From the IMG/VR virus record IMGVR_UViG_3300009194_000009, positions 1 through 64,000 of that record: DNA of 64,000 nucleotides; one strand, written 5' to 3'. A program made the translations under genes and the position numbers. The notes under the pieces were generated by a model that did not search any database, had not been told where the DNA came from, and saw only the letters and a program-made list of their open reading frames with translations. The DNA is from a virus. This document shows, one piece after another, positions 1 to 64,000 of this stretch. Within the stretch, counting starts at the first letter, position 1, and the number at the start of each line of letters is the position of its first letter.

Positions 1-131
1 ATATGAAATATCATTATCATGATATTTCTATTACCTAAATATTAATACTCTATCTCTAACTAAAACTCTTACTTTTTCTTTATATAGAAATAATAAGAAA
101 TAGGTTAGACTTTTAGGTCAGACATTTTTAC

Positions 132-160
132 TTGACTAAAACGCATATACATGATTTGAT
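132..160 (+). promoter_or_regulatory. sigma70-like promoter candidate
   Basis: TTGACT (132-137) and TTTGAT (155-160) are separated by 17 bases, about 20 bases before the first gene's start. Only a moderate match to consensus. The first 130 bases hold AT-rich sequence with no gene that I can see. Confidence 0.35.
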
Positions 161-181
161 ACGTAAAAACAAGAGGATACT

Positions 182-649
182 ATGAGTAAGAACTGGTTGG
201 ATATTTTAAGCAATGACGAATCGAAGATAGATGACTTCTACAAGTACTACATGAATGAAGCGAATGATGCGAAGAATGAGCTTGGTATTGATGGGCATGT
301 CGAAAAACTAGCTAGGATGATGCCTGCTATTACCGATAAGCGTTTCTCACAACTACAGGAAATTGAAGCAGTTTTAGAAATGTTCAACATTGAGTTGAAA
401 AAAATAAAGAGCAAACACTATAAACAATACCTAGAACATTATTCTCGCGCATTATCTAGTCGCGATGTCGAAAAATACATTGACGGTGAAAGTGATGTTA
501 TTGAAAAATTGTTACTAATCAACAAGGTAGCTTTAGTAAGGAATAAATTCACAAGTATAACTAAGGCTTTAGAGGTAAAACATTTCCAGATTACAAATAT
601 CGTTAAATTGAAAGCTGCTGGTTTGGATGATAGCGATATTTTATTTTAA
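182..649 (+). CDS. UvsY-like recombination mediator candidate
   Basis: A 155-residue, mostly helical, soluble protein. The second half has the same order of features as T4 UvsY (137 residues): a tyrosine-rich helix (LEHYSRAL), a lysine/glutamate helix, and a C-terminal helix pair in which the spacing of ALEVKHFQITNIVKLKAAG parallels the UvsY C-terminus. In T4, UvsY loads the recombinase UvsX onto gp32-coated single strands; that role is inferred only from this resemblance. The start has a good ribosome site (AGAGGA, 6 bases upstream). It leads a plus-strand run that continues into the topoisomerase genes. No UvsX or gp32 gene lies in this window to support the call. Alternative: an unrelated helical phage protein. 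Confidence 0.45.
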   Translation: MSKNWLDILSNDESKIDDFYKYYMNEANDAKNELGIDGHVEKLARMMPAITDKRFSQLQEIEAVLEMFNIELKKIKSKHYKQYLEHYSRALSSRDVEKYIDGESDVIEKLLLINKVALVRNKFTSITKALEVKHFQITNIVKLKAAGLDDSDILF

Positions 650-661
650 TTAAGGATAATC

Positions 662-1159
662 ATGAACAGTTCTTATTTTGGTTCTTTCGGTAAACGAACA
701 TTCTGTGATCTTTTTGAATTGAATGTTCGCACAGTTCATAAAGACTTACATATATTTGAAATCATAAACTGTGAAGTCATAAATCATCTTGTAATTCCTC
801 TACCTATTACAGAAGAGGTAGAGGATGGGTTTGTACCTAGCTGTTTTAAAAAGATAAAAAATAGCTCCTATATGCTAGGACTCTTGACGGATGACAGTAG
901 TAAGGTACTATATGAAAACAATAAAATTTCTCTCATTGATACATATGAGAATAGGCCCTTGCAATATTGCATAGACCGAAACAAAGAATATGTATTAGTT
1001 GAGGTGCAAGAGAACATTATAGGTGTAAGGGTAGGAAAAAAACAGAGAGTATACATTGATGAATTCAATTCACTTACTGAAACACCAATGTCTGAATATG
1101 AAGAGTACAAAACTGAAAAAGAAATTTATCTCAATATAATGAATTATAAAAAAGATTAA
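662..1159 (+). CDS. Hypothetical protein upstream of topoisomerase
   Basis: A 165-residue protein I do not recognise. It looks globular and mixed alpha/beta with no membrane segment or signal peptide. Cysteines are scattered and do not form a zinc pattern. It begins 12 bases after the preceding gene with AAGGA in front of ATG and ends 15 bases before the topoisomerase large subunit, so it probably belongs to the same transcript. Position suggests a replication or recombination accessory, but nothing in the sequence shows this. Confidence 0.7.
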   Translation: MNSSYFGSFGKRTFCDLFELNVRTVHKDLHIFEIINCEVINHLVIPLPITEEVEDGFVPSCFKKIKNSSYMLGLLTDDSSKVLYENNKISLIDTYENRPLQYCIDRNKEYVLVEVQENIIGVRVGKKQRVYIDEFNSLTETPMSEYEEYKTEKEIYLNIMNYKKD

Positions 1160-1174
1160 GGTTAGAATAAACTT

Positions 1175-3028
1175 ATGAGTGAAGCATTAAAACAATATCA
1201 TAAAGTTTCAAGACATTTGAGCGACGAAGAACACGTTCTTCTTAGACCACACATGTTTATTGGTTCAACATCCAAAGAGAAATACACTCAGTTCATAATC
1301 AATGAATATAGGGACATTGAGTATATCCCCGGACTGTTGAAATTGGTTAATGAAATTATCGATAACTCTGTGGATGTGGCAATCAAAACTAAATTCAAGT
1401 ACAGTAATAAAATTGAAATTGATATGACTGCTGATTATGTACGTGTTCGGGACAATGGAACCGGGATACCAGTAGTCAAAGTATCAGATCGAGACGGCAA
1501 TGATGTATGGAACCCGGTTATGTCGTGGACGTACACAAAGGCTGGTACTAACTTTGACGATAGCATAGAAGATGCACGACAAAGCATAGGTATGAATGGT
1601 GTTGGCTCGACAGTGGTTAGCATCTTCTCTAAAAAGTTCGTAGGGGAGACTTGCGACGGATCTAAGAAGCTAATACTTCATACTAGCGAGAATAACCATG
1701 TAGATGATGTTAAAGTTGGACGCAGTAAAAAGAATTACACACAAGTATATTTCGAACCGGACTTCAGTCGATTTGGTATTCAATCGTTTGATCAAGAGCA
1801 TATTGATGTTATCCGTGATCGAATTGAAAAACTTGCCGCGATATACCCAGAAATTGAGTTCGTATTCAACGAAACAAAGATTTCATATAAAGATACTACC
1901 GAGTTTCTAAAACATTTCGATAGCAAGAATGTTTATGAAAAAGATGAGAAAAGCATGATTGCCTTTCTTCCCAACACTACAGAAGAATTTAGATTCATAT
2001 CTGTTGTAAATGGTCTTAATATATCAAAGGGTGGTTCGCATATCGACCATATAATGGACAGCCTGTGTAAGTACCTACGACCTGCGATTAATAAAAAATA
2101 TAAAATTGATGTTGTACCGTCGCAAATAAAACAGCATTTGTTTGTTATCAACTTCACTAGAGATTTCCCTAATCTTAAGTTTGATTCACAGACAAAAGAA
2201 CGTATAACTAATGACAAGTCTGAGGTTGAAGGTGTTTATGACAGTGTAGATTTTGAAAAGCTTGCACAAAAGGTTCTCAAAACCGAAGAAATTATCATGC
2301 CAATTGTAGAATTCCAGCTTATGAAGGCGGAACGTGCAGAGCGTAAAAGACTACAGGCAGAACAGAAAAAAGCCCTTAAGGAAAAGGTTGCAAAACATCT
2401 ACCTCCAAAGTCGAGAGATAATGCTAAAAATATTCTTTACATTGTAGAAGGTGATAGTGCAAAAGGAAACTTCATGACTGTTCGTAATATGGACTATCAT
2501 GGGGTGTATCCGTTAAAAGGTAAGTTTGTGAATGTATCTCGTATTAACAAAATGGATATATTGGCACACAATGAATGTAAAGAGCTTATGTCCATCCTTG
2601 GGTTGAAAATTGGTGAACCTGCACCGAGTAAGTTAAAGCATAACTACGGAAAAATATATATTACAGCGGATGCTGATGTGGATGGCTATTGCATTACCTC
2701 TCAGTTGATAAACTTCTTCAATCTTTGGCCTGAGTTATTTGAAAGAGGTATTATTCATATTCTATATACACCTATTATGGAAATACGAAAAGGTACTAAG
2801 ATTGTGAAGTCATTCTATAGTTTAAGTGATTACAAGAAATATAAAATTAAAAATGGTGAATCATTAAAATACCTAAAAGGTTTAGGTTCATTAGGCGTCA
2901 ATCAGTATCGAAAATATCTTATAGATGAACCTGTCGTTGAAGTCGTAGAGAATGATGAAGGGGCAAATGATATTCTCGATGTAGTGTTTGGTGAAGATGC
3001 GAAATTACGTAAGAAATGGTTGGAGTGA
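1175..3028 (+). CDS. 39: DNA topoisomerase II large subunit (gp39-gp60 fused)
   Basis: ATP-dependent type II topoisomerase subunit that works with the next gene product to pass duplexes through each other during phage replication. The N-terminal GHKL ATPase has the Bergerat-fold motifs EIIDNSVD (about residue 62), DNGTGIPV (about 93) and GMNGVGSTVVS (about 143). The transducer domain follows, then a TOPRIM domain with YIVEGDSAKGN (about 424) and the metal-binding DADVDG (about 503). T4 splits this protein into gp39 and gp60; here both parts are one 617-residue chain, as in cellular enzymes and many T4 relatives. It ends directly against gene 52, so the two are co-expressed. The ribosome site is weak (TAAGG about 12 bases upstream). 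Confidence 0.95.
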   Translation: MSEALKQYHKVSRHLSDEEHVLLRPHMFIGSTSKEKYTQFIINEYRDIEYIPGLLKLVNEIIDNSVDVAIKTKFKYSNKIEIDMTADYVRVRDNGTGIPVVKVSDRDGNDVWNPVMSWTYTKAGTNFDDSIEDARQSIGMNGVGSTVVSIFSKKFVGETCDGSKKLILHTSENNHVDDVKVGRSKKNYTQVYFEPDFSRFGIQSFDQEHIDVIRDRIEKLAAIYPEIEFVFNETKISYKDTTEFLKHFDSKNVYEKDEKSMIAFLPNTTEEFRFISVVNGLNISKGGSHIDHIMDSLCKYLRPAINKKYKIDVVPSQIKQHLFVINFTRDFPNLKFDSQTKERITNDKSEVEGVYDSVDFEKLAQKVLKTEEIIMPIVEFQLMKAERAERKRLQAEQKKALKEKVAKHLPPKSRDNAKNILYIVEGDSAKGNFMTVRNMDYHGVYPLKGKFVNVSRINKMDILAHNECKELMSILGLKIGEPAPSKLKHNYGKIYITADADVDGYCITSQLINFFNLWPELFERGIIHILYTPIMEIRKGTKIVKSFYSLSDYKKYKIKNGESLKYLKGLGSLGVNQYRKYLIDEPVVEVVENDEGANDILDVVFGEDAKLRKKWLE

Positions 3029-3037
3029 TTGAAACAG

Positions 3038-4399
3038 ATGGCAAGACGAACTAAAAAAACAGACATAGTGAAAATTACAGACTATATCAATACCCGATAT
3101 AGAGATTATTCGATTTATACTAACAATGAACGTGCAATACCGAGTATTATTGATGGTTTTAAACCAGTTCAACGAAAAATAATTTACACCTCGATGAAAG
3201 AATGTTCTAAAGAGTATACTAAACTATCATCCTTGGGCGGTGTATTAGCCAAGGTTGCAGCATACCACCATGGGAATGTTTCTGCTGAGAATGCCATTAT
3301 TAAAATGGCACAGGATTTTAATCAGAACCTCCCATTACTAGACTATGAAGGAACCTTTGGTACACGTCCCGTACCAGATGCTGGTGCAGCAAGGTATATA
3401 TTTGTGAAGCTTGGGGAGAACTTTGAAAAGATTTTTAAAGATAATGATATACTTCCTCAGTCATTGGATAAAGATGATCATCCAGAGCCCCTTTATTATC
3501 TTCCTATCATACCAACCATATTGTTGAATGGTGCTAAAGGAATGGCAGTTGGCTTTGCGGTAAATATCTTGCCACGTGACATTGTTGACATCACTGAATC
3601 ATGTATTAATTACGTTTCTAAAGGTAAAACACTAAGTGTAATGCCGAAGCTCAAGCCTTTCAATGGAACGTTTGAACAGGTTAGTGAGAAAAAGTATATC
3701 TGTAAAGGTGTATTAGAACATGAGCGTCTTAATGTCTATCGTATAAAAGAACTACCACTGAAGTATATTCATGAGAAATATGTCAGTCATTTGGATTCCC
3801 TAGTTGAGAAGGGCGTGATTAAACGGTATGACGACGACACCTCTGATGTGTTTGATTTCAGAATTCACGCTTCTCGTGGTATAGATATGAAGACACTAGA
3901 AAAAGAATTGAATCTCTCGGAACCCATTACTGAAAATTACAGTGTGATAGAAGACTTTGATCAAAGTGGTGATGCTGAAGATCTCGGAAATATAAAGATT
4001 AATACGTATGAATCGGTAGAAGACATTATAAAAACATTCTGTGATTTCAGGATTACATTTTATGACAAGCGCATTTCTCATAATTTATTCAAACTCAAGA
4101 ATAGTATTCGTCTAAAAGAAGCAAAGATCGAATTCATTAACGATGTATTGAGTAACAAGATCAATATTAGGAACGTGACACGTAAACAGCTTCAGGATAC
4201 ATTGGTTAAAAGAGGGTATGATGAAGAGCTTATTGAGAAAGTAATCTCAATGCCTGTATATTCGATGACCAAAGATAACATTGACAAAATGAATCGTGAA
4301 ATAGCTGCGCACAGAAAAGATATAGACTGGTGGAATAAACAAACCGCTAAGAAACTATACCTCAAAGATTTACGTGATCTTTTGAAAGAATATAAATAA
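3038..4399 (+). CDS. 52: DNA topoisomerase II medium subunit (gp52)
   Basis: The DNA cleavage-religation subunit, partner of the upstream ATPase subunit. The GyrA/ParC-type signature is clear: ERAIPSIIDGFKPVQRK near the N-terminus, then AAYHHGN, and the active-site tyrosine in AARYIFVKLG (about residue 120). A C-terminal helical region follows. The length of about 453 residues matches T4 gp52 (442). The open frame reaches back to TTG at 3029, but ATG at 3038 sits at a workable distance from GGAG (3022-3025), which lies inside the end of the upstream gene, so I start there. The two subunits are almost contiguous, implying translational coupling. Confident. Confidence 0.95.
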   Translation: MARRTKKTDIVKITDYINTRYRDYSIYTNNERAIPSIIDGFKPVQRKIIYTSMKECSKEYTKLSSLGGVLAKVAAYHHGNVSAENAIIKMAQDFNQNLPLLDYEGTFGTRPVPDAGAARYIFVKLGENFEKIFKDNDILPQSLDKDDHPEPLYYLPIIPTILLNGAKGMAVGFAVNILPRDIVDITESCINYVSKGKTLSVMPKLKPFNGTFEQVSEKKYICKGVLEHERLNVYRIKELPLKYIHEKYVSHLDSLVEKGVIKRYDDDTSDVFDFRIHASRGIDMKTLEKELNLSEPITENYSVIEDFDQSGDAEDLGNIKINTYESVEDIIKTFCDFRITFYDKRISHNLFKLKNSIRLKEAKIEFINDVLSNKINIRNVTRKQLQDTLVKRGYDEELIEKVISMPVYSMTKDNIDKMNREIAAHRKDIDWWNKQTAKKLYLKDLRDLLKEYK

Positions 4400-4418
4400 T
4401 GTAAAAGGGTTAACTTAT

Positions 4419-5465
4419 ATGTTTATTTTACTACTATTCTTGAGTGCATTATCTATAGCTGCGGTAGCAGCATATTTCTCAATAACGGGGTTGGTGGCAG
4501 TATTTTCTGCCAGCGCCCTTTCCGTAATTATCATGGGGTCTGTACTAGAGGCAGGCAAACTAGTGGCCATCTCATATGCTTATCGATTCTGGAATATCAT
4601 TGGCTTTATACAAAAATCGTCATTGATGTTTTTTATTGTGACTCTAATGGTTATTACTTCCATCGGTATTTTCGGTTTTTTATCTAAAGCGCATTTGGAA
4701 AAGGTAGGACCGCAAGAACAATATGTTTTACAAATAGAGCGCCTTGAAGAAAAGGTTGATATGGAACAGACCAAAATAGACCGTAATCAGAAAGTCTTGG
4801 ATAACCTAGATGACGCATTGGATAAGTATATTGAACTTGGGTTTGTGACTAGAGGCTTGGAGCAGCGAGAAGAACAGTCTGATCAACGCTCTAGCGTCGA
4901 AGAAGCTATATCTAAGAGCGAATCTAGAATCGATGATTATAACAGTGATATTGCCGAGTTGAAGAGCAAGATGCAGGAAATTGAACTTGAAGTCGGTCCT
5001 ATAAAATATATTGCGGAGTTATTGTTTGGTGATACATCTAATTCCATTGATAAAGCTGTAAAGATTTTGATTTTACTGCTAGTATGTACCTTCGATCCAC
5101 TTGCTGTGATGTTGCTCATAAGTGCTAACCATGCGCATATACATCGCAATGATCATCGGGTACGTTCAGAATTCTCAGTATTTGAGAAAGATGATACTGT
5201 ACAAGATAGTAAAATGATGTATGATGATCTTACTGATGATCAGAAAGAAGAGCATATTCGAAAGGTACATGAGTACTTAAACAATATGGACGAATCTGAT
5301 ACTACAAGTGATAAAGATACTGAAGACAAATATAAAGATATGCTCGATAATCAACATGAAGATACAAGTAATGAAGATGTTGTGGAGAATGAATCTCCAT
5401 ATAAATTACACAACCTTGAGAAAGCGAAGAAAAAGTCATCTTGGTTGCCCAATTTTAAAAAATAA
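4419..5465 (+). CDS. Four-helix membrane protein with coiled coil
   Basis: A 348-residue integral membrane protein of unknown function. Hydrophobic segments lie at about residues 1-20, 23-45 and 66-88. A long charged heptad-like region (about 100-185) probably forms a coiled coil, and another hydrophobic helix (about 208-232) contains FDPLAVMLLISAN. The C-terminal 100 residues are acidic and hydrophilic, ending in a basic KKKSSWLPNFKK. From memory, proteins with this order and an FDPLAVMLLI-like helix occur in marine T4-like phages, so it is probably a conserved membrane or cell-takeover factor. It sits between topoisomerase and ClpX. A TATAAATA box overlaps the end of gene 52 but leaves little room for a ribosome site. 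Confidence 0.7.
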   Translation: MFILLLFLSALSIAAVAAYFSITGLVAVFSASALSVIIMGSVLEAGKLVAISYAYRFWNIIGFIQKSSLMFFIVTLMVITSIGIFGFLSKAHLEKVGPQEQYVLQIERLEEKVDMEQTKIDRNQKVLDNLDDALDKYIELGFVTRGLEQREEQSDQRSSVEEAISKSESRIDDYNSDIAELKSKMQEIELEVGPIKYIAELLFGDTSNSIDKAVKILILLLVCTFDPLAVMLLISANHAHIHRNDHRVRSEFSVFEKDDTVQDSKMMYDDLTDDQKEEHIRKVHEYLNNMDESDTTSDKDTEDKYKDMLDNQHEDTSNEDVVENESPYKLHNLEKAKKKSSWLPNFKK

Positions 5466-5477
5466 TAAGAGGTATAT

Positions 5478-6695
5478 ATGAAGTGTAGAACCTGTCCTAA
5501 GACTGATAGCGATATTGATTTCTTTATCTCGATTGATGAGGTAGGAGATGAGGGAATTTGTGGTGAATGTGTAAATGCAATGCATCGTCACTATCTGGGA
5601 TATTTGAATAGAAATACCTCTGGTGTTAAAGCTAACGATTCTAAAATTAACATCCCATCTACAAAAACATTGGTCGAATATCTTGATCAGTATATTATTG
5701 AACAGGAAACAGCAAAAAAAGACATTGCGATAGCAGTACGAAACCACTATAAGCGTTTGAGCTTACCGCAAGATGAACAAAAAGATTTAGACAAAAGTAA
5801 TATTTTACTAATGGGTGAATCAGGTACAGGTAAGACGGCCATTATTCAACATATCGCACGTTTCATTAACGTTCCGATGGTTGTAGTGGATACTACAAGT
5901 ATGTCTGCATCTGGATATACTGGTGATGATGTTGAACAATGTATTAAAGAACTATACGCAAAAGCTGATAAAAACAAAGAACTGGCAGAAAAGGGAATTG
6001 TGTTTTTGGATGAAATTGATAAAAAGAAAAAGTCTAAAGGTGGTGGGTCTACCTCTGATGTGAGTGGGGAAGATGTACAAAAGTCATTTCTACGTCTTCT
6101 CGAAGGTAAAGAAATAAAGGTTGCTAAAAATGTAGGTATCGATACTAAGGACATACTCTTCATTGCCGGTGGTTCTTTTGTAGGATTGGAAAAGATTGTA
6201 CAAAAGCGCTTAGAAACCAATTCTATTGGCTTTGGACGTGCAAAGAAGGATGAAGACATTGATATGGGTGAAATCTATAAACATGTTAATACTGACGATC
6301 TTGTCGAGTTTGGTATGATTCCAGAATTGGTTGGGCGTCTACCTATTCATACGTATACTAATACCCTAACTAGAGATGACATTAAGCGGGTAATGACTGA
6401 GACGAAGAATAGTGTAGTGAAGCAGTTCGAGACCTTGTTTGCGGTTGACGGTGTAAAATTACAATTTAAACCAGAAGCTGTTGATTTTGTAGCCGATAAG
6501 GTAGTTAAAGACAAAATTGGCGTTCGTGGTCTTCGTAAGGTATTGGAAAAAGAACTACGACATGTTCAATATGACATTGAGGAATACACAAGTCGGAACA
6601 TACAAACTGTAGTTGTTGAATTTGATTCAAAAAGTAATTCATTAAAGACTAAGTTTCGTTACAATAGAAAAAAGAAAAATAATAACAATAAATAA
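5478..6695 (+). CDS. clpX: ClpX-like AAA+ unfoldase
   Basis: ATP-driven protein unfoldase that feeds substrates to a ClpP peptidase. The full ClpX architecture is present in 405 residues (E. coli 424): zinc-binding domain with Cys3, Cys6, Cys28 and Cys31; Walker A GESGTGKT (about 114-121); pore-loop sequence SGYTGDDVE, corresponding to GYVGEDVE; Walker B VFLDEIDK; a SIGFG tripeptide loop matching the IGF loop that docks onto ClpP; and the sensor 2 segment GVRGLRKVLE. No ClpP gene is in the window, so it would have to use the host peptidase. The C-terminal tail is basic (RKKKNNNNK). It heads a proteostasis cluster with bS21 and ClpS. The start is preceded by AAGAGG. Confidence 0.93.
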   Translation: MKCRTCPKTDSDIDFFISIDEVGDEGICGECVNAMHRHYLGYLNRNTSGVKANDSKINIPSTKTLVEYLDQYIIEQETAKKDIAIAVRNHYKRLSLPQDEQKDLDKSNILLMGESGTGKTAIIQHIARFINVPMVVVDTTSMSASGYTGDDVEQCIKELYAKADKNKELAEKGIVFLDEIDKKKKSKGGGSTSDVSGEDVQKSFLRLLEGKEIKVAKNVGIDTKDILFIAGGSFVGLEKIVQKRLETNSIGFGRAKKDEDIDMGEIYKHVNTDDLVEFGMIPELVGRLPIHTYTNTLTRDDIKRVMTETKNSVVKQFETLFAVDGVKLQFKPEAVDFVADKVVKDKIGVRGLRKVLEKELRHVQYDIEEYTSRNIQTVVVEFDSKSNSLKTKFRYNRKKKNNNNK

Positions 6696-6736
6696 CTATT
6701 CATATTGAGAAAATATTAGGAGAGTAATTTAATAAT

Positions 6737-6985
6737 ATGAAAAGATTTAAGGGTGAACCTCATAAAATCCAAGGGTTGAAAGTTGAGGTAAGAAATGGTA
6801 ATGTAGACCGTGCATTGAAAAAACTTCGTAAGAAGGTTGATGAAGACGGTCGTGTTAAAGAGTATAGTCTTAGAAAAGAATTTCAGAAACCTTCAATGAA
6901 AAAGAAGCTTGATAAAAAACGCGCAATCAAGCGTTACGAAAAGAAGCTTCGTGAAGAAGAAAAGAACCTTCAGAAATTTGACTAA
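6737..6985 (+). CDS. rpsU: Ribosomal protein bS21 homologue
   Basis: An 82-residue, very basic protein aligning along its whole length with bacterial small-subunit protein bS21. The N-terminal strand LKVEVRNGNVDRALKKLRK corresponds to the bS21 start, followed by a short linker, the YSLRKEFQKPS segment (bS21 REFYEKPT) and the C-terminal basic helix KRAIKRYEKKLREEEK. bS21 binds near the 30S platform by the anti-Shine-Dalgarno helix and affects initiation. A phage copy could replace host bS21 and bias initiation to phage messages; that is inference. Phage-encoded bS21 is known from marine viruses. AGGAGAG precedes the ATG. It lies between clpX and clpS. Confidence 0.88.
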   Translation: MKRFKGEPHKIQGLKVEVRNGNVDRALKKLRKKVDEDGRVKEYSLRKEFQKPSMKKKLDKKRAIKRYEKKLREEEKNLQKFD

Positions 6986-6998
6986 AAAGGAGTCGATA

Positions 6999-7301
6999 AT
7001 GTCTAGTAAGACAGATGTTGTAGAGTTGGACGAAATTAAAGTCGTTGAACCAAAAAGGTACAAAGCTATTATCCATAACGATGATACTACACCTGTAGAT
7101 TTCGTTGCTATGGTTCTTACAGAGATCTACCGTAAATCAGTAGATGAAGCGTGGGATCTAACCATGCAAACCCATAATGACGGAAGTGCAGTTATTAAAT
7201 ATGGCTTAAAAGGATACCTTGAGAGTCTTTCTGATGATGCTCTTGCTGCCGCAAGAAAATATGGATTTAAAGATTTCACTATTACTAATGAAGAAGAATG
7301 A
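6999..7301 (+). CDS. clpS: ClpS-like adaptor
   Basis: A 100-residue protein with the ClpS fold signature: RYKAIIHNDDTTPVDFVAMVLTEI matches the start of the ClpS core (the HNDD-TP-FV pattern), and the later segment has the two helices and final strand. In bacteria ClpS delivers N-degron substrates to ClpA and blocks other ClpA substrates. Here it lies beside clpX, so the partner could be host ClpA, the phage ClpX, or both. The open frame extends back to 6909, but AAGGAG at 6987-6992 precedes ATG 6999, and earlier starts would overlap bS21 widely, so I use 6999. It overlaps the next gene's likely ribosome site. Confidence 0.88.
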   Translation: MSSKTDVVELDEIKVVEPKRYKAIIHNDDTTPVDFVAMVLTEIYRKSVDEAWDLTMQTHNDGSAVIKYGLKGYLESLSDDALAAARKYGFKDFTITNEEE

Positions 7302-7308
7302 GGTGGAT

Positions 7309-7626
7309 GTGTTACAAATTAATGCTGGATATAAAAAAGGTGATGCTGTAACAGTATTACTGGATAATATGACTGAAATTGTAGGTCGTTATGTAAACGA
7401 CGATGAAAAGACTATTGTACTAAGTTGTGTTCGAATGATTGTACCACAACCCAATGCACAAGGTGGTGTCGGTATTGCTCTACATCCACTATCATATAGT
7501 GCGGAAGATGCCTATTCATGTGACATTACATTTGAAAAGGCCAAGATTGTAACATATATGAAATCTATGGAGTCTGTAGATAAACAATTACGCTCAGAAG
7601 ATTCTGGGATTGTGAGTCCTTCATAA
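7309..7626 (+). CDS. Small beta-rich protein, possibly Sm-like
   Basis: About 105 residues from GTG 7309, which has GAGG (7300-7303) overlapping the clpS stop. ATG 7288 is an alternative without a ribosome site. The pattern is beta-rich: KKGDAVTVLLDNMTEIVGRY, then alternating hydrophobics, a proline/asparagine-rich VPQPNAQGG loop and a short C-terminal helix. From memory, small proteins of this shape (charge-alternating strand, NPR/VPQP loop) recur in marine T4-like phages, and an Sm-like barrel is a reasonable guess, but I cannot assign a function. Confidence 0.55.
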   Translation: MLQINAGYKKGDAVTVLLDNMTEIVGRYVNDDEKTIVLSCVRMIVPQPNAQGGVGIALHPLSYSAEDAYSCDITFEKAKIVTYMKSMESVDKQLRSEDSGIVSPS

Positions 7627-7627
7627 T

Positions 7628-7954
7628 ATGATTGGCTTCATAAAAAAAGTTGTCACGTTAGTCAAATTCATTAATAAACTTAATATTAATGAAACAGATG
7701 GACAGGTAACCATAGAATTTGATAAGGATATCCATATCAAGTCTATGGGAAACGTTATGCATTCGACGGAAAAGAATTTTATTCTGAAAGCTGGACCAAA
7801 AGGAAAAGCTTTTCTCTTCCTTAATCCCCAAATTGAAATGGATGAATCCGTAACAGAAAACGTCAAACGCTCAAACGAAGAGTTTGAGCGTAAGATGAAG
7901 GAAATGAAAAACAAGACGCAGCCAAAGTCTCATAGTGATTGTGACCTTGGCTAG
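7628..7954 (+). CDS. Hypothetical protein, beta N-terminal half and charged tail
   Basis: A 108-residue protein, start one base after the previous stop region. The middle (DGQVTIEFDKDIHIKSMGNV, then KNFILKAGPKG) resembles the short beta-helix repeats of spike proteins. The last 35 residues are a charged helix with a final DCDLG. It overlaps by 4 bases with the convergent hub gene, whose C-terminal region is also beta-helical, so a virion role is possible. Unrecognised otherwise. Confidence 0.6.
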   Translation: MIGFIKKVVTLVKFINKLNINETDGQVTIEFDKDIHIKSMGNVMHSTEKNFILKAGPKGKAFLFLNPQIEMDESVTENVKRSNEEFERKMKEMKNKTQPKSHSDCDLG

Positions 7955-9372
7955 TCATTTCTAGTCTTCGGAGTCTTACCATGTTCTGGACAAGGCTCAT
8001 GAGACGGAAATACAGTGTTAATTGATTGGATTGTATTTTCTTCAGGTTCCTCATCGCTATGTGGTTGTATAACATCAGTCTTAGCATATGTCTCAAGATC
8101 AGGAATATCAACTACATTAGGTGATGATGACTCGGCGGATTCTGCTGTCTGTGCTACACTTCCTACATTTTCCATGATCAATGACGCATCTAAGAACATA
8201 TTTGAACCAGAAGACATAAAAGTATTACCACTTGAATTTAAGTTTGTATCACCCCCAGATGTCGCATTGAACAAACCTACAGTATTGATATTAAGATCTG
8301 CACCGGATGTTATATTTGCGTTACTTGAACTGTTCACGTTATATAGGTCAGTACCAATGTTATATTTGTTAGTAGCAACAATTTGAATGTCGTCTTCTGA
8401 CAATGTGTGTTGTCTACCCAACTTAGATCTCTGTATACCTTCAACATTTATACTTTGGTTCTTCTTTGTCTTATGAATATAATTATAGTTTTCAAGCTTT
8501 GTATTACCTACACTTTTCATGACAATATTTCGTCCAGATTCAAATATTAGATCATTATCTGCGCGTAGGTTTATATCCTTTTTACTTCTCAACGCAATAC
8601 CTTCTTCACCATAAACCATTATTTTACCTTCATTGTCGATCTCAACCCAGCCCTTACCGGATTTGTTGATAAGATACGCCATACCATTGGTATCATCAAG
8701 AAGCAGTTGTACGCCGCCACGGGACCGAAGGCGTATCTTCTCATCGTTTTGTGTGTCTTCGATTGACCAGTAATGACCTCTGGGGCTCAATAAACCCATC
8801 ACCTTTGATGTATTTTCAGAGCGAGATCCGTGTTGAGAAAAACCACGAATGGGATCATTCTTTAAACCTTGATTTCTTATAGCTTCATAATGAGGCTTGT
8901 GGTACGGCTTCGCTTGATCAGGGTCTTTCGTACTGTTTGCACTCTTCTTGTTATATTCGGCAGTAGGAGCCGGGAAGTCTTTTTGATAACTTTCACCAAC
9001 GGGTATATTTGGGACCATATGGTTCATATCTTGGTGAAACAATCCACCCAACCATACACCTCTAGAAATATGACCGTTAATGAACATTACTAGTACGATG
9101 CTATCTATATCAGGCGGCACCGCCCAAAAACCATAAGATTTTTGCGTCTCTTCATAGGTGTCGCCATCGTCAGATGCTTGTTGTGCACTAGCACCGGCAA
9201 ATGGGGAGCCGTAGACTACCGCTATTGTCTCTGTATCCGATGAGCATAATTCGGGTATCCAAACGTCCAAACGTCCCATGCGTTGATAATCCGAGCTGTT
9301 CTTGACGAAACCCATGAATAAGCCGTGTAGGCGGTTACTTGAATCGTCGTATTCTCTATCATTGCGCATCAT
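7951..9372 (-). CDS. 5: Baseplate hub / spike protein, gp5-like without lysozyme domain
   Basis: A 473-residue central spike protein. The N-terminal domain is the gp5/VgrG OB fold (LHGLFMGFVKNSSDYQRMG, then GFWAVPPDIDSIVLVMFING). After a linker comes a region with the VgrG-type pattern (WSIEDTQNDEKIRLRSRGG) and a long repetitive beta-helix (residues about 225-395), which would form the membrane-piercing needle as a trimer. T4 gp5 has a lysozyme domain between the OB fold and the helix; here there is no room or motif for it, so cell-wall cutting must come from elsewhere. The C-terminal tail ends in SHEPCPEHGKTPK, reminiscent of tails on gp5 homologues from marine phages. Its start overlaps the upstream gene's stop. 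Confidence 0.82.
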   Translation of the reverse strand: MMRNDREYDDSSNRLHGLFMGFVKNSSDYQRMGRLDVWIPELCSSDTETIAVVYGSPFAGASAQQASDDGDTYEETQKSYGFWAVPPDIDSIVLVMFINGHISRGVWLGGLFHQDMNHMVPNIPVGESYQKDFPAPTAEYNKKSANSTKDPDQAKPYHKPHYEAIRNQGLKNDPIRGFSQHGSRSENTSKVMGLLSPRGHYWSIEDTQNDEKIRLRSRGGVQLLLDDTNGMAYLINKSGKGWVEIDNEGKIMVYGEEGIALRSKKDINLRADNDLIFESGRNIVMKSVGNTKLENYNYIHKTKKNQSINVEGIQRSKLGRQHTLSEDDIQIVATNKYNIGTDLYNVNSSSNANITSGADLNINTVGLFNATSGGDTNLNSSGNTFMSSGSNMFLDASLIMENVGSVAQTAESAESSSPNVVDIPDLETYAKTDVIQPHSDEEPEENTIQSINTVFPSHEPCPEHGKTPKTRND

Positions 9373-11210
9373 TAGTTATCATCTCCATAATTCTTTAAAA
9401 AGGTACCACTGTCTACATCAACAATACGCGCACACTCAAGTTTTTGTGTGAATTTACCAGCATTGAAGGATGACGTTACATTGACTACGATATATAACCC
9501 TGAAAACATATAGTCGTTGCGAACGCCCGACTCTTGAATCTCGTTTGGAAACCCTGTTTTGAATCCAATGATATTTGAGCGTAGGCTTGATAGACGTTCA
9601 CCGGAATCAATCTCATAGTTACCATTCATTGGAGAAAGCCAATAAGGATCACCTCTGATTTCTAACTCAAGACGAAGTGCAGAAAGTTCTAACTTATTGC
9701 GTGTGTTTCTAAGAAGGTCGTGCATATCTTGAGTTTTAGAGCCAGAATAATCAGGTGCTGTTTTTTGTGGTACTGAACCTTGTGTATCACGGGCAAATCT
9801 ATACATATACCTAAATTTGGATAGCCTTTCTATCGACGCCACTGATACATCATCAACATAAACTTCTTCGCCAGAATCTAAAGAATTCTTCAGCTTAGAT
9901 TGTTCAATCATTTCTTTTTTATTCTGTGCCTGTTGCTCAGTAATATTTGCAACTGATTTCTTTCGTTCTTCAGTAAGGTTGGTATCACCCTTCTTCATAC
10001 CCTTTGAATTTGTTTCATTAATAAAGAGGTTTTCGTAACGTGTTAATTTATTAAAATATAGCTTATTTGTCTCCATATTTACGTTGAGTACTTCTGAATT
10101 CATCCCAGTAAAGTAGTGTGAATACACTCTTCTAAAGCGTGTATATTTATCATCGACTAGAATTTTCAGAGCCTCTGAGGATGACACACCTCTATTTCGT
10201 AATAACATTGTTGGTGCAAAGCGAACTTTCCATGTTATTTGATACGTATACTCGCCTGCTATAGGGTTGTAATCTTCGGATTTAACCACTGGATCTATCT
10301 GGAATGTTGTTCCGAATATCATTTTTGAGTCTTCGTCACCTTCCAGCTTTTTCTGTACATCGGGTGATGTAAGTAGCACACTTTCCAAAAGCTTAGGTAT
10401 AGAGTATTGATTTGATATAGAATATGACGCACCACTACCTTCGCTGTTTCCTGAATGGTTGAACAATGGGTGACCAGAATCTTTTGGTGTACTCAGCTTC
10501 ATAGAACCAATGTCTTCATCTGCTTCAAATTTATGTATTGTCGTGAGAACATCACCATTTGATTGATCTTTTTTAGCTTCTTCATTTATTTTTGCTTGTA
10601 ATTTTGTTAAAAATTGGGAAAACGTATCACAATCGTCTATAGTCATCGAGCTTATTGTGGAGCTATATACCTGACGGTGTGACTGGAACATTACAGCGGC
10701 TTCAATCGAATAACGGCTACCACCGCCATCCATTTCTGTGTTCACGTTTGTTATTTGTATAGGTATCGATATAGTTTTTACAGTGGTACCCTTGCCAGAT
10801 TCACCCTCCCATCCTTTGAAAGATATTTCAAAAATCAGGAATGGTGAAGAAAAGAAGCCTTCCCATCCACATAAGGTACCGGCAGCAACCATAGATTCTA
10901 TGAATGAAAATCCTTTTGGTTGTGTGATCTTAAAGCTAACATTTGTGATAAAAGTAGCATCAGTGTTGGATGGTCTTGAAGATATTGATACGTCGTCAAT
11001 TTTTAAGTTAGTAACACCACTTTCCGCAATTACTGCTTTTCTTGCTTTTTTTATAGCATTGGACTTATGTATTTCTTCAAAATCAATTGACTGATTTGTA
11101 ATATTGTTATACGCACCTTGATCTACTGCATACAGTTTGAAATTGTATGTATACGACGAGTACCTGTTAAGAATATTTGATGAAATGGGGTTTAGGTTAA
11201 ACTCAGCCAT
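9372..11210 (-). CDS. Baseplate hub structural protein (gp27 position)
   Basis: A 612-residue protein with no signal peptide or membrane segment. The first 200 residues are beta-rich (KGFSFIESMVAAGTLCGWEGFFSSPF, read as two parts), the middle is charged and probably helical (about 400-440), and the C-terminus contains YMFSGLYIVVNVTSSFNAGKF, a strand pattern typical of hub proteins that end in a phage late-control-like domain. It lies between gp53 and gp5 in one operon, the place expected for the hub ring that carries the spike. T4 gp27 is 391 residues, so this is much longer and the equivalence is by context. Its start follows the gp53 stop directly (TAAATG). Confidence 0.6.
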   Translation of the reverse strand: MAEFNLNPISSNILNRYSSYTYNFKLYAVDQGAYNNITNQSIDFEEIHKSNAIKKARKAVIAESGVTNLKIDDVSISSRPSNTDATFITNVSFKITQPKGFSFIESMVAAGTLCGWEGFFSSPFLIFEISFKGWEGESGKGTTVKTISIPIQITNVNTEMDGGGSRYSIEAAVMFQSHRQVYSSTISSMTIDDCDTFSQFLTKLQAKINEEAKKDQSNGDVLTTIHKFEADEDIGSMKLSTPKDSGHPLFNHSGNSEGSGASYSISNQYSIPKLLESVLLTSPDVQKKLEGDEDSKMIFGTTFQIDPVVKSEDYNPIAGEYTYQITWKVRFAPTMLLRNRGVSSSEALKILVDDKYTRFRRVYSHYFTGMNSEVLNVNMETNKLYFNKLTRYENLFINETNSKGMKKGDTNLTEERKKSVANITEQQAQNKKEMIEQSKLKNSLDSGEEVYVDDVSVASIERLSKFRYMYRFARDTQGSVPQKTAPDYSGSKTQDMHDLLRNTRNKLELSALRLELEIRGDPYWLSPMNGNYEIDSGERLSSLRSNIIGFKTGFPNEIQESGVRNDYMFSGLYIVVNVTSSFNAGKFTQKLECARIVDVDSGTFLKNYGDDN

Positions 11211-11495
11211 TTATAAACCTCTTATTGTTTTTGGACTTGGAAGAAATATTCCTTTCCCTTCTGTAAAATCAAATATAGGGTCTTCAATTTGATCCATGTT
11301 TCTTAATGTAAAGACATAAAGCAACCCTGCATCACCATACAAATCTTTTGCTAATTTATCAGGTCTAAGGTGATACTTGTGTTCAATGACGTAGTATTTA
11401 TCATCTGGATTTTTTGGTATTTCAGGTAATGTGATAATGTCCAGATAATAGTCTTTTATATTGGTTAAGTAGTAAGGTGATGATTCTACACTCAT
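11211..11495 (-). CDS. 53: Baseplate wedge protein gp53-like
   Basis: A 94-residue protein carrying the gp53 baseplate signature: YYVIEHKYHLRPDKLAKDLYG followed by LLYVFTLRNMDQIEDPIFDF and a final IFLPSP. This is the LysM-like fold that bridges wedge and hub in the T4 baseplate. T4 gp53 is about 196 residues; this copy keeps the core only. It overlaps the upstream gene by 4 bases (ATGA), which indicates coupled translation. Confidence 0.8.
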   Translation of the reverse strand: MSVESSPYYLTNIKDYYLDIITLPEIPKNPDDKYYVIEHKYHLRPDKLAKDLYGDAGLLYVFTLRNMDQIEDPIFDFTEGKGIFLPSPKTIRGL

Positions 11496-12160
11496 AAATA
11501 CCCCTTCTTAATTAGACTGCCGTCTGCAAACTTACTTAAACTAAATTCGTTCTTAATCTTACTTGGTGTGGGCATGAACGTCAGTGTTATGTTAATCCCC
11601 ATGACCAATGGTACTTGTGTGTTAAATGACGTTTGTACGTAATCGACACTATCAGGTAAGTTAATGGAATATGATCGTAATGCTACCGGCACGTTATGGA
11701 ACATGTGTTCACCATACGCTGAAAAATTCATGATTCTAGGGGGCATACCCGCTTCTGGGTCATTTATACCGTAGTTCATTTTTGTAAATGTGCGTAGAAA
11801 CTGTATTACGGCTAACATGTAGTCAGCTTTCTCCCTAGTTTCTGCGGTTAAACGGGCTTCTTGTATCTGGAAGTCACTTATTGTTGATTTTTGGTACGCA
11901 TTTAACTCATAATTCGAGTGCATTAGTTCATATGCAGTGTATGATGCAGTACTAACCAATGAAATGGTAGGAGTGTTTTCGAATACAATCCCCCCATCAG
12001 CGGCTAACGGGTACATTATATCGCTATTGCTACTGCCTAATAAATCTATTGAGTTTGAATTTGAATCGGCACTAGGCGTTGTGCGATTCTTCAGTAAAAG
12101 TTTACATTTTTCAATTTTTTTCTTTGATAAGACTTGGCCTTGTTTATTTGCTATAGACAT
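11492..12160 (-). CDS. Baseplate/tail-tube-end structural protein (gp48/gp54 candidate)
   Basis: A 222-residue protein, first of the hub operon. The segment HSNYELNAYQKSTISDF, then ADYMLAVIQFLRTFTKMNYG and FSAYGEHMFHNVPV, is a pattern I associate with conserved tail proteins of marine T4-like phages. The C-terminal part is a beta-rich tube-like domain. Because it precedes gp53, the hub protein and gp5, a tube-cap or tube-initiator role like gp48 or gp54 is the best guess. An NATAAATA late box (12185-12192) lies 25 bases upstream. Assignment to an exact T4 gene is uncertain. Confidence 0.5.
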   Translation of the reverse strand: MSIANKQGQVLSKKKIEKCKLLLKNRTTPSADSNSNSIDLLGSSNSDIMYPLAADGGIVFENTPTISLVSTASYTAYELMHSNYELNAYQKSTISDFQIQEARLTAETREKADYMLAVIQFLRTFTKMNYGINDPEAGMPPRIMNFSAYGEHMFHNVPVALRSYSINLPDSVDYVQTSFNTQVPLVMGINITLTFMPTPSKIKNEFSLSKFADGSLIKKGYL

Positions 12161-12184
12161 ATCTATATCCTTGTTTTGTTATAT

Positions 12185-12192
12185 TATTTATC
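12185..12192 (-). promoter_or_regulatory. Late promoter box, hub operon
   Basis: On the minus strand this reads GATAAATA, 25 bases before the start at 12160. It matches the NATAAATA pattern found at the other late genes in the window and the T4 late consensus TATAAATA. It would drive the 12160-7951 operon. Confidence 0.55.
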
Positions 12193-12212
12193 AATTATTT
12201 TTTATGAAATCA

Positions 12213-12240
12213 TTGACACAATCCACTTTATAGTTATAAT
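12213..12240 (+). promoter_or_regulatory. sigma70-like promoter, gene 55
   Basis: Perfect TTGACA (12213-12218) and perfect TATAAT (12235-12240) with a 16-base spacer, 80 bases before the late sigma factor gene. The divergent late box of the hub operon lies just upstream, so this intergenic region switches from early (right) to late (left) transcription. Confidence 0.75.
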
Positions 12241-12322
12241 CAATAATAAGCATAAAATTGATCTTCATTAAAGATTTTTATAAAGCATTAAAAAAGAAAA
12301 TAATAACAACAAAAGGTTTTAT

Positions 12323-13447
12323 ATGGCTGTTAAAAAACAAGTAAAAGAAAAATATTTAAGAAATCGAGATTTAATGAATAACATTCATCTTTCGAAAGCA
12401 TCATACACATGGTATATAGATGGTAATTGGAAGACGACTCAGTATAGGGATTACGATATTATCGTATGTGATGAAGACATGTATGAACAGAGTAAAGAGC
12501 AATTGATGCTTCAGGGTATCAATAGAAAGCGTTTGAAAAATAACGAAAAGCGTACATCTGCGTTAAATCAAGAAGATATTGACCGTTATCTTGATAAAGA
12601 AGATTATGATAGTATTGAAAGTCGTCTGGTACTCTTTCAAGGCGTTATAGATGAACGTATATTAAGATTGGCAAAGATAGGCCATATAAATCGTAAATTA
12701 TACGAAGAAGGTAAAAAGCGTATTACTGATATGCCTGAAGAAGAAATTGAAAAAGTCAATGACGAAGATGTAGTGGTGCGAGTATTTTCTTATGAACATA
12801 TACCAGATAGTAGGGATCGTAACTCTAAAAAGACTAATAAATTCGCAGACACTAAAGAAAAGGTGAACTTCCCACCATACCGTCATTACGCAATTGTTGA
12901 TGGAGAAACCACTTGTGTAGCCATAAGTCATAATGATGGTGAAAAGTTCAATACAATGCATGGTCAAATTAACGACGCACTTGCAATAGGGTTCATGAAA
13001 TTATGTGAGAAGATTGCACAGAATTATAACTGGCGCGGGTACACTTATACGGACGATATGATAGGTAATGCATTGGCGCAACTCACAACAATGGGTCTAC
13101 AATTCAATGAGATGTTTTCAAATAACCCATTCTCTTATTACACTTCTACGGTCAATAATTCATTTACAGTTGTTTTTAATGATGAAAATGCAGTACAGAA
13201 GTATCGCGATAAGGTATTACAGGAGAATAATTATGATCCTAGTTATACCGAACAACTAAAAAACGATCTTTCGAGAACGGAATATTGGGACAAAGCCCTC
13301 GGTGTTAACAATATGAAAGCCGGTAAGGTTGAGCATATTGACTTAGATGATATAAGTGAAGATGATAAGGATAGACTTCAGAGTGTCTTCGAAGATGTTG
13401 AGGAAGAGCAAGAATATGGAAGTTCTTATGATGAGGATCATTTATAA
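12323..13447 (+). CDS. 55: Late-transcription sigma factor, gp55-like
   Basis: Directs host RNA polymerase to NATAAATA late promoters. The sigma core is split: YLRNRDLMNNIHLSKAS at the N-terminus matches the start of T4 gp55, and residues about 220-310 (LCEKIAQNYNWRGYTYTDDM, then NNPFSYYTSTVNNSFTVVF) match the gp55 region 2-like helices. Between them is an insertion of roughly 170 charged residues, making the protein 374 residues against 185 in T4. The C-terminus is strongly acidic with LQSVFEDVEEE, which could be the sliding-clamp contact as in T4 gp55. Preceded by a perfect sigma70 promoter and followed by a strong terminator. A central region (about 150-215) includes FPPYRHYAIVDGETTCVA of unknown role. 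Confidence 0.8.
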   Translation: MAVKKQVKEKYLRNRDLMNNIHLSKASYTWYIDGNWKTTQYRDYDIIVCDEDMYEQSKEQLMLQGINRKRLKNNEKRTSALNQEDIDRYLDKEDYDSIESRLVLFQGVIDERILRLAKIGHINRKLYEEGKKRITDMPEEEIEKVNDEDVVVRVFSYEHIPDSRDRNSKKTNKFADTKEKVNFPPYRHYAIVDGETTCVAISHNDGEKFNTMHGQINDALAIGFMKLCEKIAQNYNWRGYTYTDDMIGNALAQLTTMGLQFNEMFSNNPFSYYTSTVNNSFTVVFNDENAVQKYRDKVLQENNYDPSYTEQLKNDLSRTEYWDKALGVNNMKAGKVEHIDLDDISEDDKDRLQSVFEDVEEEQEYGSSYDEDHL

Positions 13448-13474
13448 AAAAGAGGGCCAAGGCCCTCTTTTTTA
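13445..13474. terminator. Bidirectional rho-independent terminator
   Basis: Stem AGAGGGCC/GGCCCTCT with an AA loop (13451-13468), A-run on the left and T-run on the right, so it works for both convergent genes. Confidence 0.9.
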
Positions 13475-14359
13475 TATTTTTGATTTTTCAATAGCTTCGC
13501 GCATCTCTTTAATCTCATCAGTCAACGCTATCACGCCATTGTTTTCTTCCCAATCATCAGGTGTGCCATTAGAGTTTACATAGTCATAGACGGCTTTAGT
13601 ACAAGGCTTTGCTTCAAATGAATTCTTCCAATTCTCATCAGTAGTATCTGCCCATTCTTCAGCATCGGTCCAAGCCTCTGCTTCAGTACGACCAACACCA
13701 AAAATAGCAAATTTAGGTTGTACAATGCAATAGTGATCACCTTTTATGGTTTGCTCTGTGATAATTGATTCATAAAGTGCATTCAAGTATGATTTAAGCT
13801 TCTCATTATTCTTTGAAAGCTTTGGTATGAACTTGGAGAATACCCTAGTTAGAGAATTGATATATTTAGAAAGCTTATCATATGCCTCAGTCATTTTTTC
13901 AATAGATTCGACTAAGGTATCGTCAATGTTTTTACTTTTGGATTCAGCTTTAATATCTACATTATTGATGTCGTGATTTACCTTCATCATATTTTCTATC
14001 ACACGAACGTATTCTGGGATGGTTTTTGATAGTACATCTATGAAGTTATATAAGGCACTTTCACTTTTGACAGCATCAGGATCTTCACATACGATAGCGA
14101 TGAATTCCCCTACTTCTAAGAACTTATACATGATGGAATCTTGTACATCAAAAAGATTCACCGCTTCATCCTTAATAACATCGGTAGAATAGTTTTTTAC
14201 ATCCACTGCTGTAATTGCCATGTTTAAGGCTACTGTATATTCATTAATGACTTCACTTAATTCTTTTATTTCAGTACCTTCTTCCATACATGAATATAAT
14301 CTAGACTGTAGCTTTTCAAGCTCTTCTTTTGTTTGCTTCATATTATCTTCGTTTGCCAT
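13472..14359 (-). CDS. Hypothetical helical protein with C-terminal alpha/beta domain
   Basis: A 295-residue protein I do not recognise. Residues 1-205 are helical and charged, with heptad-like stretches. The last 90 residues differ: HYCIVQPKFAIFGVGRTEAEAW looks like a small strand-strand-helix domain seen in short bacterial proteins where a residue string is read as 'value, then time-course helix'. Start preceded by GAGGT. Shares the minus strand with two small genes upstream, each of which has its own late box, so late expression is likely. Confidence 0.6.
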   Translation of the reverse strand: MANEDNMKQTKEELEKLQSRLYSCMEEGTEIKELSEVINEYTVALNMAITAVDVKNYSTDVIKDEAVNLFDVQDSIMYKFLEVGEFIAIVCEDPDAVKSESALYNFIDVLSKTIPEYVRVIENMMKVNHDINNVDIKAESKSKNIDDTLVESIEKMTEAYDKLSKYINSLTRVFSKFIPKLSKNNEKLKSYLNALYESIITEQTIKGDHYCIVQPKFAIFGVGRTEAEAWTDAEEWADTTDENWKNSFEAKPCTKAVYDYVNSNGTPDDWEENNGVIALTDEIKEMREAIEKSKI

Positions 14360-14393
14360 AATTTTTTAAACCTCTGAATTTTATAAATTAGCA

Positions 14394-14711
14394 TTAATCA
14401 TTGTCATTGTCATGCGAGTCTTCGTGTAAGCTTATTATGTCCTGTATGAGGCTTGCAACCTCAACTCGTAATAACATCTTCTTAGACGTTGAGACATACG
14501 AAGAATATACCAATTCATGTAACAATGCCTTTACTTTTAATTTTTCTTTATGTGAGAAAAGTCTATGCTTACCCGAGTCATTATTAAGTATCATTGATAG
14601 TTTCTTAATCTTTTCATCGATGCTTGGTGATGATTGATTATCCATATCGTTTTTTAACAAGCTATATGCCTGTTTTATCTTTGAAATTTCTACTTCTACA
14701 AAACCTATCAT
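14394..14711 (-). CDS. Hypothetical small helical protein
   Basis: A 105-residue, mostly helical protein with an acidic C-terminus (HEDSHDNDND). No known motif seen. A late box (minus AATAAATA, 14736-14743) lies 25 bases upstream and a weak AGGAT ribosome site precedes the ATG. It sits next to the holin-like gene. Confidence 0.6.
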   Translation of the reverse strand: MIGFVEVEISKIKQAYSLLKNDMDNQSSPSIDEKIKKLSMILNNDSGKHRLFSHKEKLKVKALLHELVYSSYVSTSKKMLLRVEVASLIQDIISLHEDSHDNDND

Positions 14712-14735
14712 AAAATTTATCCTATGTTATAGAAG

Positions 14736-14743
14736 TATTTATT
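14736..14743 (-). promoter_or_regulatory. Late promoter box
   Basis: Minus-strand AATAAATA followed by C, 25 bases before the gene starting at 14711. Same geometry as the other late boxes. Confidence 0.5.
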
Positions 14744-14744
14744 G

Positions 14745-15305
14745 TTAAGATGAATTATTATTTTCATCTTTAACATTGCTTTCAAATCTTTTTAAATAGT
14801 TCTTTTCGAGATTAAGACTGACATCCCCAGAAGATATAAACAATCCTAAAACAACTGATGCAATACCTGAATATATGCTTATAAACGTTGCTTGCGGATT
14901 TGACAATACCTCAACATGCATGGCCCATACATATACGTCATACCAAAAATATAGATAAAACAACACAAATATCAACGGGAATACTCTAAACTTGTCAATA
15001 ATATATCCAATCTTATCTAAGGTCATAACAAATGAATTTATATACTGTATATCCTCATAATCATCATAAAGATTTTTACCAGTATCAACATAAAATTTCG
15101 TTAGCACTGCGGCTACAGAAGCCAGTGATGATAAGATAGCTGATTGTGCACCAGTTATGTCAGGCAAACCATAAACCCACTGTATAGCTTGGTACAGGGT
15201 TATAATGTATCCGATCATAAAAACCCTTGACACAATACGTAATCGTTCTAGTATGAATTTTATGTTAGACACTATGATCAACGACTTGTCATTTTCTAAT
15301 ATCAT
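14745..15305 (-). CDS. Holin-like membrane protein with internal duplication
   Basis: A 186-residue protein with four predicted membrane helices at about 26-44, 53-73, 107-128 and 138-158. Residues 21-77 and 103-161 are similar: each has an RVF start, a hydrophobic helix, a Q/A-containing turn (TGAQSAILSSLASV; NPQATFISIYSGIASV) and a short polar end. The pattern resembles small phage holins in which one such unit is the whole protein, so this may be a tandem fusion. It has a late box 22 bases upstream, which fits a lysis gene, but the endolysin is far away at 31.3 kb, so the holin role is inference. Confidence 0.5.
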   Translation of the reverse strand: MILENDKSLIIVSNIKFILERLRIVSRVFMIGYIITLYQAIQWVYGLPDITGAQSAILSSLASVAAVLTKFYVDTGKNLYDDYEDIQYINSFVMTLDKIGYIIDKFRVFPLIFVLFYLYFWYDVYVWAMHVEVLSNPQATFISIYSGIASVVLGLFISSGDVSLNLEKNYLKRFESNVKDENNNSS

Positions 15306-15326
15306 AAATATATCTCCTATTGGCAG

Positions 15327-15334
15327 TATTTATT
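15327..15334 (-). promoter_or_regulatory. Late promoter box, holin-like gene
   Basis: Minus-strand AATAAATA followed by C, 22 bases before the start at 15305. Confidence 0.5.
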
Positions 15335-15349
15335 GGTTTTAGAGAAATG

Positions 15350-15377
15350 TTGACAGATATGGAAAATGTGTTCTAAT
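15350..15377 (+). promoter_or_regulatory. sigma70-like promoter, dsbA-polymerase block
   Basis: TTGACA (15350-15355), 16-base spacer, TCTAAT (15372-15377). It lies 39 bases before the dsbA-like start and probably also serves the polymerase gene. Confidence 0.6.
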
Positions 15378-15415
15378 AATTCAACATTGTTTAAAAAGTA
15401 GAAGGAGAACTAACA

Positions 15416-15673
15416 ATGCTAGATAATCTTAACCCTGATCAAGTACGTAAGCTAGATTCCATTGTAACTGAAGGTGTGCGTGTTCATGAGAAAATCAAAC
15501 TTGAACGTGATGCATTAAATGAAGCCATTAAAGCACTCGCAGATGAGTTTGATGTAAAACCTAAAGTTATCCGCAAAGTCATTACTATTGCGAAGAATAT
15601 GAATTATGAAGATGAACAAGAAGAGTTTGATGCAGTATCCGAGGCATTGCGAAAAATTGGCCGTACTGTATAA
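15416..15673 (+). CDS. dsbA: DsbA-like double-stranded DNA binding protein
   Basis: An 85-residue, helical protein similar in length and helix order to T4 DsbA (89 residues): a first helix VHEKIKLERDALNEAIKALA, the turn EFDVKPKVIRKVI in place of the T4 ELGVDGKMFNRLL segment, and a C-terminal EEFDAVSEAL helix. T4 DsbA binds double-stranded DNA and influences late promoters. AAGGAG lies before the ATG. A sigma70-like promoter is upstream and a hairpin follows before the polymerase gene. Confidence 0.7.
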   Translation: MLDNLNPDQVRKLDSIVTEGVRVHEKIKLERDALNEAIKALADEFDVKPKVIRKVITIAKNMNYEDEQEEFDAVSEALRKIGRTV

Positions 15674-15689
15674 AAACTATTACTTAAAT

Positions 15690-15720
15690 AATCTAGTGGC
15701 ATGCGCCACTAGATTGCTTT
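15690..15720 (+). terminator. Intergenic hairpin, weak terminator
   Basis: An 11-base perfect stem (15690-15700 with 15705-15715) and ATGC loop, followed by only four T residues and then the polymerase ribosome site AGGAGG. It may attenuate readthrough from dsbA to the polymerase or stabilise the message. Confidence 0.55.
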
Positions 15721-15733
15721 TAGGAGGAATGTA

Positions 15734-18213
15734 ATGTCTTATGTAAGTGCATTTATTGACGATGATGATATGGTTGTCATCGAACGAGTAAATGGTGAAA
15801 GAACAATAAAGAAAGATAAGGTGGAGTATGTCTACTATACACTAGACCAGTATGGTGACCACAAAACCATATTTGACGAAAGCTGTACCAAACATATCTA
15901 CGACAATCGCCGGGAATTTTATGGTTCCATGAAACAGTATCCTAAAGATATTGTCTATGAGAACGATGTTAATCCAGTATTCCGGTATCTCAGTAAAAAT
16001 TACGACTTCGAAGAAACACCCGATCTTAATGTTGCATTCTACGATATCGAGGTGGCTTTCCATAAAGAAACTCGGTATTCAAATCCAGAGTTGGCCGAAA
16101 ATGAAATCATATCTGTAGCAGTATACCAAAACTGGTCAAATACTATGTTCATGATTGCCCTGCCACCACCCACTATGACAATGAAAGAATGCGAAGACAT
16201 ATGTACTAAGATTGAGTCCGAAGAATACGAGTATGACTTGAAGTGTATTATGGTTGACTCAGAAGCATCACTTTTAAAGTGTTTTCTTTTGTTGATCGAA
16301 GATAGTGATGTTATATCCGGTTGGAACTCCGAATCATACGATTTCAAATACATTTATAATCGAATTCCTAAAATCATAGGCAGGCACTACCTCAAAGAAC
16401 TATGCATAGGCGGTAAAGAACCTAATAGGAAAACAGTAAGGAACGATAAAACTAAACAGTTCGAAGAGATATACACACCAATTGGTCGTGTACACCTCGA
16501 CTATATGAATCTATATAAGAAATATACATATATAGAACAACCGACCTATAAGTTGGATCATATTGCTTATATCGAACTTGATGAACGCAAGGTCGAATAT
16601 TCTGGATCGTTAGATCAGTTATATAAAGAAGATTTTGAATTATTCGTAAGATATAACATTAAAGATACCTATCTTGTTAAGCGAATTGACGATGAGAAAG
16701 AGTTTATTGATCTGACAAACCTTCTGGCACACAACAACGGTGTACTGTTAGAGACAACGTTGGGTACCGTAGGGATCACTGAACAAGCAATCATTAACCA
16801 AGGTCACTATTATAGTGAAGATGAGCTTATATTCCCATCTAAGCCTGAGAAAGATGAAAACATTTCAGGCGCAGCAGGCGCTTTTGTTTCTCCACCCAAA
16901 ATTGGGATACGTAAGCTTGTTGCAGGTAACGATATCAACTCTCTGTATCCGTCAGTGATTCGTGCGCTTAATATGAGCCCTGAAACACTTATTGGTCATA
17001 TTAATAGTGACGAAACTGATCAAATCGTTATTGATAAAGTAGAAAGCGGTGAATGTGAATCATTTGCAGAGGCATGGCAACCATTCTTCAATACTATTGA
17101 ATTTGAAAGAGTAATGAAGGGTAGTGATGAAGAGGTAACATTTGAATTCAATAGATCCGATGAAACAGTTACTGCACCAGCCTATAAAATCAGAGATATG
17201 ATTTATAATGACGATAAGTTCACAATTAGTGCAAATGGTACTGTTTTCAGTCGAGAGAAACAGGGTGTTATTCCAGCTCTTCTAGAGCGTTGGTATTCTG
17301 AACGTAAGAAGATGCAAGCTGAGGCTGAAAAGTGGGAAAAGATTATGATTGAAACCACTGACCCTGAAGAGAAAGAGAAAGCAACAAAAGAATATAAGTT
17401 CTGGGATCAGCGTCAGATGGCTAAAAAAATTAATCTTAACGCGTAAAGTACTGCGCCTTCATATAGTAATATATGTCGAATAACTCCTTTAATTGCTGGG
17501 AACTCCTATAAGGACAATCAGCAGCCAAGCCCAAACGGGAAGGTTCAACGACTAGTCGTAAGACGTACACTCAAGTGAGTGGAAAAGGGGAGCAACCAAT
17601 ATGGTTGATGATATAGTCTGATCTTGTATGGTAACATACAGCAGTTCATAAGAGAACGGGACAGAATTAACGACTCTGTTCGAACATTAATGTGTACGGT
17701 GCATTGCTTAATAAATACTGTCGTTTTTATGACAAGCGTATTGGTCAATCAACTACATTAACTGGTCGTAGTATCACCAGACATATGAGTTCGCATATCA
17801 ATGAACAGATTTGTGGTACGTATACACATTTAGGTGATTCTATTATATATGGTGATAGTGTCGAAGGCGATACTATTATCAATACCACTATGGGTGATAT
17901 GACCATAGAGCAAGCCTTTTCTATGGGAAATAAGTTCTGGAATCAGGAATCTCACGGGAAAGAGTATAGTCACAATGATAACATGAAAGTTAAGACCTTT
18001 GATCCTGATAAGGATGAAACGTATTATGGCGATATAAACTACATATACCGCCATAAGACGAGTAAACCTAGGTGGAAGATTGTTGACAGTGACGGCAATG
18101 AGGTCATAGTGACCGGAGATCACAGTGTCATGATCGAACGTGATAACACTATTGTGAAAGTAAAACCCAGTGATATACAGGAAGGTGATGTTCTGGTATC
18201 GTTCGATGAATAA
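15734..18213 (+). CDS. 43: DNA polymerase N-terminal part with intron and split-intein N fragment
   Basis: Family B replicative polymerase, N-terminal portion. The reading frame is 15734-17444 joined to 17693-18213 (743 residues). Visible motifs: Exo I FYDIEVAF, Exo II GWNSESYDFKYIYNRI, Exo III YNIKDTYLVKRI, Pol A NDINSLYPSVI, and Pol B KKINLNALYGA, which forms only after the group I intron is removed. The chain reaches YGD of motif C at 17848-17856 and then becomes the N fragment of a split intein (118 residues). Without RNA splicing, translation stops at TAA 17444-17446, exactly at the exon edge. The remaining Asp of motif C is encoded by another gene (19135-20652), so neither part can polymerise alone. 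AGGAGG precedes the ATG. Confidence 0.92.
17445..17692 (+). ncRNA. Group I intron in DNA polymerase gene
   Basis: A 248-base intron without an open reading frame. Conserved core elements are seen in order: P (AATTGCTGGGAAC, from 17491), Q (AATCAGCAGCCAAG, from 17516), R (GGTTCAACGACTA, 17542-17554) and S (GATATAGTCTGATC, about 17609-17622). The 5' exon ends in T (17444), which can form the G-U pair of P1: exon GCGU 17441-17444 with intron GCGC 17453-17456. The intron ends in G (17692). Joining 17444 to 17693 restores GCG-TTG-TAC, giving NALYGALLNKY, the expected motif B. Most like the subgroup found in DNA polymerase genes of other large phages. Boundaries are inferred from exon continuity. 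Confidence 0.88.
17857..18210 (+). other. Split intein N-terminal fragment (pol-c site)
   Basis: 118 residues starting with Ser (SVEGDTIINTTMGDMTIE) directly after YGD. Block A is this first strand set; block B is VTGDHSVM with the T-x-x-H pair that activates the N-terminal splice bond. The fragment ends at DIQEGDVLVSFDE and a stop codon, as split inteins do. Its C-terminal partner is at 19135-19266 beyond a homing endonuclease gene. Similar in sequence to the complete second intein at 19273-19743. Confidence 0.9.
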
Positions 18214-18224
18214 TTGCACCTTGG

Positions 18225-18232
18225 TATAAATA
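18225..18232 (+). promoter_or_regulatory. Late promoter box, homing endonuclease gene
   Basis: TATAAATA, the exact T4 late consensus, 41 bases before the endonuclease start. The expected transcription start falls within the left arm of the adjoining palindrome. Confidence 0.7.
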
Positions 18233-18260
18233 GTTATGGAGACACGTGTCTCCATAACTA
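18231..18260 (+). repeat. 30-base perfect palindrome upstream of homing endonuclease
   Basis: Each arm is 15 bases with no loop (TAGTTATGGAGACAC and its reverse complement). The right arm touches the ribosome site AGGAG (18260-18264). In long transcripts from the polymerase promoter it could fold and hinder the ribosome site; a transcript begun at the late box would lose part of the left arm. Confidence 0.85.
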
Positions 18261-18272
18261 GGAGAAACATAT

Positions 18273-19145
18273 ATGCCAAAGTGTTTAGAATGCGGAGTTG
18301 AATTACCGCGATTGCAATGGACTCATTTTAAGTATAAGTGTACCGGAAGGTTCTCTAATGGACGAGAATATCAGGAGTTTTACAAGGGTGCCAAATTAGT
18401 AGATGATGATATTGCTAAAAAAACGTCTCTTACTCTTGGGAACTTTATCAAGAAATATGGGAAGGGCGTTGGTACTGAGAAGTGGAATGAGTACCGTCAG
18501 AAACAAGCATATAGTAATACGTTTGAGTATAAAAAACAAAAACACGGTTGGTCAGAAGAAGATTACAGTGAGTTTAATAAATCTAGGGCGGTGACGTTGG
18601 AAAACTTTATTAAAAAATACGGTATTGAAGAAGCAACGGAAAAGTTTGATCGGTATTGTAAGCGCCAAGCATATACCTGTTCAGAAGAGTATTTCATTGA
18701 AACGTACGGACTCGATGAAGGGCGTAGGAAATACAATAATTTTGCTAAAATTAGGGTGGGAAACGTTTTACGCCTATATTCACAGGGTATTTCAAAAATA
18801 GAAAATGAGGCATATAATGCATTGAAATGTGTGTGTCCTGCAATAGAACACCAAGTGACACTTGATGGATCTTACTTTGGACCATATGATTTTGGGTCCA
18901 TAGAAAGAAAAAAAGTCATTGAATTTTATGGTAGTTATTGGCACTGTGATGCACGGATTTATGAAGCTTCGTATCATCATAGCCAAATAGATAAGAATGC
19001 CAGAGCAATTTGGAACCATGATGCACGAAAAAGAAGCTATGCATTGAATCAAGGTTATAAAGTATATGTGATTTGGGAAATGGATTGGATGAATGACAGG
19101 GAAAATGTTATTGAAAAGGTAAAAAGGTGGTGGAGTGAAAGCTAA
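18273..19145 (+). CDS. Vsr/EDxHD-type homing endonuclease within the split intein
   Basis: A 290-residue free-standing endonuclease gene between the two halves of the split intein. The N-terminus has a zinc-finger-like CLECG...H...C pattern (Cys4, Cys7, His17, Cys22) common in phage homing enzymes. Residues about 50-165 contain three similar helix-turn units (NFIKKYG...TEKW; NFIKKYG...TEKF; FIETYG...RRKY), probably DNA-binding modules. The C-terminal domain (about 185-285) has the Vsr-like fold signature: FGPYDFGSIERKKVIEFYG, YWH, an IWNHDARKRSYALNQGY helix and VYVIWEMDW. It should cut uninterrupted polymerase genes and spread the arrangement. It ends inside the start of the next gene (11-base overlap). 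Confidence 0.85.
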   Translation: MPKCLECGVELPRLQWTHFKYKCTGRFSNGREYQEFYKGAKLVDDDIAKKTSLTLGNFIKKYGKGVGTEKWNEYRQKQAYSNTFEYKKQKHGWSEEDYSEFNKSRAVTLENFIKKYGIEEATEKFDRYCKRQAYTCSEEYFIETYGLDEGRRKYNNFAKIRVGNVLRLYSQGISKIENEAYNALKCVCPAIEHQVTLDGSYFGPYDFGSIERKKVIEFYGSYWHCDARIYEASYHHSQIDKNARAIWNHDARKRSYALNQGYKVYVIWEMDWMNDRENVIEKVKRWWSES

Positions 19146-19266
19146 AAGAACAAAAGTGGTTTCGGTAGAGCAACTTGAGGATTTTTCCGACGAGTACGTA
19201 TATGATGTTGGTATGTGTAATAGTGAGCATAATTGGTTTTTTGGTAACAACATACTTCTGAAGAAT
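19135..19266 (+). other. Split intein C-terminal fragment
   Basis: 44 residues with block F DEYVYDVGMCNSEHNWFFG and block G NNILLKN followed by Thr. The penultimate residue is Lys rather than the usual His, which is tolerated in some inteins but may need help for Asn cyclisation. The +1 residue is Thr of extein YGD-TD. Confidence 0.88.
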
Positions 19267-20652
19267 ACGGATAGTGTTCGTAAGGATACTCTAATCGAAA
19301 CCAGCATGGGAGAATTAGACATTGAATCATTATTTGAAGAATGCTCAATAAAGTGGGAAAATCATGGTAAAGAGTATGCCGCTGATGAACGATTGAAAGT
19401 ACCTTCGTATGAGAATGGTAGTGTCCTATGGAAAGTACCGGACTATATATACCGTCATCGAACAAAGAAGAACATGTTCCAAATAATTACAGCTTCAGGG
19501 AACAACGTGTTTGTCACAGAGGATCATAGCTGTATGACTGTGTGTGAGAATGGCCATATGGTAGAGAAAAAACCACATTCGTTACAGACAGGAGAAAATG
19601 TTATTATTTATCGAGATACGAAACCTGTCATGGAACAAATAGCGGATGTTGTTCACACAGGAGAGATAGATGATTATGTCTATGATATTGGTGTTGATGA
19701 AGACACCCCTTACTTTTTCGCCAATGGTATATTAGTTCATAACTCATCGTATTTCTCCGTCTATGAGGCTTATATGGCATCTGGTGATGAAGAAAAACAG
19801 TCAATGGCCAAAGCTATGTTCGATGATCGTGATCTAGCCGTGCAGATTTATGATTCTATTTCAGAAAAAACTAATGAAAGTTTCCCATCTTTCATGAATG
19901 AAAGATTTAACACTGGGATCGATAATGGAACTATAATTAAGGCAGGTCGTGAAAACCTTGCAAGTCATTCATTGTTTATTAAGAAAAAGCGTTATGCTAT
20001 GAATTTGTTTGATAAAGATGGTATTCGACTTGATAAGAACGGTAAAAGTGGTAAATTGAAGATCATGGGTCTTCAAATAAAAAGGTCAGATACCCCTAAA
20101 ATGATCCAAGATGCGTTGAAAGAAGGTATGGATATGCTTCTCAATGGTGTTCCTGAGAATGAAGTGATCACATACTTTACTGAATTCAAAGATGAACTGT
20201 CGCAAAAATCACCATGGATTTTAGGACGCCCGAGTGGTGCAAACGCGGTTAAACACTATACAGACCTGCACTATAAGTATGTGAACGGGGAAATAAGTAA
20301 AAAACCTACCATACCGGGAGCGATTGCAGGAGCAATTACATGGAATGAGCAATTGGACATTAATAATGAAGAACATATTGAAAGAATTGGTGATCAATCT
20401 AAAGTTGTTACCTGTAAACTGAGGAAAAATGATTTTGGTTATACGAATATTTCGTATTTGACTGACCAGACCCAATTTCCTGATTGGTTTAAAGAAATGC
20501 CATTTGATACAGAACTAATGTTAGAAACAATATACTATAAACCGTTACTAACAATCTTTGGTGTTCTTGGATGGGATGTGAACCTTATAAGGAAAGGTAC
20601 CAAATTTAAAGATATGTTCATCATGGATGATGACGATGAAGAATTCTTTTAA
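19135..20652 (+). CDS. 43: DNA polymerase C-terminal part with intein C fragment and second intein
   Basis: 505 residues in four parts: split intein C fragment (1-44), two extein residues Thr-Asp (45-46), a complete mini-intein (47-203), and the polymerase C-terminal extein (204-505) beginning SSYFSVYEAY. After both splicing events the chain reads YGD-TD-SSYFSV, a standard motif C. The later KKKRYAMNLFDKDG is the KKRY primer-binding motif, and the acidic end FKDMFIMDDDDEEFF may contact the sliding clamp. Total spliced polymerase is about 929 residues, close to T4 gp43 (898). The start is GTG 19135 with GGTGG/GGAG just upstream, inside the endonuclease gene, so translation of the two is coupled. 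Confidence 0.92.
   Translation: MKAKRTKVVSVEQLEDFSDEYVYDVGMCNSEHNWFFGNNILLKNTDSVRKDTLIETSMGELDIESLFEECSIKWENHGKEYAADERLKVPSYENGSVLWKVPDYIYRHRTKKNMFQIITASGNNVFVTEDHSCMTVCENGHMVEKKPHSLQTGENVIIYRDTKPVMEQIADVVHTGEIDDYVYDIGVDEDTPYFFANGILVHNSSYFSVYEAYMASGDEEKQSMAKAMFDDRDLAVQIYDSISEKTNESFPSFMNERFNTGIDNGTIIKAGRENLASHSLFIKKKRYAMNLFDKDGIRLDKNGKSGKLKIMGLQIKRSDTPKMIQDALKEGMDMLLNGVPENEVITYFTEFKDELSQKSPWILGRPSGANAVKHYTDLHYKYVNGEISKKPTIPGAIAGAITWNEQLDINNEEHIERIGDQSKVVTCKLRKNDFGYTNISYLTDQTQFPDWFKEMPFDTELMLETIYYKPLLTIFGVLGWDVNLIRKGTKFKDMFIMDDDDEEFF
19273..19743 (+). other. Complete mini-intein (YGDTD/S site)
   Basis: 157 residues from Ser (SVRKDTLIETSMGELDIE) to HN (GILVHN), followed by Ser. Block B is VTEDHSCM; blocks F and G are DDYVYDIGVDEDTPYFF and ANGILVHN. 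No endonuclease domain. It is clearly related to the split intein two residues upstream: both share the SV..DT.I.T.MG start, HGKEY, a Y-IYRH-T-K segment and a VT.DHS.M block. Confidence 0.9.
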
Positions 20653-20715
20653 TGGTTGACGATATGAGAATTGATGATAAACTGGCCATATATTGAAAAA
20701 TGAGGTAATAAAAAT

Positions 20716-21486
20716 ATGCAAAGTGTTCTAAAAGATGTAATTCGATATACCCATGAACTGGGTGAATTTGAAGCATTTAAAATAGTAGTAGATAAAGATG
20801 GTAACGGAAAGGTTAAGTCATCTTCAAAAGACTTGTCCATTATAATGGATGCAACTCTGAAGAATCCATTACCAGAATTATACAATAAAAATCTTGACGA
20901 AGATAAGAAAACCACCGTTGGTTTTTCACGTCTAAACGTACTAGCTGGTTATGTGAATTCTCCGGTCTTTAATGAAGAAAATGGCTCACAGTTGTCTGTT
21001 AAATACAAGGAAGCAAGTGGATCTCCTGATGAAATAAAATTCTCATCAGACCTTGGGCATAAATGTACATATCGCTTTATGAACCCAGAAGCCGTTAAGC
21101 AAAAAGTTAAAACCTTCCGTTTGGCAAGTGGTTCATCCACTGATTACGATATTAGTTTTCAGCCATCGGAACAGTTTCTAAAGGACTTTCAGTCATTTGC
21201 ATCTATTCTTGCTAAATTTAGTAATGAGTTTTCTTTTAGTATTGATGATGGGGTTCTATATATGAATCTAGGTGATGACGATACTGCACGTTTCCCCGTA
21301 TGTGATACTGATTGTGAGAGTATCAGTCCGGTCAATACGTGGCCAATTAAGCAGGTACTGTCGATTTTGAAGCAGGCTCCTAATATTGAAAACATTACAT
21401 TCAATATTTCGGATGAACTATCAATGATCAATATCAACGTTGACACGGACCACGCAGTATATTCATTTCAACTAGCAAGTATTTAA
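20716..21486 (+). CDS. 45: DNA polymerase sliding clamp (gp45-like)
   Basis: A 256-residue protein just downstream of the polymerase. Low-complexity motifs are few, but the two-domain beta pattern, acidic character and C-terminal NISDELSMININVDTDHAVYSF strand set (in two parts) follow T4 gp45 (228 residues). The clamp tethers gp43 to DNA and in T4 also connects late transcription to replication through gp55, which is present at 12.3 kb. GAGGT precedes the ATG. Genes 44/62 for the loader are not in this window. Confidence 0.8.
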   Translation: MQSVLKDVIRYTHELGEFEAFKIVVDKDGNGKVKSSSKDLSIIMDATLKNPLPELYNKNLDEDKKTTVGFSRLNVLAGYVNSPVFNEENGSQLSVKYKEASGSPDEIKFSSDLGHKCTYRFMNPEAVKQKVKTFRLASGSSTDYDISFQPSEQFLKDFQSFASILAKFSNEFSFSIDDGVLYMNLGDDDTARFPVCDTDCESISPVNTWPIKQVLSILKQAPNIENITFNISDELSMININVDTDHAVYSFQLASI

Positions 21487-21489
21487 CAG

Positions 21490-21509
21490 TGGGGGTTTTA
21501 CTACCCCCG
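21490..21509 (+). other. Intergenic hairpin after clamp gene
   Basis: Stem GGGGGT/ACCCCC with a six-base loop. There is no T-run behind it, so it is a weak terminator at best or a message stabiliser. Confidence 0.5.
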
Positions 21510-21528
21510 ATAATCTTAGGAGAAGATC

Positions 21529-22512
21529 ATGTTTGAAAATTTAAAATTACGAAAAGTGAGGAAAAAGATCGCAAACTATATCGATAAAATGGAATATAAC
21601 CGTGCTTTTCAAACTACAGTTACTGATGTAGTGCGATATAATAAGAATAAGCCGTTGATTGAACTCAATCCTCTATCCATTAATCATTTCCTCATTTCAT
21701 GCGGCATGCCTGAAGTATACGCTCATCGTTTCCAGTGTGAGTATGATCATTTAGTGGCATCTAAAGGTGATCTTTCTCATGGAGCGAAGTCTTCACAGAC
21801 CCAGAAAGAAACATACAAAGCATTTATGAAGGCTAAAAAAGATTGCAATGAAATTACTGAATACGATATGGTCCGAAACATCATTCTATATGAAAAACGG
21901 TTCGCACCTGATGATTTAAAGTACGATATTCAACTAAAGTCTAATGAATTAAATCATTTGGATGTGATAATGGATGAGGATGTAACTAAAGAAGAGCGTG
22001 ACGCTGCTGAGCTAGAGTTGCGTAAAGAAATACTTAAATTACGTTATAAAAACGAAGAAATTTCATATCTGGATTATGAAAAGTCGTTGTACACACTAGA
22101 AGATAGGAAATGGTTCAACTATCAGATTAAGCTCGATGAAGAAGATGATCGTCCTAGTTCTTTTGAACTACAAGTAGATTATAACGATCAGTTTGTAAGA
22201 TGGTTAGAAAGTAATAATATAACCCTTCAGGGCACTGAACATGAAGACGTTGACCCTAATAGTGAAGAATATGTGGAGCTACTAGTTGAGAAGTGGGCAA
22301 AATCAGCACTTATGTCCCTTGCAGCAACTATGCTAGTTGACGATGGTGGGGAGACGTTTCGCTCCGTGGTGGCTAACGAACCAGAGGGAACAGTAGTTCA
22401 GCACTTGGAAATTGATCGTGATAATCTAGAAGACTATTATGGTGATACGCTCAGTGCTGAAGAAATTAGAGATATTGCGAATAAAACTAGAAACCGCAGA
22501 ATATACAAATGA
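21529..22512 (+). CDS. Hypothetical replication-block protein
   Basis: A 327-residue, charged, largely helical protein between the clamp and the exonuclease gene. The central part has acidic helices (residues 130-230). No catalytic motif or nucleotide-binding loop seen, so it is not a clamp loader subunit. It overlaps the exonuclease gene by 4 bases (ATGA), implying coupled expression and a replication-related role by context only. Confidence 0.65.
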   Translation: MFENLKLRKVRKKIANYIDKMEYNRAFQTTVTDVVRYNKNKPLIELNPLSINHFLISCGMPEVYAHRFQCEYDHLVASKGDLSHGAKSSQTQKETYKAFMKAKKDCNEITEYDMVRNIILYEKRFAPDDLKYDIQLKSNELNHLDVIMDEDVTKEERDAAELELRKEILKLRYKNEEISYLDYEKSLYTLEDRKWFNYQIKLDEEDDRPSSFELQVDYNDQFVRWLESNNITLQGTEHEDVDPNSEEYVELLVEKWAKSALMSLAATMLVDDGGETFRSVVANEPEGTVVQHLEIDRDNLEDYYGDTLSAEEIRDIANKTRNRRIYK

Positions 22513-23504
22513 GTAAAACAAATATAATAATAGACTTCAATAATCTGTTTCATCGTATGAAACATCAAACCATAAAGGGTGCGTCTGATGACGAACGTAT
22601 TGGTATGGTGATGCATCAATTATTAGTTGGTATGCGCTCAGCATGGAATAAGTTTCATGCTGATAGATGTGTACTAGCGTTAGAAGGTAAAAGCTGGCGT
22701 AAGCATATATACCCAGACTATAAGATGAACCGTGTTGCAAAGCGTTTACAGAGAAAGCCTTCTGAAATTGAATTAGATGAAGAATTTCAAAAAGCTGCGA
22801 ATGATTTTGTTGAGTTTATCGACTTATACACGAATGTTCCAGCAATATCATCACCTAATGCAGAGGCTGATGATGTAATAGCGACATATATCTTCGATAG
22901 ACCAGATGAGAATCATATCATCGTATCATCTGATAGTGACTTCCATCAACTAATTACCGACAATGTTAAAATGTATGATGCAATGAAAGGTCATATAATC
23001 ACATCAAATGGTATTTTTGATGATAGGATGCGCCCGGTCATGGATTCAAAAACTAAAAAACAAAAAGTAATTGGTGATCCTGAATGGATACTGTTTAAAA
23101 AATGTATTCGTGGAGATTCTTCGGACAATATTTCGTCTGCTTACCCAAGACTGCGAGAAAAAAGTACTAAAAATAAAGTGGGGATGATTGATTGTTTTGA
23201 AGATCGTAAGACAAAAGGATTTGAATGGAATACAGTAATGCTTCATGAGTGGGAAGATCACAAAGGAAATAAGAATAAAGTTAAAGATGTCTATGAGATG
23301 AATAAGCTACTCATTGATCTAACAATGATACCAGACTTTATAATTGATGAAATCCGACAGTCGATTGATGAAGCAACTGTTAAGCGCATACCAAATTCTT
23401 CGATGGGATTCAAATTTGTGAAATTTTGCGCTAGGTATGATTTGATTAATATAGGGAACAACCCATCTTTATATTTAGAATTTCTTGGAAAGATATATGA
23501 ATAG
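22509..23504 (+). CDS. rnh: 5'-3' exonuclease / RNase H (FEN family)
   Basis: A 331-residue flap nuclease of the T4 RNase H type, which removes RNA primers and flaps on the lagging strand. Acidic metal-binding residues are in place: NIIIDFNNLFHR near the N-terminus, SPNAEADDVIATYI (about 118), SSDSDFHQL (about 138) and CIRGDSSDNI (about 200). T4 RNase H is 305 residues. Translation starts on the ATGA overlap with the upstream gene. It continues directly into a small coiled-coil protein. Confidence 0.88.
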   Translation: MSKTNIIIDFNNLFHRMKHQTIKGASDDERIGMVMHQLLVGMRSAWNKFHADRCVLALEGKSWRKHIYPDYKMNRVAKRLQRKPSEIELDEEFQKAANDFVEFIDLYTNVPAISSPNAEADDVIATYIFDRPDENHIIVSSDSDFHQLITDNVKMYDAMKGHIITSNGIFDDRMRPVMDSKTKKQKVIGDPEWILFKKCIRGDSSDNISSAYPRLREKSTKNKVGMIDCFEDRKTKGFEWNTVMLHEWEDHKGNKNKVKDVYEMNKLLIDLTMIPDFIIDEIRQSIDEATVKRIPNSSMGFKFVKFCARYDLINIGNNPSLYLEFLGKIYE

Positions 23505-23712
23505 GATAGATGACCTGAAAAAGAAGCTTAAAGCCATGAAGATTAAAGGGTCTAGATCCCTTACTCTTGATGTGTCGTATATCGAAGATCTAGTTAGAGA
23601 AATCGATGCATTTAGTGGAAGTTCTGACAGTACTGAAACCACTACAGTATCTAAAAATGAAGAAAATAAAAGTAATGAAAAAATAACCATCCATGGTGGG
23701 AGTTTTAAATAA
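23497..23712 (+). CDS. Small coiled-coil protein
   Basis: A 71-residue protein from ATG 23497, overlapping the exonuclease gene end by 8 bases. The open frame extends to TTG 23485 but GGAA sits properly before 23497. N-terminal half basic and helical (DDLKKKLKAMKIKG), C-terminal half serine/threonine-rich. Unrecognised. Confidence 0.55.
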   Translation: MNRIDDLKKKLKAMKIKGSRSLTLDVSYIEDLVREIDAFSGSSDSTETTTVSKNEENKSNEKITIHGGSFK

Positions 23713-23715
23713 ATA
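23708..23715 (+). promoter_or_regulatory. Late promoter box
   Basis: AATAAATA followed by C, 45 bases before the gene at 23761. It overlaps the preceding stop codon and fits the window-wide late box. Confidence 0.4.
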
Positions 23716-23760
23716 CAATAACATTACATATAACTAAAAATAAGAAGAACGGATATTTCA

Positions 23761-24024
23761 ATGTCTAGACCGAAACCAACTGTGCTATTGGAGCATGTGA
23801 ACCCAAAAGATGGAAAATGTGAGCAGATAATAGAGGGAAGTGAACTTTATGCTGTGGTTTATAAAGGTAAGCCTATAAATGTTAAAAGTTTCAACAAGTT
23901 GCAAGATAAATGCCCTGCTTACAAAAAAACAGCATTTACGAGTAGAGCCCATGCAGAAAACCTAGCCGAAAGATTGAATAAGCTGTTTGATACAGATGAT
24001 TTTACTGTAAAAGTGTATGATTAA
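23761..24024 (+). CDS. Hypothetical small basic protein
   Basis: An 87-residue protein with a Cys-containing middle (DGKCEQIIEGSELYAVVYKG) and a C-terminal helix AFTSRAHAENLAERLN, a pattern of small alpha/beta phage proteins. Unrecognised. It overlaps the next gene by 8 bases. Confidence 0.6.
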   Translation: MSRPKPTVLLEHVNPKDGKCEQIIEGSELYAVVYKGKPINVKSFNKLQDKCPAYKKTAFTSRAHAENLAERLNKLFDTDDFTVKVYD

Positions 24025-24358
24025 AGAAAAGCTAGTCGATGCTATTAATGAACAATTCGATGATACATTTGAAATCATTGATATTTTCTTTACATCAACG
24101 CCAAATGATGGTAAGCTTAGATTTTGTGGATATAGACATTTGTGTAAAATGTACACATTCTACGAAGCTGAGTTGAAATTTAGTAAACGAGCGCTTGATT
24201 ATTTGGCTTTACATAAACGAATTAAGGGCTTATACTACTTGGCGAACACTAAGGAAAAAGACGTAGTGAAGCTATATACTACTGATCGTTCCATAGTGAA
24301 TCGCTTGAAACTGTATGGTGGTGACTTCGAAAAATTAGCCAACTCATACAGAATTTAA
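24017..24358 (+). CDS. Hypothetical protein
   Basis: A 113-residue protein with mixed secondary structure (RFCGYRHLCKMYTFYEAELKF in the middle). Unrecognised. Starts inside the preceding gene, so the pair is translationally coupled. Confidence 0.6.
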   Translation: MIKEKLVDAINEQFDDTFEIIDIFFTSTPNDGKLRFCGYRHLCKMYTFYEAELKFSKRALDYLALHKRIKGLYYLANTKEKDVVKLYTTDRSIVNRLKLYGGDFEKLANSYRI

Positions 24359-24377
24359 AAAATGTCTAGAAACGGTG

Positions 24378-24406
24378 TTGACATACCAAACGAAACTGTT
24401 TAAACT
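24378..24406 (+). promoter_or_regulatory. sigma70-like promoter, moxR gene
   Basis: TTGACA (24378-24383), 17-base spacer, TAAACT (24401-24406), 43 bases before the start of the MoxR gene. Confidence 0.65.
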
Positions 24407-24448
24407 TGTACTCACAAATCGCAAACTAAATTGTAAAGGAGCTTTAAC

Positions 24449-25771
24449 ATGGCTAAAGAAAAAAATAACTATACCCACCCGACAGTTAATACTGTAGAAC
24501 TTAAACAAGATCTCATGCATAGTATCAGCTATATGCCGAGTATCGGCCAAAAGCCACAGCCTATGATGATCTGGGGTCAGCCGGGTGTTGGTAAATCTGA
24601 AGTTATTCGCCAAATCGGTGCAGAGCTGGACCGTCTGGTAATTGATATTCGTCTTCTTCTGAAAGACCCAACGGACCTTTCTGGTATTCCATATTACAAC
24701 GAAGAACATAAGCGTATGCTGTATGCAGCACCAGATGAGCTGCCGCCTTCTAAAGATGAGCTGAATGCATATCTTCGTGCAGTGGGTGATAAAAACTCAG
24801 TCGAGCTTTCTGAAACACCACCTGATGCGTTCGAATTGAACAACATCATGAAGAAAGTACAGGATGAAATCGAACTTTCTTTGGAAGAAAAATCAAAGCT
24901 GATGCACGTTGTTGTTGAAGGTAACGCCATCATCCTTCTTGACGAGCTGTCAAGTGCTACTCCTGCTGTACAGGCTGCTGCACTACAACTTGTACTTGAG
25001 CGCTGCATTGGTACATACAAGCTGCCGGATGAAGTGGCAATCGTAGCTGCTGGTAACCGTGCTGAAGATGCCACACAGCACTTCAACATGCCGACACCAC
25101 TGCGTAACCGTTTCAGTCACCGTACACTTGAAGTAGACTGTGATGCTTGGTTGGACTGGGCTGTGTCTGCACGTGTTCATCCAGTGGTTGTTGGTTTCAT
25201 CAAAAGTAACCGTAACCACCTGAACGAGTTCGACCCAAAGAATAAGGCGGCGTATGCCTTCGCTACTCCACGTAGCTGGTCATTTGTGTCTGACTTCCTG
25301 TGGTCTATCTCTGATGAGAATGGTCGCATTCGCAAGTCTTTCGGTAATATGTTTATTACCCGTAACATTGCAGGCTTTGTTGGTGTAGGTATTGCTGCCG
25401 GTCTTCTGGCATCTATCGAAACTATCGGTATGCTACCCGATGCGATGGATATCCTTGACGGCAAGGTTAAGAAATTTGACCTTAGTGATGTGAAACTGTC
25501 TGCATCTTACAGTCTTATCGTTAACCTGTGCTACATCATGCGTGATATTCAGAAGAACGCATCTGAAGAAGACCGTGACAAGTACGATTCCGTCATGCGT
25601 CAGCTCGGTGATAACTACCTGAATTTCCTTATGGAAAACATGACGTTTCAGGAAGACTTTATCATCATGGGTGCAACAATCGCACTTGATCAGTACAGCC
25701 TAGATATTGATCACTGTGATGCTGTTGAAACTCTGCTTGAGCGTCACCGAGACATTCTGGATATGCTGTAA
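24449..25771 (+). CDS. MoxR-family AAA+ ATPase
   Basis: A 440-residue ATPase with Walker A GQPGVGKSE (about 48-56), a long helical insert, Walker B IILLDELSSATPAVQ (about 157), sensor 1 AAGNRAED and an arginine-finger region TPLRNRFSHR. MoxR ATPases remodel partner proteins and usually work with a VWA-domain protein; one is found at 27.1 kb. Codons here (many CTG, CGT, GGT) are unlike the A/T-ending codons of neighbouring genes. Own promoter upstream and terminator downstream, so it is a one-gene unit. Confidence 0.88.
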   Translation: MAKEKNNYTHPTVNTVELKQDLMHSISYMPSIGQKPQPMMIWGQPGVGKSEVIRQIGAELDRLVIDIRLLLKDPTDLSGIPYYNEEHKRMLYAAPDELPPSKDELNAYLRAVGDKNSVELSETPPDAFELNNIMKKVQDEIELSLEEKSKLMHVVVEGNAIILLDELSSATPAVQAAALQLVLERCIGTYKLPDEVAIVAAGNRAEDATQHFNMPTPLRNRFSHRTLEVDCDAWLDWAVSARVHPVVVGFIKSNRNHLNEFDPKNKAAYAFATPRSWSFVSDFLWSISDENGRIRKSFGNMFITRNIAGFVGVGIAAGLLASIETIGMLPDAMDILDGKVKKFDLSDVKLSASYSLIVNLCYIMRDIQKNASEEDRDKYDSVMRQLGDNYLNFLMENMTFQEDFIIMGATIALDQYSLDIDHCDAVETLLERHRDILDML

Positions 25772-25784
25772 AGCATCCATGTCT

Positions 25785-25813
25785 AAAAAGGGAACCACAG
25801 GGTTCCCTTTTTT
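25785..25813 (+). terminator. rho-independent terminator after moxR
   Basis: Stem AGGGAACC/GGTTCCCT with ACAG loop, then a T-run. Confidence 0.9.
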
Positions 25814-25818
25814 ATTAC

Positions 25819-25847
25819 TTGCGTAAAAAGTATAACTATAGTATGAT
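25819..25847 (+). promoter_or_regulatory. sigma70-like promoter
   Basis: TTGCGT (25819-25824), 17-base spacer, TATGAT (25842-25847), directly after the terminator and 34 bases before the next start. Confidence 0.6.
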
Positions 25848-25881
25848 AGTATACCTATCATGAAATACAAGGATAATAGCC

Positions 25882-26736
25882 ATGACTCATGAAGAAGAAA
25901 TTGATATTACTGGCGTATACCGTTACGGTTCAAATGATTCCGATGATGTAGATATTTTCATTGCACTCAGTCGAGTCCCTGATTATACGGATGATACTGA
26001 TGTATATTTTATCGAAGAAATTCACCAAGCTGTAAGTGACCTTCTGAAAAGTGGAGTCATTGCAGAGTCAAACCGAAAGATTGAATACTCTCTTATTCAT
26101 GTATCAAAGGATGGGGCGGTTGACTGGTGTGAATACGATGATCTAGAAGAGTGTAACAATGCATTGTTTCACACATTTTCACACCATGCTTATAACAACA
26201 GTGTGATGGGCGGTGTAAACCCAGTAAAGAAAAAGCTTCGACAGAATGTCTCTTATAAGATTGTTAAGGTTGTACGCAGCCTATTGACTTATCTATCAAG
26301 AACTGAGCATCGCACCGATGTAAAGTATCTGTTGAAGAATGGTACCTTTGGTGAACGACTGGAATTTGTTCTAAAGTTTCTTTCTAACCAAGGGCTTAGT
26401 GAACTAGAAAGTTTTAATAAAAACCTCAGTGATGTTGAAATCACCAAAGACATTGCGTTTATGTTTATTCAGCTTTATAGTCTCATCCATGATGTTGACG
26501 TGTTCACAAAAAGAGATGCAGTACTTCGTTACCCAGATATGATGAAGTATATCTATAAAGAATCTGACGCATCACGAAGTGATCTCGAAGTGTTCATGAT
26601 TGAAACGTTCGAGGCATTGAGTATGAATATTGAAGTGTATAAGCAGGTTGATGGTATTAAATACTGCAAAGATCAATTTGGTTGCTTGAACAAAGAAGAA
26701 AAAATCATTGATCTTAGTACAAAAAAATTACAATAA
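25882..26736 (+). CDS. Nucleotidyltransferase-fold protein
   Basis: A 284-residue protein whose N-terminus has the minimal nucleotidyltransferase signature: GVYRYGSNDSDDVDIFIAL, i.e. Gly16-Ser17 followed by Asp22-x-Asp24. That pair binds metal in the polymerase beta superfamily. The rest is helical (PVKKKLRQNVSYKIVKVVRS and following). A third acidic residue cannot be placed confidently. Possible roles are nucleotide addition to RNA, protein or small molecules; the family is too broad to say. It lies between MoxR and GroES genes with its own promoter. Confidence 0.65.
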   Translation: MTHEEEIDITGVYRYGSNDSDDVDIFIALSRVPDYTDDTDVYFIEEIHQAVSDLLKSGVIAESNRKIEYSLIHVSKDGAVDWCEYDDLEECNNALFHTFSHHAYNNSVMGGVNPVKKKLRQNVSYKIVKVVRSLLTYLSRTEHRTDVKYLLKNGTFGERLEFVLKFLSNQGLSELESFNKNLSDVEITKDIAFMFIQLYSLIHDVDVFTKRDAVLRYPDMMKYIYKESDASRSDLEVFMIETFEALSMNIEVYKQVDGIKYCKDQFGCLNKEEKIIDLSTKKLQ

Positions 26737-26746
26737 AGAGGTACAC

Positions 26747-27004
26747 ATGACACATATAAAAGCATTACAAGACCATTGTATGGTTAAGTTAGTCGATGAC
26801 TATGAAGATGAAACGATCATTCACGTTGATTTCACGGATAAGAAAAACCTTAAAGGTATTGTATTAAGCGCAGGCCCTGATGTAAAATATATCAAAGAGG
26901 GCGATACCATTTGGTTTGCTGACGCAATTAAAAAGTTGGACGATATTGCAGATTACCCTGTATATCGAGTCTGTGAAGACGCAATTATTTGTAAAGTCGT
27001 TTGA
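26747..27004 (+). CDS. GroES-like co-chaperonin
   Basis: An 85-residue protein with the GroES barrel pattern: IKALQDHCMVKLVDDYEDE at the N-terminus (GroES IRPLHDRVIVKR), a short mobile-loop region, LKGIVLSAGPDVKYIKEGDTI (GroES GEVLAVGNG... VGDIV), and the final strand VCEDAIICKVV. In T4, gp31 replaces host GroES to fold the large capsid protein. ATG 26747 has AGAGGT in front; the open frame to 26708 lies inside the previous gene. The roof loop is short compared with gp31. Confidence 0.75.
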   Translation: MTHIKALQDHCMVKLVDDYEDETIIHVDFTDKKNLKGIVLSAGPDVKYIKEGDTIWFADAIKKLDDIADYPVYRVCEDAIICKVV

Positions 27005-27030
27005 CACTTATCTCATCACTATGGTACATT
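27001..27030 (+). promoter_or_regulatory. sigma70-like promoter
   Basis: TTGACA (27001-27006) overlapping the previous stop codon, 18-base spacer, TACATT (27025-27030). Serves the metallopeptidase-VWA gene. Confidence 0.55.
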
Positions 27031-27061
27031 TATCAGACAAATAAAAGTTGGAGAATAAAGT

Positions 27062-28414
27062 ATGTATAATGTTGTACATAAAAAAGCAGATATGCTTCAT
27101 GCGAAAATCGGTGAAGCGACGAAAGAAGTTGATTACGATAAAGAGGTAGACGCCAAGGCGGTGCACTCGCGCCTACTTGTTACTCGTATTCGCCTGCTTC
27201 AGAAAGAGCCATTTTACGGCACCATCGCAATCAACCTGTTCTTGCAAGGTGTTGAACAGGATCACAAAGTTATCCGTACCGCTGCGGTAGACGGTAAAAA
27301 TTTCTACTATAATCCAGCATTTATTGATGCTCTGGATGATGAAGAACTCGTATTTCTTGTAGCTCACGAAGTTATGCACTGTGTTCTTCGACACCTTACA
27401 CGTCGTGGTAAGCGAGATCCAAAGATCTGGAACCATGCTGGTGATTATATCATCAACTACATTCTTGTGCGTGATAACGTAGGCACGTTCCCAAGTGTAG
27501 GTGGTCTGTATGAAGAAAGCTACGGAAACCGTACCACAGAAGACCTTTACGAAGAGCTTTATGAAAAGGCCCAGAACAGCGGTGGTGGTTCTGGTGACTC
27601 TAGCGATGGGTCTGGTGCTGGTGGTCCGGGTTCAGGCGGTAACTTCGATGATCACATTGAAGTTACCGTAGGAAATGATGGTAATGGTGGTGATGATGAT
27701 GCTGATGGTACTACTGGTAGCGTGAACATCTCTGAAGACGAAGCGTCTGAAATTGAGAATGAAATCACATCTACTATCATGCAAGCTGCTGATGTAGGTC
27801 GTAAGGCCGGTAAAGTTCCTGCTGAAATTGAACGCCTCATTGAGAACCTTCTTGAGCCAAAAATGAACTGGCGTGATATTGTACGTGAAACAGCTAAGTC
27901 ACAGGTAACTAGTGACTATACGTGGAAACGTTTGAACCGTCGTTACATGTCTCAACGCATCATGCTTCCTAGTCTTACCGTTGATGATCATTTCGATTTC
28001 GTCATTGGTATTGACGCTTCAGGCTCGATGTCCAACGACCAGTTGCGCGACTTCCTGAGTGAAATCTACGCGATTGCTGATTCATTCATGTCGTTTAAAG
28101 TGGGTATTTTCACTTTTGATACGAAGGTATATAACTATCAGGAGTTCACACAAGATACCATTGACGATCTTCTGTATTACAATCCAAAAGGTGGCGGCGG
28201 CACCGACTTCATGTGCTGCTGGGAATTCTTCAAAGAAGAAGATATTGTTCCTGAAACCTTTATCATGCTTACAGACGGCATGCCTTTTGATTCTTGGGGT
28301 GACCCTGAATATTGCGAAACTGTGTTTCTTATTCACGACAAGTACGCAATCAATAATAAGGTTAGGGCACCTTTTGGTACCACGCTGTATTATGATGACT
28401 ACGTTAACGAGTGA
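27062..28414 (+). CDS. Metallopeptidase-like / VWA domain protein
   Basis: A 450-residue protein of the DUF2201 type: an N-terminal zinc peptidase-like domain with HEVMHCVLRH (HExxH, about residue 101), a glycine/serine/aspartate-rich linker (about 170-225), a helical part with EPKMNWRDIVRE, and a C-terminal VWA domain with the metal site DASGSMS (about 320) and LTDGMPFD (about 405). Such proteins are usually paired with MoxR ATPases, here at 24.4 kb. Codon use is also CTG/CGT-rich like moxR. Substrate unknown. Own promoter and terminator. Confidence 0.85.
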   Translation: MYNVVHKKADMLHAKIGEATKEVDYDKEVDAKAVHSRLLVTRIRLLQKEPFYGTIAINLFLQGVEQDHKVIRTAAVDGKNFYYNPAFIDALDDEELVFLVAHEVMHCVLRHLTRRGKRDPKIWNHAGDYIINYILVRDNVGTFPSVGGLYEESYGNRTTEDLYEELYEKAQNSGGGSGDSSDGSGAGGPGSGGNFDDHIEVTVGNDGNGGDDDADGTTGSVNISEDEASEIENEITSTIMQAADVGRKAGKVPAEIERLIENLLEPKMNWRDIVRETAKSQVTSDYTWKRLNRRYMSQRIMLPSLTVDDHFDFVIGIDASGSMSNDQLRDFLSEIYAIADSFMSFKVGIFTFDTKVYNYQEFTQDTIDDLLYYNPKGGGGTDFMCCWEFFKEEDIVPETFIMLTDGMPFDSWGDPEYCETVFLIHDKYAINNKVRAPFGTTLYYDDYVNE

Positions 28415-28438
28415 CCAAGCGTTAGGTGATCATTCTCT

Positions 28439-28463
28439 AAAGCCCCTTCAAAGGGGCTTTTTT
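28439..28463 (+). terminator. rho-independent terminator
   Basis: Stem AAAGCCCCTT/AAGGGGCTTT with CA loop, followed by Ts. Confidence 0.9.
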
Positions 28464-28477
28464 ATGTAATAAATATA

Positions 28478-28508
28478 TTGACACATATCAAAGTCGTGTT
28501 ACTATGAT
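28478..28508 (+). promoter_or_regulatory. sigma70-like promoter
   Basis: TTGACA (28478-28483); the -10 is either TACTAT at 28500-28505 (16-base spacer) or TATGAT at 28503-28508 (19-base spacer). 38 bases before the next start. Confidence 0.55.
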
Positions 28509-28545
28509 TAGAATTATTACAATAATAAACGGAGAATGATATCTC

Positions 28546-29778
28546 ATGTCAAAATCGAATTACAGTGATGAGTTCTTTGAAGAATGCGCAGAAAGATTGA
28601 AGACTGAAGAGGGTCTTTCTGTACGCAAGCTTTCAAAAGAGCTGGGTATACCACGTACTACGCTACGTCGTGGTTTGAAGCGCACTGGCTTTAGTAAAGA
28701 AGATCAGAACTTAGTAGAGTTGATAGACAATGCACCAACTGACGATGTTAAAAAAGCTTTGATAAAGCTTGCTAAAACAAAGCAACGTCAAGCTGATGTT
28801 ATGCGTGTCGAACGAAAATACTTCCGAGAAAAGTCACGTATTGTAAATGCGTTAGAAGAATATTCTGAGAACCTACGAGAAATTTTTAAGTCAAAGAATC
28901 TTTCTGGACTTACTCAAGTTCACCAGAACGTACAAGGTGAATATGAAGGTGTTATACATCTTAGTGATTTGCATATTAATGAGCAGGTTCTACTAGCTAA
29001 TAACAAGTTTGACGTGGATATCGCTTCTAAGCGCATTCAGAAGCACGTCCAGCATGCTAAACGGGTATTTAAGGCATATGGGGTATCTAAAGTTATATTC
29101 GCCTTTACAGGCGATCTCATGAATTCTAACCGCCGTCCCGACGAACTTCTGCTTAATGCTTCTAACCGTGCCAATGCAACATTCGTTGCCGTAGATATTC
29201 TTCAACAAGCTATTCTTGATATGAATCAAGACTTCAATGTAGAATGTGCGAACGTCACAGGTAACGAATCGAGAATTGAAAAGGATGTAGGCTGGATCGA
29301 TGATATTGCACAAGACAACTTTGACTTTGTGATCTACAATACATTAGCGTATTTGTTCAAAGGTAGTCCGGGTGTAAAGTTCCACGGCCCCGACGATACT
29401 TATGTTGAAAAGATAATTGAAGTAGCAGGACAAAAGTTTCTATTACTTCATGGTCATAATGGATTTGCACGGGATACTGATAAAAAGATTGCGTCGAAGT
29501 ATGGTCAATATGCACAAAAAGGTATTTTTATAAACTATACTATTTTTGGTCATATACATAGTGCTGTTATTAGTGATCTCTATGCGCGGTCTTCAGGATT
29601 GCCCGGATCGAATAACTATTCACAAAACGCACTGGACCTGACTGGCAAAGCTTCGCAAAATATATATGTTGTTGGGCGAAATGGTGAAATTCATGGAATG
29701 AAGGTTGATTTACAAGACGTTTCAGCTTATAATGGTTACACCGTACAAGAAAGTAATATATACGATGAAAAGCCATAA
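28546..29778 (+). CDS. HTH plus calcineurin-like phosphoesterase
   Basis: A 410-residue fusion. Residues about 20-47 (LSVRKLSKELGIPRTTLRRG) form a helix-turn-helix. A basic helical linker follows. The C-terminal domain has all calcineurin-like metal motifs: HLSDLHINE (about 145), FTGDLMNSN (about 190), GNESR (about 240, in place of GNH), LLHGHNG (about 305) and FGHIHSA (about 338). This could be a DNA-targeted nuclease or phosphatase. The GNES variant removes the usual catalytic His, so activity is uncertain. Own promoter and terminator. Confidence 0.82.
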   Translation: MSKSNYSDEFFEECAERLKTEEGLSVRKLSKELGIPRTTLRRGLKRTGFSKEDQNLVELIDNAPTDDVKKALIKLAKTKQRQADVMRVERKYFREKSRIVNALEEYSENLREIFKSKNLSGLTQVHQNVQGEYEGVIHLSDLHINEQVLLANNKFDVDIASKRIQKHVQHAKRVFKAYGVSKVIFAFTGDLMNSNRRPDELLLNASNRANATFVAVDILQQAILDMNQDFNVECANVTGNESRIEKDVGWIDDIAQDNFDFVIYNTLAYLFKGSPGVKFHGPDDTYVEKIIEVAGQKFLLLHGHNGFARDTDKKIASKYGQYAQKGIFINYTIFGHIHSAVISDLYARSSGLPGSNNYSQNALDLTGKASQNIYVVGRNGEIHGMKVDLQDVSAYNGYTVQESNIYDEKP

Positions 29779-29807
29779 CTTTTGTAAAAAATAATTGTTT
29801 TTGATAT

Positions 29808-29832
29808 AGAACCGCATTGCGGTTCTTTTTTA
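29808..29832 (+). terminator. rho-independent terminator
   Basis: Stem AGAACCGC/GCGGTTCT, three-base loop, then Ts. It overlaps the upstream-most in-frame codons of the next open frame, which supports the later start at 29847. Confidence 0.88.
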
Positions 29833-29846
29833 ATGAGGTTGTAAGT

Positions 29847-30692
29847 ATGATTGTTAATGATGAAGCTGTTGAATTTTGGGAAAAAATTCTTTATACGGCG
29901 GAAGAAATGCCTTTAGATATTAAAGATGAAATTTTATTTTATAAGCAATCGAAGGGCTTATCAGATAGTGACGTTTTTGATGAGTTTGTTTTTTATAGTT
30001 GCTACTGCTTTGCGACACGTGGGTTCATTGGAGAAAATATCTTTACCCAAATCGCCTCTGAACCAAAGCTTTCAATTTTTAGGTCTATTCATATTCTCAC
30101 ATTCCTTCTTTCTAAAGAAGGAAAAGAGCAGTCTAGGTATTTTAACGCCTTTAACCATGTAGTCAGTACTGGTGAACACGTTCCGAACATGGATATAGTA
30201 GTGAATATTGTCGGCTATCATATACACGTCTGTAAAGCGGATGAAAAAACTTATACTAAACTGTGTCATAACATTTTTGCATCCCAAAACCGTTCGTTTA
30301 TATTAAAAGGTGTACTAGACATCGTTCGTTACTCATCACTAGGTGATGATATTATTAATACGAAAATTATACAATGTCTCAAAAGTTACTGTATTGCTCT
30401 TAATAGTGTCATCGCATATGAAGGTGATAAGGACAAATTAATCGCCGAAATTTATGAGAATACACATCCATATACGGTCATTGTAGATAATTCGGATATA
30501 ACGTATTCGGAAAGCTTCGATAATATTCTCAAGCTCTATGATGAAACATTGTTACACTTCACAAACCGTCTTAAAGTCGAAAACGATAAGCACACTCTGC
30601 GTAAAATGAAACCATTTGTTGTTGATGGCCTCATTAGAGTGCTTCATGAATCGTCTAATAGCAATGAATTGAACTATTTTAAATTGATTTAA
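29847..30692 (+). CDS. Hypothetical helical protein
   Basis: About 281 residues from ATG 29847, preceded by GAGGT. The open frame goes back to 29817, but those codons are inside the terminator stem. Strongly helical, no known motif, several cysteines without a zinc pattern. Position between the phosphoesterase and GreA gives no clue. Confidence 0.6.
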   Translation: MIVNDEAVEFWEKILYTAEEMPLDIKDEILFYKQSKGLSDSDVFDEFVFYSCYCFATRGFIGENIFTQIASEPKLSIFRSIHILTFLLSKEGKEQSRYFNAFNHVVSTGEHVPNMDIVVNIVGYHIHVCKADEKTYTKLCHNIFASQNRSFILKGVLDIVRYSSLGDDIINTKIIQCLKSYCIALNSVIAYEGDKDKLIAEIYENTHPYTVIVDNSDITYSESFDNILKLYDETLLHFTNRLKVENDKHTLRKMKPFVVDGLIRVLHESSNSNELNYFKLI

Positions 30693-30693
30693 C

Positions 30694-30701
30694 TATAAAT
30701 A
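30694..30701 (+). promoter_or_regulatory. Late promoter box, greA
   Basis: TATAAATA followed by C, 26 bases before the greA-like start. Exact T4 late consensus. Confidence 0.7.
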
Positions 30702-30726
30702 CATTCTTTAATTTGGAGAAAAGATT

Positions 30727-31200
30727 ATGGCAACTATTACACAATATGGTGTAGATATTATTAAAAAGCGTATGGATGAACTACAGCGCGAAATGAAAAA
30801 CGTTATGGATGAAATGAAAGAGGTTCGAGATAATTCATTGTCATCTGAAGACAATACTGAAACGCATGAATATAACCAGCGTTATGATTCACTTCAGAAA
30901 CAATATTCAGAACTCAAGGATGTGCTGAGTAATGCGAACGTGGTGGATGTTACAACCATCAGAACCGATAAAGTCACTGTAGGTTCCGTCGTAACCCTAA
31001 AAAATGTGGATACCGAACAAACGGTAGTGTATCGACTGGTTGGAAGTGTAGAAAGCGATCCATCAAAAGGAATGATTAGCTACACTAGTCCAGTAGGTCA
31101 AGAAATGATGGGACTAGAAGTAGATGATGGTTTTGAAGTAACAGTTGGTCCTAAGCCCATTGAGTACGAAATTGTTTCTATCGAGGCGAAACCACTGTAG
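30727..31200 (+). CDS. greA: GreA/GreB-type transcription elongation factor
   Basis: A 157-residue protein matching GreA over its whole length: N-terminal antiparallel coiled coil (YGVDIIKKRMDELQREMK to KQYSELKDVLSNANVVDV), with acidic tip residues around SSEDNTETHEY, and the C-terminal FKBP-like domain (VTVGSVVTLKNVD, then KGMISYTSPVGQEMMG). GreA rescues backtracked RNA polymerase by stimulating transcript cleavage. A T4-type late box is 26 bases upstream, so it should act on late transcription. The tip sequence differs from the usual GDLSENAEY, so the catalytic acids need testing. Confidence 0.88.
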   Translation: MATITQYGVDIIKKRMDELQREMKNVMDEMKEVRDNSLSSEDNTETHEYNQRYDSLQKQYSELKDVLSNANVVDVTTIRTDKVTVGSVVTLKNVDTEQTVVYRLVGSVESDPSKGMISYTSPVGQEMMGLEVDDGFEVTVGPKPIEYEIVSIEAKPL

Positions 31201-31201
31201 G

Positions 31202-31244
31202 TTGTTTTTAGATTTTAATAATGTTATAATGATCACATTGATCA
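31202..31244 (+). promoter_or_regulatory. sigma70-like promoter with dyad at the start site, endolysin
   Basis: TTGTTT (31202-31207), 17-base spacer, perfect TATAAT (31225-31230). A repeated palindrome TGATCA-CAT-TGATCA (31230-31244) lies over the expected transcription start and could be an operator. Confidence 0.55.
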
Positions 31245-31256
31245 GGAGATGATGAT

Positions 31257-31814
31257 ATGAATTTTGCAGAAGCTATTTTCTTCAATGTGATTATGACATT
31301 TGGACAGTCTTATTTGACTGATGTGGAACCTATGGTTAATTATTCACCAGAACCTGAGTACATCCAAGAGCTTTACTGCCTTGCCACAAATACCTATCAT
31401 GAAACACGTGGTGAAGGGTTTGATGGAAAAATCGCAGTAGCTCAGTCTGTCATGGCACGTGTCAAAGATGAGAATGGTGAGTTTAGAAATTATACTAGCC
31501 CATGTCAGGTCATTAAGAGATCATACAGAGACCAAAACGGCAACCCTATTAAGAATCGCTGTTGGTATAGTTGGTACTGTGATGGTAAGCCAGATGTCAT
31601 TGCAATCTATCATGAAGATGGATCGATCAATAAACTTGAAAAAGAAGCATGGAAGAAATCAGTAATTGCTGCATTTTACGCATACCATGATCTTTACGAA
31701 CCGCTAGTTGATAACGCAACGCATTATTACAATTATAAAACAGCAAATCCCCAATGGTCAGAAGACTATCAAGTGGTTGTTGAAATCGGAGACCATAGGT
31801 TTTTGAAACAATAA
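31257..31814 (+). CDS. Endolysin, SleB/CwlJ-type cell wall hydrolase
   Basis: A 185-residue protein with the Hydrolase_2 fold: ATNTYHETRGEGFDGKIAVAQ contains the catalytic glutamate (HETRGEG), followed by VMARVKDENG and the C-terminal ATHYYNY motif near NPQWS. This family cleaves peptidoglycan glycan strands. The N-terminal 20 residues are hydrophobic (FAEAIFFNVIMTFG), possibly a signal-arrest-release anchor. No hairpin-free lysozyme domain exists in gp5 here, so this is the clearest murein hydrolase of the window. Its own promoter is upstream and a bidirectional terminator follows. Confidence 0.82.
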   Translation: MNFAEAIFFNVIMTFGQSYLTDVEPMVNYSPEPEYIQELYCLATNTYHETRGEGFDGKIAVAQSVMARVKDENGEFRNYTSPCQVIKRSYRDQNGNPIKNRCWYSWYCDGKPDVIAIYHEDGSINKLEKEAWKKSVIAAFYAYHDLYEPLVDNATHYYNYKTANPQWSEDYQVVVEIGDHRFLKQ

Positions 31815-31839
31815 AAAAGAGGGCTAAGCCCTCTTTTTT
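31813..31839. terminator. Bidirectional rho-independent terminator
   Basis: Stem AGAGGGC/GCCCTCT with TAA loop, A-run left and T-run right, between the convergent endolysin and Hsp20 genes. Confidence 0.9.
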
Positions 31840-31843
31840 ATTA

Positions 31844-32317
31844 CTATCCAATATCAATCTTCTCTACATCCTCATCCTCACGTGTAGGCTTAAGAATGAT
31901 TATTGATAGAATTCCATTCTCATAGGAACAATTCTCTACCACATTCTCTTTGTGTGTCAATAGAGAAAGTTTTGCATCACGATAAGCGATGCCTTTGTGT
32001 AAAAATTTAGGTGCACCCTCGTCATCGTAATGGTCGTAATGTGCTTCTATTTTTAAAACTTTCAATCCGGCATGGGGATTTTTATGATATGGTTCGAATT
32101 GAACGTTAATATCTTCCTTTTTACACCCAGCAAGTGCTACATCTATTTTATAACGTCCTTCCTTGTCTATCTCAGTTATGTTGAAGTGGGGATACGCAGG
32201 AACCTTACTGCTCATGCTAAATGCTGGTATGTTATTTGCAATATTGAAAAAGTCAGTAAAGGTATTGTCAAATAGCATATCGCTAGTTATACGTCTTGGT
32301 ATATTATTCATATTCAT
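31844..32317 (-). CDS. Small heat shock protein Hsp20
   Basis: A 157-residue alpha-crystallin-type chaperone of the IbpA kind. The alpha-crystallin domain covers about 45-145: YPHFNITEIDKEGRYKIDVALAG at its start, FLHKGIAYRDAKLSLLTHKEN in the middle, and ENGILSIIILKPTRE at its end, with a short N-terminal arm. Small Hsps hold unfolded protein and are common in marine T4-like phages. AAGGAG precedes the ATG. No late box close upstream. Confidence 0.85.
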   Translation of the reverse strand: MNMNNIPRRITSDMLFDNTFTDFFNIANNIPAFSMSSKVPAYPHFNITEIDKEGRYKIDVALAGCKKEDINVQFEPYHKNPHAGLKVLKIEAHYDHYDDEGAPKFLHKGIAYRDAKLSLLTHKENVVENCSYENGILSIIILKPTREDEDVEKIDIG

Positions 32318-32417
32318 AATTCTCCTTGTTGTTAAGCTAGAATATTTTTAGTATCAAGAGCCTTATTGGTTAAGCACTCTCACATCTATATATTGGTTTT
32401 GGCTGATTTTTTTCAAC

Positions 32418-32425
32418 CATAAATA
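32418..32425 (+). promoter_or_regulatory. Late promoter box
   Basis: CATAAATA, 25 bases before the nuclease gene at 32450. Confidence 0.5.
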
Positions 32426-32449
32426 TTTATTTTAGGAGAAAAATAAATT

Positions 32450-32944
32450 ATGCCAAGTAAGCAAAAAGTGAAAGGATCAACTTTCGAAAGGGAAGTAGCT
32501 AAAGATTTAACTATGAGATATGGTGAGAATTTTGTTCGTACCATTGGTTCAGGTGCATTTACAGGCGGTAGTAATAGATTTAGAAAAGAATCACTTACTG
32601 AAAATCAAGCGAGGCACCACAAAGGCGATGTTACCCCACCTGATAGTTTTTACAAGATGAACATGGAATGTAAGTTTTACAACGATCTTCTCTTTCACCA
32701 GATATTCCAAGGAAAATGTGGTCAATTAGACACATGGATCGAACAAACATATGATGCCGCTGATGATGGGGACGTGAATATAATTGTGATAAAAATAAAT
32801 AGGAAGGGTAAGTTTGTTTGTATTGAAGGAAATGAAGCTCTAAATACACAAAAAGCTATTGAATATAACGGTTGGTATTTCTTTGATTACGATACCTTCT
32901 TTGATGAGAATTTAGTCCCATTTGCAGATATATGTGGAAAATAA
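32450..32944 (+). CDS. PD-(D/E)XK nuclease-like protein
   Basis: A 164-residue protein with the pattern of PD-(D/E)XK nucleases: KGSTFEREVAKDLTMRYG supplies the first helix glutamate, HKGDVTPPD the metal-binding Asp (about 64), and NMECKFYND the E-x-K pair (about 75). The remaining half has Gln and Trp-rich helices that may bind DNA. Candidates are a Holliday junction or structure-specific nuclease used late in packaging. A late box lies 25 bases upstream, and AGGAG precedes the ATG. Confidence 0.65.
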   Translation: MPSKQKVKGSTFEREVAKDLTMRYGENFVRTIGSGAFTGGSNRFRKESLTENQARHHKGDVTPPDSFYKMNMECKFYNDLLFHQIFQGKCGQLDTWIEQTYDAADDGDVNIIVIKINRKGKFVCIEGNEALNTQKAIEYNGWYFFDYDTFFDENLVPFADICGK

Positions 32945-32959
32945 TAGGAGAATAAAAAT

Positions 32960-33376
32960 ATGCCAAGTAAGACAATTGGGCAATACATGAGAATGATGAA
33001 ATCTGCTGAAGAGCAGTCTGATGGTGAAGATGAGAAGGTAGAAGAAGCTAAATGTACAGGCGACAGTGACTGTGAATGTGGCTGCAACAATGTTGTCGAA
33101 TCCGTTGATGGTGTAGAAGTTGATTTTTCAGAATCAACTAAGTTTATTAACAAAGTGAAAAGTAATGTATCATCACTAAATGATGTACTAAGAGAAGGTA
33201 TTAGTGCGTACATCGATGATGGCGATTCATATATATGTGATAGCTACATGATTCTCGGATACACACTTGAAGATGGCTTGATGGTTCTTGTTAAGTGCAG
33301 AAACGAGTATGATGAACATTTAAATGCACACTTTGAAGTTAATGAAGGGTCTACTGAGTTTAAGGGATTTATTTAA
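32960..33376 (+). CDS. Hypothetical acidic protein with Cys cluster
   Basis: A 138-residue protein. A cluster of four cysteines within CTGDSDCECGCNN (about residues 33-45) could bind metal. The rest is acidic and mixed alpha/beta (KFINKVKSNVSSLNDVLREG). Unrecognised. Follows the nuclease gene by 15 bases with AGGAG. Its end overlaps the convergent gene by 8 bases, with a small hairpin (GGGATTT/AAATCCC) across the two stop codons. Confidence 0.6.
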   Translation: MPSKTIGQYMRMMKSAEEQSDGEDEKVEEAKCTGDSDCECGCNNVVESVDGVEVDFSESTKFINKVKSNVSSLNDVLREGISAYIDDGDSYICDSYMILGYTLEDGLMVLVKCRNEYDEHLNAHFEVNEGSTEFKGFI

Positions 33377-34430
33377 AATCCCCTTTGATCTTCATAAGAT
33401 TGATTTTTTTACGTATACTATCAGGCAAACGTTTGATGTACTCATCCTCACCATCTTTTGAAAGTTGTTTGTAAATACTAAGCATTTTATCACTGTATGA
33501 TTGATCAAATGCAACCCAAAGTTCATCACTTGTTGCATTGCGTTTCAATAAGTACACGCCTAACGAACTCGTCATAGTCTGACTACGTGCATCACCACGA
33601 ATATGTGTCATAGCACAGTAAATGCTTCTATTTATCTTAGTTAATTCTTCATTGGTATAGCCATTTCTATAAGATTCCACTTCTGGCCATAAGAGTAGAA
33701 ACAATTCTCTTATAGATCGTAAACATGGTACTACGTTATTAAACTGTGCTACTTTGTTTCGAACAATATCTGACATGTTAGAATCATCAGTATAGAATGT
33801 TCGGATAAGTACATTACATAACAGTTTGCGAGTTTTATCTGGTAGTTCTAAAATGTAATCATAATCTATAATTTTTCTTTCATATAGGAAGATAGTAGCC
33901 AATAGATCTTCAATGTCGAATGTGTTTCGGTCTATGAACAAACTATTTAAAAACTCGGTACTTTTTGTTTCATCTAGGTCATCGAACAACATCTCGATGG
34001 TATCCCTTATTACCTCAAAAAATACCTCTGTATTAATTTCTAAATGTTCATGTTCATATGACTCACTGAATATACCCAAACGCGTTTGGGTAACTATATC
34101 CAATAGTTCTGAGATATATCCAGAATCCATAATATCGTAATACGCTTCCAGTGGATCTAACCCACTGTTTTTAATTTCTGAAATACGGGCGTCAATATAA
34201 TACTCTCTGAATAGTTTATATGTTTTAAAACATTCTGTATGGACCATTCCAATAATTTCAGACTTTTGACTATTGTACTTAGTTTTTTCTTCTTCTAACT
34301 CTTTTTCTAATTCCTCGCACTTTGAACGAGAATCGTCATGCATATTTTCCAAGGTATTAATGGTACGCTTGAGATATTCAATCTCGTTCGAAAGTTCATC
34401 TAATTCTTCGTTTGTATTTTCGTCACTCAT
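33369..34430 (-). CDS. Coiled-coil protein
   Basis: A 353-residue protein. The N-terminal 60 residues are a strong coiled coil (ELSNEIEYLKRTINTLEN and on); the rest is helical, with CFKTYKLFREYYIDARI and a conserved-looking C-terminus ending in KINLMKIKG. Unrecognised. It is divergent from the fibre-like gene at 34498, and a second coiled-coil protein lies on the other side of that gene. Confidence 0.6.
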   Translation of the reverse strand: MSDENTNEELDELSNEIEYLKRTINTLENMHDDSRSKCEELEKELEEEKTKYNSQKSEIIGMVHTECFKTYKLFREYYIDARISEIKNSGLDPLEAYYDIMDSGYISELLDIVTQTRLGIFSESYEHEHLEINTEVFFEVIRDTIEMLFDDLDETKSTEFLNSLFIDRNTFDIEDLLATIFLYERKIIDYDYILELPDKTRKLLCNVLIRTFYTDDSNMSDIVRNKVAQFNNVVPCLRSIRELFLLLWPEVESYRNGYTNEELTKINRSIYCAMTHIRGDARSQTMTSSLGVYLLKRNATSDELWVAFDQSYSDKMLSIYKQLSKDGEDEYIKRLPDSIRKKINLMKIKGDFK

Positions 34431-34449
34431 AAACAGATCATCTCTAATA

Positions 34450-34457
34450 TATAAATA
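34450..34457 (+). promoter_or_regulatory. Late promoter box, fibre-like gene
   Basis: TATAAATA followed by C, 41 bases before the start at 34498. Confidence 0.65.
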
Positions 34458-34497
34458 CAGTATAACATAGGTTTGAATAACGGAAAAGGTATATATA

Positions 34498-36360
34498 ATG
34501 GCAGATTTACCAAACGGTACAACAATTGGTGGTAAGAAAATTATTCACAAAGGTATTGCGAATAAACATCGTCATGAAGCATCACAAATTGATGGTCTTA
34601 ATACGTTGGCTACAGGTTCTCCCGGCTCTGGTGGTGGTATTGATGCTGATGTTTTATCAGGCAATACATACAGCGATTTAACCAACGAGTTCCTGTTAGT
34701 TGAGAATGATACCATACCTGAGATAATACTGTCGAATCATCCTACAGTGAACACACACGCCGTATCAAAATTATATATGGAGAATAGTATACCACTTCAT
34801 ATGCGTAGTGGTGAGTTTTACGGTATTACTTCTATAGGGGATCTTTCAACAAATACTTATTCTTATTCAATCTTAGATTCTTATAATTTCAGATTTTCGG
34901 CGACTGATTGTTTAATTAATGGATGGAAATACCATATACCCGCAGTCACTATAGATATTAGAAATGTTGAGAGTAATTTTGAAAACAAAGAATTCTATGC
35001 ATATGCAGATGCAACAGACCTTTTAAATGTTAGATTTATGCTCAATGTTACTCGCCTGCCAAATGATAATAGTCTCATTTACATAGGTACTTTGACTACA
35101 GATGCAACGGGTATAATCGACTTCGAACCAATACGTGGCATGGAACGTGTAGGAGTAGGTCGTTACATGTTCTCTAATACTCCTAAAGAGAATGCTATAC
35201 CCACCACTGATGGTTCTGGTATAATTGATAGTGCGTGGATATTTGGTGCACGTGGCGAAGGACTTGTTACCCTCAAAGGGCCTAACAACGTTGATGTCCA
35301 AAATACATATACCTACACAATGACAAATTACAATAGCTTTAGTGATTATACAGTTAGTGTGGATTCAGACGAAGCAACTGTGAGCTTTATATCAGATGAT
35401 ACAATAGAACTTGTAACGCCACTTACAAGCCCTATTGCGTCCACGCTAACCCTGAGTGTTTCCAAGGACGGTTATTCTAATTACTTCCCGGTAACATTAA
35501 ATGCAGAGCCACCTATAAACCTGACAGGCCCAAGTGTACTCGAATCACGCGGTGTGTATACCTATACCATTGATAATTACAATCCTAATTACACTTATGA
35601 TATAAACACTGATATAGCAGGAGCTACAGTCACTAGAACGGATGATGTTATAGAACTTGATGCGCCGTTGACAGCACCATACGAACAATCAGGTAATATT
35701 ACGGTGTCTAGAGAAGGTTCTAGTGATTCAATAGCACTAACCCTATTGGCAGATGATCCTATCGTTTTAACAGGGCCTGACGAAGTTGTGCAACAAGATA
35801 CCGCTTACTATGTTATTGATAATTTCAATCCAAATTACACATACAATATTAGTGTAACACAGGGTAGTGTTATCAGATCGGGTGATAATATTATCTATAC
35901 AGCACCATCGGTAAGTGCGGATACGAATGTAGATATTACGGCATCTAGAGAAGGTTCGAGCTATACTAAGTCAATATTAGTAAAACAATTCCAATATCAA
36001 TTAGATGTAGAGTATAGATATGTCACTTTTAGTGATACACATCAATGGGGGTATTCGTATAGTCAAAGCTTAGGCACGTTATCACCAATGACATTCAATG
36101 GATATGAGGTACGTGTATTAATATACGAAGACTCAGACAACTTAGACGGTACCAGAAATCAATTTACACAATTTTCATTGTCTGGTGAATACACGGGTCA
36201 ATTTAAAATAACTACTGAGTATGGTAATAGTGCAGTATTTGATGTAACATATTACAATAATAACGGAGAGAATGTATCAACTGGATATCTAGATAATGAT
36301 ATATTGAATTTAACCCCATATGAGAATAGTATAATTAATATAAATATTGAAAAGTTGTAA
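34498..36360 (+). CDS. Fibre/adhesin-like protein with Ig-like repeats
   Basis: A 620-residue, beta-rich protein. The N-terminal 60 residues (GGKKIIHKGIANKHRHEASQ) look like a virion-attachment segment of a tail fibre. Three repeats of about 82 residues follow (about 257-339, 340-421, 422-497), each with an LTGP or LKGP start, a Y-T-Y-x-(I/M)-x-NYN or NFN turn and a final V-S-R-E-G-S or V-S-K-D-G-Y turn. These look like bacterial Ig-like domains used for surface binding. The C-terminal 120 residues form another beta domain. A late box upstream supports a virion role. It stands alone on this strand, away from the fibre operon at 57-64 kb. Confidence 0.65.
   Translation: MADLPNGTTIGGKKIIHKGIANKHRHEASQIDGLNTLATGSPGSGGGIDADVLSGNTYSDLTNEFLLVENDTIPEIILSNHPTVNTHAVSKLYMENSIPLHMRSGEFYGITSIGDLSTNTYSYSILDSYNFRFSATDCLINGWKYHIPAVTIDIRNVESNFENKEFYAYADATDLLNVRFMLNVTRLPNDNSLIYIGTLTTDATGIIDFEPIRGMERVGVGRYMFSNTPKENAIPTTDGSGIIDSAWIFGARGEGLVTLKGPNNVDVQNTYTYTMTNYNSFSDYTVSVDSDEATVSFISDDTIELVTPLTSPIASTLTLSVSKDGYSNYFPVTLNAEPPINLTGPSVLESRGVYTYTIDNYNPNYTYDINTDIAGATVTRTDDVIELDAPLTAPYEQSGNITVSREGSSDSIALTLLADDPIVLTGPDEVVQQDTAYYVIDNFNPNYTYNISVTQGSVIRSGDNIIYTAPSVSADTNVDITASREGSSYTKSILVKQFQYQLDVEYRYVTFSDTHQWGYSYSQSLGTLSPMTFNGYEVRVLIYEDSDNLDGTRNQFTQFSLSGEYTGQFKITTEYGNSAVFDVTYYNNNGENVSTGYLDNDILNLTPYENSIININIEKL
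35269..35990 (+). repeat. Three tandem Ig-like protein repeats
   Basis: Units of about 82 codons at roughly 35269-35515, 35516-35761 and 35762-35990. Conserved positions include the GP start and NYNPNYTY/NFNPNYTY. The second and third units are the most alike. Confidence 0.7.
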
Positions 36361-36388
36361 TATTAATTATACTATTTAAGATTGAAAT

Positions 36389-36414
36389 CACCTCTTAAGA
36401 AATCTTAAGAGGTG
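36389..36414. terminator. Hairpin between convergent genes
   Basis: An 11-base perfect stem (CACCTCTTAAG and its complement) with AAAT loop, overlapping the stop end of the minus-strand gene. No strong T-run on either side, so termination is likely but weak. Confidence 0.6.
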
Positions 36415-37265
36415 TGCTTATTATGTAGTTTTAAATAATTATCAATCTTTTTACTTCGCTTGCGCATTTTTTTATTAAAAGTGTTGTCTACATCGATACT
36501 TTCATTACGCACATCGTATGCTAATTTCTTAAAATATCTATCTCCAACATATCCCTTCATGTTTTCATAACCATTGAGATTATAGATTGTATCTATGACG
36601 GTCATCAATCTCGCGTTGTCGAAATTATTAAATAGATAACGGACAAATTCATACTGAAATGTTGGTTTCAGTGTATGAATTAAAAATTTAGCATAGTTAA
36701 GTCCGTCCCCGCTATTACATAAGCCACATACTATAGTGTAATATGTGAATTCGCTATAAAGAGCCTCACACACTTCTGGATAATTGCTATAGAAGTTTTC
36801 AGTGCCACTCATATTCCTAAAGCATTGTAAATTAATAAATGGGTGTTTCATGATTCTTTTTATATACTCAGCGTATTTGCTGGGAGTCAGTTCATATTTA
36901 AGTAAACCTTGTGCAATATTGGCCACAGTAAGGTATGGGTCTAAATTAATAACAGACGATAAAGAATTCAAATCATGAAGAATATCCTCTACATTAAACA
37001 CATACATATCCACATGATCGTTTTGGTGGTCAAGATTGCTTCGGGCCATTTCCGCGATGTCTGACTCAGTTACTGAGGCTAAGAATAGTCTTTCAAGGGT
37101 TAGATTTTGATTTTCCAAAAAAGATATTTGGCTTTCACAATACATTAATTTGTTTTTTACCTCTTCAAATTCCAAGTCGCGATTGAAATCATCATTTTTC
37201 AACTTAAAAATTTCATTATATACAAAATCCAAGCGTTCATGAAAATCATTTTCGTCATTAACCAT
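36405..37265 (-). CDS. Helical protein with N-terminal coiled coil
   Basis: About 286 residues from ATG 37265, which lies 7 bases after GAGGAA. The open frame to TTG 37280 would remove that ribosome site. N-terminal 60 residues heptad-like (VYNEIFKLKNDDFNRDLEFEE), then helical with YKLKYELTPSKYAEYIKRIM-like stretches, basic C-terminus (KKMRKRSKKIDNYLKLHNK). Unrecognised. It starts inside the end of the Nudix gene. Confidence 0.6.
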   Translation of the reverse strand: MVNDENDFHERLDFVYNEIFKLKNDDFNRDLEFEEVKNKLMYCESQISFLENQNLTLERLFLASVTESDIAEMARSNLDHQNDHVDMYVFNVEDILHDLNSLSSVINLDPYLTVANIAQGLLKYELTPSKYAEYIKRIMKHPFINLQCFRNMSGTENFYSNYPEVCEALYSEFTYYTIVCGLCNSGDGLNYAKFLIHTLKPTFQYEFVRYLFNNFDNARLMTVIDTIYNLNGYENMKGYVGDRYFKKLAYDVRNESIDVDNTFNKKMRKRSKKIDNYLKLHNKHTS

Positions 37266-37266
37266 T

Positions 37267-37692
37267 TTATTCTTCCTCAATATCTAAGTTCATTAGGTGT
37301 TGGTATACATCATCAAAAATATGACGTTGAACATCTCTAAGATCGTGACGACGATCTTTATAGCTTACCCAACCAGACCACTTTGATTCCCAATGTGGAT
37401 CTACAAAATCATCAGGATCGTCAACAGTACCTATATAGATAGCCATCTTCATTTTTGGGTAAATCTTGAATTCTTCGATACTTTCCAAATTGGTTGGGAC
37501 AAGCCCACACTCTTCACAACATTCTTTCACAGCGGTAAATTTAACACCATCACCCTCTTCGATACCACCTTTTGGAATTTGTGGCGACGATCCCCCATAA
37601 AGTGGGTCGCTTGGGATCATACAACGAAATAGAATATCATCACAGGTCTTTCTATACAATATGAGACCTGCTTTTTTCAGTTTATAATTCAT
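37267..37692 (-). CDS. Nudix hydrolase
   Basis: A 141-residue protein with a Nudix box, read as G-x5-D-x7-K-E-C-C-E-E-C-G-L within GGIEEGDGVKFTAVKECCEE. The first acid is Asp instead of Glu and the conserved Arg is Lys, but the metal-binding KE..EE pair is kept, so activity is plausible. Substrate could be a nucleotide sugar, dinucleoside polyphosphate or RNA cap; nothing here decides it. The C-terminus overlaps the next gene's start region. Confidence 0.82.
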   Translation of the reverse strand: MNYKLKKAGLILYRKTCDDILFRCMIPSDPLYGGSSPQIPKGGIEEGDGVKFTAVKECCEECGLVPTNLESIEEFKIYPKMKMAIYIGTVDDPDDFVDPHWESKWSGWVSYKDRRHDLRDVQRHIFDDVYQHLMNLDIEEE

Positions 37693-37722
37693 TTAGTAAC
37701 TCCTTAGATAAGGAGCATTATA

Positions 37723-39087
37723 TCATGAATTCTCTAACTTTTCAACATCAAATCCCCAATAGCCTTCTACGTATCGACCAGATATTGCTGAAATCCATTG
37801 ACCATCATTGAATTTATACAAATCATTCTTCGTAAGATTCACCACATACTCAATGGTATCGGATTCAGATGCATCAAACGATATAGACCATGTAAGGCCA
37901 CCATCATTGGTTTCGATTATATCCCATTGTGATGCTTCAAGTCCTCCCCAAACACTTGAATCTGCAATGTCAGATGCTATTAAGAAGCGGGTATTAGTAT
38001 TGAGTGCTGGTATGTTACCATTCGGATTAATGATAGCATCTACTGGCTCTAACGTTGGCGTTGAGAACGTATCTACATCAAACTCGATCTGTAGTTCTTT
38101 AGGATCTGGTGTATATAGAAATGTACCGTAAATGAAGCTATTGTCTTCTTCAGGATTATTAGACTGTCCTATGCGGATAGTTGTAACACCTTCATCAACC
38201 TTTCCGTATAAGTCGAACATAGTTTCCCAGTTATCGTAGTTACCTGAAGTGTTTATGATCTTGGCAAAATAAGAATTGTCTTTTTTGTAAACTTCGAGAT
38301 CGTATCCATTTGGTGTTGCGACAACTGGTTCCAGTAGATAATTATCCCGCGAAAATATATCACTAAGTGAGTTACTTAGTAGAGAATCTTCATCGGCGGT
38401 TGTTAGATGTATATTGGTATAAACATTATGTATTTTAGTTTGCTTTCGTATTTTCGCAGGGCTTGTAATAAAGACTGGGAAAATTCTGAAAGTCAATGTC
38501 ATAACATCAATTTCGGTACTGGTACCTTGTGGTACACTTCGTGATGTCCATTGTATATTTTCTAGTTGGATGTTAGATACATTACCCATATCCATAGGCG
38601 ATGAATTAACTTTAAATTCGAAGCCCGGATTATACCATACTAATATCTGTTCCATAAGCTCCATCTTTTGATCAGTAGATGTGGTGAACACATCTACGTT
38701 TATATTCATTGTGAAAGGAACTGGCATAAGCTGTGATATAGTATACTTACTTGCAGGTTTGTTTATATAGTTACCATTTTCATCTTTCTGCTTTTCAGTG
38801 ATATGACTTACCCCCTCATAATGAGGGGTATGGCGATACTCAGGTAACGGTTGAAACTCAGAGATATGTAACGATAGCATAGGCGCTGTCGTCAATATAT
38901 TTTCACTGTTTTTGTTCAGGTATGTCGCACCAAGACGAGACATATCAGCATAGGTACATGGCACCAACTTATAGCGATCAGTACCGTTACGCTTTCCGTC
39001 ATAAACTTTGAACCCTGAAAATAATCTAATTATTTGTAACAGGTAACGTCTTAGTTGTTTGTCATAAAAATAATCTCTACTGTACAT
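37723..39087 (-). CDS. Baseplate/tail structural protein
   Basis: A 454-residue protein beginning YFYDKQLRRYLLQIIRLFSGF, with LMPVPFTMNINVDVFTTSTDQ and IQWTSRSVPQGTSTEIDV further in. I recall this combination in conserved structural proteins of marine T4-like phages that sit by gp6 and gp25, although the exact T4 equivalent is unclear. The second half is beta-rich and could be an added surface domain. It starts one base after the gp6 stop and is the last gene of the wedge operon. Probable baseplate wedge or periphery component. Confidence 0.65.
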   Translation of the reverse strand: MYSRDYFYDKQLRRYLLQIIRLFSGFKVYDGKRNGTDRYKLVPCTYADMSRLGATYLNKNSENILTTAPMLSLHISEFQPLPEYRHTPHYEGVSHITEKQKDENGNYINKPASKYTISQLMPVPFTMNINVDVFTTSTDQKMELMEQILVWYNPGFEFKVNSSPMDMGNVSNIQLENIQWTSRSVPQGTSTEIDVMTLTFRIFPVFITSPAKIRKQTKIHNVYTNIHLTTADEDSLLSNSLSDIFSRDNYLLEPVVATPNGYDLEVYKKDNSYFAKIINTSGNYDNWETMFDLYGKVDEGVTTIRIGQSNNPEEDNSFIYGTFLYTPDPKELQIEFDVDTFSTPTLEPVDAIINPNGNIPALNTNTRFLIASDIADSSVWGGLEASQWDIIETNDGGLTWSISFDASESDTIEYVVNLTKNDLYKFNDGQWISAISGRYVEGYWGFDVEKLENS

Positions 39088-39088
39088 A

Positions 39089-42000
39089 TTACTTCCTTAA
39101 GTTTGCATCTGTATAAGTTCTTACAATCTCGACATTTTCTACACTAGCTGTCGATAAGAATAATTCATTTGGTTCAGAACGAATTTCAAACAATTCACCA
39201 AATCTTGAATTTTCATCTTCAGGTACGATTACTACTGATGCAATATTGCCTGTTAGCTTTGTGTGTATGTATGTAGACAGCTCGGTAAAATAGAAACCTG
39301 AGCCAAAGTCCCAATTGTCGATATTAAAGAATGTATTTACAGCTTCAATAACCTGAGACTTTATTTCATTATCAGTCAGATAGCTACCTGCTGTTTTAAC
39401 TATTTTGAATGTTGCACGATATTCAGGAAGTGCAGATTCTCCAAATAGTAATTTATAAGAAGCTGGTATATAAATGATCTGATCTGAAGTTGACTTATTA
39501 CTTTCGATCTGCTGCAAGTTACTCTTTATTTCATTAGAGGTTGGTAGAGATGGAAACGTACTTACGTCTTCTCGATTATTCAACCATGTTCTAACGGCAT
39601 TATCATAAGAACGTGTAAGAACATAGGTATCAATTATGTTTGAAATACTAGGATCTATACGATCCTTACCACCAGCATAATGCTTCCACTGGAAGAAAAA
39701 TGGATCGTCTTTTGTGAATGAACGTCCTATATATGAACTATAGGTATTACCCTCTTCGTCCGAATTATTAATTAATACAGTAGCGCTATTGGGGCGTATA
39801 CCATCAACATCAACGTCATCACCTACGTAAAAGTTACCAGCGGTATAATCAATACTATTCCCATAGTTGTCAGTGATAGTAATATCAGAACTACAGTAGT
39901 ACACAACACCAGAGTTTATACGTGTGGTATTGTCATTAAGAAGTAGTACGTTGCTGTCAACCCTGTTGTATATGATATTATCCATATCGGTATACGTTTT
40001 AAAAAACACATATTCGTTAAGGTTGACAATATCCTCAAAGGCCAACGGAAAATCTTGGACTTCATCATCGTCAATATCTTGCGGCTCTATTAATACTTTA
40101 GAGTAATCTACGATACCATCATTTTGTATGAAACTATCGACAATTGAAAAGTTGTAACTAACACCCAACGTCTCATTTCCACCTTCCAAGTCGTACACTT
40201 CTATAATATCAGTGATTTTAAATGGACTTACGGTGTTATCAGGCAACAATGGATCATTGATAGTAAGAATAGTCCTACTGTTAGTGAATTGAATATTCCA
40301 GTTGGTAATTAACTTCTTATCAACAGTATATAAGCGTATATCGCCTGTGTTAGCATTATAAGGCACTGAGCTAGTAATATCATATTCAGTCGTAGAACTG
40401 TGTGTAGCCGAGGTATACATATGACCAACAATTCCACGTGCTGATGTTGTTTGTTCATTAATGTCTTTACGATCTGAGTTTGAAGAAAGGATTTTTATAT
40501 AATCTTCCACAAATCGACCTGTCTCATAGTCTATGACTTTATCTGTATTCTTAAAGAAGAATCTAACCTGTTTGTCGGAGCCAAATACATATCTAAGCTG
40601 CCTTACAACAACGTTGTAACGTTTTTCGCCCTGTTCATTAATGAAGGTTGCCTTTAGTAACCAACGGTTATCAGGGGCATTTGGAAGAGAAGGTGCGTTA
40701 AGATCAAAAGTACTATTATCTGTATTTACAATATTCTCTTGAGCGATAATAACCCATGAATCATTAATGAAATCATAGCGCACACCAAAGGATCTATTAT
40801 TTTCAATTTCAGTCTGCACGGCAATACGTTCATCGATATTAAGACTTTTACGTATGCCCGGTATAACTTCTTTAATATACCATCCATCATCAATATCGTT
40901 GGACAATTCTACCGTCCCTGACGCATCAACCGCAAGGTTTACAATACCACCTTCTTCAAGACCACGTATTGTAACCCACTTACTTTCTCCGTTATTATTT
41001 TTGAATAATATTTTTGAATTTTCACGTACTAGTTTTAGTTTTTCTTCTGAAGAACCCAGCCCAATCTCAACATTTTGAGAAGTGGTTGTATCCACAATAT
41101 ATCCAGTTGTGGAGTACATATTCATAGGCAGGGTTTTCCATATATAACGTCCACTATCGAACGTCAAATATTCACTACCATATCCGCCTAAATTGTCGAT
41201 TGCTTCCGATAATATTACAGAACGGTACTCGTGGAAATAATAGTTATCAATACCATAGCTATTAAGAAGTGGTTCAATGCGAGTGCGCACAAGAGAACTA
41301 TAATTAGTGTTACTCTCTATTTTAAAGCCATCGGAATTCAAACCGTAATCTTTATACATATAGGCATCGTCACCTACAACAGTAGTGTTTGAATGTGATC
41401 CAGTGGGGTCTGTAATGTCGATATATCGACTGTGGCCTGCATGTGTACGATTAACCGCCTTAACCTTTCTGACTAGGTTTGATTGTGTCAATGGGAATAC
41501 GTTGTAGTCTTCACCATTGATCATACGATCTTGGCTATAATGCACTAATGGAGCATTACGCTTTATTTCATCAGTACTTTCTTCACTTTCCGCATTATCA
41601 ATTGTATATTGCAAAGAGAATGTTAATGTAAGTGTATAGACTTGATTGTCTTTACCGACATAACGTATATTAACATTTTTCTTCTTAATGTCATTTGGGC
41701 GAATAATATATGACTGGTTTCTGGAAGTTCGATACATTACCCTAAATGTACCAACTGGTACATCACCAAAATTACCATCGCTGAACTTCAACATAACACG
41801 GTTATCGGATTGTGTATTGGCAGTATAAACCTTTCTTTCATTAAGGTACACGTCATTATATATGATATTCTGCCCCACTAGGCTTGGAATTGGCTTCCAC
41901 TCATATTGTACATAACCAGTATCTGTGTCCAGTTCTTGTAACCATACATCAGTCTCATTGATGTTAGTCACATCAATCAATTCTTCTCTATCTGGCACAG

Positions 42001-42820
42001 GGGTATTATATTCGAGTATAGTTGATGATAGGCTACCTTCTTTAAAGTACACAAAAAAGCCTGTGTTTTCAGAAGTACTACCTAGCTGATCATTTCGATA
42101 CAGGATGTTGATAGTGGACTCAGGTCTTGGTGAACGCTCTTTAATTACATCCGAGTCTATATCTGCGGATACTACTTCGAACGTCATATTTTCACCGTTA
42201 ATTGCTGCATCAAAGTTGTAAACGATGTCGTTGTTTGCTACACTAAGATTATTGATAGAGTATACTTGAGTATCAATGTTATTGATCGTATCTGACTTTA
42301 CAGGTTCACCAAATCTATTTGTTGAAATAAACGCTCGGTTAAGAATTTTTATAAAATTCTCATACCAATTTGAGTTATTAATTTGTTCCCAAGATATTTC
42401 GATATTTGACAAACTATTGCCTTGAGAGTCTAGTAGAGGTTCTGTAGTTTGTACGGATACTATCTTACACAGACCATTTGCAGATCGGTTACGTTTAGGT
42501 TTATAGGATAAACCTTGTGCAAGCTTAAGAACGCTCTCCCTGCGTTCTGCTGTATCGAAAAAGTTCTCCCTCGCATTCAAGTCTATTCTAAACGCATATG
42601 ACTGTCCCAGATATGCGAGCATGTTGATGTGTGCCAACATTTCTGAATGCTGAACATAATCGTTGAATTCGTCGGGATTATTAGTACGCAGGTAATCTAT
42701 AAGCGCATTATAAATTGAATTGTAGTCATAAGCCTGAAGTGATACGTTACGAAACGCATTGTAAACGACTTTCCAGTCTTCTGCCGCAAATAGATTGTTT
42801 TGTCTTATACTCTCTGACAT
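39089..42820 (-). CDS. 6: Baseplate wedge protein gp6-like
   Basis: A 1243-residue baseplate wedge component. The N-terminus has the gp6-type pattern DYVQHSEMLAHINMLAYLGQ, then ENFFDTAERRESVLKLAQGL, the head of the J-like wedge dimer. The remaining length is beta-rich, with the C-terminal NTFFNIDNWDFGSGFYFTEL matching the end of J-like proteins. T4 gp6 is 660 residues; marine relatives are known to be longer, as here. It follows gp25 by 9 bases in the wedge operon. In the baseplate gp6 rings hold wedges together during sheath contraction. Confidence 0.82.
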   Translation of the reverse strand: MSESIRQNNLFAAEDWKVVYNAFRNVSLQAYDYNSIYNALIDYLRTNNPDEFNDYVQHSEMLAHINMLAYLGQSYAFRIDLNARENFFDTAERRESVLKLAQGLSYKPKRNRSANGLCKIVSVQTTEPLLDSQGNSLSNIEISWEQINNSNWYENFIKILNRAFISTNRFGEPVKSDTINNIDTQVYSINNLSVANNDIVYNFDAAINGENMTFEVVSADIDSDVIKERSPRPESTINILYRNDQLGSTSENTGFFVYFKEGSLSSTILEYNTPVPDREELIDVTNINETDVWLQELDTDTGYVQYEWKPIPSLVGQNIIYNDVYLNERKVYTANTQSDNRVMLKFSDGNFGDVPVGTFRVMYRTSRNQSYIIRPNDIKKKNVNIRYVGKDNQVYTLTLTFSLQYTIDNAESEESTDEIKRNAPLVHYSQDRMINGEDYNVFPLTQSNLVRKVKAVNRTHAGHSRYIDITDPTGSHSNTTVVGDDAYMYKDYGLNSDGFKIESNTNYSSLVRTRIEPLLNSYGIDNYYFHEYRSVILSEAIDNLGGYGSEYLTFDSGRYIWKTLPMNMYSTTGYIVDTTTSQNVEIGLGSSEEKLKLVRENSKILFKNNNGESKWVTIRGLEEGGIVNLAVDASGTVELSNDIDDGWYIKEVIPGIRKSLNIDERIAVQTEIENNRSFGVRYDFINDSWVIIAQENIVNTDNSTFDLNAPSLPNAPDNRWLLKATFINEQGEKRYNVVVRQLRYVFGSDKQVRFFFKNTDKVIDYETGRFVEDYIKILSSNSDRKDINEQTTSARGIVGHMYTSATHSSTTEYDITSSVPYNANTGDIRLYTVDKKLITNWNIQFTNSRTILTINDPLLPDNTVSPFKITDIIEVYDLEGGNETLGVSYNFSIVDSFIQNDGIVDYSKVLIEPQDIDDDEVQDFPLAFEDIVNLNEYVFFKTYTDMDNIIYNRVDSNVLLLNDNTTRINSGVVYYCSSDITITDNYGNSIDYTAGNFYVGDDVDVDGIRPNSATVLINNSDEEGNTYSSYIGRSFTKDDPFFFQWKHYAGGKDRIDPSISNIIDTYVLTRSYDNAVRTWLNNREDVSTFPSLPTSNEIKSNLQQIESNKSTSDQIIYIPASYKLLFGESALPEYRATFKIVKTAGSYLTDNEIKSQVIEAVNTFFNIDNWDFGSGFYFTELSTYIHTKLTGNIASVVIVPEDENSRFGELFEIRSEPNELFLSTASVENVEIVRTYTDANLRK

Positions 42821-42829
42821 TAGTGCCCC

Positions 42830-43192
42830 TTAAATATCGTTTAAATTAACAGAAAGATTCACTTCCTGATTTTGTGGTACTACAGTTGCGTTAATAATAA
42901 GGTAGTAACCATTAGATAATTCTTCCATATCAATGCTTATACTATTTAGTCTAGGGTCCATAGACAATTGTTCGAGTGCGTCGTCAATGATAAGCTGTTG
43001 TTCGGCAGGTGTCAGCGAAGGTTGATATATGTAACTATGGCCAATAAACCCAATATCACTCATCGGCATTTCATCTTTTTTTATAGATAAAAGGTTATGG
43101 ATGTCATCTACGACAACATCCATATCATATAAATTACCATTCTCATTAGCATTAGGCGAAGTTGTACTAAAGGATTTATAAATTCTACTCAT
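42830..43192 (-). CDS. 25: Baseplate wedge protein gp25-like
   Basis: A 120-residue protein with the gp25/lysozyme-like wedge fold: VDDIHNLLSIKKDEMPM and SDIGF in the first half, and LTPAEQQLIIDDALEQL, then the final NGYYLIINATV strand. gp25 connects sheath and wedge. T4 gp25 is 132 residues. Its ATG overlaps the stop of the upstream gene (TAATG). Confidence 0.85.
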   Translation of the reverse strand: MSRIYKSFSTTSPNANENGNLYDMDVVVDDIHNLLSIKKDEMPMSDIGFIGHSYIYQPSLTPAEQQLIIDDALEQLSMDPRLNSISIDMEELSNGYYLIINATVVPQNQEVNLSVNLNDI

Positions 43193-44295
43193 TATTTTTC
43201 CAGTATATCTTTAATTTTCTTAATCGCATCTTGGTCAATATACCCATTGCGGTTTATGAACTCACCCATTGATGCATTAAGCTTGTCACGACAACTACGA
43301 TCATACTTGATTTTCTTAACAAACTCATATGCATTATCATTACTATTAGGTATACGCTTGATTGGAGTACCCAGTACAGCATTTGAAGATGCTATTGCGC
43401 CTGCTGTCGTTTCATCAAGTCGTTTAGTATTACGTATGGTCTTTTCGAATAACTCAGACTCTTCAACTAGTTTTTGATCTAAGCTATTGATGTCACTGTT
43501 TAAAAAGATCACATAGTTTTTATCATTATCACGTGCAATAGAATAATCCTTGTATTTATTTGTAACAACAAGTTTTATGTTTTTAAAAAATTGGTTTAAC
43601 TCCTTAAGCATGATATATTCATTACCCTCTTTATCAATACTAAAATATTCTTGCATTACTGAAAAGCCAGAACACTTTTCTTGTATAGTTTCTATTAACT
43701 GTTTAACATTTTCAGAAACTTCATCGGACTTTTTAGTTTTATTCGACAGCATCGCTTTTCTCAAGTCAATGAACAGCTTGGAAATTAGGCGCTCATTTTT
43801 TGTTGGTATAGTTTTCTTAAAATCTGTGTAGTTGTTATTTTTCACATACTGTCTGGCCAAACGGTTTGTCTTACCTTTGGTGTCATCAGACTTACTATCA
43901 CCTAGACCAATCACATCAAAGTCATAGACGCCCCAATTCTCAGCATATTTTGTATAACGACGATAATCATCAATGTTTTCATCTTTAGTAACAAGATATA
44001 TAACATCGTACTCATTCGCTAAGTACTTAAGAGCCTCCAATGGTGTTTTTATATTCCCTGTTTCGTTAAAATTCACATTAGGGAATAATGTCTTGTTATA
44101 TGCCAAATTTTTCTTAAAATCTAGCGGGTTTAATTCACGATCCACCATGGGGTTAATAAACACGACATGGTTTGCGCCTTTTGAAATCTTCTGAAGCTTT
44201 TCATACGCAAGCTTATATCCATAAGTAGGTGGGTTGGCATACACCATCATGAAATAGACAGTATTTTTATTCTTATTTAATTCGTGTAATCGCAT
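43192..44295 (-). CDS. Cytidylyltransferase-fold protein, degenerate
   Basis: A 367-residue protein. The N-terminal part resembles the HxGH nucleotidylyltransferase fold: TVYFMMVYANPPTYGYKLA places Asn21-Pro-Pro-Thr-Tyr-Gly-Tyr27 where a catalytic (H/T)xGH normally lies, and a Rossmann-like pattern follows with AYEKLQKIS and VIYLVTKDE. The His is replaced by Tyr, so it may not be active. The C-terminus contains TTAGAIASSNAVLGTPIKR, reminiscent of tails in phage head or core proteins. It starts MRLHELNK, similar to the start of the protein at 53584. It lies inside the wedge operon, so it is probably carried in the virion. Confidence 0.55.
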   Translation of the reverse strand: MRLHELNKNKNTVYFMMVYANPPTYGYKLAYEKLQKISKGANHVVFINPMVDRELNPLDFKKNLAYNKTLFPNVNFNETGNIKTPLEALKYLANEYDVIYLVTKDENIDDYRRYTKYAENWGVYDFDVIGLGDSKSDDTKGKTNRLARQYVKNNNYTDFKKTIPTKNERLISKLFIDLRKAMLSNKTKKSDEVSENVKQLIETIQEKCSGFSVMQEYFSIDKEGNEYIMLKELNQFFKNIKLVVTNKYKDYSIARDNDKNYVIFLNSDINSLDQKLVEESELFEKTIRNTKRLDETTAGAIASSNAVLGTPIKRIPNSNDNAYEFVKKIKYDRSCRDKLNASMGEFINRNGYIDQDAIKKIKDILEK

Positions 44296-44303
44296 TTGTA
44301 ATT

Positions 44304-44603
44304 TTAATCTCCTATAATGACCGTTGGAAAGCCTTCAGCTATAGTATCTCCACAACTCATAGAATCACCAAGCCTAGCCGCACTAAGACCTTCTGTTATA
44401 ACACTACCTGAACCACTTGCAACGGAAAGACCGTGAATAGGATATGGTAGAACCACACATTGATGAGGAATAGCAGCATGTGAAACGCATGCTACCAGTA
44501 AGCCGCCTGCTATTACCGTTTCGGAAGCTTCACATATATTTGTAGAAGGCCAACATCCGTGGCCTGTAGTTGCTGATGAAAGTCTAGCGGTAGGACTTGA
44601 CAT
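44304..44603 (-). CDS. PAAR-domain spike tip protein
   Basis: A 99-residue protein made of PAAR-type repeats (SPTARLSSATTGHGCWPST, VIAGGLLVACVSHAAIPHQC, ASGSGSVITEGLSAARLGD, GDTIAEGFPTVIIG; each quoted in part). PAAR proteins cap the gp5/VgrG needle with a sharp cone, often holding an iron or zinc atom; His14, His42, His47 and several Cys could bind it. It should sit on the gp5-like spike encoded at 8-9.4 kb. Confidence 0.9.
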   Translation of the reverse strand: MSSPTARLSSATTGHGCWPSTNICEASETVIAGGLLVACVSHAAIPHQCVVLPYPIHGLSVASGSGSVITEGLSAARLGDSMSCGDTIAEGFPTVIIGD

Positions 44604-44605
44604 AT

Positions 44606-45610
44606 CTATACATTCCTTATCAATTCAATAACTTCAGAGTATGAATAACCATACTCGTTCATGAGTTCTTCGATGTTACCCTCACGTATAGCAACATCTA
44701 TTGGTGATTCAACAGTACCAAATTCATCAGTGTTTTGAGTACTAGTAACTACTGTTGTTTCATTTTTAAGTGTTGTGTAAAAGTCTCCATCATTAACGAT
44801 AGTATTTATCTTCTCCGCATCCTCTTCTCGGAACAGTTCGTCATAACTCTGAACACCCTGATCTACTATAGTATCTGTTTCGGTAGAAAGGTCTGGTAAG
44901 TCAGGGACTAAAGGTTCCGCCACAGGAGAGTTACCGTTTGCAGGACTAGGCGGTTCATCAGTGTTGCCAGTACTACCTGCTAAATTATCAAAATAAGTTT
45001 TTGACTGATCTGACATTGTTAAGAGGGTTTCACGGGCTTTACCCCAATCATTGTTTATTTTAAATTTAAAACTTCCAGTAAGATCAGTCTTAGCAGTGGA
45101 TATAGCTCGTAGGTCAGAATTTTCAATAATGAATTCCCGATCATCAGGCACAACAGCGCTTACATAATCATAACCATCATCGATTGCCTCTTGGGGGAAT
45201 TGCGCTTGCTTACGCTCTCCATCTTTAAAGTACACTATCTTAGCATATGGAAAGAACAACTCAGTGTCCACAGAAGTAATACCTAGACCGTCTGTGTTAT
45301 TTAAAGTAAAATATTCAGATTCTAGACTAGATGATGATTCATAAATGTATTCTTGTAGGACTGGCTCGGGTGGTAAAGGCGGTATCTCAACAGGTTCAGG
45401 ATTCAACGGATCTTCGTTTCCTGACGAATTTAAATCAGTATAGTAAGCATCCCAAGCACTCGGATAGCTTGGATCTGGAATAGCTTCGACTGAAAAGTTT
45501 AAAATGTCACCCAAAGTACCTTCCCAATTATACTGGGAAGGCATTACTGTCCAAATCATTGGCCAAGGTGTTAATCCACTCTCGGGATCATACGAGAAGT
45601 CATAGCTCAT
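44606..45610 (-). CDS. Virion-associated hypothetical protein
   Basis: A 334-residue, acidic protein with proline-rich stretches (EPVEIPPLPPEPV and a PP-containing linker near residue 215) and a C-terminal helix VIELIRNV. Two possible beta domains flank the linker. No homologue recognised. Overlaps the upstream gene by 4 bases and is followed by the PAAR gene, so it is most likely a baseplate or spike-associated component. Confidence 0.6.
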   Translation of the reverse strand: MSYDFSYDPESGLTPWPMIWTVMPSQYNWEGTLGDILNFSVEAIPDPSYPSAWDAYYTDLNSSGNEDPLNPEPVEIPPLPPEPVLQEYIYESSSSLESEYFTLNNTDGLGITSVDTELFFPYAKIVYFKDGERKQAQFPQEAIDDGYDYVSAVVPDDREFIIENSDLRAISTAKTDLTGSFKFKINNDWGKARETLLTMSDQSKTYFDNLAGSTGNTDEPPSPANGNSPVAEPLVPDLPDLSTETDTIVDQGVQSYDELFREEDAEKINTIVNDGDFYTTLKNETTVVTSTQNTDEFGTVESPIDVAIREGNIEELMNEYGYSYSEVIELIRNV

Positions 45611-46170
45611 TCGCCACCATCACCCCCGGCGTCAGAGCCATTGTCGTTATCATTATTACCACCCGCAATATACGGGAAGTATAATCCATAATATCCCAAT
45701 TTCGATTTACTCTTTCCCATTACTCTTTTTTGGGTTTTAGTCAATTGGTGATAGGGTCTTATGTACGGATTCTTTTTGTTTGATTCATCGAATTGTAAGC
45801 CGTATGACCATCCTTCATCTACTTGTTCCTGAACCCATCGTGCATGCTTAACGGGCTCAGATTCTTCGATAGATTCTTCAATATCATCGTCATACTCAAC
45901 TATGTCGGAATTGATCTCAGCAACGAAATCGAAGGTAAGAGTGTTATATAGTCCACCAATAATACTATCAGATTCATCACCATCTACTGACTCATTAATA
46001 TCAAACGTATAGACAGTGTATCCATCATCTAATGTATACTTCTTAGCCAAAGGCTTGTCTTTAGAAATGGTTATTAGTTCTTTACCAGATGCATCATTTA
46101 TTACACGTATTACAGTTTTAATGTCACTTACTGACAACTCATTTTTAGAAATAATTCTTATATCATTCAT
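45607..46170 (-). CDS. Virion-associated hypothetical protein
   Basis: A 187-residue protein, first gene of the wedge operon. N-terminal beta pattern (NDIRIISKNELSVSDIKTVIRV) followed by an acidic stretch (DDDIEESIEES) and a Gly/Asp/Asn-rich tail. Tyr-rich LGYYGLYFPYIAGGN segment near the end. Unrecognised. A late box is 30 bases upstream. Confidence 0.6.
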   Translation of the reverse strand: MNDIRIISKNELSVSDIKTVIRVINDASGKELITISKDKPLAKKYTLDDGYTVYTFDINESVDGDESDSIIGGLYNTLTFDFVAEINSDIVEYDDDIEESIEESEPVKHARWVQEQVDEGWSYGLQFDESNKKNPYIRPYHQLTKTQKRVMGKSKSKLGYYGLYFPYIAGGNNDNDNGSDAGGDGGE

Positions 46171-46199
46171 AGTCTTTAAACTCCATATACTTATATGTT

Positions 46200-46207
46200 T
46201 ATTTATG
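46200..46207 (-). promoter_or_regulatory. Late promoter box, wedge operon
   Basis: Minus-strand CATAAATA, 30 bases before the operon's first start codon at 46170. Confidence 0.6.
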
Positions 46208-46212
46208 GAGTT

Positions 46213-46791
46213 TTAGATATGGTTTTCATGATAACGTTTGTAAAACTCATCCCAATGTGTAAAATGATTTGTGTCATCAATTTCTTTAGCATTCATTGGT
46301 CCTTTAATCATATAGCTGTCAAAGCCAAGAACCACACCGTCTTTATAATGGATTAACGAATCTTCAATAAACACAGGATTTCTATCCATGTATGGCATTA
46401 GGTTATATAGTTTTCTAGCACCCAACGGTAAAAATATGATGTTTTCGAATATATCCCCAAAGACGTTTCTTAGGTTGTAATACCGTAACTCACGGGTGAC
46501 TTTATCATCTCCACATGCTGTTATAACAGAAATTTTAACACCATCATTATGTAAGTTCTTCAAAACCGTGTCAGCACCTTGTAATGGTTCAAGGTGTTTA
46601 AAGTTTTCGGAGGTGTTAAACGTCTGAATCAATTCAGTGGTTTCGTTCGAAGTATACCCGTGTGTACTTGTAAGAAAATCAGAAATGTTACTAAATTGTT
46701 GACCATGAGGATATTGAATGTTTGCGAACTCTAAAAGACCTTTAGTGTAGTTTAAAGCTGTATCATCTATATCAGTAATGATTTTTTGCAT
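46213..46791 (-). CDS. HAD-family 5'-nucleotidase-like phosphatase
   Basis: A 192-residue protein with HAD motifs: IITDIDDTALN (nucleophile Asp7, acid Asp9), SVITACGD (motif II Thr), ARKLYN (motif III Lys) and VFIEDS (motif IV acids). The 5'(3')-deoxyribonucleotidase type fits the length. It may remove phosphate from nucleotides in phage dNTP metabolism or from RNA ends. AGAGGG precedes the ATG. It follows the oxygenase gene by 36 bases. Confidence 0.8.
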   Translation of the reverse strand: MQKIITDIDDTALNYTKGLLEFANIQYPHGQQFSNISDFLTSTHGYTSNETTELIQTFNTSENFKHLEPLQGADTVLKNLHNDGVKISVITACGDDKVTRELRYYNLRNVFGDIFENIIFLPLGARKLYNLMPYMDRNPVFIEDSLIHYKDGVVLGFDSYMIKGPMNAKEIDDTNHFTHWDEFYKRYHENHI

Positions 46792-46827
46792 TGTGCCCTC
46801 TTTATAGAAATTAATTACAATAGAGTA

Positions 46828-47523
46828 TCAAAACATCACACTTTCGTCAATTAAATCCTTAATCGTCTTTTTGCTTCGATCTTCATCATAATACCAATGG
46901 TTTCTTGAATAATCATATGAAAATTTCGTTGACAGGCCAAATACAATATGTACTTCATCAGTTTCACAGTTACCATAGATAAAGCGGTGATGAAATGATG
47001 AGTCAAAGAAATATGCCTTGCCTATTTCCAAGCGTATAGGTTTATGGTTTTCATACTGAAAGTAGCATTCGTTATCCGTTTTTGTGGGTATGATAACTTT
47101 TATACATTCATCAATAGGCTCGTCATAATGCCATTCACTAGTCGTGAATCGCCCACTCATCCTTGTTATCTTTGCTCTAACAGGGGTAAATTCACAGATA
47201 TTATATAGAAATTCTGATTCAGGGAGAGGGCGTACAAATGCATGGGTATCATCACGTCCATGTGCACCTAGCGGTAAATTATGACTATATTGCTTATAAC
47301 CATCAATGTCAAGGTAGGGGTTATATGTCAGCCCAAGTGTTTCGTACTCAGGGTTAGTAGTCTTTGTATACATTGCACGGCGGGACAAAAGTTCATTAAC
47401 ACTATCCCTTAAGTAATAAAACACGTCATACGGAATTGTTTTTTCATATATATGTTCTATTGGTTCGATATTAAAAGCTTTACCATAATATTTTTCTAAA
47501 CGTTCATAGACTTTTTCACTCAT
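46828..47523 (-). CDS. Fe(II)/2-oxoglutarate oxygenase-like (Asp/Asn hydroxylase type)
   Basis: 231 residues from ATG 47523, whose A and TG overlap the previous stop (TAATG); a TTG further upstream is rejected. The double-stranded beta-helix metal triad is visible: His132 and Asp134 in SEWHYDEP and a distal His (about 178 or 179) in SSFHHRFIYGN. The spacing fits aspartyl/asparaginyl beta-hydroxylase-like cupins. Substrate unknown; may act on a host protein or nucleotide. Lies between the RMF-like and HAD genes. Confidence 0.75.
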   Translation of the reverse strand: MSEKVYERLEKYYGKAFNIEPIEHIYEKTIPYDVFYYLRDSVNELLSRRAMYTKTTNPEYETLGLTYNPYLDIDGYKQYSHNLPLGAHGRDDTHAFVRPLPESEFLYNICEFTPVRAKITRMSGRFTTSEWHYDEPIDECIKVIIPTKTDNECYFQYENHKPIRLEIGKAYFFDSSFHHRFIYGNCETDEVHIVFGLSTKFSYDYSRNHWYYDEDRSKKTIKDLIDESVMF

Positions 47524-48071
47524 TACCAAAATTTCCCATCGGTTTTACTTAAAGGTGCACGACAAGACCAATATCTTGCAGTCTTTTTATCGTTTGCGAA
47601 TTTACAATTGTGTCTAGCAATAAAGTTTTTTCGTGCTTCCTCATCATCTTTGTTTACCCGTAGCTCCGAACCTTTTTTCGACCCGAATGTTATTTTCTTA
47701 GCTTTCACTTTTCCATCCGATGTCTTTGAGCCACTATCAACATAAACAACGAAGCGTTTATCATCATCTTTGTCGCTATATCTAGGATTGTCAAGCTTCA
47801 CACGCGAACCATCATAATACCCATATGAGTCTTCGTCAAGTGGCATCCAGCCATAGTTTAGGTAGAAATCATCGTCATTGTCGTAATCCTCATCTAATAT
47901 TTCAGAAAGATTTTCTAAAATTCTCTCTTGCTTCGCATATCGCCACCCGCGAATCCATTCATTTTCACCTTCAGAATACGGTCTGTATATACACGCCTCA
48001 AGACCCTTACCATCCATATAAGACTTCATGCCTTCTTCAAATGGCTGTGCATCATTTTCTAAAATTCTCAT
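47523..48071 (-). CDS. RMF-like N-terminal domain protein
   Basis: A 182-residue protein. Residues about 11-51 follow the ribosome modulation factor pattern: FEEGMKSYMDGKG, then ACIYRPY, then NEWIRGWRYA, like the RMF order G-Y-x-A-G...CPY...W-x-x-G-W-R-E-A. The rest is unlike RMF: an acidic middle and a C-terminal FIARHNCKFANDKKTARYW with CRAP near the end, a His/Cys-containing segment. RMF dimerises 70S ribosomes at the message exit; a phage relative could act on ribosomes or DNA. A strong late box is 25 bases upstream. Confidence 0.6.
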   Translation of the reverse strand: MRILENDAQPFEEGMKSYMDGKGLEACIYRPYSEGENEWIRGWRYAKQERILENLSEILDEDYDNDDDFYLNYGWMPLDEDSYGYYDGSRVKLDNPRYSDKDDDKRFVVYVDSGSKTSDGKVKAKKITFGSKKGSELRVNKDDEEARKNFIARHNCKFANDKKTARYWSCRAPLSKTDGKFW

Positions 48072-48095
48072 CAGTTCATACCCCGCATTTTTGTT

Positions 48096-48103
48096 TATTT
48101 ATA
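48096..48103 (-). promoter_or_regulatory. Late promoter box
   Basis: Minus-strand TATAAATA, exact T4 late consensus, 25 bases before the start at 48071. Drives the RMF-like, oxygenase and HAD genes. Confidence 0.7.
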
Positions 48104-48104
48104 C

Positions 48105-48130
48105 AAAAAAGCCCTCTTACGAGGGCTTTA
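48105..48130 (-). terminator. rho-independent terminator
   Basis: Stem AAAGCCCTC/GAGGGCTTT (48108-48129) with a TTAC loop and, on the minus strand, a T-run after it. Ends the transcript of 48151-48988. Confidence 0.88.
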
Positions 48131-48150
48131 GAACAGTATGAGCAGTGTAT

Positions 48151-48537
48151 TTAAGCTGCTTGATTTCTTCGACGAGTATGCTGTCTACGAGATGGTTGTT
48201 TGGTAGCCATCTTTTTTACACCAATACCATGTGCAGTTTTTACTGCTTTTTCAACACGACTATTAAAGTCATCAAAGTTGTTTGCAATATAATCTTTGAT
48301 CATATCTTCAACAATACGGTCTGCTTCACTGTAATCACCGTTTTCAGGGGATTCGGCAGTTGCATCATAAAGATTATTGATCATCTCTTCATCCGTTACA
48401 ATCAAATAGTATATGCCTGCTTGCACGAATACTACTGAAAGATTTTTACAAAATCGATAATTACCACGTTCAAAAATATTTTCTTTTTCAATTTGGTCGG
48501 ATTTTTCACCAATACGGATAATAACTTTACTAGTCAT
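48151..48537 (-). CDS. Hypothetical protein with basic C-terminus
   Basis: A 128-residue protein with a mixed N-terminal domain (YRFCKNLSVVFVQAGIYYLIV), acidic middle and a basic tail (KQPSRRQHTRRRNQAA) that might bind nucleic acid. Unrecognised. A late box-like AATAAATA on the minus strand (48602-48609) is 65 bases upstream, farther than for other genes, so it may not serve this gene. Confidence 0.55.
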   Translation of the reverse strand: MTSKVIIRIGEKSDQIEKENIFERGNYRFCKNLSVVFVQAGIYYLIVTDEEMINNLYDATAESPENGDYSEADRIVEDMIKDYIANNFDDFNSRVEKAVKTAHGIGVKKMATKQPSRRQHTRRRNQAA

Positions 48538-48604
48538 TTTAGATATTCCTCTTTTTATTATTATACAATTATATTAAATATGTGATCTCTAACCACGAAT
48601 TTAT

Positions 48605-48988
48605 TTATTCTTCAGTATTAGAGGTACTATTTTCTTCACCCTCTGAGGCTGATTCTGGCTCGGCTTCTGCGGCTTTACGCATTTCTTCTTCTACCTGTTC
48701 CATTTGATTCATAAAAGTATCGTATACCTCTTTGAACTCAGCAACCTGTTGATGACTTTTAGCTAAGTATGATACGATAGTGTAGAAATCATCTTGACGA
48801 TCAGAACGATTCTTGAATACAGTCATGTTTGCGCAATCGAGTACAATAGTTGAACGTTCTAAAAGGTTTTTCTTGATTCCATTTCTAACGTATACTTCTT
48901 CATATACATCCCACTTCTTGTCTTCTTTTTTAGACAAAATTCTAGGATGTACTACGTAAATCATCAATCCTGTACGTTTACTACTCAT
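48605..48988 (-). CDS. Hypothetical protein
   Basis: About 127 residues from ATG 48988, which has GGAGA upstream; the open frame to 49015 includes the ribosome site. Contains GLMIYVVHPRILSKKEDKKW and FKNRSDRQDDFYTIVSYLAK, then an acidic coiled tail (MNQMEQVEEEMRKAAEAEPE). Unrecognised. Divergent from the rIIA gene. Confidence 0.6.
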   Translation of the reverse strand: MSSKRTGLMIYVVHPRILSKKEDKKWDVYEEVYVRNGIKKNLLERSTIVLDCANMTVFKNRSDRQDDFYTIVSYLAKSHQQVAEFKEVYDTFMNQMEQVEEEMRKAAEAEPESASEGEENSTSNTEE

Positions 48989-49008
48989 AATTTTTCTCCA
49001 CAATGTTA

Positions 49009-49037
49009 TTGCCAATCAATAGTAGAATCTGTATACT
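49009..49037 (+). promoter_or_regulatory. sigma70-like promoter, rIIA
   Basis: TTGCCA (49009-49014), 17-base spacer, TATACT (49032-49037), 53 bases before the rIIA start. Confidence 0.6.
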
Positions 49038-49089
49038 ACCCCAAGTTATTAATTCGTCAATAGACAAATGAAAGAGAGAAGAGAAATTC

Positions 49090-51789
49090 ATGCCTTCTAT
49101 TACAATTCCTTCAGTAGACCGTGAAGTGTTTGAAACATTAGTAAAAAGTATCTATACAGATCCTGTTAAAGCATCTGTTCGTGAAATCATTGCCAATGCA
49201 TCTGATGCAAACAAGGAAGGCAATGCTGGTAGGCCAATTGAAGTCTATTTCGACTTTGATTCAACCGTGGTACGCGATTTTGGTATGGGAATGTCACCTA
49301 ACCTCATCGAAAGTATTTTTAGTGCAATGTACAAAAGTACAAAAAGGTCAGATGATGAAAACGAAGTGACTAACATGGATGGTGAATTTGGCATTGGCTC
49401 TAAAGCACCTTATGGTGTCTTGTATACAATTGAACAAACAAATTCAAATTGTATTACTAAGTACCACAAATACGATATGGATTACTATACTATGAAAACA
49501 GTTCATGGCGGGGTAGCATATCTCTACATTTTGATGCTTAATGCCGATGGGATTCCTTCATACGAATTGGTACATTCTTATCAATCAGATGAACATTCTG
49601 GAACTGAAGTTACAGTCCCTGTGACATTTACTTCGAGTCCTAAAAGTGAACGATTCAAAGACTTAATCGGTATTCTAGCTCCTTATTATATTTGTAACGA
49701 AGGTAACAGGTCCGTAGAAATTGGCGGAAACCACAAGATTCTTGTGAACAATATCAAGAAACTCTTAAACAATTCTTTTATTTACGACAATATACTGAAT
49801 ATTGATTACTCAATATTTAATACAAAACCGCCACAATATTCGGTATCATTTAAATACAAAAACATTATATATCCAGACCTCTCATACTACAGTAATAATA
49901 GACTCATTCAGGAGCGCGTAGAACAAATTTATCTTATTGATGAGAGTGAACTTGATGCACCATTACCCATTAATCGCTCACGTGATAGAATTGATGACGA
50001 TGGGAGGTTTGCACTATCTAAACATTCAGAGATCTTCAACGCCCAACACAATCTAGAGCGTGAGATTACCCAACTTATTCATGATTTACTTGAATGTTCA
50101 ACTATTAAGAATACTGTGAAGCGGAACTTCGTTGTGTCTACGTTAGCAAAGGATATAGCTTCGTATGGTCCCGCACTAGACGGTAAGATCACTACATATA
50201 TTAACAAAGGTCTTTTACCTGAGAACTATGACTATAACACCCATACAATAGATGTATTCTTAGATATCATTCAAGTTAAAGATAGTGATAAAGTTTTTTC
50301 TGATTTTGAAAAACGTCTTGGTATTACCAAGGATATGGTTTATCGCTGGATTTCTAAGAAGGATGATTTTAAATCAATTCCAAATATTTTCGACACCATC
50401 TCATATTTTGAGAAGGATTGTGCAACAACAGAATTCATTACACAAGTACATAGAAGATCACTACATATACACGAACTAGTGGTACCTAACACAACTAAAG
50501 TTGAGTTTGATATTGCGCGTATACCTATGGCTGTAGGTATTGAACCATCATCCTCTGTAGTCAAAAAGCATGTTAATAGACTACTGGGTGATAAAACCAA
50601 CATCTTTGTAATCAAGGATATGAATAAAGGATTTAAAGTACCTTCATATCTGTTGCGTCAAGATGAAGATTATAAAGACTACACAATTATTATGATCTCG
50701 TGTGATTTGGATGACGTTGATGATCTTTGTCAGCACTTCCGTACTGACGGTATTACTAATTTCTTTAAAATCTCGGATTTGGTCAAAAAATATAAGAATG
50801 AAATCGATGATATCAAAGAACAAAAACGTCGCAAAAGATCATCGCCTAAAAGCAAACGCATTCGAGGGATTCACCTAGTCAATACACATGATAACGACGG
50901 CGATTTTGGTTACTCATCACACCATGATATAAATAAAAAGACTATGCAGTCTAATGATATTACCAGAATCACCCGTGATGCAGATGCCGTATACGTAGTA
51001 CGTTTAGATAATAAACGTTTTAGTCATTGTGCATATACCAACGACGGTAATTATGTAAGATTTAATTTCTCGTCGTGCGAATATGGACAGCCATTTGGAC
51101 GTGATATTTCAATGAATATCACATCATATAATAAAGACTTTAAGGAACTTAACAAAAGAGAGTTGATACAAGACTCCTTTACACGTCTACTTCCAGTTGG
51201 CGGTGCCGTTATCGTATGCGATTCTGAACATTATGATAAAATTCATGAATTCATAGACAATGATAAGATTATCTTTTTCGAAGATTATTTCACAGAAAAA
51301 GTCAATGCAATGAATTTGATAAATACAATTCCTGTTAATATGATGGATATTAAGTCTGCTTCTATTGAATTAGTCGAAAGAGAACGCACTAAACTAAATA
51401 ATGCGAACGATATTGAAGAAAGTCGATGCCGTGATAATATCTCAGTGCTTAGAAATATTATGAATTTTATCAAAACCATGAAAACCCTAGATATGATAGA
51501 TATAGCACAAGGACGTGTACCCAAAGACACAAATATGAATTCTTTTGATGGAATTGTATCATCTATTGGGGTTTTAGACGATGGCGGTGAGAGTTTGTTA
51601 GTGTTTAAGAAAGTATTTGACACAATTCAAAACTGTGATAATTTTTCAATAGTGAAATCACTACTAAATATGGTGAACTTCTCAGCATATATCCCACCGA
51701 AAACGGTAGTTGAAATGTCTGAGGTTGTAAAACACATTATTGATCTGTCAGATATAGAAAAAGTATTAAAAGACTACTTGACAATATAA
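49090..51789 (+). CDS. rIIA: rIIA-like GHKL ATPase
   Basis: An 899-residue protein with an N-terminal GHKL ATPase fold: VREIIANASDANKEG (Asn of motif I), VRDFGMGMSP (DxGxG) and GEFGIGSKAPYGV (GxGxG) within the first 120 residues, the same set as in T4 rIIA (725 residues). In T4 rIIA and rIIB sit at the membrane and allow growth in lambda lysogens. Here the middle and C-terminal parts are longer, with a helical, basic insert around residue 575 (EQKRRKRSSPKSKRIRG). No rIIB-like gene follows. AGAGAAGAG precedes the ATG. Confidence 0.85.
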   Translation: MPSITIPSVDREVFETLVKSIYTDPVKASVREIIANASDANKEGNAGRPIEVYFDFDSTVVRDFGMGMSPNLIESIFSAMYKSTKRSDDENEVTNMDGEFGIGSKAPYGVLYTIEQTNSNCITKYHKYDMDYYTMKTVHGGVAYLYILMLNADGIPSYELVHSYQSDEHSGTEVTVPVTFTSSPKSERFKDLIGILAPYYICNEGNRSVEIGGNHKILVNNIKKLLNNSFIYDNILNIDYSIFNTKPPQYSVSFKYKNIIYPDLSYYSNNRLIQERVEQIYLIDESELDAPLPINRSRDRIDDDGRFALSKHSEIFNAQHNLEREITQLIHDLLECSTIKNTVKRNFVVSTLAKDIASYGPALDGKITTYINKGLLPENYDYNTHTIDVFLDIIQVKDSDKVFSDFEKRLGITKDMVYRWISKKDDFKSIPNIFDTISYFEKDCATTEFITQVHRRSLHIHELVVPNTTKVEFDIARIPMAVGIEPSSSVVKKHVNRLLGDKTNIFVIKDMNKGFKVPSYLLRQDEDYKDYTIIMISCDLDDVDDLCQHFRTDGITNFFKISDLVKKYKNEIDDIKEQKRRKRSSPKSKRIRGIHLVNTHDNDGDFGYSSHHDINKKTMQSNDITRITRDADAVYVVRLDNKRFSHCAYTNDGNYVRFNFSSCEYGQPFGRDISMNITSYNKDFKELNKRELIQDSFTRLLPVGGAVIVCDSEHYDKIHEFIDNDKIIFFEDYFTEKVNAMNLINTIPVNMMDIKSASIELVERERTKLNNANDIEESRCRDNISVLRNIMNFIKTMKTLDMIDIAQGRVPKDTNMNSFDGIVSSIGVLDDGGESLLVFKKVFDTIQNCDNFSIVKSLLNMVNFSAYIPPKTVVEMSEVVKHIIDLSDIEKVLKDYLTI

Positions 51790-51805
51790 CAATCTGTGAG
51801 ATGAT
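51778..51805 (+). promoter_or_regulatory. sigma70-like promoter candidate
   Basis: TTGACA (51778-51783), 16-base spacer, GATGAT (51800-51805), overlapping the rIIA stop codon. Confidence 0.4.
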
Positions 51806-51840
51806 TGTTCACATAATTAATAATAAACAGGAGAAACTTA

Positions 51841-52086
51841 ATGAGTGAAGAAAACAAAAACCAAGTTGAAGAGCCGAAAATTACCCTTGAAGACATTCAA
51901 ATGATTCAGCGTATCATTTCGATTGCAAGCTCTCGTGGTGCGTTCCGCGCCGAGGAAATGAGCCCAGTTGGTCGTGTATATGACCGTGTAAGCAATTTCC
52001 TAAGCCATAACGCACCTGAACAAAAAGAGGCTGAGGAAGGCGAACAGTCTGAAGATAAAAAAGACGGTGATTCAAAAGAAGGCTAA
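51841..52086 (+). CDS. Conserved small acidic phage protein
   Basis: An 81-residue protein. The core DIQMIQRIISIASSRGAFRA, then GRVYDRVSNFL, is a pattern I have seen in many T4-like phages of marine bacteria: two helices joined by an S-R-G-A-F-R-A turn. Its function is unknown to me. The tail is Glu/Asp/Lys-rich. AGGAG precedes the ATG and a hairpin follows. Confidence 0.7.
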   Translation: MSEENKNQVEEPKITLEDIQMIQRIISIASSRGAFRAEEMSPVGRVYDRVSNFLSHNAPEQKEAEEGEQSEDKKDGDSKEG

Positions 52087-52089
52087 TCC

Positions 52090-52120
52090 ATACAGCGGGT
52101 ATTACCCGCTGTATTGTCAT
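52090..52120 (+). terminator. Hairpin after small acidic gene
   Basis: Stem ATACAGCGGG/CCCGCTGTAT with TATTA loop; short T content behind it, so termination may be partial. Confidence 0.6.
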
Positions 52121-52156
52121 CACATAGTATTAAAATAATAAAGAGGAAATATAGCT

Positions 52157-53110
52157 ATGCAAGATCGTTTTATCGGTGAAGCTGTCATCACTTTTAGTGA
52201 TCAGTCAAAACAAGTACGTAGAGTTCTTATTCTATCACCATATGTACAAACTTCCGAAAACCTAAGAGATATTGACTATGACCATTCACTTGTAGTTGAC
52301 CTACAAACTATGGAATTTGATTTCAAATCCCAGCTAGAAGAAATGGTTATGAACCCGGAACTTAGATCATATCACACCTTTATGGACTATGCCACTAAAA
52401 CGGTTTTTCGTAATGGTGAAAATGTCCTTCAATGGCTACATCGTATGCGCCAGATCAGTAAAGTACCAGCATCCGACGTGTCCGTAGTTATTGGTCAAGG
52501 TGGTTATCAACAAAAAATTGCGGTCGTTGATATTAACAACGAGATTCGTAAAGAAAATGAGAAGAAGATTGAATATCAGAACACAATTTCTTCTACGTAC
52601 AGCGATGCTTCTATGAATGAACAAAACATTCAACCGGCTGCTATTGAGCGCACAGGAAACCAGCACAAAGATGCTTCACAACCTCTGAACGAATCAGCCG
52701 AGGCTAGTGTTACAGAGAATGTAGTATCTAATCAAGATGCTCCCATGCCGTCTGATGCGGTTGATCTATCCAAGGTACCCGGCGTTACCGTACTTGAAGG
52801 TGGAGAATACCACCCTGAAGCGGATGGTTCAAACACACAAGAAGGATCGCAAGAAGCAGTCCAGACTCCACTGGAAGGTTATGGTGTAACAGACGAGGGT
52901 TCTGAAATGCCTGATACTCAGGAGATTGTGAATCGCATTGAGTCTCTAGAAAAGGCCGTGAAAAGCAAGACGAAGGATAGTTTCATCACTCGCATGATGA
53001 ATCGATACGACCTTACCGAGTCTGAAGCTACTAAAGCGTTAGAAACCGCTGGGAAGCGAAAACAGCGTAAAGCTGAGAAAGAACGTGAGAAGGCTGACGA
53101 TAAAAAATAA
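52157..53110 (+). CDS. Hypothetical protein with coiled-coil C-terminus
   Basis: A 317-residue protein. N-terminal 130 residues are a mixed domain (IGEAVITFSDQSKQVRRVL at the start), residues 145-250 a Gln/Asn/Glu/Ser-rich linker, and the last 55 residues a basic helix (RMMNRYDLTESEATKALE, KRKQRKAEKEREK). Unrecognised; I considered rIIB by position but see no match. Followed by a strong terminator. Confidence 0.6.
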   Translation: MQDRFIGEAVITFSDQSKQVRRVLILSPYVQTSENLRDIDYDHSLVVDLQTMEFDFKSQLEEMVMNPELRSYHTFMDYATKTVFRNGENVLQWLHRMRQISKVPASDVSVVIGQGGYQQKIAVVDINNEIRKENEKKIEYQNTISSTYSDASMNEQNIQPAAIERTGNQHKDASQPLNESAEASVTENVVSNQDAPMPSDAVDLSKVPGVTVLEGGEYHPEADGSNTQEGSQEAVQTPLEGYGVTDEGSEMPDTQEIVNRIESLEKAVKSKTKDSFITRMMNRYDLTESEATKALETAGKRKQRKAEKEREKADDKK

Positions 53111-53112
53111 CA

Positions 53113-53142
53113 TTTTTAGGGGGTATTAACCCCCTTTTTTAT
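53113..53142 (+). terminator. rho-independent terminator
   Basis: Stem GGGGGT/ACCCCC (53119-53134), ATTA loop, then six Ts. Within the 3' end of the convergent gene. Confidence 0.88.
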
Positions 53143-53515
53143 TCTGCTCTAAAAACTTTATAACTTCGTCCTTCCTCAACTCGTCTACTTGTGTGCACAA
53201 TGCGTTAAGGAAAGAATGAATTCTAACCATATCTACCTTAACATTAATTTCAACAATATCGTTGTTGTGTTTCAGTATACCCATTGTAGTATTCTTTATC
53301 TCTGGGAATAACCGTTTAATACGCGCTCCTTCAATAGATTTCACCGATCCATTATTGTAAAAAATATCAATGTGATCTATAAAAACTAAAGGAACGCACT
53401 CTCCATCTATTTTTTCTAAAATATCTTTTATTTCATCTATTGATAAGTGTTCTTTCATAAGTTTTCCATTAGATAGAATGGATATAACGACCACATTGTA
53501 ATACTCATAATCCAC
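53126..53515 (-). CDS. Hypothetical small protein
   Basis: A 129-residue alpha/beta protein (DYEYYNVVVISILSNGKLM at its start, acidic stretch DILEKIDGECVPLVFID). Unrecognised. Its own late box lies 25 bases upstream, back to back with the late box of the plus-strand operon. Confidence 0.55.
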   Translation of the reverse strand: MDYEYYNVVVISILSNGKLMKEHLSIDEIKDILEKIDGECVPLVFIDHIDIFYNNGSVKSIEGARIKRLFPEIKNTTMGILKHNNDIVEINVKVDMVRIHSFLNALCTQVDELRKDEVIKFLEQNKKGG

Positions 53516-53531
53516 TCATTTATGCTTGTAA

Positions 53532-53547
53532 TATAAATATATTTATA
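53532..53547. promoter_or_regulatory. Back-to-back late promoter boxes
   Basis: Plus-strand TATAAATA at 53532-53539 (for 53584) and minus-strand TATAAATA at 53540-53547 (for 53515), directly adjacent. This is a compact divergent late promoter pair. Confidence 0.7.
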
Positions 53548-53583
53548 ACTAATTTTATAATACAAAACATGAAGGATAACTAT

Positions 53584-54615
53584 ATGCGTTTACACCAGAT
53601 TAACCAACAAAAAGAAAAATACATTCTTGACGAAAGTATTGAAAATCTATACGGGAAGATGGTTAATGAAGCAAAATACATTAACGAACGTATTCAAAAC
53701 AACCGCCCAAAACTTGCAGTTGAAAAAGAAATAAAAGATTTTATTGATAAGTATTACCACATAATTCCCGTAATAAGAACCATTCTCGCTTTTGATAATG
53801 CGGCTAGAAAATCTGACCCAGACCGTCCTTCTCTTATGGGTATAGGAAAGCTTTTACATTCGAGTCCTGAAGAAACTGTAAAAGAACTTGCTCGATTTAA
53901 GAAATCGGTTATTGAGACTAATGATAAATTGAAGTCAAACTACCAATTCTTCAAGAAATCTTTGGATCGTGTATTGGAAATGCACAGTGAATATAAAGGG
54001 GCTCCTTTAATTCGTGAAGTCTTGGATATGAACGATGTTGTTGAAAGACAAATAGATTCCTTCTACGACCGTAATGCGAAAATCGAAAAAACTGCAACTG
54101 AAGCGGTTCTTGAGATGCTTGAGGCAAACTATGAATTAGAGGGACTGAACGAAGGGCGTAAAATGGAACCTGACCAATATTATATGATTGTTGAGTTATC
54201 AATCTATGATAATAACAAATCAGATAAGGTACCTCATAAAAATTTCAAAAACGTACTAGTGACTAATGCTAAAAGTCAAGCACAAGCTAGACAAAAGCTA
54301 AAATCAAGCGCAAATAAATCATTGCGCGAACTTAATAAAAAGCTTAAAGATCGTGGAATGTCTTGTAAATTTAAAAAAGACAACTGGTTTAGAGACAGTG
54401 CCGTGTATAAAGGCTATGACACCATGAAAAAGAAAAATATCAAGTCATTAAGTGGCTCCGACAGCGTTTCTACAGGTGTTTATCTACTAGGCGGTATGTG
54501 TGGTCATGGTTCTATAGGATCTGTGCCTGAAATGGCTCCTAACCGCTATGCAATACATTCATCTAAGTCATCACTGACTCGTTATTTAAACAAGCAGTGT
54601 CCAATGGAGGATTAA
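53584..54615 (+). CDS. Hypothetical late protein, MRLHQIN start
   Basis: About 343 residues from ATG 53584, with AGGA 7 bases before it; the earlier ATG 53569 would put the ribosome site inside the gene. N-terminal half helical (YINERIQNNRPKLAVEKEI), residues 200-260 a beta part (YYMIVELSIYDNN), then basic helices, and a C-terminal region with GVYLLGGMCGHG. Starts MRLHQINQQ, like MRLHELNK at 44295. Unrecognised. Late-expressed and followed by the lipase gene. Confidence 0.6.
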   Translation: MRLHQINQQKEKYILDESIENLYGKMVNEAKYINERIQNNRPKLAVEKEIKDFIDKYYHIIPVIRTILAFDNAARKSDPDRPSLMGIGKLLHSSPEETVKELARFKKSVIETNDKLKSNYQFFKKSLDRVLEMHSEYKGAPLIREVLDMNDVVERQIDSFYDRNAKIEKTATEAVLEMLEANYELEGLNEGRKMEPDQYYMIVELSIYDNNKSDKVPHKNFKNVLVTNAKSQAQARQKLKSSANKSLRELNKKLKDRGMSCKFKKDNWFRDSAVYKGYDTMKKKNIKSLSGSDSVSTGVYLLGGMCGHGSIGSVPEMAPNRYAIHSSKSSLTRYLNKQCPMED

Positions 54616-54616
54616 A

Positions 54617-55411
54617 ATGAATCGTCAAGACATTAATAACTTAGATCACAATAATATAGATGATGTAGCTCTTCTATGCAGTTACTTATGTACGATTTCA
54701 TACCAATCTAATGACACTCAGCAAAAATGGCTTTCTGAACGCTTCGATATGAGTTACTTCAAATCATCTTCGTTCGACACACTTCAATATTATGTGGCGT
54801 TTGATGAAACGAATATGAAAGCTTTTTTTGTAGTACGTGGTACTGATATTAAGCGTTTCAAAGATGAATGGATGGATTTAATCATAAGCTTAAGATTATG
54901 GCCTAAAAGTGTCAAATCCACCAAAGGACATAGTGGGTATTTACGTGCAGGTAGTGACATTCATAAATCCATGAAAAAAGATCTTAAGCATGCACATACC
55001 AAAGGATATGAGATCATCCTAACAGGACACTCACTAGGTGGTGTACTTGCTAAATACGTGGGTTGCGAATCAGGGTATACATCTACCGTTATAACTTTTG
55101 GTGCCCCATGTCTTGCCAAATCTAAATTTTACGATGGTTGTGAGAAAACTACGATCTATAAATATCGTATGGATGGAGATCTGATACCACAATTCCCATC
55201 TCTTTTATACGACGACGCTTATGGTAAAGAACTATTATTAAAGCGTGGCAATGTAAGTGACGATCATAAAGATAGAAAAGGTATTATACTTCCATTCTTA
55301 TATCTCACTAAAATTGCAATCTTTTATAAATTATTCACTGCTGCTAAATCACATAGCATGAAATACTATACATTGAATCTATTAAGAAAATACAAAAATA
55401 ATAAAAAATGA
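54617..55411 (+). CDS. Class 3 lipase-like enzyme
   Basis: A 264-residue protein with the alpha/beta-hydrolase lipase class 3 signature: FFVVRGTD (oxyanion region), ILTGHSLGGVLAK (nucleophile elbow, Ser139), GDLIPQFP carrying the likely Asp, and KSHSMKYY the likely His. Substrate may be membrane phospholipid or another ester, so it could aid lysis, or it could be carried in the virion. Coupled to both neighbours, with GGAGG in the end of the upstream gene. A short hydrophobic segment near residues 225-250 (ILPFLYLTKIAIFYKLF) may dip into membrane. Confidence 0.8.
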   Translation: MNRQDINNLDHNNIDDVALLCSYLCTISYQSNDTQQKWLSERFDMSYFKSSSFDTLQYYVAFDETNMKAFFVVRGTDIKRFKDEWMDLIISLRLWPKSVKSTKGHSGYLRAGSDIHKSMKKDLKHAHTKGYEIILTGHSLGGVLAKYVGCESGYTSTVITFGAPCLAKSKFYDGCEKTTIYKYRMDGDLIPQFPSLLYDDAYGKELLLKRGNVSDDHKDRKGIILPFLYLTKIAIFYKLFTAAKSHSMKYYTLNLLRKYKNNKK

Positions 55412-56208
55412 AAATAAGCGAGATCTACCAACCATCGAATTTTATAGACATTTTACTTTTTCATATGGAAAAGTACCCAGATATGATCACATATATGGAA
55501 GAATGTATCTCTTCTAACAAGGTATTGCATCATAACAGCAATTCTATAGATACAGACTTCATTGTAGTTACCGAAGATCATAAATCACCACAAGAAGGCG
55601 CACATAACTACTTTGGTAATTATCTGGACGATTATTTTAATAGTGAATTTGGTATTAACTTCAGGAAAGATTCGATCTATACAACTCTTAATGGTTCATC
55701 ATCATATGGTGCACCATTTATTCTATTACCTACTGGACCGTTACGTATGTGCTACTCAGAAGAAATATACGACTGGTATATGACGTGGCGAAAGGAAATA
55801 ATAGACATTGTAATGCATAAGATAAGCACTGATTACGATGAACAGATGGTAGCCGAAGCTGTTTTCGATGTTTTAGAAAGCAATGAGAAGGATATTGAAC
55901 ATATTGCGCAGGATCTTACCACAGCATTTATTAAAAAAGGCATGGAGAAGGATAATGCCAATATCCTCACAAATGAGATATTTAACGAAATCGTCTCAGA
56001 ACTAAAATCATTATTGACTACGTATAAGGTTGCTAAAGGCATGAAAGAGCTTCCTGATACTCTTTCAAAATCAAACAATGAAATAATGGCAATGTCTAAG
56101 AGTTATCTATTGCTTAATAAAAAGAAAATTATTTCAAAATCAGGTAAGACTCCAATAGAACTATTTTCAAGCGTGATAAATAGGTATAACAACGGAGAAA
56201 GGTTTTGA
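55408..56208 (+). CDS. Hypothetical late protein, MKISEIY start
   Basis: A 266-residue protein starting on the ATGA overlap with the lipase gene. First half mixed (TDFIVVTEDHKSPQEGAHNYF, then SSSYGAPFILLPTGPLRMCYS), second half helical. The first half's strand-turn pattern could be an enzyme such as a toxin-like fold, but I cannot name one. Unrecognised. Late, virion or lysis related by context. Confidence 0.55.
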   Translation: MKISEIYQPSNFIDILLFHMEKYPDMITYMEECISSNKVLHHNSNSIDTDFIVVTEDHKSPQEGAHNYFGNYLDDYFNSEFGINFRKDSIYTTLNGSSSYGAPFILLPTGPLRMCYSEEIYDWYMTWRKEIIDIVMHKISTDYDEQMVAEAVFDVLESNEKDIEHIAQDLTTAFIKKGMEKDNANILTNEIFNEIVSELKSLLTTYKVAKGMKELPDTLSKSNNEIMAMSKSYLLLNKKKIISKSGKTPIELFSSVINRYNNGERF

Positions 56209-56495
56209 GAGAATTTACATATAACGTACTTTACGTACTTAGCTGTCAAGACAAAAAGTACCATAAGATTGGTGTTTGTAAAAGTAATAATCTAGAAAAG
56301 CGAATCAAATCATTACAGACCGGCAACCCTGATAAGATACATGTCGAATGGGCTGAAGAACGTATAGAAGCTAACAAAGCTGAAAAATATTTACACAACT
56401 GTTTTAGTGAAAATCGTGTTGAGGGTGAATGGTTTTCTGACATTGGCTTAAACGATATAAGACGCAAGCTTATGTTGTTTTTAGATCAAAGGTAA
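56205..56495 (+). CDS. T5orf172/GIY-YIG-like protein
   Basis: A 96-residue protein with the T5orf172 pattern related to GIY-YIG nucleases: NVLYVLSCQDKKYHKIGVCK, then EKRIKSLQTGNPDK, a glutamate in EANKAEKYLHNCFS, and the final VEGEWF. The start is TTG 56205 overlapping the previous stop, with GGAG 7 bases upstream; no ATG is near. Role may be DNA cutting or binding. Coupled expression with the lipase operon. Confidence 0.72.
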   Translation: MREFTYNVLYVLSCQDKKYHKIGVCKSNNLEKRIKSLQTGNPDKIHVEWAEERIEANKAEKYLHNCFSENRVEGEWFSDIGLNDIRRKLMLFLDQR

Positions 56496-56502
56496 AAAGT
56501 AT

Positions 56503-56976
56503 ATGAAAAAATTTATCAATGATGTTTGGACCGTGCAGTTACCCAAGCAGGAAGTTAACATAAGCTCTGATGTACCTGAACAAGATATACAAGAGTTTGC
56601 CAAAGGCAAAGGGGATTGGGGGGAGAATGCCCTATACCTTAAACGTAAAGATTCATTCACTATCTTCGAAGATATTTCAGAGGCATCCAACTACATTAAT
56701 TACACCAGTTATTGGGATCGAAGCTTTTCTGACATACTTGATCATGCATCGACGCCTGCTGAATTTAACGGCATTATACAGTATGTGAATACTTATAAAG
56801 ATGGTTTAGTATTACCTGATGGTTACGTGGCCGTTCCTGAAACAGCGAGTCTAGAGACCCTTGAAGCAATTGCACTGCAATTGGATAGTAACTACGCTAC
56901 ACTGACCGAATCAGAACAACAATCTCTTCTCTCACAAGCTGAAAACATATTCAACACAATAACGAGTCTATACTAA
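56503..56976 (+). CDS. Hypothetical protein, end of lipase operon
   Basis: A 157-residue, acidic protein (NDVWTVQLPKQEVNISSDV start; helical rest). Unrecognised. AAAGG precedes the ATG. It ends by overlapping the convergent fibre gene by 4 bases. Confidence 0.6.
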   Translation: MKKFINDVWTVQLPKQEVNISSDVPEQDIQEFAKGKGDWGENALYLKRKDSFTIFEDISEASNYINYTSYWDRSFSDILDHASTPAEFNGIIQYVNTYKDGLVLPDGYVAVPETASLETLEAIALQLDSNYATLTESEQQSLLSQAENIFNTITSLY

Positions 56977-58541
56977 GACTCGTTAACATTTCCAATATAC
57001 ACAGAGTCTTTTGATAATGCAAATTTGACTATATCACAAATTGGATTAATAATTTCAACATCATTATCAGAGACTAGTTGCATGGTAATATATTTCACAT
57101 TATTATTCATGACTATGATATCTGACACAACAGTTGACTCAGAAGACCACCCGCCGTATTGATTACTACCGTATACATCATCAGCTAGAAATAATGTGTC
57201 GTCTGCATCGTTTATTGATTGATCTGATGATAATACATAAAATTCCTGATAGAATAGATCCTGCGTTGAATTTGTAATAGTTCCCATATTATGGGCTTCA
57301 GATGGGTTCAGACTTACTAACGATATACTATCGACTAGGTTATAGTCAGAGTCATATGACTTTACCGCAATATTAATTTCAGTATCATCAATCGTATTGT
57401 TTCTTCCAAAAAAAGAAAGAAAATAATCTCTTCGATGATTTACCTCTATAAAATTACTTTCAGACGAACCATTGAGTGAAAACGAATCCATCTGAACGTT
57501 ATTCACAACTGTTGTATTAGGACAATCGTAAATGTTACCAATTGATGCGAAATTACTCAAATGTTCCACTTTTTCAAAATTATATCCATTCATTGAGAAT
57601 TCTATAGAAGATATGGACATACCATTTCCGCGTTTTGAAATAGAAGGAGTGTTGTTAATAGTATCATTAGGATTACATCGATGTATATCCAAGAACAATA
57701 AATCAACATTTGTTAACTTAATGCGGTATTCAAGAACATCTGGTTCATTTACTATTCGTACCCAATCTGTTCTATAGATATTTGTTTCGTCTTGAGCAAC
57801 ATTGTACGTAGTAATTGTGCCGTCTGTTAATTCCTTTTCAATCTGTATATCACTCGCTTGAATATTATTTTTATAACGAGAAGATACATAAATTCCACCG
57901 CTATGTATATCCGAAGCTTGAAGCGTATACGTGGTAGTAACCGAACCATAACTTTGTTTATCTAATGTGTATAGTGGCTTTCCATAACCAGTGTTCATGA
58001 ACACATCATATCCATCAATATTAACGGTAATTCCTGCATCATTATCTCCCACTGCATAGCTTTCATGAGTAATGTTTAAATCAGTAGTTCCAAATGCAAC
58101 ATATGATATTTTCCCCAGAGTTTGTGGGGAACTATAACCAGTGTTGTAATATTCCCACATATCTTCCCATACTGAGCTTTGAAGTATATTATTTAAAAAA
58201 TCATCCAGTATCGGGGTATGCGCTATCTGGTTGTTGCTAATCATTGCAAAATATCGTCTTGGCGGTAAGGTACCCATGTAATTAATAAAATCAACATCTC
58301 GCCTTCCAGTTGCGGCTGTGTTAGTAAGTATAAAACGACGTGTTTCTTCAATATTGAGATATTCGTCCATCACAACAACAAATAGGCCGGTATTGGCATT
58401 TACTGAAGGAACTTGCGTTTCATTTATAAACATCTGTCCATAACCAGACGTATCTGAGTTAGAACCCTTTAAGTTTATAAATTGTAGGGTATTATTTGTT
58501 AAGAGATTGCCGTTGATTCCACTTAGTCTTTTTATCTGCAT
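56973..58541 (-). CDS. Tail fibre-region protein with possible ILEI-like domain
   Basis: A 522-residue, beta-rich protein, last of the fibre operon. Residues about 45-150 resemble ILEI (FAM3-like) domains: GLFVVVMDEYLNIEETRRF followed by a helix region and RYFAMISN, then SSVWEDMWEYYNTGYSSP and YVAFGT. In phages such domains occur in tail tip and fibre proteins. The rest has repeated beta segments. The similarity is by memory and pattern only. Confidence 0.55.
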   Translation of the reverse strand: MQIKRLSGINGNLLTNNTLQFINLKGSNSDTSGYGQMFINETQVPSVNANTGLFVVVMDEYLNIEETRRFILTNTAATGRRDVDFINYMGTLPPRRYFAMISNNQIAHTPILDDFLNNILQSSVWEDMWEYYNTGYSSPQTLGKISYVAFGTTDLNITHESYAVGDNDAGITVNIDGYDVFMNTGYGKPLYTLDKQSYGSVTTTYTLQASDIHSGGIYVSSRYKNNIQASDIQIEKELTDGTITTYNVAQDETNIYRTDWVRIVNEPDVLEYRIKLTNVDLLFLDIHRCNPNDTINNTPSISKRGNGMSISSIEFSMNGYNFEKVEHLSNFASIGNIYDCPNTTVVNNVQMDSFSLNGSSESNFIEVNHRRDYFLSFFGRNNTIDDTEINIAVKSYDSDYNLVDSISLVSLNPSEAHNMGTITNSTQDLFYQEFYVLSSDQSINDADDTLFLADDVYGSNQYGGWSSESTVVSDIIVMNNNVKYITMQLVSDNDVEIINPICDIVKFALSKDSVYIGNVNES

Positions 58542-58553
58542 ATAAGGTCTCTA

Positions 58554-60020
58554 TTAATAAAATATGAAGTCTAATGTCTCATTTGTATCATTATAAACCA
58601 TCTCACATCCTTTCGTTGTGGTTTCATCTTCGACTTTTAAACTTCCTTTTGTTTTTAATACACCGCCGACAACTTCTAATTCATCATTTTTAATCCGGGC
58701 AATATCACCGTTATATCCTTTAAACAGAATATAATCGTCTGCGTTGGTAGACTGCATATCGAAGGTGAGGCGCGTTGTGTTAATATTATCTACTTCTTCG
58801 ACATATATGGAATATTCATCAGACAACCCGGACCAACTAATGCCCTTAGATACATCGTTTTGAACGATAGAGAACTGTATGTCACCTGACATAGTTAAGT
58901 CATTTTTAATTGAATTAACATACAATGAGCGATATTTATTGGCATTAGTACCCAAATCATAGGTATTATTAAGCCGTGGCTGTAGTCCTTCTGTTTTCGC
59001 TTGACGAATGACATCAACGTAAATTTCAGACCATTTTTTAGTGCTTGAACCTATTGAATATTGGACGTTACTCAGAGGTACTAAGCTTTTTGTTGAATTA
59101 GTATCAAGAACATTAAAGTAGGTATATCCCCAGCGTACACTTGGTGTACCAATAGAAGAATTAGCATCTATTGGCTTAAAGGTACTAACGTTGTCAACAT
59201 GCATTGTCCTGATGTAAGAGTCATTCCACCATTTAGACACATTGCCTAGTGAATACTGATTTGTTGTTAACGGGGATATATTGGTATAGTTGATAGAGTC
59301 CATAAGAGAGAAATAGCCACCTCTCCAACGACGACTGGACGCGCCTAGATCGTAGCTATCTGTAAACTCAGGTAATATAGTATGTGAGGAATTCACATCT
59401 AACGTATTACCATATATTGTTTCCCATCTCAGATTACCTTTACCTAAATCATATTCATTATGACGATCTGGTTTTAGCTCATTTGTTCTTAGAACACCAT
59501 ATACCGTATCGTTAACGTCGCTTCTAATGTATTGATCTGGTGTATTTCCGCCCAGTAGTTCAGAATCATGTGCCATTAGTACCGATACTTCTTCCCATCG
59601 GTTACCTCTTGAAATTTTAAAACTATTGTCCGAAGGCTTATACCAAATCTCACCTTCAGCATGTGTACTTGGCTGATTGTTATTAATAATCGGCTCTAAA
59701 CGCTTCCAACCACCAGTACCTATGCTACGGTTGTCGTTATATATCTTCAACGTCCGACGTAGATTATTATCTACGTCATCGGTATGATACCATAGTTGAC
59801 CTTTTACATTATTGAGTGCAAGACCCTCATCATCATATGTGTTAGGTTCCACATCACTTGCAAAGTTCTCCAATAATCGTAAAAAGTTTTCACTTTGTAC
59901 TTCGCCATAACGTGAGAAATATTGCCCTACCCATGTAAGACCTAACTGTCGTTTTGTTACTGACATTTCTACGTTTATTGGTGTGTTTGATTCGTCAGTT
60001 CTATCAACTCGATAGCTCAT
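58554..60020 (-). CDS. Tail fibre protein with W-repeats
   Basis: A 488-residue fibre protein. N-terminal 60 residues include QLGLTWVGQYFSRYG; two WY-containing units follow (GQLWYHTDD and GEIWYKPSDNSFKI). Residues about 182-370 hold six repeats of about 32 residues with the pattern L-x-P...Y-D-L-G...W...Y...D, typical of trimeric phage fibres. The C-terminal 110 residues are a beta tip domain. Second gene of the fibre operon visible here. Start context AAGGG. Confidence 0.78.
   Translation of the reverse strand: MSYRVDRTDESNTPINVEMSVTKRQLGLTWVGQYFSRYGEVQSENFLRLLENFASDVEPNTYDDEGLALNNVKGQLWYHTDDVDNNLRRTLKIYNDNRSIGTGGWKRLEPIINNNQPSTHAEGEIWYKPSDNSFKISRGNRWEEVSVLMAHDSELLGGNTPDQYIRSDVNDTVYGVLRTNELKPDRHNEYDLGKGNLRWETIYGNTLDVNSSHTILPEFTDSYDLGASSRRWRGGYFSLMDSINYTNISPLTTNQYSLGNVSKWWNDSYIRTMHVDNVSTFKPIDANSSIGTPSVRWGYTYFNVLDTNSTKSLVPLSNVQYSIGSSTKKWSEIYVDVIRQAKTEGLQPRLNNTYDLGTNANKYRSLYVNSIKNDLTMSGDIQFSIVQNDVSKGISWSGLSDEYSIYVEEVDNINTTRLTFDMQSTNADDYILFKGYNGDIARIKNDELEVVGGVLKTKGSLKVEDETTTKGCEMVYNDTNETLDFIFY
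58911..59477 (-). repeat. Six 32-residue fibre repeats
   Basis: Six tandem units in the fibre gene, each with a conserved LxP start, Y-D/S-L-G and W or Y anchors. The units have drifted: the fourth (FKPIDANSSIG) lacks the usual Tyr. Confidence 0.7.
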
Positions 60021-60032
60021 TATTCAAAGCCC

Positions 60033-60641
60033 TTATAAAATTTCAAATCTAATAGTGTAGTCAATCTCGAAGACACGGTTTAACGATTTTTGCACGGGAT
60101 GAAAAACGAGATGGGTCAACATATATGAGTCTTCTATATTGTCTGAGTTAGAGAAAAAGCCTAGCTCATCAAATACAAAACGATCACTGAATTCTACAGC
60201 ATTATCCATAGGTAGTTGCCCAAACGGTTCACCTTGTTGCAAAATGATATTCGCATTAATATCCGCAATAGCCCTGTTATATACAATAGGGCTAACTTCC
60301 ATTTTAAACCCTTCGTCTTCAATTTTCTTTTGATACACGCGCTGATGAAGATCAGCCAATTCATTTCTGTTATTTTGTGTATTAGTAGGTCGGTATGTTA
60401 CAGTACCCGTTTCTGCAATCTCTGACCCTCCATCACCAAACGCAATCCAACCAATAGCAAATGTGTTGGCGCTATCCTGACCTATCATAGATTTTGCGAT
60501 AGCATACACCATATTACCATCATGTATTGCGTTACATTTATCTACATGGTTGGTGAAGTCGAAAGGATTTCCATCGTCATCCAATTCCCAACTATTAATT
60601 TTTAAGTGACCTGTGACTCCAATACCGGCGTTGTCTTGCAT
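60033..60641 (-). CDS. Fibre-operon structural protein
   Basis: A 202-residue protein of mixed structure (NAGIGVTGHLKINSWELDD; VFDELGFFSNSDN near the end). No motif recognised. Lies between the two large fibre-operon genes, with AGGAG before its ATG, so probably a connector or chaperone of the fibre complex. Confidence 0.55.
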   Translation of the reverse strand: MQDNAGIGVTGHLKINSWELDDDGNPFDFTNHVDKCNAIHDGNMVYAIAKSMIGQDSANTFAIGWIAFGDGGSEIAETGTVTYRPTNTQNNRNELADLHQRVYQKKIEDEGFKMEVSPIVYNRAIADINANIILQQGEPFGQLPMDNAVEFSDRFVFDELGFFSNSDNIEDSYMLTHLVFHPVQKSLNRVFEIDYTIRFEIL

Positions 60642-60652
60642 GTTTTCTCCTA

Positions 60653-63600
60653 TTAATCTTTCCCACTCATGATATGTCCGTACTTCGGATATGATGACTT
60701 TCCTGTTACACCAACGTATGGCTCTGTAATTGTAAAGCTAGGTAAGTTATCATCAATAGTTAGTGGATAAACCTTTATAATGTATTTATTGCTATCAAAG
60801 TTCTTTGGATTTTTACCAAATAATCCGCGTTTAATTTCACTTATAACATTACCATTTGCTTGGGCATAGTGAATAAATTCACATTGTGTGCTGACTAGAT
60901 TATTGTTCACATCAAATTCCTGTCCATAGATAACCGCTATTTTACCTTGCTCATTATTGGCGAGCTGCATGCTAGGACTTACATTCTCAGATAATTCAAT
61001 CGAATCCTGTGAATAAGTCACATGGTATCCTACTTCTATAGCTTGATCTTCAGGACACTCAAAGGCATGGACTTTTCCATCCTGTGTGTATACAATGAAT
61101 TCACGTCTATCAGCACTGGTATTCATAAAATCCGGTTTAACCATATTACCATCATACCCACCTGACTGAATGTTTTTATGAATATTCATCTGGGAACCAC
61201 GATAACGATCAAATGCAGAATATCTATCAGTAATAATGACTTTATCGCCAGATTCCAATTGCTTATTAAATAGAATTCTATCAGGCTCTAAACTATAGTG
61301 GTGTTTACCATTAGTGTACTCGCCCTCTATAACCCACTCATCTTCATTGACTAAAACCAATACCTGCTCTTTAGGAATAGAACCTAAGTTGATTGGGTAT
61401 TCCGTTTCACCACCAGATGCCGTGAAATTCACTGTGTCAAAAATATCCAAGTCAGATGTAGTTTCATAACCACTTGGGATAATTTCGAGGTTGGTTTTAA
61501 ATGTAAAAACCAACGCCTCTTTAATACCAAGTTCAGTCTTTTCTTCAGGTATTGCTTCTTCGGCATTACGCAAGAACTTATCAGAATTTTTAATATCTGC
61601 GGTAACATCATCAAACTCAGAATAAAGAACATTCACACTTGCCTCATGTCCAGTTTCCGAAAGCATTTCAGTATAATCCGAATCAAGAATTAATTCACCA
61701 CCCTCATCAACCTTAACTGGGTATGAATTTTCATTTACTTTGAATCCAATTTCTTTTATATCAATAAGGTTCTTGTAAGGAATACCTACACCTTTATGAT
61801 GTGCTATCTTAAACATTAAGTCTTCGTACTTGTCCTTTGGACGTACTATGAAAACACTATTTTTCGAAACATTGAATAGCAAGGAAACTGTTATTTCTGA
61901 TGTAGAATTATCGACTGTTGTGGTATAATCTCTTGGATTAATCAGTGAATTATCCACAAATACAGAAATATTATCTTCAGTGTACGAATCGCCTATGTTG
62001 AAGTTCTTCTTCACTGGTGCATTTACAGTCTCTCTGTAAGATTCATCAACCAATGTCTCTAGATCACTAAAATAGAAATTAGTCACAATCCTATCAGTTT
62101 CAGTAAACTTTACTCCATTGAATCCTCTAAATTTATAAGACTGTTCACTAAAAGATTTCAATGGTGTTTCGGAACTAAGAACGTCATTGTACCTATCAAC
62201 AAGATCTTCTAACGGAAGGGTTGGTAGTACACTCACACGATCAAACATTACATGTGTACGTTTCTGGTTTACGTTTCTAATCCATTCATTCAGGTTATTC
62301 TTATCAACACCATAATAACCACGTGCTTGATCGTACTCAGATAAGATTCGGTCGTGCGCGATATTTGTAGACTTCACTACAACATTAGACACGTTTCTAT
62401 ACGCACGTGGCGGTTCTTCATCTAGGCGCAATTCATTATTAGTGATGTTATATTCACTTTTAGGCAGCAATACACCTTCGATATAAACTTTAGTGCTTGC
62501 TGGATCATGATAGTTTTCTAACTTAAATACTCGCTGTGGAACATATTCACTTGCATAATCATAATGGTCTTCGACTGTTGTTATATCTAGTGGGCGGTCA
62601 TACAAAGCAAATTCATCATAAAAGTAATGTACATCATTACTACCAATATCCAAGGATACATCATAGTAAGAACTTACGTTTATAAAGTTACCCAATTCAA
62701 AGGTTTCATATGCGTCACGATTGATCGATAGATTTAGTTTAGTATTAACAGATGAGTTATCAATTCCAAACACAAAGTAATTCATGACGTTTGGTTCTAG
62801 TTCCACTACTTCATCAAGGTACGGTACAGTCCCTCTGAACGCTTGTACGCGATATTCTGCAACACCTGCGTTATCCAACAGCACGACCTTATAAACCACA
62901 CTGTCGTTAACGTCATCGCTATTTGTCACATTGATATTCAACACATCAAACGATGTTGTTCCGTTCAATATCGAAACATCATGACCAAATAACCACGCTT
63001 CCATAGTAATCTTACTGGATTCTACTGAAATTGGATCGGTACTATAAGGACCATGTAGTTCAAAACCGTTGTTGAAACATATACCACTAGGCTTCGCAAC
63101 AAAGTCGCTATCGCGATTGTAAAAATTAACACCGTACTCACCTTCTATAGTTGAAGGTGAGTATTTAACGTTCATCGGCCAATACTCTACCGGATTAGCA
63201 TTTCGAATGCTTAAGTTATAATACAAGTCTTTTTTATAGGGTATCGTATCTATAACTTCTTCTTGTAAGTTCAGTATTTCCCGACTATCTGTGATAAATG
63301 GTGGTTTATCAAAGTCAGTAACATAGAATCCATTATATTCAATATCACCAGTAGCTATTTTGTTAATTTCACGTAATTTTGTATGGAAAGGCTTTGCCTC
63401 AGTTACATATCCAATGATCTCATCTTCTTTATCGTCTTGATATATACGCTTCTTAACTAAACTACGTGTTTCTTGGTTAATATTAATATACGTGCTTGGG
63501 AATACCCAGTCATTTGTTGGCTGTTCACTAATAACGTATCGAACCATAGCATAGAAAATTTTGTTAATATATTCAGGGCGTGATTTCTTAAGGAAAACAT

Positions 63601-64000
63601 TAAATACTATTCCAAGAAGATCTCGAATCCTTGCAGCGTCATTCTCGTTGATATCGTTACTGTAGAATGCCTCTTTGAATTGTAACTCGGATCTAGCTTG
63701 ACCCACTTTTTCATAACTATTGATATCTTGGTGATATTGATAAATGGTAAATCCACCTTCGTATACAGAAGGCATTCTTCCTTCAGATTCATTTACTTTT
63801 ATAAACTCACCATCGTTCAATGGAGTGGTAAGCATATCTACTCTCTTATTAACCAAATTGGAAACAATCGTAAGAGGGTCATAATCATCAGCGTACCAAT
63901 CAATCAATCCAAAGTATTCGGTGTCTCGCAAGACATCTTCATTGATTTCTTCCCAAAACAATTCAATGTCCCAAATATTCATTCCTTTAAGTGATTCATT
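60653..64000 (-). CDS. Large tail/baseplate fibre protein, partial
   Basis: At least 1109 residues; the frame is open to the right edge, and the ATG at 63982 has its only AAAGGA directly against it, so the true start lies beyond the window. Residues about 125-200 contain IRDLLGIVFNVFLKKSRPEY and EDEIIGYVTEAKPFHTKL, which I recall from large tail proteins of marine T4-like phages. Residues about 285-450 look like a LamG/concanavalin-type sandwich (KITMEAWLFG; YDVSLDIGSNDVHYFYDEF). It leads the fibre operon and may be the proximal fibre or wedge-associated arm. Confidence 0.7.
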   Translation of the reverse strand, partial: NESLKGMNIWDIELFWEEINEDVLRDTEYFGLIDWYADDYDPLTIVSNLVNKRVDMLTTPLNDGEFIKVNESEGRMPSVYEGGFTIYQYHQDINSYEKVGQARSELQFKEAFYSNDINENDAARIRDLLGIVFNVFLKKSRPEYINKIFYAMVRYVISEQPTNDWVFPSTYININQETRSLVKKRIYQDDKEDEIIGYVTEAKPFHTKLREINKIATGDIEYNGFYVTDFDKPPFITDSREILNLQEEVIDTIPYKKDLYYNLSIRNANPVEYWPMNVKYSPSTIEGEYGVNFYNRDSDFVAKPSGICFNNGFELHGPYSTDPISVESSKITMEAWLFGHDVSILNGTTSFDVLNINVTNSDDVNDSVVYKVVLLDNAGVAEYRVQAFRGTVPYLDEVVELEPNVMNYFVFGIDNSSVNTKLNLSINRDAYETFELGNFINVSSYYDVSLDIGSNDVHYFYDEFALYDRPLDITTVEDHYDYASEYVPQRVFKLENYHDPASTKVYIEGVLLPKSEYNITNNELRLDEEPPRAYRNVSNVVVKSTNIAHDRILSEYDQARGYYGVDKNNLNEWIRNVNQKRTHVMFDRVSVLPTLPLEDLVDRYNDVLSSETPLKSFSEQSYKFRGFNGVKFTETDRIVTNFYFSDLETLVDESYRETVNAPVKKNFNIGDSYTEDNISVFVDNSLINPRDYTTTVDNSTSEITVSLLFNVSKNSVFIVRPKDKYEDLMFKIAHHKGVGIPYKNLIDIKEIGFKVNENSYPVKVDEGGELILDSDYTEMLSETGHEASVNVLYSEFDDVTADIKNSDKFLRNAEEAIPEEKTELGIKEALVFTFKTNLEIIPSGYETTSDLDIFDTVNFTASGGETEYPINLGSIPKEQVLVLVNEDEWVIEGEYTNGKHHYSLEPDRILFNKQLESGDKVIITDRYSAFDRYRGSQMNIHKNIQSGGYDGNMVKPDFMNTSADRREFIVYTQDGKVHAFECPEDQAIEVGYHVTYSQDSIELSENVSPSMQLANNEQGKIAVIYGQEFDVNNNLVSTQCEFIHYAQANGNVISEIKRGLFGKNPKNFDSNKYIIKVYPLTIDDNLPSFTITEPYVGVTGKSSYPKYGHIMSGKD

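Follow-up and report, generated by a model that had tools for sequence, protein, structure and literature searches.

A phage gene row of ClpX, bS21, and ClpS that probably belongs to a phage-encoded Clp system

Homologues of ClpX, ribosomal protein bS21, and ClpS lie side by side in a 64,000-nucleotide stretch of viral DNA, referred to here as the window, which raises the question of what such a row does for a phage. A sequence-only reading of this DNA proposed that the phage retains the ClpP-docking loop of ClpX while encoding no ClpP, and therefore redirects the host peptidase, taking over protein turnover together with ribosomes. The explanation favored here, with a probability of roughly 60%, is that the three genes are part of the phage's own Clp system, co-expressed with a small-subunit factor. 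An inference from absence on a genome fragment is corrected and replaced by a testable jumbo-phage pattern, the gene-by-gene coupling of the unfoldase ClpX to bS21 or IF3.

The three genes are intact, neighboring, and in one orientation at positions 5478–7301 (Table 1). They are separated by 41 bases (ClpX to bS21) and 13 bases (bS21 to ClpS), and 12 bases precede ClpX; gaps throughout the co-oriented row range from 0 to 41 bases. The row starts with a UvsY-like gene and ends with two genes of no recognized family, which are followed by convergent genes on the opposite strand. The start of ClpS is best placed at an ATG preceded by AAGGAG. The hydrophobic protein upstream of ClpX has a homologue at the equivalent place in the phage locus L001 (69.5% identical) and in Salicola phage SCTP-2 (gene 195), and the gene directly downstream of ClpS is matched in position by a similar gene of L001 and by an unnamed gene, 191, of SCTP-2. 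Scans for promoters and terminators returned nothing beyond what shuffled sequences give. Against L001, pN is far below pS for ClpX (0.128 vs 0.78), bS21 (0.119 vs 0.64), and ClpS (0.251 vs 0.84), indicating that all three are maintained as proteins under purifying selection; no dN/dS is given for ClpX and ClpS because their silent sites are saturated in this comparison. The earlier description of a ClpX with a zinc domain and an SIGFG loop adjoining bS21 and ClpS is borne out by profiles, motifs, and gene coordinates.

Table 1. Genes of the ClpX row and its flanks, with positions in the window.
Feature	Position	Strand	Basis or remark
Type II topoisomerase large subunit	1175–3028	+	PHROG 543, 669.8 bits; co-oriented with the ClpX row
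Type II topoisomerase medium subunit	3029–4399	+	PHROG 551, 472 bits
Hydrophobic protein (membrane-type, by eye)	4419–5465	+	No Pfam or PHROG match
Phage ClpX, 405 aa	5478 (ATG)–6695 (stop)	+	Zinc domain, AAA+ core; NCBIfam, alignment, fold model
bS21 homologue, 82 aa	6737–6985	+	Pfam PF01165, TIGR00030, PDB bS21 chains
ClpS adaptor homologue, 100 aa	6999–7301	+	Pfam PF02617, alignment to E. coli ClpS, fold model
Gene directly 3′ of ClpS	7309–7626	+	GTG start from sequence; no Pfam or PHROG match

To survey how often the row recurs, six phage ClpX proteins served as the profile query against viral contigs, and the 80 top-ranking loci of a larger set were kept. Five loci in the bacterial tig-clpP-clpX row and one duplicate of Atu_ph07 were removed, and the loci of the window and L001 were added with those of four named phages, giving 80 phage-type loci. 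Records of Acinetobacter phage MD-2021a were set aside as phage evidence because their clpX lies in such a tig-clpP-clpX row; one contig of that name (L006) also carries a TonB-dependent receptor gene and looks bacterial. Among the matches listed, the gene immediately downstream of ClpX encodes a 30S factor in 63 of the 80 loci, bS21 in 35 and IF3 in 28, at a distance of at most 65 bases or with overlap. An overlap of exactly 4 bases, the usual sign of translational coupling, occurs in 17 of these 63 listed pairs; open reading frames were taken from the first start codon, and overlaps longer than 4 bases may therefore be overstated. Within 10 kb downstream of ClpX, ClpS is present in 62, bS21 in 59, and IF3 in 28 of the 80 listed loci, counts that are lower bounds because 12 loci have less than 5 kb of downstream sequence. 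Seven of the 80 listed loci have none of these partners, and some of the seven group with bacteria in the ClpX tree. None of the three partners neighbors ClpX in 85 bacterial loci, 80 of which are genome-contig loci with about 3 kb or less downstream (three with less than 300 bases) searched with profiles made from phage proteins. The link between protein turnover and the ribosome claimed by the sequence-only reading is thus not a local accident (63/80 listed phage-type vs 0/85 bacterial ClpX loci), and the survey of related phages that it called for finds the cluster in many giant-phage loci.

The named relatives show how far the arrangement varies. Genes 192–197 of SCTP-2 (MF360958) have the same order as the window, with a topoisomerase pair, an unassigned protein, ClpX, bS21 (gene 193, unnamed and recognized by profile), and ClpS. 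SCTP-2 differs from the window phage in that its ClpX is 47–48% and its ClpS 35% identical, and its genome is 440 kb. In Pseudomonas phage PA5oct (MK797984), ClpX is directly followed by 30S protein S21, two further genes, a heat-shock protein gene, and ClpS; unlike in the window, no topoisomerase genes occur in the stretch examined. Agrobacterium phage Atu_ph07 (MF403008; PMC6102473) shares ClpX beside topoisomerase genes with the window, whereas IF3 follows its ClpX and its ClpS lies by thymidine kinase and small heat-shock protein genes. Bacterial ClpXP and ClpS–ClpA have in common with the window the domain build, zinc finger, Walker motifs, ClpP-docking loop, ClpS fold, and N-degron pocket, but bacterial clpX mostly lies behind tig-clpP. 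As side observations, a small heat-shock protein gene adjoins ClpS in PA5oct (L003, 7221–8070), Phosso (L007, 1306–2752), and Atu_ph07 (L021, 1465–2869), with a thymidine-kinase-type gene between the two in Phosso and Atu_ph07, and downstream of the ClpX-bS21-ClpS stretch of PA5oct lie genes for an FtsH homologue and for a membrane protein that interacts with FtsH (L003, 9641–11113).

The pairing could simply be an order inherited from one ancestor that secures shared expression timing, with ClpX and bS21 or IF3 having no action on each other. In the ClpX tree, 53 of 61 dereplicated phage proteins form one clade (SH-aLRT 96). The ClpX proteins of the window, L001, and SCTP-2 fall outside this clade on a long branch, but a tree that unites all 56 in a single clade fits better and is not rejected (AU p 0.92). 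The tree therefore allows inheritance of the row from one ancestor, after which it was kept or partly broken, as in the window lineage, which has no IF3, and in Phosso, where ClpS has moved. Consistent with timing alone, the IF3-bS21-ClpS row of Vibrio phage 2.275.O (L008, 3117–4348) does not have ClpX directly in front; the NTPase gene that precedes it was considered as a ClpX and rejected (20% identity, no zinc domain). However, the pair is retained, among the matches listed, in 49 of 61 rows after removal of those more than 90% identical and in 28 of 35 at a 60% threshold, while the surroundings change, for example in Phosso, where ClpS is about 16 kb from ClpX. This reading, to which we give nearly an even chance, is compatible with a phage-encoded Clp system.

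The window ClpX scores 376.8 bits against NCBIfam PRK05342 (ClpX), above the cutoff of 359, and 344.4 bits against TIGR00382, below the cutoff of 370.75. Its model (pLDDT 81.6) superposes on ClpX 3hws with Z 35.9 and rmsd 1.8 over 304 residues. Zinc-finger cysteines C3, C6, C28, and C31 are all present, and the CxxC...CxxC pattern is found in all 80 listed phage-type proteins. Walker A (GESGTGKT), Walker B, the arginine finger, and sensor 2 are present, and the docking loop reads S-I250-G-F-G, placing the IGF tripeptide at 250–252. The pore loop noted by the sequence-only reading exists, though as GYTG rather than GYVG, and that reading missed the loss of the RKH loop. This loop, which we take to lie at the pore entrance and to take part in ssrA tag recognition in E. 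coli ClpX, has by our count 14 residues in the window, L001, SCTP-2, and L079 and 24 residues, the full length, in all 85 bacterial proteins; in the model, the region is closed by a tight hairpin. A literal RKH occurs in 84 of 85 bacterial and 35 of 80 listed phage-type ClpX proteins. The region is of full length in Atu_ph07 (as RKN) and altered but of full length in PA5oct. The window protein is a ClpX-type unfoldase with an RKH-loop exception, not a canonical ClpX. Given the lost loop, ClpX of the window lineage probably lacks efficient recognition of ssrA-type tags and would act on a narrower, phage-chosen set of substrates.

The window bS21 matches Pfam S21 (PF01165) over residues 15–66 with 44.7 bits (cutoff 27) and TIGR00030 with 40.3 bits (cutoff 28.95), and it carries about 14 extra N-terminal residues. 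IF3 was not found in the 93,417-base linear virus record to which the window belongs (G000), in the related 239-kb linear contig G001, in SCTP-2, or in PA5oct, suggesting that the translation half of the cluster is reduced here.

The window ClpS scores 63.6 bits against Pfam ClpS (PF02617; cutoff 23) and falls below the cutoff for all eight NCBIfam ClpS equivalogs. Its model (pLDDT 87.8) matches Caulobacter ClpS 3dnj with Z 17.0 and rmsd 0.8 over 81 residues. In E. coli numbering, assigned through alignment to 1mbu, the N-degron pocket residues N34, D35, T38, and H66 are kept in the window, L001, and SCTP-2; N34, D35, and H66 presumably hold the amino group of the N-degron. Positions 79 and 84, which as E79 and K84 we assume to bind the ClpA N domain in E. 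coli, are G and L in the window, N and L in L001, and K and K in SCTP-2, so that SCTP-2 keeps K84. In the other 54 dereplicated phage proteins, position 79 is E (53) or Q (1) and position 84 is K (52) or R (2). Position 62 also departs from the bacterial form, being M in all 14 bacterial proteins kept for this count and T in 38 of the 57 phage proteins, including that of the window. With its ClpA-docking residues altered, the window protein is best described as a ClpS-fold adaptor whose role as a ClpA adaptor is putative. From these sequence facts, we infer that the window lineage may have a private ClpS–ClpA pair or a new N-degron preference. As a separate observation, L7/L12 shares this fold (Z 8.8 to the window model), and the ClpS of Vibrio phage 2.275.O is annotated as "L7/L12/ClpS-like" (L008, 3117–4348); what has been reported as L7/L12 in jumbo phages may therefore in some cases be ClpS.

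ClpP was not found in the window, in G000, or in G001, whose bases 117–210 kb are collinear with the window's record and whose ClpX is 82% identical to that of the window. The possibility of a hidden ClpP in G000 or G001 was rejected, because an unfiltered profile search of 1,316 open reading frames gave nothing below E 0.09. The earlier statement that no ClpP is encoded here therefore holds for the window and its 93-kb record, but this record is a fragment of the genome. Five of seven records have ClpP, namely, SCTP-2 (gene 122), PA5oct, Phosso, Atu_ph07, and Vibrio phage 2.275.O, which are all five of the large named relatives searched. A further search of 29 records gave a ClpP match in 22; 15 of the 29 are phage-type and longer than 200 kb, and 13 of these match, one weakly (G013, 80 bits). 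ClpP is encoded by all 11 further records above 200 kb in which ClpX lies beside bS21, IF3, or ClpS, although some look like near-copies (L115, L117, and L140; L088 and L095). Together with SCTP-2, PA5oct, Phosso, Atu_ph07, and G001, 15 of 16 cluster-bearing records above 200 kb carry ClpP, G001 being the exception.

These counts bear on the proposal that a ClpX without a phage ClpP docks on host ClpP and takes over the host peptidase. In its favor are the conserved IGF-type loop and the two ClpP-free records, and a docking tripeptide (hydrophobic-G-F/Y/L) in 80 of 80 listed phage-type and 85 of 85 bacterial ClpX proteins makes binding to host ClpP plausible regardless of a phage ClpP. The proposal is nevertheless not borne out, given ClpP in 15 of 16 large cluster records and the fragmentary state of the window's record, and we consider it unlikely. 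The no-ClpP premise most likely rests on an incomplete genome, and the apparent borrowing of a host protease by this phage is probably an effect of that incompleteness. A phage ClpP elsewhere in the genome, which the sequence-only reading had named as counting against it, is nearly at hand through the relatives, though not outright, as this genome is incomplete and its nearest relative, G001, shows no ClpP. No stretch of G001 clearly corresponds to the ClpP neighborhood of SCTP-2 (genes 111–125), and a ClpP-free lineage is therefore possible; true absence and a cut-short G001 both fit. The DNA polymerase was tried as a test of completeness, and its presence in G001 gives no sign that this contig is incomplete. 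Used as bait in viral contigs for a ClpP of the window's clade, SCTP-2 ClpP retrieved one 16.5-kb contig (45% identity), and the window topoisomerase, used as bait for larger relatives, matched only G001 and an 8-kb contig.

The choice offered for ClpS by the sequence-only reading, binding to phage ClpX or to host ClpA, is incomplete, as it omits a phage ClpA. G001 encodes a 741-residue ClpA-type protein at 106297–108522 with a recognized Clp_N domain (21.8 bits, cutoff 20.7) and the docking loop SIGFN; collinearity would place it about 9 kb past the point where the window's record ends. A 748-residue ClpA-type open reading frame in SCTP-2 is 57% identical to that of G001 and has the loop SIGYV but no recognized Clp_N domain. 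The docking tripeptide is found by pattern in 14 of 15 phage ClpA proteins compared, Clp_N is found in 12 of the 29 records, and ClpA also occurs in PA5oct, where it and ClpP lie elsewhere in the genome, and, with ClpP and ClpS, in Atu_ph07. With a phage ClpA in G001 and, by homology, in SCTP-2, ClpS need not turn to host ClpA or to ClpX. Read by eye, the N domain of ClpA in both G001 and SCTP-2 has an altered HE...EH stretch and lacks a conserved helix motif. We infer a possible co-change of ClpS and ClpA in two genomes only, those of L001/G001 and SCTP-2; some of these ClpA positions are also changed in PA5oct, Vibrio phage 2.275.O, and Phosso.

The row is intact, tightly packed, and under selection; its order recurs, and relatives carry ClpP and in many cases ClpA, which together point to the phage's own Clp system. 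The phage would supply a degradation set of its own, consisting of ClpX, ClpA, ClpP, and the adaptor ClpS, and ClpX and ClpS would be made together with bS21. The IGF loop of ClpX would dock mainly on a phage ClpP encoded outside this fragment. ClpS would gather substrates by their N-terminal residue and deliver them to a co-changed phage ClpA, not to host ClpA. Phage bS21 may replace host bS21 on 30S subunits and favor phage messages. ClpX may also act on the ribosome itself, for which the gene pairing is the only evidence.

A bolder variant treats the row as a ribosome-remodeling cassette, in which ClpX would pull a host factor off the 30S platform to make way for phage bS21 or IF3 while ClpS and ClpA form a private pair. 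The factor removed might be the host's own bS21 or IF3 or one involved in ribosome assembly or hibernation, with the phage replacement co-translated; in the window lineage, ClpS–ClpA would be insulated from host ClpS and ClpA, and its N-degron preference would be shifted (T for M62). A mitochondrial parallel is described in the review PMC9368063, in which loss of CLPP leads to buildup of the rRNA chaperone ERAL1, an accumulation that the review also notes to be inconsistent across studies. This variant is a long shot. If the pairing is functional, phages may exchange ribosome parts by active unfolding and not by competition alone. The window lineage contributes two natural variants, a ClpX lacking the RKH loop and a ClpS lacking the residues that usually dock ClpA. 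Quite improbable, too, is a ClpX that serves phage replication or virion assembly as a peptidase-free unfoldase with incidental neighbors: topoisomerase genes adjoin ClpX in the window, L001, SCTP-2, Phosso, and Atu_ph07, and a replication role is suggested in PMC6102473 and PMC11242549, but the docking tripeptide kept in 80 of 80 listed phage proteins would be needless for it, and topoisomerase genes lie beside few other loci, as judged with profiles built from only four and two phage sequences.

Both the Clp sets of jumbo phages and the occurrence of Clp genes close to bS21 have been published. Atu_ph07 is reported to have seven Clp proteins, with ClpX adjoining topoisomerase (PMC6102473), and AP-J-162 has clpX beside IF-3 and topoisomerase (PMC11242549). 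A survey of 224 jumbo phages lists ClpP, ClpS, ClpA, and ClpX and takes ClpS to serve host ClpAP (PMC7824862), and in a study of 900 phages, the genes counted within ten genes of bS21 include those of two Clp proteases (50 and 47 cases) and of Hsp20 (127 cases) (PMC9723584). Joining of phage bS21 to host 30S subunits has also been proposed (PMC7162821 and PMC9723584). A literature search outside most subscription papers and bioRxiv found no account of ClpX-bS21-ClpS as one unit, of ClpX-bS21 next-gene pairing, of a ClpX that has lost the RKH loop, or of a ClpS that has lost its docking residues. The cluster is real and largely of a type already known, and its variant features merit testing.

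Elsewhere in the window, a family B DNA polymerase gene (15734–20652) is interrupted by a group I intron at 17435–17641 (Rfam, 95 bits). An intein N-half begins at about 17857 and ends at a stop at 18213 (TIGR01445, 26.6 bits); it is followed by a separate Vsr-like endonuclease open reading frame at 18273–19145 (weak, 21.5 bits) and by the C-half, which extends to about 19266 as judged by eye. A second, contiguous intein starts two residues later (about 19273–19743; TIGR01445, 34.0 bits; TIGR01443, 30.0 bits). The arrangement resembles a "fractured gene" with a split intein, next to which a second intein lies nearly in contact; the G001 homologue is a single 931-residue frame. The intron stretch 17498–17687 is 78–86% identical to DNA of unrelated Acinetobacter and Staphylococcus phages and of an uncultured gut phage in the ten matches listed, two of which fall under genes named HNH endonuclease.

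What the first reader, a model, noticed from the sequence alone, without database searches (positions are those of the whole stretch)
15734..20652. Fractured DNA polymerase gene: split intein interrupted by a homing endonuclease gene
The polymerase is encoded by two genes. The first ends in a 118-residue intein N fragment after YGD; the second begins with a 44-residue intein C fragment before TD. Between them is a free-standing Vsr/EDxHD-like endonuclease gene. This matches the 'fractured gene' arrangement described by Dassa and colleagues from marine metagenomes. Polymerase activity must depend on trans-splicing, because motif C (YGDTDS) is divided between the products.
Basis: partly seen in the sequence, partly recalled or inferred. 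Interest (0 to 1): 0.88.

Follow-up and report, generated by a model that had tools for sequence, protein, structure and literature searches.

The report
Phage polymerase with intron, two inteins
A phage's DNA-copying enzyme is encoded in scattered pieces that must apparently be joined by one RNA self-splicing step and two protein-splicing steps, two of them only two amino acids apart in the catalytic centre; split-intein phage polymerases are known, but two inteins this close together were not found elsewhere in the searches made.

Summary
The family-B DNA polymerase gene (15734-20652) carries the 118-aa intein N part after YGD, the 44-aa intein C part before TD, and a Vsr/EDxHD-type endonuclease gene between them. 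That intein starts two residues after the first intein's site: YGD^TD^SSYF. Removing all three insertions gives 929 aa that align without a gap to the 929-aa uninterrupted polymerase of a close relative (758/929 identical, low dN), so the polymerase looks maintained. The fractured split-intein polymerase with a VSR gene is already known: Aeromonas phage Aes123 is annotated that way, and papers report its intein trans-splicing. Database scans found dozens more. The two inteins flanking a two-residue extein were seen only here (0 of 101 viral and 0 of 20 cellular junction matches). Best explanation: one polymerase matured by RNA self-splicing, protein trans-splicing and protein cis-splicing, with one late-expressed homing endonuclease possibly carrying the whole block. 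Splicing itself is inferred, not shown.

The parts
15734..17444 (+). polymerase exon 1 (exonuclease domain to motif B, ...KKINLNA + first base of the next codon)
   Evidence: PF03104 and PF00136; gap-free match to L013 polymerase
17445..17692 (+). group I intron, 248 nt, no ORF recognised in it
   Evidence: Rfam RF00028 95 bits, the splice-site U of the model falls on 17444; P1 G41-C56, C42-G55, G43-C54, U44.G53 (last two digits of 174xx) and a GUAC/GUAC P10 read by eye; last base G; empty site in L013
17693..17856 (+). polymerase exon 2, motif B remainder to motif C ...IIYGD
17857..18210 (+). intein 1 N fragment, 118 aa (Ser1, TGDH, YRH), stop 18211-18213
   Evidence: TIGR01445; 9HTH match E 5e-13
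18225..18232 (+). TATAAATA, T4-type late promoter of the endonuclease gene
18231..18260 (+). 30-nt perfect palindrome just upstream of the AGGAG ribosome-binding site
18273..19145 (+). free-standing EDxHD/Vsr-type homing endonuclease, 290 aa
   Evidence: TIGR00632 vsr E 2e-4, below its cut-off; predicted fold nearest to Vsr 1cw0 and I-Bth0305I 3r3p; family alignment
19135..19266 (+). intein 1 C fragment, 44 aa, GTG start overlapping the endonuclease stop; ends ...LLKN
   Evidence: same ending in SCTP-2
19267..19272 (+). two-residue extein Thr-Asp (motif C YGD-TD-S)
19273..19743 (+). intein 2, contiguous mini-intein of 157 aa (Ser1, TEDH, YRH, ...LVHN, +1 Ser)
   Evidence: PF14890, TIGR01445, TIGR01443; 9HTH sequence match E 4e-11; model pLDDT 93, 9HTH TMq 0.88
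19744..20652 (+). polymerase C-extein (SSYFSV... to stop)
12323..13447 (+). late sigma factor gene (gp55-like), supports use of TATAAATA promoters
   Evidence: PHROG 12791 E 1e-77

Best explanation
This is one essential phage DNA polymerase in three coding segments with three self-removing inserts at its active site. (1) The group I intron in the motif B codons splices out of the mRNA, joining exon 1 and exon 2 as NA-L-YG. (2) The endonuclease gene splits intein 1, so the N product (...YGD-IntN) and the C product (IntC-TD-...) are joined by protein trans-splicing. (3) Intein 2, two residues downstream, removes itself in cis. Only then is motif C, YGDTDS, complete. The endonuclease is expressed from its own late promoter behind a hairpin, and probably cleaves intein-free polymerase genes; being so close, the intron, intein 1 and intein 2 would be co-converted as one block. 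Shown: the anatomy, the catalytic residues, the empty sites, and selection on the polymerase. Inferred: splicing in the phage, endonuclease activity, co-homing.
For: Intron: Rfam 95 bits, U.G wobble and end G. Inteins: TIGR01445 hits at both places, TIGR01443 for intein 2, sequence matches of both to 9HTH, 9HTH-like fold for intein 2. Both have Ser1, TxxH, C-terminal Asn, +1 Thr or Ser, and the Arg-His pair that PMC10189870 calls motif NX (passages). Empty sites: L013, 81.6% identical, has all three sites uninterrupted. The joined polymerase is 929 aa against 929, with no gap; dN about 0.12 and synonymous sites saturated or nearly so in exon 1, exon 2 and C-extein. SCTP-2 has intein 1 unsplit at the same site. 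No other family B or A polymerase in the 93-kb contig. Late promoter: 7 of 10 TATAAATA in the window lie 20-60 nt before an ORF start, no permuted 8-mer of 55 exceeds 3; 31 of 37 related endonuclease genes have ATAAATA within 75 nt upstream against 34 of 7071 control windows.
Against: No experiment; the contig (93,417 b) may be incomplete, so a second polymerase is not excluded. Intein 1 has Lys, not His, before the final Asn (shared with SCTP-2 and a few IMG/VR site-1 inteins). The endonuclease has Ser221 where at least 90% of the 20 aligned rows have Asp, so its activity is uncertain. PMC10643990 found co-homing of neighbouring inteins, each with an active nuclease, inefficient (passages).
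Confidence: 0.87

Rival explanations
1. The polymerase is a decaying pseudogene and replication uses another polymerase.
For: Three insertions in one gene; the contig may be incomplete.
Against: All extein parts are open and under purifying selection; the splicing residues of both inteins are intact; no other PolB or PolA in the contig; the relative's 239-kb record has PolB matches at one gene only.
Confidence: 0.04
2. The two products assemble without covalent joining, as proposed for other split phage polymerases.
For: Aeromonas phages have a separate gp43A/gp43B split with no intein at that split.
Against: Here the breaks lie inside motif C with complete intein ends on both sides; uncut inteins would sit between the catalytic residues.
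Confidence: 0.03
3. The tandem inteins are an assembly chimera of a site-1 allele and a site-2 allele.
For: The contig is metagenomic; both alleles exist separately in other phages; reads were not available.
Against: The two alleles would share only 6 to about 9 nt at the join (read), too short for normal assembly; the genes downstream follow the same order as in L013.
Confidence: 0.04
4. One reading: two genes, one split intein, nothing else.
For: The split intein and endonuclease are real.
Against: In-frame stop at 17444-17446 and a frame change across a group I intron; a second complete intein after TD.
Confidence: 0.02

Closest known systems
Aeromonas phage Aes123 gp43B1 / VSR endonuclease / gp43B2 (Aes123 PolB1 split intein)
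   Same: Split intein in motif C of a phage family B polymerase with a VSR gene between the halves; Ser1 chemistry; both window inteins match its structure 9HTH.
   Different: Single intein, at YIDTD^S, not at YGD^TD; no second intein; also split as gp43A/gp43B. The window adds a second intein and an intron.
Klebsiella phage KP13-7 polymerase
   Same: Split intein at the same YGD^TD site with a related endonuclease gene between the halves.
   Different: No second intein and motif B uninterrupted.
Salicola phage SCTP-2 polymerase
   Same: Nearest annotated polymerase; intein at the same YGD^TD site, sister of intein 1 (55% identity, support 100/97).
   Different: Intein contiguous, no endonuclease gene, no second intein, no intron.
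Aeromonas phage Aes516 gp43
   Same: Annotated with both an intron and a split intein in one polymerase.
   Different: Intron a few codons further on; one intein, at YIDTD^S; no endonuclease gene between the intein halves.
Pseudomonas phages of the PA5oct group (e.g. Deifobo)
   Same: Split intein plus endonuclease gene in motif C.
   Different: At YGDTD^S and with a different, larger endonuclease.

Membership tests
fractured gene with split intein and free-standing homing endonuclease (Dassa et al. 2009, recalled) | host gene in two ORFs, IntN ending the first and IntC starting the second | tested here: met
fractured gene with split intein and free-standing homing endonuclease (Dassa et al. 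2009, recalled) | endonuclease gene between the halves, of the EDxHD/Vsr kind | tested here: met
   the vsr profile match is below its curated cut-off
fractured gene with split intein and free-standing homing endonuclease (Dassa et al. 2009, recalled) | the halves trans-splice | not testable with these tools
   needs expression of both halves
Ser1 (cysteine-independent) class 1 inteins of phage PolB | Ser1, block B TxxH, motif NX Arg/Lys-His, C-terminal Asn, +1 Ser/Thr | tested here: met
   intein 1: S, TGDH, YRH, N, T; intein 2: S, TEDH, YRH, N, S; penultimate His present in intein 2, Lys in intein 1
Ser1 (cysteine-independent) class 1 inteins of phage PolB | HINT fold | tested here: met
   intein 2 only: model against 9HTH TMq 0.88; intein 1 by sequence match only
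group I intron | conserved catalytic core | tested here: met
   RF00028 95 bits, cut-off 50
group I intron | U.G at the 5' splice site and terminal G | tested here: met
   U17444.G17453 and G17692, read; junction agrees with L013
group I intron | self-splicing activity | not testable with these tools
   needs in vitro transcription
EDxHD homing endonuclease (I-Bth0305I) | Vsr-like catalytic fold | tested here: met
   Foldseek best hits Vsr 1cw0 (E 5.9e-3, prob 1.00) and I-Bth0305I 3r3p (E 1e-2, prob 1.00); E-values are modest
EDxHD homing endonuclease (I-Bth0305I) | catalytic residues kept | tested here: inconclusive
   D206, E217, H224 invariant in 20 rows, but Asp221 of the family is Ser here
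EDxHD homing endonuclease (I-Bth0305I) | site-specific cleavage and homing | not testable with these tools
   needs a cleavage assay and phage crosses
T4-type late-promoter and hairpin control of homing endonucleases | late promoter and hairpin next to the ribosome-binding site | tested here: met
   compared with passages of PMC2988022

The most novel reading that the evidence does not exclude
A naturally occurring two-residue extein: Thr-Asp of the catalytic motif C is translated between two inteins, so an active polymerase needs one RNA self-splicing, one protein trans-splicing and one protein cis-splicing event within 57 residues. The two intein positions, 6 bp apart, would be used interchangeably by one intein/endonuclease lineage that hops by two codons, and a single endonuclease would carry three self-splicing passengers.
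Probability: 0.6. Interest if true: 0.75.

Novelty: new variant of a known kind. Interest (0 to 1): 0.6.

Why it matters
Split-intein phage polymerases are known, but two inteins two residues apart is a much tighter spacing than those named in the passages read (48 and 85 residues; PMC8966425). It makes testable whether neighbouring related inteins splice independently or cross-splice (a cross product would lose Thr-Asp and be dead), how inteins shift between adjacent sites, and whether one endonuclease can spread several self-splicing elements together. The pair of related but divergent Ser1 inteins could also serve as a tandem-splicing tool.

Tried and rejected
Origin of the tandem: trees of 76 inteins and 60 endonucleases place intein 1 (with SCTP-2) and the endonuclease outside the main site-1 clades and nearer to site-2 members, but holding them in the main site-1 clade is not rejected (AU p 0.06 and 0.053), and intein 1 + SCTP-2 + intein 2 as one clade is not rejected either (p 0.16). 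So 'site hop' and 'duplication' both stay open. The least number of site changes forced by well-supported branches is 2 on each tree.

Counts and what they leave out: the site-1 C-junction pattern gave 101 IMG/VR stretches. All 101 continue from TDS into polymerase-like extein. In one search, 61 were not continuous in frame back to an N-junction, 9 were continuous, and 31 had no N-junction found by my expression. Of the 61, 38 have an ORF of at least 270 aa between. The site-2 pattern gave 68 stretches: 27, 5 and 36 in the same classes. Near-identical contigs are counted separately. The patterns miss inteins with other C-terminal letters. Of 20 genome-contig hits, L308 is a chance match with stops and L310 is cut after TDSL. 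A second, tandem-specific pattern found 0. All 80 best polymerase relatives were uninterrupted at YGDTDS (L018 only up to its contig end). Trees and the promoter count were made after dropping near-identical rows (76 of 108 inteins kept; 60 endonucleases kept of at least 250 aa).

SCTP-2's neighbouring 'DNA polymerase I homologue' was set aside as a second polymerase: the gene at the corresponding place in the window, 22509-23504, matches a phage exonuclease family, and no PF00476 match exists in the contig.
Full report
What is there. The polymerase gene starts at 15734. ORF 15734-17446 carries the exonuclease domain and the first part of the polymerase domain and ends ...KKINLNA-stop inside motif B. 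Rfam finds a group I intron across the stop (RF00028, 95 bits against a gathering score of 50). In that alignment the model's splice-site U falls on 17444. From the sequence the last four exon bases pair with GCGC at 17453-17456, with the U17444.G17453 wobble usual at group I 5' splice sites (recalled), and the intron ends in G17692. Joining 17444 to 17693 gives NA-L-YG, as in the uninterrupted relative L013. The intron is 248 nt, so the frame changes across it.

Exon 2 ends at YGD (17856) and is followed by 118 aa of intein N part (17857-18210), a stop, and the endonuclease gene 18273-19145. The next ORF (19135-20652) begins with 44 aa of intein C part, then Thr-Asp, then a second complete intein (19273-19743), then SSYFSV and the rest of the polymerase. 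The second intein was also missed. Two TIGR01445 matches over the cut-off lie here (17860-18135 and 19276-19539), and TIGR01443 marks the C end of intein 2. Both inteins match the Aes123 PolB1 intein 9HTH by sequence, and the predicted fold of intein 2 (mean pLDDT 93) matches it best (TMq 0.88).

Is the polymerase alive? L013, a close relative on a 239-kb IMG/VR contig, has all three sites empty. The window's exteins joined in a script give 929 aa that align without a gap to L013's 929 aa, 758 of 929 identical. dN is about 0.12 overall, with synonymous sites saturated (exon 1, C-extein) or nearly so (exon 2). No other family B or A polymerase was found in the 93-kb contig, though that contig may be incomplete. 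The 239-kb relative has PolB matches at one gene only.

Relatives with inserts. SCTP-2 has intein 1 contiguous at the same YGD^TD site, without endonuclease, intron or second intein. KP13-7 has a split intein with a related endonuclease at that site. Deifobo, Aes516 and Aes123 have split inteins at the neighbouring YGDTD^S or YIDTD^S site. Aes123 is annotated with a VSR endonuclease between the halves, and papers whose passages I read report trans-splicing of its intein, with native flanks DTD/SVY (PMC11923092, PMC13014065, PMC12707363). The fractured arrangement as such is therefore known. In IMG/VR a pattern for the YGD^TD C-junction gave 101 stretches, 61 of them not continuous in frame (38 with an ORF of 270 aa or more between), 9 contiguous and 31 unresolved; a YGDTD^S pattern gave 68 (27, 5 and 36). 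None of the 101 has a second intein at TD^S, nor did 20 cellular genome hits (two not fully informative) or a tandem-specific pattern. The window is the only case seen with both positions filled.

Chemistry. Both inteins keep Ser1, TxxH, the Arg-His pair of motif NX described for cysteine-independent inteins (PMC10189870, passages), the final Asn and a +1 Thr or Ser. Intein 1 has Lys before the final Asn, as SCTP-2 and a few IMG/VR site-1 inteins do. The extein between the inteins is Thr-Asp, the second half of motif C; its Asp is, from general knowledge of family B polymerases, a catalytic carboxylate. Motif B's split codon is residue 571, YGD ends at 625 and TD is 626-627, so all three insertions lie within 57 residues.

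The endonuclease. The profile match to Vsr is weak (E 2e-4, below cut-off), but the model's best structural matches are Vsr and the I-Bth0305I catalytic domain, and many relatives sit between PolB intein halves (73 at YGD^TD and 34 at YGDTD^S of 128 including the window, 21 unassigned, near-identical contigs included). D206, E217 and H224 are invariant in the 20-row alignment, but Asp221 of the family is Ser here, so activity is not assured. It has a TATAAATA box at 18225 and a 30-nt perfect palindrome next to its ribosome-binding site. The window encodes a late sigma factor. Seven of 10 TATAAATA in the window lie 20-60 nt before an ORF start, while no permuted 8-mer of 55 has more than 3. Of 37 related endonuclease genes, 31 have ATAAATA within 75 nt upstream, against 34 of 7071 control windows. 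This resembles the late-promoter and hairpin control of T4 endonucleases (PMC2988022, passages). A late start near 18238 (T4 spacing, recalled) would keep only the inner part of the hairpin.

How it most likely works. RNA self-splicing, trans-splicing of intein 1 and cis-splicing of intein 2 together rebuild one 929-aa polymerase. If the endonuclease is active it would cut intein-free alleles; repair from this allele would copy intron, intein 1, endonuclease and intein 2 together because they lie so close. I recognised no endonuclease of their own in intein 2 or the intron, so such co-conversion is their simplest route of spread. These steps are inferred. Against easy co-homing stands PMC10643990, where two inteins each with an active nuclease co-home poorly; here only one nuclease is present.

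Origin. The trees suggest that intein 1 and the endonuclease come from outside the main YGD^TD clades, and that the lineage changed between the two sites at least twice. The tests do not settle whether intein 2 is a duplicate of intein 1 or an independent arrival.

Literature. Ten searches of an open-access library showed me no report of two natural inteins two residues apart; the closest spacings I saw named were 48 and 85 residues (PMC8966425, passages). Subscription journals are mostly not held. Other papers read by passages: PMC4071816 and PMC7886860.

Noticed in passing
L332 4298-6595 minus (same contig, outside the window, about 84298-86595): A third intein lies in the contig, in an ORF that looks like a portal protein (by eye); the 239-kb relative also has an intein in a frame of similar length.
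   Followed up: partly
G001 (record of L013) 72719-73651 minus: Two intein N-terminal matches lie in one 482-aa frame of the relative, another gene with two inteins.
   Followed up: no
upstream of endonuclease genes in L112, L148, L095, L302 and others: In many relatives the ribosome-binding site GGAG sits in the loop of a hairpin just before the start codon, with differing stem sequences; in the window, L300, L299 and L206 a longer hairpin lies between late promoter and ribosome-binding site.
   Followed up: partly
19135-19145: The start codon of the polymerase C part overlaps the end of the late-regulated endonuclease gene, so the two could be translationally coupled; a polymerase half would then be tied to a late signal.
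   Followed up: no
27062-28414: ORF matching a PHROG family of HNH endonucleases.
   Followed up: no
Prevotella phages Lak-A1, Lak-B, Lak-C1: Lak megaphages carry relatives of the window's endonuclease; in Lak-C1 an intein-like C-junction lies just downstream.
   Followed up: no

Follow-up and report, generated by a model that had tools for sequence, protein, structure and literature searches.

Two homologous inteins separated by a two-residue extein in motif C of a phage family-B DNA polymerase

The window analysed here is a stretch of 64,000 nucleotides (positions 1 to 64,000 of IMG/VR virus record IMGVR_UViG_3300009194_000009) from a metagenomic contig of 93,417 bp that encodes a family-B DNA polymerase resembling T4 gp43. 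In the phage collection, its closest counterpart is the polymerase of Salicola phage SCTP-2 (61% identity in the C-terminal extein). The polB gene is broken three times: by a group I intron at motif B and, at motif C, by a split intein (intein 1) and a contiguous intein (intein 2) (Table 1). We refer to the two motif C insertion sites, whose DNA positions are 6 bp apart, as c1 (YGD^TDS) and c2 (YGDTD^S). When all inserts were removed in silico, an open polymerase of 929 amino acids was obtained in which YGDTDS is intact and the joined exteins read ...SIIYGDTDSSYFSVYEAY. The rejoined motif C agrees with those of SCTP-2 (YGD^TDSSYF), Aeromonas phage Aes508 (YIDTD^S) and an intein-free polymerase, L010 (YGDTDSCYF), which was the sole match in scans for close relatives using the window proteins.

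Table 1. Features of the interrupted polB gene, in window coordinates
Feature	Coordinates	Strand	Basis
polB exon 1, exonuclease domain to motif B (...KKINLNA-L)	15734..17444	+	Pfam DNA_pol_B_exo1, DNA_pol_B; reconstructed U/intron junction
Group I intron (248 nt) splitting the NALYG Leu codon, last base G	17445..17692	+	Rfam RF00028
polB exon 2, up to motif C Tyr-Gly-Asp	17693..17856	+	exon reconstruction
Intein 1 N-half: Ser1, block A, R-H NX motif, TGDH block B	17857..18210	+	TIGR01445 above cut-off; alignment
Putative Vsr-type homing endonuclease gene, free-standing, 290 aa, flanked by the two halves of intein 1	18273..19145	+	NCBIfam vsr, relatives
Intein 1 C-half, 44 aa, blocks F and G, end ...NNILLKN, penultimate Lys	19135..19266	+	alignment, reconstruction
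Two-residue extein Thr-Asp (ACG GAT), part of motif C	19267..19272	+	sequence, reconstruction
Intein 2, complete mini-intein, 157 aa, Ser1 ... His-Asn, C-extein +1 Ser	19273..19743	+	TIGR01445, TIGR01443, AlphaFold
polB C-extein (SSYF..., rest of palm and thumb), includes stop codon	19744..20652	+	PHROG 262 and 1918 DNA polymerase

The first polymerase open reading frame stops at 17446 because the group I intron interrupts motif B. An Rfam search matched RF00028 over its full length at 17435-17641 (95 bits, E=3e-23), and the junctions, with U17444 before the 5' splice site and G17692 at the 3' end, are those of a group I intron. Removal of the intron gives LNALYGALLN, a protein junction identical to that of SCTP-2. 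The intron has no open reading frame of its own and was absent from the original prediction for this locus, which had been made from the sequence alone. With all three inserts in place, a single enzyme would need RNA splicing, protein splicing in trans and protein splicing in cis.

The N-half of intein 1 begins directly after YGD and is followed by a stop codon (18211-18213). The two halves lie on separate open reading frames around that of the endonuclease, a fractured-gene arrangement that is also found in relatives. Intein 1 has the residues of a class 1 intein (Ser1, Asn162 and +1 Thr), its block B reads TGDH, and it scored 26.6 bits against TIGR01445 (intein N-terminal; curated cut-off 24.5). 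The penultimate residue of block G is Lys and not His, which is usual at this position but not strictly defining. A penultimate Lys occurs at 4 of 70 distinct c1 junctions (the window, 19258-19266; SCTP-2, L001; L014; L047) and at 0 of 43 c2-type junctions. AlphaFold modelled the lone C-half with low confidence, as is expected for a split partner modelled without its mate. The endonuclease matched NCBIfam vsr (TIGR00632) with E=2e-4, which is under the curated cut-off; genes at the corresponding position in related phages carry a VSR annotation, and the window protein is ~37-46% identical to the endonucleases so placed in split inteins of other phages, at c1 as well as at c2. The fractured genes of Dassa et al. 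2009 reportedly have split intein halves flanking a free-standing endonuclease gene, as in the window, and are not known to have a second intein beside the junction.

The open reading frame downstream of the endonuclease (19135-20652, GTG start) reads VKAKRTKVVSVEQLEDFSDEYVYDVGMCNSEHNWFFGNNILLKN / TD / SVRKDTLIE...YFFANGILVHN / SSYFSVYEAY, and motif C as a whole is YGD-[intein 1]-TD-[intein 2]-SSYF. Intein 2 scored above the curated cut-offs of both TIGR01445 (34.0 bits) and TIGR01443 (intein C-terminal, 30.0 bits), and Pfam Intein_splicing was above its own cut-off on the same open reading frame. It is a class 1 intein by its Ser1, TxxH, His-Asn and +1 Ser, and in the alignment it lacks the block F His. 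AlphaFold modelled intein 2, for the most part confidently, as an all-beta fold (pLDDT in the blocks mostly 66-91). Intein 2 carries no endonuclease; on the intein tree, several related inteins have one between their halves. Both window inteins share SV..DT, the Arg-His NX motif (YIYRH) and 8 nucleotides around each N-junction (GATAGTGT). The NX His is invariant in our alignment, and an NX His preceded by Arg or Lys is a signature of Ser1 inteins (PMC10189870), which places both in the Ser1 subgroup. The solved structures nearest to them are 9hth (Aes123 PolB1 intein) and 8cpn (PolB16).

These results bear out the central claim of the original prediction, that two inteins lie two extein residues apart in motif C: the exteins are restored exactly, and intein profiles exceed their curated cut-offs (the N-terminal one in both inteins, the C-terminal one in intein 2). 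The proposed layout, a split intein ending before Thr-Asp followed by a 157-residue intein before Ser, agrees with the coordinates and with the open 929-aa polymerase. The homology proposed for blocks A, B, F and G was recovered in an alignment of the two inteins (about 35% identity).

The prediction also suggested a search for polymerases carrying either intein alone, and both sites proved to be commonly filled singly in phages. The c1 site, which is the pol-c site of archaea and Mimivirus (PMC549080), is filled singly in SCTP-2 and Klebsiella phage KP13-7, with about 70 distinct junctions among the matches listed. For c2, about 41 distinct motif-C junctions were counted among the matches listed, the carriers being PA5oct-like, Aeromonas, Tenacibaculum, Campylobacter and Lak phages; the Lak, PTm1/PTm5, LR756500 and Campylobacter phages carry a single c2 intein only. 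A second intein behind Thr-Asp was present in only two alleles among the matches listed, that of the window and that of L116 (IMGVR_UViG_3300021431_000095), in which two mini-inteins of 166 aa each lie in one 831-aa open reading frame. In an AlphaFold model of the L116 tandem, the second intein was confident and the first was of low confidence. No close relative of L116 was found in the collection searched. Pattern and protein scans of viral contigs gave no tandem besides L116 among the matches listed, the other pattern matches being single c1 alleles or unrelated proteins, and one tandem-pattern scan of genome contigs found no intein. Some tandems may be missed because the patterns require particular block G and block A residues.

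A metagenomic contig could in principle owe such a structure to an assembly or recombination artefact that joined a c1 allele to a c2 allele. We regard this as very improbable, since all reading frames are intact, the exteins rejoin perfectly, intein 2 lacks a close match among the known single alleles that might have been misjoined, and the unrelated L116 contig carries the same two-site tandem with both mini-inteins in one open reading frame. The same uninterrupted reading frame argues against a sequencing error, one of two ways in which the prediction was said to be open to refutation. The other, the presence of the tandem in many phages, does not apply, as it was found in 2 of about 109 distinct motif-C alleles among the matches listed. 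The tandem is real, rare and recurrent. The prediction knew of no described precedent, and we found no report of two inteins with a two-residue extein between them in the open-licence literature searched, although one may exist beyond it. Earlier work has described free-standing endonuclease genes flanked by the halves of a split intein, inteins at each site, and genes that hold both an intron and an intein (PMC6892783, PMC3322345). What appears to be new is the two-residue intein tandem; each insertion site filled singly and the kind of element are already known.

Other inteins were also noted. In L087, a phage PolB that also bears a c2 intein, an intein C-terminal junction (NNILVHN/CAIWVAKKKY) near the KKKY motif downstream of motif C marks another insertion site. 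In L092 and L105, the c1 inteins are 364-377 aa long and lie within a single open reading frame; these form a separate branch of the intein tree and likely contain a built-in endonuclease domain. Outside the window, the same contig carries a third intein (G000:C1:85279-85518, minus strand; locus L240) in a 765-aa open reading frame that looks like a gene for a putative T4-like portal protein.

The intein tree joins intein 1 to the c1 intein of SCTP-2 as its sister (100/97), places the pair inside a group of c2 inteins (98/90), and puts intein 2 in a separate group of c2 inteins (99/98). A local duplication, in which one intein was copied to the neighbouring position and the copies then diverged, would explain why the two are homologous, with many shared residues and 8 nucleotides in common around each N-junction. 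However, intein 1 shares 57% identity with the SCTP-2 intein and only about 35% with intein 2, and because the two also lie in different supported groups of the tree, a recent duplication is unlikely. Constraining the window inteins to be sisters lowered the log-likelihood by 28 units, though the AU test formally left this topology unrejected (p=0.08), and the two L116 inteins are likewise far apart on the tree. Taken as a whole, duplication seems to us an improbable origin.

The polymerase tree pairs the window with SCTP-2 (filled at c1 only) and L116 with L033 (filled at c2 only) as sisters, and the window and L116 polymerases are distant from each other. Because of this distance and the different sites filled in the nearest relatives, the two tandems probably arose independently and in opposite order. 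In the simplest history, c1 would have been filled first in the window lineage and c2 gained later, with the reverse in the lineage of L116. Mapping the site labels required about 13 changes on the polymerase tree, of which at least 7 were forced, versus 4 on the intein tree, indicating that inteins move among polymerases and that the filled site often switches. The window endonuclease (like L003 and L103) groups with c1-associated endonucleases (99/95), though intein 1 resembles c2 inteins. An exchange of the endonuclease between inteins is possible, and there are hints that a c2-type splicing domain moved to c1 with a c1 endonuclease. We take this c2-to-c1 shift as a lead only, because the AU tests leave the alternatives unrejected (p=0.12 when the window c1 intein is placed with the main c1 clade; p=0.33).

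We consider it likely, judging from sequence comparison, that the window polymerase carries separately acquired class 1, Ser1-type inteins at c1 and c2 and is matured by intron loss together with cis and trans protein splicing in either order. The tandem would have formed when a c1-bearing polymerase, as in SCTP-2, gained a mini-intein at c2. The transcript would lose the group I intron at motif B, and translation would give an N-precursor (polN-YGD-IntN1) and a C-precursor (IntC1-TD-intein 2-SSYF-polC). Intein 2 would excise itself in cis and intein 1 would splice in trans, whichever came first, and the product would be an unscarred YGDTDS polymerase.

The original prediction held that such close spacing demands a special splicing order. 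This is not supported, since the residues flanking each junction are identical with or without the other intein. Intein 1 is followed by +1 Thr, +2 Asp and +3 Ser whether intein 2 is present or gone, the Ser being unchanged because intein 2 and the C-extein both begin with Ser; intein 2 is preceded by -1 Asp and -2 Thr in both states. As neither event changes the neighbouring junction residues, neither intein should need the other to splice first, and the order is probably free and independent. The c2 relatives Aes123 PolB1 and PolB16 splice in vitro (PMC11923092, PMC10189870). Relatives share changes such as a penultimate Lys or a missing block F His, and the window inteins with these residue changes may be slower. 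A general rule of complementary loss, with one member of a pair lacking the block F His and the other the penultimate His, was rejected, as some c1 inteins lack both.

The penultimate Lys of intein 1, the missing block F His of intein 2 and the potential of homologous inteins to cross-pair all fit a different outcome, in which one intein or the whole tandem is inactive, or IntN1 and the C-end of intein 2 splice as a unit and delete Thr-Asp. This has little to recommend it, as the deletion would cost a replicative polymerase a catalytic Asp, the catalytic junction residues are all present, and the two inteins are divergent, with related PolB inteins reported to be orthogonal (PMC12707363, PMC10189870). 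Because cross-pairing of the outer halves would remove that Asp, the pair should be selected to stay distinct, and both its divergence and the reported orthogonality agree with such selection.

Among known systems, the SCTP-2 PolB mini-intein (MF360958) is nearest in intein and in polymerase and shares the c1 site and the NNILLKN end, but it is contiguous, and SCTP-2 has no endonuclease gene, an empty c2 and no motif B intron. The PolB inteins of Pseudomonas phages PA5oct and MIJ3 and Aeromonas phages Aes123 and Aes508 (PMC6892783, PMC11923092) also lie in motif C of a T4-like PolB, are of Ser1 type and are split with a free-standing endonuclease gene, but each is a single intein at c2 only. 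The split PolB intein of KP13-7 is at c1, with an endonuclease in the clade of the window endonuclease, but is likewise single. L116 has c1 and c2 filled with Thr-Asp between them; it differs in that both inteins are contiguous, there is no endonuclease gene, the polymerase is distant and the order of gain appears to be opposite. The Haloferax MCM-a and MCM-d inteins are two in one gene whose homing can interfere; their sites are described as close and both endonucleases as active (PMC10643990), and they are not known to flank a two-residue extein.

Also, the tandem might be a composite mobile element, a reading we hold tentatively and think less likely than not to be correct. The intein 1 endonuclease would break motif C once, and because intein 2 sits 6 bp away, a single repair would move both inteins. 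Intein 2, which has no endonuclease, would then ride as a passenger and escape the two-break interference that was found for Haloferax MCM-a and MCM-d (PMC10643990). Alleles with both sites filled would also be stepping stones by which phage polymerases change their filled site between c1 and c2.

The tandem sits in the catalytic motif that is most strongly conserved in a replicative polymerase and illustrates how densely protein-splicing elements can be packed, as two Hint domains would have to fold and react on either side of a two-residue extein. It offers a natural setting in which to probe splicing order and how related inteins are told apart, and a neighbouring pair of Ser1-type inteins for protein engineering. 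For the phages themselves, motif C presents two offset homing sites, between which their polymerases switch repeatedly.
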